A program made the translations under genes and the position numbers. Positions 1 to 10,036 of a stretch of DNA of 10,036 bases are shown here, in pieces. Source of the stretch: Elusimicrobiota bacterium (GTDB lineage Bacteria; Elusimicrobiota; Elusimicrobia; 2-02-FULL-39-32); assembly GCA_023249835.1 (NCBI GenBank), contig JAHFBY010000026.1, forward strand, positions 1 to 10,036, in the 5' to 3' direction. The stretch's first letter is position 1; each line of letters begins with the position of its first letter. The notes under the pieces are model-generated. The model saw only the letters and a list, made by a program, of their open reading frames with translations. It searched no databases and was not told where the DNA came from.

Positions 1-1553
1 ACGCTGTTGGTGGCGGAGAAGTTTGGCTACCTTTGATCCAGCCCAAAGAGTTGTGGGAACAAACGGGCCGTTGGCAAATTTATGGAAAAGAACTTTTACG
101 CATCAAAGACCGTAAAAACGCGGACTTTTGTTTCGCGCCTACGGCGGAAGAGGTGGTTACGGACTTAGTGAAGAAAGATGTCCGTTCCTACCGCCAACTC
201 CCAATTTTTCTTTATCAGTTTGCGAGCAAATTTAGAGATGAGATCCGCCCGAGGTTTGGAGTGATGCGGGCGCGCGAGTTCTACATGAAAGACGGTTATT
301 CTTTTCACGCTAATGATGAGGATTTAAGCCTTGCCTATACGCGGATCTTTGAAGCGTACAATAAAATATTTAAGCGCTGCGGATTAAAGTTTAGGCCGGT
401 TGAAGCTGAGGCCGGGGCCATAGGAGGCAACTATTCCCATGAATTTATGGTGCTGGCAGAAACAGGGGAAGAAGAAATAGTCTCCTGCGTTTGCGGGTAT
501 GCGGCTAACCTTGAGCGGGCAGAATGCGTGCTGCCTGCCGGCAGTCCCATTGAGTTGGCCTTGCCTTTGGCGGAATTTCCAACCCCGGGGGCATATACGG
601 TAGAAGCAGTAGCGCAGTTGATCGGGGCGCCGAAAGAAAAATTCATTAAAACCATGTTTTACGATACCGACGTTGGGCCTGTGATTGCGCTCTTGCGGGG
701 TGATTCTATATTAAATGAACCTAAACTAGTTCGTTCCTTAGGGGTTAAGAGCGTTGAAAAAATGGCGGAAGAGCGTTATTGTCAACTTGCAGGTTGTGCT
801 GTTGGTTTTGCCGGTCCAGTAGGTTTGAAGGACCGGGCGTTTGCTTTTGATCCCAAGGTTAGGGTGGTGGCGGATTATTTAGTGCAAGGCATTGTCAACG
901 GCGTTTCTGGAGCTAACCGCAAAGACGCGCATGTGAAAAATATCAATTTAGGCCGGGACTATCAGCCCGACGGTTTTTTTGATTTGCGCCAAGCTTTGCG
1001 GGGGGACATTTGTCCGCGGTGCAGCGCGGTAGGAAAAAATGAGGTTTTAGCGTTTTCGCGCGGGATCGAGGTGGGACACACTTTTAAATTGGGCACAAAA
1101 TATTCTGCGGCCATGGGAGCGGTTTTCTTAGACGAGTCCGGCCAGTCTGTGCCGTTTGTTATGGGTTGTTACGGCATTGGCGTTTCCCGGGTGGTGGCCG
1201 CTGCGATTGAACAAAACAATGACGCTAACGGCATTGTTTGGACAAAAGAATTGGCTCCGTTTAAAGTAATTATTTTGCCGGTAAATTATGATGAACCCAA
1301 TACTCGGCAATGGGCGGATAGAATTTATAACGAACTCCAAGCACAAAATATTTCAGTTATTTTGGATGATCGCTTGGAACGGGCCGGAGCAAAATTTAAA
1401 GACGCCGATTTGTTGGGAATACCTATTCGCGTTACGTTGAGCGAAAAAAGTTTGGCTCAAGGCACGGTCGAGTTTAAACTTCGCTCACAACCTGATCCCG
1501 AAATCCTTCCTAAAGATCAAATCATCCCGCGCCTCCGCCAAGAATTTTTTTAA
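1..1553 (+). CDS. proS: Prolyl-tRNA synthetase, bacterial type, 5' end cut by window edge
   Basis: Class II aminoacyl-tRNA synthetase that charges tRNA-Pro with proline in the cytoplasm. The frame is open from the first complete codon at 3. The TTG at 33 is internal and not the start: the residues before it still align with E. coli ProS, and about 60 N-terminal residues, including motif 1, lie outside the window. Motif 2 is visible as FRDEIRPRFG from 231, followed by a tRNA-synthetase-like REFYMKDGYSFH stretch. The segment between motifs 2 and 3 is long and carries the bacterial INS (YbaK-like, mis-acylation editing) domain, roughly 530-1000, with a lysine in KTMFYD. Motif 3 is GCYGIGVSR around 1164-1190. 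The anticodon-binding domain follows (PFKVIILPVN to the end). The stop is TAA at 1551-1553. Family assignment is very secure; the 516 visible codons fit a protein of about 570-580 residues. No sign of frameshift. Confidence 0.97.
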   Translation, partial: AVGGGEVWLPLIQPKELWEQTGRWQIYGKELLRIKDRKNADFCFAPTAEEVVTDLVKKDVRSYRQLPIFLYQFASKFRDEIRPRFGVMRAREFYMKDGYSFHANDEDLSLAYTRIFEAYNKIFKRCGLKFRPVEAEAGAIGGNYSHEFMVLAETGEEEIVSCVCGYAANLERAECVLPAGSPIELALPLAEFPTPGAYTVEAVAQLIGAPKEKFIKTMFYDTDVGPVIALLRGDSILNEPKLVRSLGVKSVEKMAEERYCQLAGCAVGFAGPVGLKDRAFAFDPKVRVVADYLVQGIVNGVSGANRKDAHVKNINLGRDYQPDGFFDLRQALRGDICPRCSAVGKNEVLAFSRGIEVGHTFKLGTKYSAAMGAVFLDESGQSVPFVMGCYGIGVSRVVAAAIEQNNDANGIVWTKELAPFKVIILPVNYDEPNTRQWADRIYNELQAQNISVILDDRLERAGAKFKDADLLGIPIRVTLSEKSLAQGTVEFKLRSQPDPEILPKDQIIPRLRQEFF

Positions 1554-1560
1554 ACCGCAG

Positions 1561-1578
1561 CCCTCTTGAAAAAGAGGG
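1561..1578 (+). other. Hairpin with GAAA tetraloop directly after proS
   Basis: CCCTCTT (1561-1567) pairs perfectly with AAGAGGG (1572-1578) around a GAAA loop, seven bases after the proS stop. A GNRA loop makes the hairpin stable in RNA. No T-run follows (the next bases are AGGCGCGCCCC), so it is not a canonical intrinsic terminator. It may protect the proS 3' end or terminate weakly. Confidence 0.55.
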
Positions 1579-1621
1579 AGGCGCGCCCCTAAATGAGTTT
1601 CTAAAAATGTTACAAAAAGTT

Positions 1622-1648
1622 TACAATTAATATGCGCAAAAAATTGTA
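1622..1648. promoter_or_regulatory. 7-bp inverted repeat in a TTACA-rich cluster
   Basis: TACAATT (1622-1628) and AATTGTA (1642-1648) form a perfect inverted repeat with 13 bases between the arms. TTACA also occurs at 1610, 1621 and 1674, and its complement TGTAA at 1661. TGTAAA (1661-1666) and TTTACA (1673-1678) form a second small inverted repeat. This could be an operator, or chance in AT-rich DNA. No protein partner can be named. Confidence 0.25.
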
Positions 1649-1700
1649 CTATTAGCCTAATGTAAATTTTATTTTACAGTTTGCACCACATTGATATCGG

Positions 1701-1760
1701 GGGGTCGATGAATAGGTGAGCGTTGCTCGAGGATATAAATGTTTTATAAAGTCAGGCCCC
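1701..1760 (+). ncRNA. Possible structured leader RNA element
   Basis: GGGGTC (1701-1706) can pair with GGCCCC (1755-1760), with one G-T wobble. This encloses a small hairpin, TGAGC (1717-1721) with GCTCG (1725-1729) around a GTT loop. The G-run and C-run stand out in an otherwise AT-rich region, and an intrinsic terminator lies 58 bases further on. That layout would fit a cis-regulatory leader, but the pairing is short and I match it to no known class. It conflicts with the candidate promoter at 1723-1750, so at most one of the two is probably real. Confidence 0.2.
1723..1750 (+). promoter_or_regulatory. Weak sigma-70-like promoter candidate for the giant gene
   Basis: A TTGCTC box (1723-1728) and a TATAAA box (1745-1750) are separated by 16 bases. 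The -10 matches the consensus at 5 of 6 positions, the -35 at only 3 of 6. A transcript from here would begin near 1757 and meet the terminator at 1818 before the start codon. AT-rich DNA gives such matches by chance. Confidence 0.25.
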
Positions 1761-1817
1761 AAATGATAAAAAAGATTTTTATAGCGAAAGTAATTTCTTG
1801 TTGTTATCGTTCTTTAG

Positions 1818-1848
1818 AATCCCGGCTCAAGTAAGCCGGGATTTTTTT
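1818..1848 (+). terminator. Intrinsic terminator upstream of the giant gene
   Basis: AATCCCGGCT (1818-1827) pairs perfectly with AGCCGGGATT (1834-1843) around a six-base loop and runs into a T-rich tract (T at 1842-1848, more T to 1855). This is a textbook Rho-independent terminator on the plus strand. It lies 265 bases after proS and only 19 bases before the AAGGAGA of the next gene. It may end the proS transcript, end a short leader RNA, or act as an attenuator for the giant gene. The A/T-only hairpin at 1766-1782 just upstream does not pair with it in an obvious way. Confidence 0.85.
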
Positions 1849-1867
1849 ATTTTATTAAAATAAAAAT

Positions 1868-1874
1868 AAGGAGA
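1868..1874 (+). promoter_or_regulatory. Ribosome binding site of the giant gene
   Basis: AAGGAGA lies ten bases (counted from GGAG) before ATG 1884, slightly long but acceptable. The spacer is unusually C-rich. The frame has a stop at 1815-1817 (TAG) and no ATG, GTG or TTG between that stop and 1884, so this site fixes the start. Confidence 0.8.
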
Positions 1875-1883
1875 CGTCCCCCC

Positions 1884-1994
1884 ATGACTCAGCGCTTAAA
1901 TAATAAAAAACAAACCGCCCTGAAGAGATCGGTCAGCCTTATCTTGGCTTTAACTTTTAGTTATTCCAGCGTGGCCGCGCCCTTGGCGCAAGCT
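1884..1994 (+). other. Sec-type signal peptide, residues 1-37 of the giant protein
   Basis: The N-terminus has a basic stretch (R4, K8, K9, K14, R15), then a hydrophobic core (SVSLILALTFSYSSVAA, residues 16-32) and small residues at a plausible signal peptidase I site, A35-Q36-A37 before S38. An alternative cut is after A32. There is no lipobox cysteine. It predicts export across the inner membrane, which is at odds with the CoA-dependent enzyme domains downstream. An uncleaved anchor is also possible. Confidence 0.8.
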
Positions 1995-4900
1995 TCTATG
2001 TGGGAGGACCGCAAAGCAGCCATTAGCGATCAGGCCCTGGTTAAACAAAAAAATCTCCGCGGCGAGGATCCTAAACAACTGCTCTTGGCCTCGGCAGCAG
2101 GGCTCTCTGCCCCGCTGGGTTTAAATGACTCGATCAACGGTTCCGCGCAAACCTCCGGCGCTAAAATTGATAAAAAATGGATTGAAGAAATTTTAAAAAA
2201 GAGCGGTTCAGCCCCTTCCTTAAAAAAATCTGTTCAAGGATTGCCGCCGGAAGTATGGGAAAAAGTGCAGGCGGCTGGAGAAATTGAACGCTTCTATTTA
2301 GCGGCAGGCAATGAACTTTCCTTATACAACGGCAAACTTATCGCTAAACAGCCCTTTGTGATCTATATTGAGGACTTGCATGCGGTTTCCAGCGCGCAGA
2401 AAAATATTGCGCGCATGGTTGACGGACTCTTTGCCTTGGACGTAGGTTTCGTTGGTTTAGAAGGAGCGAGCGGTCCGTTGCCCGGTTTAGAAAAATGGCA
2501 AAATTATCCTGACAAAGAAAGCTTAATGCAAGCTGCCGGGTATCTCCTGGAAGGAGGGTTTTTAACCGGCGCCGAAGCAGCAGGTTTAAAATTGGCTCCG
2601 GGCAAAGCGCAATTTTTGGGTTTGGAAAGTCTGCAAACGTATTTAGATCAAATTGATTCGTTTAAAACCACGCTAAAAGAAAGCGGACCCGCAAAATCTT
2701 GGCTGCAAAAGATGGAACAAAACCTCGCGTCGCTAAAAGAAGAAATTTATAATCCGCAATTGCAAGAGTTAGATTTCGCGCGAGTCAGCTATAAAAATAA
2801 AAGCTTAAAGTTAGGTGGATATTTGCAGAAACTTGTGGATAAGGGCGAATTTAAGGATTTAGCGCGAGATTATCATAACGTTGAACTTTATTTGTCCGCC
2901 TACGCAATTGAAAAGAAATTAAATTTTAAATGGGTGGAGTGGGACCAAAAAAACCTTTTTAAACAGCTCACGGCAAAAATGGACGAGTCAAACTTAAAGG
3001 TTCTGCTGGAAGAAAGTTTGCTCTATCGTTTGGGAAAGATTGACTTCAAAGAATTTTATTCGCGATTAGAAAATCATTGTCAAAAGAGCCAGGTTCAAAT
3101 TTCTTCTCGTATGCAGAACTACATTGATTACGTTAAGCTCACAGATAACATTGACCGAAACCTTTTTTTTGCGGAAACTCAAAAACTGGAACGCGCAGTT
3201 CAGGTTAAATGGATTCATGCCCAGGCCGAAGCGCAGGTCGCAGCGCTTGACAATGATTTAGCCTTGGCGCGCAACGCCATGCAGTTCGGCTTGAGCCCTG
3301 ATGAGTGGAGCGAGTTTAATAAACGTGAACTTGAAATAGCCCAGTTGCGCGAACGGTTCGAAAATTTGCCAAAAAATCAGAGGTTAAAAACTTTTTCTGT
3401 CCTTGAAGTTGCGGCCGCTAAAAAACATTTAAAAAGCGCGGCGCGTTTTAGCGAACTTTCGCAAGAACGCGACAGCATTTTCGTGCATGGGATGATCTCC
3501 CATGGAACTAAGTTGCCGGGAAAAACAGGCATACTCGTGGCCGGCGGTTGGCACGCTCAGGGAATGGAGAAACTTTTTAAGCGGCACGGCATTTCCTTTA
3601 TTACTTTGCGGCCGCGCATTGACATGGCTCAAATTTCAGGAAACGTTGAGCCGCTCCATTATTTTAATCGCGACCCATTGCCGCTGGAAAAACTTTTTGC
3701 GCAAGAAAAAGTGAGCTTAAACGCTCCGGTGCCATTGGGCTCGGTGACTACGCCTGTTTCCCAGTCAACGGAAAAAGTTTTGACCCGTGTTGTTCCTTTA
3801 CTCAGTTTTAGCCGGGAACTAACTGCGGAAGAGCAAAGGGTAGTGGAAAGGTTTAAGAGCGGCAGGGCGTCCTTCCGCAAGCTTGGGGATCTGTCTTATA
3901 GCCTGGAAGATGGAATAGTGGCCGTGGTTAATCATTCGGATGATCAAACCCAGTTTCTGCAAGATCCATCAGCAGCGTTGCGCGCGGCTGGGATAGCCAA
4001 TGTTCATGCTCTTCCCGAAACATTGGTTACCGGCGTTTTACAGGATCCTTTAGATCCCGGCAAAAGTTTGGGTGTTGCTATGTTCAAGGTTAGGGAAACA
4101 GTGTTGGATGAACTGCAAACGCAAGTCCTTTCGATAGGCCGAGAATCTGCAACTCAAATTGCCCGGACTCAAATAGGTGTTGCAGTTGTTAATGCGAGCC
4201 AGTTTCCAGAAAACCCGCAAGAGGCTTTAAACGATTTACGGGGTCAATTTTACAACTATATTCGAGAGTTCTATCGGGACGCGTTTAAATTTTATAACAC
4301 AAAGGTCGTGCGGGCGGATCATCCGAACGCGCAATTATTAGAAGACGGGCGGAGGGCGGTTTCTGGCTCTACTGAACAGGGTGAAATTGATGAATCAATT
4401 TCTTTACTCTTTAGCGGTCAATTTAATCAGTATGCGCTGGCAAGGGCTTTGCGCCATATTGCAAATAAATTGGGGGATGCTTTGGGAATTAATACCGAAC
4501 TGGGCGCTTTATATCAAGAGCTATTTGAGTATGGCAGAGTTACTCCCAGAACCTGGACGACGTTTAAGAGGGTGGTGCAGGTGTTGGGGCAAATTTTTAT
4601 TCAGGACTTTAATGATCGGCAAGAGCAAGAAATTGTTGATGCTTTAAATATATACAAAAAATTGCACCCGGAACGGAACGTGAGTTGGGAGTTTAGAGCG
4701 GTGACTAAAGAAGAGAGCGAAGAGTCTAAAAAATCTTCCACATCAGCGCCTGCGCGGCGACTGCTCACGATCGTTGAACAGCTTACTCCTAAAAGGTTCT
4801 CGCGAGATTTGGCGGTGAGCGAAACCTTGGATGGGGAGACCTTGGTGTCCACCTATTACCTCTCAGATGTCGGGCAAAAGGGCGGCGCGGATATTAATGG

Positions 4901-7900
4901 CGGAACCGTAAAGCTTTGGATCTCTTCGGTAATGTCGGAAGAGGGCAGGAAAAGCAGTTCCGTTATTCAAGAACATACTGTGCGTTCCGGTCTCCTGGGA
5001 GTAAAGCTTTTGGAAGAGCAGGAGAAATTTTCCGCTCGATTTCGTAATCCGCAACAGGGAGAGTCCTCGGACAAAACCGTGGAGTCTGTTTATCGAGAAG
5101 TTGCGGGCATGGGACTTAGGCTTGACGAAAATTTAAGCGAGCAAGATTTTATCCGGCTGAAACAAGTAGTGGCGCCGCTATCGGTACAAGTGGACCCTAA
5201 AGTTGCGGTCGAATTTCCTGAAATTTTTGGCCTACGAGAGATCAATGGCCGTAAACTTGACGTATTGGGAACAATTGCCTCTTTTGCAGAACGATTTAAA
5301 AGATCGTTTTCCAGAATTCGGAAGGAAAGGTTGGCCCGCAGTCAAAACGGCACTCCGCAAGGCCATTTTTTATCGGCAGATTTAAACTTAACCGACGCAG
5401 ACGGCGAAACCCGGAGCGTGGGCAGTATCCGCGAAGGTTTGGCCGCTAACCTTAGGTACATCGCTTCTAAGGGTGAGGATCAGTCCGGTTATAGGTGGAG
5501 TTTAAACGACCTAAGAGAAAGCTTGCCTTTGCCGGCAGATGTGGTCCGTCCGGGGTTACAGGGCACGGGTCCGGCTAGCGAGCTTGGGATGATGATCCGC
5601 GCCATTAACACGAGCGGTTATGCTAAACCTCCGGCTTCTTGGATGTTTGACGGCGAGGATGCGCGGGGAGTGTGGGACAAAGACTTTTATGCGCAGTTAA
5701 GAAACCTCATGCTGCTGTTAAACGGTAAACTGGAAGGTCAAACTTATAACAAAAATGGAAAAGAGTATCGGGTGAACGTTCCTCGCGATTCCTGGCTCAC
5801 GCCTTTTTTCCGTATGCCGGGCTTACATTTGTCTGATGGGTCCATTCGACTGGACGGCCAAACTATCCCCAGCATGATCCCAGCTTTGATTATCCATACG
5901 CTGGGTAACTATAACGCCTTGAGCCACGCAGGTTCCGCGCCTTACTTTTATTTTCCGAAAGTGGATACCGTGGAAGAAGCTCTGCTCATTTCCAATATTT
6001 TAAAAGCCCTGGAAGAGACTTTAGGGTTGCCCCGAGGCAGCATTAAAATTGAGATGTTAAATGAGCGGGGAAGCTATGTGCAAAACCAGGAAGCGATCAT
6101 GTGGGTTTTGCGTAAAAACCTGATTGGACCCAACGTGGGCCGCTGGGATTATATTTATAGTTTGATGCAGATGTTTATGGACCAAGGCGTGTTCCCGGAC
6201 CCGGATAAAATTCAGATGACCCACCCGATCATGACCGAGTACACGCGGCGCAACGCGCTTCTAACCATGATGGCCGGAGGCTTCCCAATTGGCGGTATGT
6301 CGGCGGTGATGCGCAACAGCGCCCGCAGAGATAAGGACGATGCCGCACTGCATGCGATCTGGTTTGATAAGTTGCGGGAACGGCTCACGGGTTTGATGGT
6401 ATATAAAGGCCATTTACTCGATTCTTACCGGCAAAGTTGGGTAGCGACCGTGGATGAAGCTTATGTTGCCGCCGGTACCGACCCCCTGAAAGCAGAGGTT
6501 GACCAATTGCAGGAGTTGATCGGGCAAGCAACGGACGCTGAGCGGGCAATTTTAAGAACATTGGGACTCTTGAACGCGGAAGATAACATTCAGTTTTTTG
6601 AAGTGACAGACGACTATTTGGCTGAACTTTATTCTGTCGAGTCATGGCAGAAAATTTTGCAAGTGCCGCAAGTGCCGGGGTTAGGAATTAACCAGGTATC
6701 TATTAACGGTTTAGAAACCGCGATACGCATGGCCACAGACTACATGTTCCAATATTTAAACGGTAACGGCGCCGCGGCCATTGACGTGACTGCTGGTCCT
6801 TTGGAAGGCACGCGCATGATGAACGATTTGGCCACCTACGAGATTTTTCGCGGATGGCTCTTAAGCGTACGTAAACACCGCCCGCGGATTGTGGCTAACG
6901 GCCAAACGCAAATTCGGGCAATTGACGGCAGCCTTGTAACTGTAAGCGAAGGACAGCCTGTAGATGATGATCTTTTGCTTGCGCTGTTGGGACATCGCCG
7001 CAAAGCCGCAGAACAGTATTTTAAAGAGCACCCGGAAAACCCTATGGGTTTTGACCGCAGTCTAGACTCTTTGTCTGTAGACGTGCTGACGTTACAGTTG
7101 GGGTTGCCGGTCAATGGGATTGTTCCAATTCCGGGAACCGAGCGCGTGGCATACGGCTCTAAAGTTCTTATGGCGCTAGTGCAAATGGGTTTGCAGGACG
7201 AAGTTCCTGCCTTGCGCGAACGAGGGCGCGCTGATATTTTAAACAAGAGTTACTCCGAAGTCCTGGCAGCGGTAGAACGGAGGGAGCTTGACTCTTCCGA
7301 GTTGGCAAGATATAAAAAATACCAAAATATGTTAAGGGTTATTTTTACCGGATCCCCGGAAAGAGTCAATGAGTTAGAGGCGGCAGGTGAACTTCCCGTT
7401 CGCGCGGCTGAACTTTACCGCGACATTTATGATTTGCCTGACCCCCAAGAAGCGCGCGAAACAGTTTTTGCTTCCCACTGGTACGATTTGCCGGCAGATT
7501 TGGGGGAGATGTCGGGCGCTTATTTATTTTCGCTGGTTAGCGATTTGTTAAATTCGGATAAAACGGCCAGCGGTTTTCTGGGGATTAGCCTTAAAAACTA
7601 TTTAAATCGCGAGAACGTAAAAGATCAGGCCAGTGGTTACTTGGGGGAATGGGAAAATTTAAAACAGGCGGAAAAATCCAAGAAACTGAGTAAAGCCGAG
7701 TTTGAAAATATAAACCAAGGAAAGCGCCGAATCTTATCGCAATTAATTCAGTTGTTGAAAAAAGGCCTAAGATTAAACAGGTTTAATGAGTTGGCAATAT
7801 ATTTGGATACGTTGCAAAGCAACATTATAGAAAACAATGAAAGTTTGCCTTTAACCGTATGGGTTAACGCGCAGAAAGCATGGCAACATTTGCTTGCCGG

Positions 7901-10036
7901 TTTTTCTCAAATATTTGTTAAAACTGATATGGACAGCCGATTTAATGACGCTGTTGGGTTGGGCCTATCTTGGTTAGGCCAAGTGGGGATTAGGGTCTCT
8001 CGAAAGTATAGCGAAAAGGATAGCGAATCTGAAGCTGTTGAGACAGTTCTGCAATTAGACGACCAATTCACGGTGAATATAGTGGTCTCTGATCGCGGGG
8101 ACGGTTCAGGTAAAGAGTTGCGCGCGGGTAAAAGTTTTGACCGCGCCAAATTAATAGTGCACGAGGGATTGTTGAGCGCCACGATTGTGTTGGAGCCTGA
8201 CGCCCTGGTTTCCGGAGAGCTTGCATCTATTTTATTTGAAGAAATTAGTAAGTTGAACGTTTATAGGCGCAGTATTGACAAGGACCAAGATGAGGATAAA
8301 GCTTGGCAAGAAGTGGAAGAATTAAATACGAAATTTAGGATTTGGAATTCGCAAGGTGTGTTCCACGTTTGGGACCCGGCAAAATCAGAGCTAGTTCCTT
8401 CTTTTGAACCCCTTTCCAATTGGGAATCGGTTAATTTAAGCAGACATTTGGGGCAGATCGTAGGGCAAGACGCAGAGCTTGATGATATCAACGCGGATGT
8501 TCTTTTTTCGTCCTTGGGAACGCTCTGCGATGTTTGGGCGCATGACCCTGAGGCAATCATTGCCTTTACGGGAATTAAGGATCAGGACGAACTGGATCAA
8601 TTTTTGCAGGCCATCCAGCCATTTACCGAGATTTTAAACTATGGGGCAGGGATTATTCAGCCGGTAAAAATCCAAATCCTGCATGACTTCTTAGCCCGGA
8701 TAAGGACCGTATCCAAACATAAAAATATCCGAAAACTAATTAACGACCTCACTAGTCAAACAGCTTTACATGAATCTGGAGACGTGGTCTTGGACTTAAT
8801 TCATGGGTTGCGGGTGATTCACTCTTGGGAACCGGCGAACTTAAACTTCTTGATCGACGAGTTCAAACACGTTGCCAAATTGCATACGGAGTTGGACCCC
8901 CGGCATGCGGTTGAATTTTTACAGAATGATGAGATTGGTTATGCCCCTTATTTTACGATTGCGACTAGTAAGGGCAGCGTGCGCGTCGATTTGTTAGCCA
9001 CAAAGTTAGCCAGCCCGGACCAGCGTTCGCCCGAAGCTACAGTGGAAAAAACCGGAGAGAACCAGTATGTTCTAGTGATTAATCCCGCTATTTTGCAGCA
9101 AGATAAACTTTTGTCCGTCTTAATCGAAAAGTTCCACGTCATTGCGGCTTCGGTTGAAGAAAGAGATATGGATGAAGTTAAATCTCGCGTCATGCAAATT
9201 TTAGAAACGGCTAAGGAACGAAAGTTAGCTCATTATCCTGAACTTAAAACCGGGTTAAACCGTGAGGACGAGGCAACGATTGAAAAAGATTTAACCGCAT
9301 CTTTAGGGCGGGTTCCTGACTTAGCAGAAATTGAAACTGAGCGCGCTAAAAGAGAAGCTAATGTGATCCGCGCTTGGTGGAAGGAACAGGAAAAACGGGG
9401 AAGGAAAATCACTCGCCCTTATACTGCCGAGCAAGTCGTTGCTTTGCGGCATAAACATGAAGGGCGGGACATGCATTTTCAAAACATGATGGCCTGGAAA
9501 CTTTATAAGCGTATGCGCATCCATCAGTTGAATCGCACAGCTATCAATACTTTTGGACCGTTTGACGAAAATTCTTTAGAAATGATGGCGCGCGCTGGAA
9601 TGGAAGGCGTTTATATTGGAGGGTGGGCGGAATCTCAACGCCGCGGCGTGCCGGACGAGGCGCGCTATAGCCATAATTACGTGGCAGAGTCCGGTCAAAG
9701 GCAGGCAATTTTAATGCACATGCACGCTCGCCATCAAAAAGCGGCCAGATCGGAAATGACCGAAGAACAAAGACGAGTTAAATCAGAAGTGGACTTCTTC
9801 ATTCCGATTGTTGTGGATATTGATACTGGACATTTAGCTGAGTTGGAAATGGTCAGCGAATTTATGACTGACGGTGAGTATGCGACGCTTTATGCTGCGC
9901 TGCATGTTGAAGACCAGCCGCATGGCTGTAAAGTTTGCGGCCATTTGGGTGAAAAGGGAGTCATTGCTACGCAAAGCATGATTGATCGATTGGTTAACTT
10001 GCGTTTAGCTATGGATGTTCTAGGATTGGACACTTT
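1884..10036 (+). CDS. Giant exported multidomain protein with Tiki-like, malate synthase and isocitrate lyase domains; 3' end outside window
   Basis: I read this frame codon by codon from ATG 1884 to 10036 and found no stop: 2717 complete codons and an incomplete one. In order: signal peptide (1-37), Tiki/ChaN/EreA-like domain (about 155-585), unassigned region (about 586-1212), malate synthase (about 1213-1743), unassigned region (about 1744-2486), isocitrate lyase N-terminal half (about 2487 on). The two recognised enzymes make up the glyoxylate bypass: isocitrate lyase splits isocitrate into succinate and glyoxylate, and malate synthase joins glyoxylate with acetyl-CoA. Codon style looks even along the frame, which argues against a fusion artefact. 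A Ser/Glu/Lys-rich linker at residues 942-956 separates parts of the middle. The protein must continue at least 200-300 residues to complete isocitrate lyase. The start is secure (upstream in-frame stop, good ribosome binding site, signal peptide). The function of the whole is unknown; catalysis by either enzyme domain is inferred, not shown. Confidence 0.93.
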   Translation, partial: MTQRLNNKKQTALKRSVSLILALTFSYSSVAAPLAQASMWEDRKAAISDQALVKQKNLRGEDPKQLLLASAAGLSAPLGLNDSINGSAQTSGAKIDKKWIEEILKKSGSAPSLKKSVQGLPPEVWEKVQAAGEIERFYLAAGNELSLYNGKLIAKQPFVIYIEDLHAVSSAQKNIARMVDGLFALDVGFVGLEGASGPLPGLEKWQNYPDKESLMQAAGYLLEGGFLTGAEAAGLKLAPGKAQFLGLESLQTYLDQIDSFKTTLKESGPAKSWLQKMEQNLASLKEEIYNPQLQELDFARVSYKNKSLKLGGYLQKLVDKGEFKDLARDYHNVELYLSAYAIEKKLNFKWVEWDQKNLFKQLTAKMDESNLKVLLEESLLYRLGKIDFKEFYSRLENHCQKSQVQISSRMQNYIDYVKLTDNIDRNLFFAETQKLERAVQVKWIHAQAEAQVAALDNDLALARNAMQFGLSPDEWSEFNKRELEIAQLRERFENLPKNQRLKTFSVLEVAAAKKHLKSAARFSELSQERDSIFVHGMISHGTKLPGKTGILVAGGWHAQGMEKLFKRHGISFITLRPRIDMAQISGNVEPLHYFNRDPLPLEKLFAQEKVSLNAPVPLGSVTTPVSQSTEKVLTRVVPLLSFSRELTAEEQRVVERFKSGRASFRKLGDLSYSLEDGIVAVVNHSDDQTQFLQDPSAALRAAGIANVHALPETLVTGVLQDPLDPGKSLGVAMFKVRETVLDELQTQVLSIGRESATQIARTQIGVAVVNASQFPENPQEALNDLRGQFYNYIREFYRDAFKFYNTKVVRADHPNAQLLEDGRRAVSGSTEQGEIDESISLLFSGQFNQYALARALRHIANKLGDALGINTELGALYQELFEYGRVTPRTWTTFKRVVQVLGQIFIQDFNDRQEQEIVDALNIYKKLHPERNVSWEFRAVTKEESEESKKSSTSAPARRLLTIVEQLTPKRFSRDLAVSETLDGETLVSTYYLSDVGQKGGADINGGTVKLWISSVMSEEGRKSSSVIQEHTVRSGLLGVKLLEEQEKFSARFRNPQQGESSDKTVESVYREVAGMGLRLDENLSEQDFIRLKQVVAPLSVQVDPKVAVEFPEIFGLREINGRKLDVLGTIASFAERFKRSFSRIRKERLARSQNGTPQGHFLSADLNLTDADGETRSVGSIREGLAANLRYIASKGEDQSGYRWSLNDLRESLPLPADVVRPGLQGTGPASELGMMIRAINTSGYAKPPASWMFDGEDARGVWDKDFYAQLRNLMLLLNGKLEGQTYNKNGKEYRVNVPRDSWLTPFFRMPGLHLSDGSIRLDGQTIPSMIPALIIHTLGNYNALSHAGSAPYFYFPKVDTVEEALLISNILKALEETLGLPRGSIKIEMLNERGSYVQNQEAIMWVLRKNLIGPNVGRWDYIYSLMQMFMDQGVFPDPDKIQMTHPIMTEYTRRNALLTMMAGGFPIGGMSAVMRNSARRDKDDAALHAIWFDKLRERLTGLMVYKGHLLDSYRQSWVATVDEAYVAAGTDPLKAEVDQLQELIGQATDAERAILRTLGLLNAEDNIQFFEVTDDYLAELYSVESWQKILQVPQVPGLGINQVSINGLETAIRMATDYMFQYLNGNGAAAIDVTAGPLEGTRMMNDLATYEIFRGWLLSVRKHRPRIVANGQTQIRAIDGSLVTVSEGQPVDDDLLLALLGHRRKAAEQYFKEHPENPMGFDRSLDSLSVDVLTLQLGLPVNGIVPIPGTERVAYGSKVLMALVQMGLQDEVPALRERGRADILNKSYSEVLAAVERRELDSSELARYKKYQNMLRVIFTGSPERVNELEAAGELPVRAAELYRDIYDLPDPQEARETVFASHWYDLPADLGEMSGAYLFSLVSDLLNSDKTASGFLGISLKNYLNRENVKDQASGYLGEWENLKQAEKSKKLSKAEFENINQGKRRILSQLIQLLKKGLRLNRFNELAIYLDTLQSNIIENNESLPLTVWVNAQKAWQHLLAGFSQIFVKTDMDSRFNDAVGLGLSWLGQVGIRVSRKYSEKDSESEAVETVLQLDDQFTVNIVVSDRGDGSGKELRAGKSFDRAKLIVHEGLLSATIVLEPDALVSGELASILFEEISKLNVYRRSIDKDQDEDKAWQEVEELNTKFRIWNSQGVFHVWDPAKSELVPSFEPLSNWESVNLSRHLGQIVGQDAELDDINADVLFSSLGTLCDVWAHDPEAIIAFTGIKDQDELDQFLQAIQPFTEILNYGAGIIQPVKIQILHDFLARIRTVSKHKNIRKLINDLTSQTALHESGDVVLDLIHGLRVIHSWEPANLNFLIDEFKHVAKLHTELDPRHAVEFLQNDEIGYAPYFTIATSKGSVRVDLLATKLASPDQRSPEATVEKTGENQYVLVINPAILQQDKLLSVLIEKFHVIAASVEERDMDEVKSRVMQILETAKERKLAHYPELKTGLNREDEATIEKDLTASLGRVPDLAEIETERAKREANVIRAWWKEQEKRGRKITRPYTAEQVVALRHKHEGRDMHFQNMMAWKLYKRMRIHQLNRTAINTFGPFDENSLEMMARAGMEGVYIGGWAESQRRGVPDEARYSHNYVAESGQRQAILMHMHARHQKAARSEMTEEQRRVKSEVDFFIPIVVDIDTGHLAELEMVSEFMTDGEYATLYAALHVEDQPHGCKVCGHLGEKGVIATQSMIDRLVNLRLAMDVLGLDT
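2346..3638 (+). other. Tiki/ChaN/EreA-like domain, residues about 155-585
   Basis: The front half has VIYIEDLHA with E163, D164 and H166, then Q172, and a strand ending in GLEGASG with E193. The back half has GILVAGGWHAQGM with H557 and G560, followed by FITLRPRI. This pattern, an acidic-x-His strand plus a later GG-aromatic-His-x-x-G strand, is that of the haem-binding uptake/Tiki superfamily (ChaN, erythromycin esterase, TIKI proteases), in which these residues line a metal or catalytic site. Between the halves lie about 360 mostly helical, charged, Gln-rich residues, with likely coiled coil around 440-530. Similar uncharacterised domains occur at the N-terminus of large proteins of Omnitrophota and relatives, as far as I remember. 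Substrate unknown; superfamily call is by motif only. Confidence 0.55.
3639..5519 (+). other. Unassigned region of the giant protein, residues 586-1212
   Basis: I recognise no family in this stretch. It alternates mixed alpha/beta segments (for example IVAVVNHSDD near 674-683) with long helices (about 770-930), then a charged Ser/Glu/Lys linker at 942-956. A strand-loop-helix segment at about 1009-1034 (VKLWISSV to QEHTV) weakly resembles two segments further downstream (see findings). No transmembrane helix is evident, so the chain after the signal peptide should be soluble. Confidence 0.6.
5520..7112 (+). other. Malate synthase domain (A-like), residues about 1213-1743
   Basis: The domain can be laid along E. 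coli malate synthase A from PLPADVV...GTGP onward, through GKEY, SAPYFYFPK, LGLPRGSIK, VGRWDYIYS, GGMSA and NGNG to LLGHRRK...LGLP. The active-site pattern is kept: R1310 (FRMPGLHL), E1394 and D1422 (Mg2+ ligands, 28 residues apart as in the family), and the base D1648 in MNDLATYEIFR. R1310 to E1394 is 84 residues, the spacing I recall for malate synthase A. The signature RKNLIGPNVGRWDYIYS departs from the PROSITE pattern at two places (K for an acid/amide, P for L). Between D1422 and D1648 there are roughly 55-60 extra residues compared with E. coli. The reaction is glyoxylate plus acetyl-CoA to malate. Family call is strong; activity is likely but unproven. Confidence 0.88.
6659..6676 (+). 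repeat. Tandem 9-base duplication inside the malate synthase domain
   Basis: GCAAGTGCC occurs twice back to back (6659-6667 and 6668-6676), giving the repeated tripeptide QVPQVP at the edge of the domain's extra segment. It keeps the frame and is probably a small slippage duplication. Confidence 0.8.
7113..9341 (+). other. Unassigned region between malate synthase and isocitrate lyase, residues 1744-2486
   Basis: About 740 residues with no family that I recognise. It is mainly helical to about residue 2020, then has two stretches of beta-strand followed by helix: 2099-2123 (ATIVLEPDALV to FEEI) and 2394-2420 (YVLVINPAILQ to IEKFH). These align with each other without gaps at about 7 of 20 positions. 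The second contains E2415-x-x-H2418, like a zincin HExxH motif that lacks its first histidine. No membrane segments. It is far too long for a simple linker and probably folds into several domains. Confidence 0.6.
9342..10036 (+). other. Isocitrate lyase domain, N-terminal half, residues about 2487 to window end
   Basis: The segment opens with AWWKEQEKRGRKITRPYTAEQV, matching the WW...KRPYTAEDV start of isocitrate lyases, then NTFGPFDE, VYIGGW (2579-2581), IVVDIDTGH (D2645, D2647, Mg2+ region), HVEDQ (E2676, D2677) and KVCGHLGEK with the catalytic cysteine C2685. The helical insert before IVVDIDTGH and the TGH motif resemble eukaryotic and mycobacterial AceA2-type enzymes more than E. coli AceA. 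Departures from near-invariant positions are visible: GGW instead of SGW, TGHLA instead of TGHGG, KVCGH instead of KKCGH. About 230 residues are visible; family members have about 430-550, so the domain continues past the edge. A 2-methylisocitrate lyase or an inactive relative cannot be excluded. Confidence 0.85.

Follow-up and report, generated by a model that had tools for sequence, protein, structure and literature searches.

Fusions of isocitrate lyase (ICL) with malate synthase (MS) have been described in both domain orders, the nematode bifunctional enzyme being arranged ICL–MS and that of Euglena MS–ICL (PMC1630690). Among bacteria, an ICL/MS fusion has been named in Anaeromyxobacter dehalogenans (Kondrashov et al. 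2006; PMC1630690), and an ICL/MS fusion gene is assigned to genome 404589 (Anaeromyxobacter sp. Fw109-5) in a paper that counts ICL/MS among the fusions whose partners share an unstable metabolite, here glyoxylate, and that cautions that fusion by itself need not yield channelling (PMC4921024). Giant open reading frames have been reported in Omnitrophota (PMC10066038) and large proteins in PVC-related phyla and Elusimicrobia (PMC12057145, PMC11573180); the roles given for these giants are adhesin, coat and carbohydrate-degrading ones (PMC10066038, PMC12057145, PMC11573180), and bacteria with giant genes have been proposed to feed on or live in other cells (PMC10066038, PMC12057145). In the available main texts of PMC10066038 and PMC12057145 the word "glyoxylate" does not occur, nor do "isocitrate" and "malate" in the available text of PMC11573180. 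Our literature search (bioRxiv excluded, titles of subscription journals sparse) likewise returned no paper that mentions Omnitrophota together with both enzymes by name, none that combines Elusimicrobi* with the terms glyoxylate and malate synthase, and no title on giants bearing MS or ICL.

The window (the whole stretch of 10,036 nucleotides that was analysed) carries MS and the N-terminal half of ICL within a single open frame that runs off the contig end (table 1). That both domains share one frame was claimed by the original prediction and is borne out by profile searches, which place the first domain in the MS family and score the second at 117.2 bits to PF00463 (cut-off 26). With the nematode and Euglena enzymes the window protein shares two enzymes in one chain, in the Euglena order, and with the Anaeromyxobacter fusion (PMC1630690, PMC4921024) a bacterial host and the joining of both shunt enzymes, whereas its giant length, phylum and presumed surface location recall the large proteins described in Omnitrophota, PVC-related phyla and Elusimicrobia. 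Compared by description only, window-type giants differ from the nematode and Euglena enzymes in being bacterial, 2,143–6,934 aa long (where both ends are visible) and mostly furnished with a signal-like N-terminus, and they differ from the Anaeromyxobacter fusion in that the available text of its descriptions mentions no giant context. The source assembly is a draft metagenome-assembled genome (MAG; 475 contigs, 72.85% complete), a circumstance that favours the reading that assembly or binning fused two genes; against it, GC is even throughout the window (0.43–0.51) and both domains lie in single frames on 386-kb and 272.7-kb contigs of other MAGs, and we reject such an artefact as having a nearly negligible probability.

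Table 1. Features of the window, with positions counted from its first nucleotide.
Feature	Position	Strand	Basis and remarks
Prolyl-tRNA synthetase, 5' end off contig	3..1553	+	Upstream neighbour; Pfam tRNA-synt_2b, tRNA_edit, HGTP_anticodon; "proline" is a reading of the domain set
Terminator-like hairpin, then T run, between proS and giant gene	1818..1850	+	Read by eye from the sequence
Shine-Dalgarno-like AGGAG and spacer ahead of ATG 1884	1869..1883	+	Sequence
Giant open frame, 2717 aa, open at contig end	1884..10034	+	ORF translation
Signal-peptide-like N-terminus: basic, hydrophobic, APLAQA-S	1884..1997	+	Rule-based scan
N-module, common to many giant paralogues; conserved H, Q, EG, GGxH	2238..3626	+	Genome and database matches, alignment, model
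Stretch from N-module to MS	3954..5210	+	No Pfam match at E <= 0.1
MS module (~aa 1110-1769); putative catalytic R, E, D, D = aa 1310, 1394, 1422, 1648	5211..7190	+	Profile searches, alignment
Spacer from MS to ICL	7461..9326	+	No Pfam match at E <= 0.1
ICL N-terminal half (aa 2482-2717), cut by contig end; KVCGH at 9930-9944	9327..10034	+	Profile searches, alignment

The same combination recurs in other genomes. Eight giant MS/ICL frames were found in all, and the MS–ICL order, for which the original prediction suggested searching related genomes, is present in seven of them (the window, G005, G007, G002, P0001, G657 and G479), that is, in six besides the window, with the reverse order in OFTM55. 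In the taxonomic family of the window, MS and ICL lie in single frames of 6,934 aa in G005 (JACPBF010000016.1) and, within the same genus, of 6,139 aa in G007 (MGUU01000016.1). A third Elusimicrobia contig (G002; JAHFCA010000181.1) holds both domains in a 1,057-aa frame cut at both contig ends, with the remainder of ICL on a different contig, and a 2,838-aa database protein (P0001) carries both as well. The window ICL half, used as query, matched in 13 of 60 genomes, its own included. MS-family matches occur in 37 of 340 genomes of the phylum (30 above the family cut-off) and ICL-family matches in 42 of 235 genomes of the class. The giant frames contain the only MS- or ICL-family matches found in G005 (98% complete) and G007 (96%); stand-alone MS or ICL is also absent from the window's own genome, which at 73% completeness is weak evidence. 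In three genomes of the family (genus g2; G001, G006, G008), MS and ICL occupy separate frames of ordinary length or cut by contigs. Separate genes in independent genomes had been named as an argument against the fusion; they exist, but only in relatives outside the giants, and the fusion itself stands. As a separate observation, G007 encodes three consecutive giants on contig C16 (206904-230966, 232571-250987 and ~251800 upward; 8,021, 6,139 and 10,747 aa), all of which contain an MS-like stretch; the first of them (8,021 aa) additionally carries phosphoglycerate mutase (iPGM) together with an AprA-like methyltransferase.

In a sample of Omnitrophota, the phylum of OFTM55, MS-family matches were obtained in 19 of 384 genomes, seven of them in frames longer than 1,500 aa (G657, G343, which is OFTM55, G479, G504, G348, G383 and G578, the last with a match below the family cut-off), and two further MS frames (G345, G543) end at contig edges. 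A single frame holds both enzymes in G657, G479 and OFTM55; ICL lies in a separate frame of more than 1,700 aa in G348, G383 and G543 (the MS and ICL frames of G543 could be one gene, the MS frame being cut by the contig end), and genome searches of G504 and G578 gave no ICL match. In G345 the C-terminus of ICL runs into an overlapping second frame containing MS (L164 6250-9969 +, 9888-11699 +), an overlap that may reflect a frameshift, an assembly error or recoding.

The window MS has the TIM barrel and C-terminal domain of its family, and alignment places in it all four residues whose catalytic roles we presume (R166, E250, D278 and D447 in E. coli numbering; the positions, in contrast to the roles, are computed). 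R166, E250 and D278 are conserved in 13/13 giants and D447 in all 11 with coverage of the site, of which 10 have a replacement at E446, the residue preceding it. At 140.5 bits to TIGR01344 the window domain lies below the NCBIfam malate synthase A equivalog cut-off of 594.5, and its branch in the MS tree is long; it is best read as having the family fold and residues but as belonging to a divergent subfamily, not to malate synthase A proper. Simple Nei-Gojobori counts on a single pair of giants, G005 and G007, gave a dN/dS of 0.056 (0.035-0.084) for MS (0.031-0.110 in 150-codon windows), against 0.148 for the stretch before MS, 0.186 for a glutamate dehydrogenase part, 0.248 for the N-module, 0.361 for a fructose-bisphosphatase (FBPase) part and 0.304 after ICL. 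Within these two giants, constraint is clearly tightest on MS, which is under strong purifying selection.

For ICL, the window match covers only positions 2–224 of the 526 of PF00463, and no remainder was found on the contigs of its genome with PF00463 or with the middle-to-end part of the G005 ICL as query (a search run without a positive control). Among the checked sites, whose roles we again assume while their positions are computed, D108, D157, H184, K193, C195, G196 and H197 are conserved in 12/12 giant ICLs and K194 in 11/12, the exception being the window, in which K194 is Val and the signature reads KVCGH against KKCGH in 11/11 other giants. At E159, Asp is found in every one of the 12 giants and in 5/5 stand-alone kin, and S91 and Q94 vary. 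ICL is matched in four separate stretches both in G005 and in G007. Between these two, the dN/dS of the whole ICL is 0.168 (0.123-0.216) and that of a 150-codon window around the signature 0.038; taken over its full length, ICL shows no tighter constraint than glutamate dehydrogenase or the pre-MS stretch.

Several giants contain further enzymes. The 3,587-aa frame of OFTM55 (L163 5444-16204 -) holds, in order, ICL, MS, a GTP-type PEP carboxykinase (PEPCK) and glutamate dehydrogenase; its PEPCK has both domains (E 3.9e-91 and 1.2e-54) and aligns through the P-loop with solved enzymes, and the same genome holds a second, ordinary PEPCK gene of 596 aa. PEPCK precedes MS in a 4,114-aa frame of G504, in whose genome no GTP-PEPCK match was found beyond the giant's own. 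Glutamate dehydrogenase and FBPase lie upstream of MS in the G005 frame; FBPase is also present in the G007 giant, of which the first 1,330 residues align with G005 (a Pfam scan covered the rest), although the FBPase match in both is modest (best solved relative at E 9.6e-15) and weakly constrained. MS is accompanied by glutamate dehydrogenase in G348 and by a class I aldolase in G383, and a 3,897-aa protein found via the N-module alone (P0128) carries a GAPDH C-terminal domain, a GlpX-type FBPase, a class I aldolase and triosephosphate isomerase (TIM). Pfam revealed no additional metabolic enzyme in P0001, G657 and G479 or in the frames of G002 and the window, both of which are truncated. The giants were picked for MS or ICL content, and we claim no enrichment. 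The G479 giant (L175 4228-17247 -) has, ahead of MS, a phosphopantetheine attachment domain (aa 1760-1822). Frames with several enzymes, such as the ICL–MS–PEPCK–glutamate dehydrogenase frame, and the long spacers between modules that lack a Pfam match would suit a polyprotein cleaved after translation into MS, ICL and other enzymes; the signal-like start described below speaks against a cytoplasmic polyprotein, and we regard cleavage as highly improbable.

Some modules, such as the weakly constrained FBPase and the duplicated PEPCK, may have lost their original job. These two modules, the K194 replacement in the window, the division of ICL into four matched stretches, and the ankyrin, LVIVD and HEAT repeats in other giants of the window genome are all consistent with repurposed MS and ICL folds, mostly non-catalytic, that are kept in a surface protein for ligand binding or as structural elements. 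Yet the catalytic residues are conserved in 13/13 MS and at nearly all checked sites in the 12 ICL modules, and selection is strongest precisely in MS and around the ICL signature, so that we consider wholesale repurposing distinctly unlikely and favour working enzyme modules.

The closest relatives of the giant MS outside the giants are stand-alone enzymes. A scan of named genomes yielded 24 loci, namely six giants or parts of them (L109, L111, L112, L113, L116, L117), seven stand-alone MS (L106, L107, L108, L110, L114, L115, L118) and 11 weaker ones (L119-L129). The stand-alone MS, of ~700 aa, share 41–43% identity with the window MS over ~640–700 residues and come from genomes labelled Lindowbacteria (L114), Acidobacteria, Verrucomicrobia and others, MAG labels that may be wrong. 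An ICL gene (frames of ~600–720 aa) directly follows in 5/7 of these loci, which is the MS–ICL order of most giants; L110 and L115 have no adjoining ICL, and no ICL match was found in their genomes. These pairs differ from the giants in being two genes and in lacking a signal-like start in 7/7 MS and 4/5 ICL frames.

Compact fusions of 875–922 aa, in which MS is followed by an ICL-family lyase in one chain, account for 47 among the 120 clusters listed (P0002-P0048) from 4,284 matches to a G218 query; several of these rows are named Elusimicrobia bacterium, the fusions occur in an Elusimicrobia family other than that of the window, and six frames of this type were inspected in family f8. Together with the published Anaeromyxobacter fusions (PMC1630690, PMC4921024), they overturn the statement in the original prediction that bacterial fusions of this kind were unknown. 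Unlike the giants, the compact fusions form their own branch in both the MS and the ICL tree and have a signal-like start in 0/5 cases. All five aligned (among L086 610-3390 + and P0002-P0048) read RTCGH in place of KKCGH, and, given this motif, their lyase may act on another substrate.

In the MS tree, the window, G005, G007, G002, OFTM55, G345 and G348 group with the stand-alone MS, with G504 and G383 nearby and P0001/G479 and G657/G543 elsewhere; in the ICL tree, unlike the MS tree, G657, G543 and G479 fall with G005/G007, and the window ICL, which covers only 32% of the kept columns, falls with L108, G348 and P0001. This discord may reflect shuffling or long-branch error. A single clade is rejected by the AU test both for giant MS (p 6e-16) and for giant ICL (p 2e-53), and neither tree supports descent of the giants from the compact fusion. 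On the simplest reading, MS–ICL gene pairs became incorporated into giant genes, and this probably happened repeatedly; both trees are long-branched and, as the tool warned, some joins may be false, so that any count of origins is provisional.

The N-terminus of the window protein fits a simple, home-made signal-peptide rule (basic n-region, hydrophobic core, AxA site; not SignalP), a rule that also fires in 14/66 background ORFs. Similar starts occur in G005 and G007, and by the same rule in 12/14 giants bearing MS or ICL, in 15/22 large ORFs of own-genome contigs, many of them N-module giants, and in 1/20 stand-alone or compact enzymes. The N-module has 33 matches in its own genome, itself counted, and 25 database proteins match it, placing the window giant, as far as homology can tell, in a large paralogous family of giants. 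A fold search of the N-module returned only middling matches, to an erythromycin-esterase-like fold, and we therefore claim no function for it. Among 26 large frames on 20 contigs of the own genome, most with an N-module match and many cut by contig ends, none of the 17 Pfam families found is a central-metabolism enzyme, and of the 25 database relatives one (P0128) has four such enzymes, P0144 a glycogen-phosphorylase-like domain and P0137 a DeoC-type aldolase domain; these data do not support gluconeogenic enzymes as a general feature of the N-module family. Two N-module giants of the genome have ankyrin repeats (L206, G000:C9, 1662-7106 -; L197, G000:C38, 2284-7332 +), and P0137 (1,683 aa) joins its DeoC/LacD-type aldolase to a signal peptidase II domain. 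The mitochondrial-carrier family PF00153 is mostly eukaryotic, and its repeats (three stretches, E 2.5e-32) follow a partial N-module in L212 (G000:C357, 3-3104 +).

We hence propose, at a confidence that we would call evenly poised, that the window protein is a giant that is exported or tethered and in which the MS and ICL modules work; we infer export, activity, the hand-over of glyoxylate and the completeness of the window ICL. The signal-like N-terminus and shared N-module would take the giant across the inner membrane or tether it there, and each module would fold and retain its own chemistry. ICL would convert isocitrate to succinate and glyoxylate, and MS would condense glyoxylate with acetyl-CoA to malate, such that in series the two would consume a reactive intermediate within one polypeptide. 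Glyoxylate-shunt enzymes are normally intracellular, and since the substrates, acetyl-CoA and isocitrate, reside in the cytoplasm, an exported site is hard to understand; this explanation is weakest on location. One may speculate that both substrates come from another cell, if the hosts feed on or live in others.

The location of the substrates would be better met by a bifunctional enzyme that sits in the cytoplasm on a giant scaffold and simply supplies MS and ICL to the glyoxylate shunt of its own cell, its hydrophobic N-terminus being a membrane anchor or unused for export, and the conserved catalytic residues of MS and ICL, the absence from G005 and G007 of further MS or ICL matches and the listing of ICL/MS as a fusion around unstable glyoxylate (PMC4921024) are in keeping with such an enzyme. 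We nonetheless hold it to be doubtful: basic-hydrophobic-AxA starts are present in 12/14 giants and, by eye, in many own-genome paralogues, whereas 19/20 stand-alone or compact enzymes lack them. The original prediction was right about a real fusion and contained neither the signal-like start, nor the paralogous giant family, nor the extra enzymes of relatives; as far as the literature searched extends, these starts, the family of the window giant and the added PEPCK, glutamate dehydrogenase, FBPase or aldolase are new.

More broadly, Elusimicrobiota and Omnitrophota may export giants with active sets of ICL, MS, PEPCK, glutamate dehydrogenase, FBPase, aldolase, GAPDH and TIM, so that part of central carbon metabolism would be extracytoplasmic (on the cell surface, within the periplasm, or using material from another cell), with MS–ICL built in more than one time; we advance this tentatively, as less probable than its contrary. 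The available texts describe giant genes as encoding surface or adhesion proteins in which few domains can be recognised, and the short list of published bacterial MS–ICL fusions is extended here by frames with either order. They raise the question of the site where CoA-dependent chemistry could occur, and conserved, selected metabolic enzymes in signal-bearing giants offer a testable biochemical handle on these proteins.
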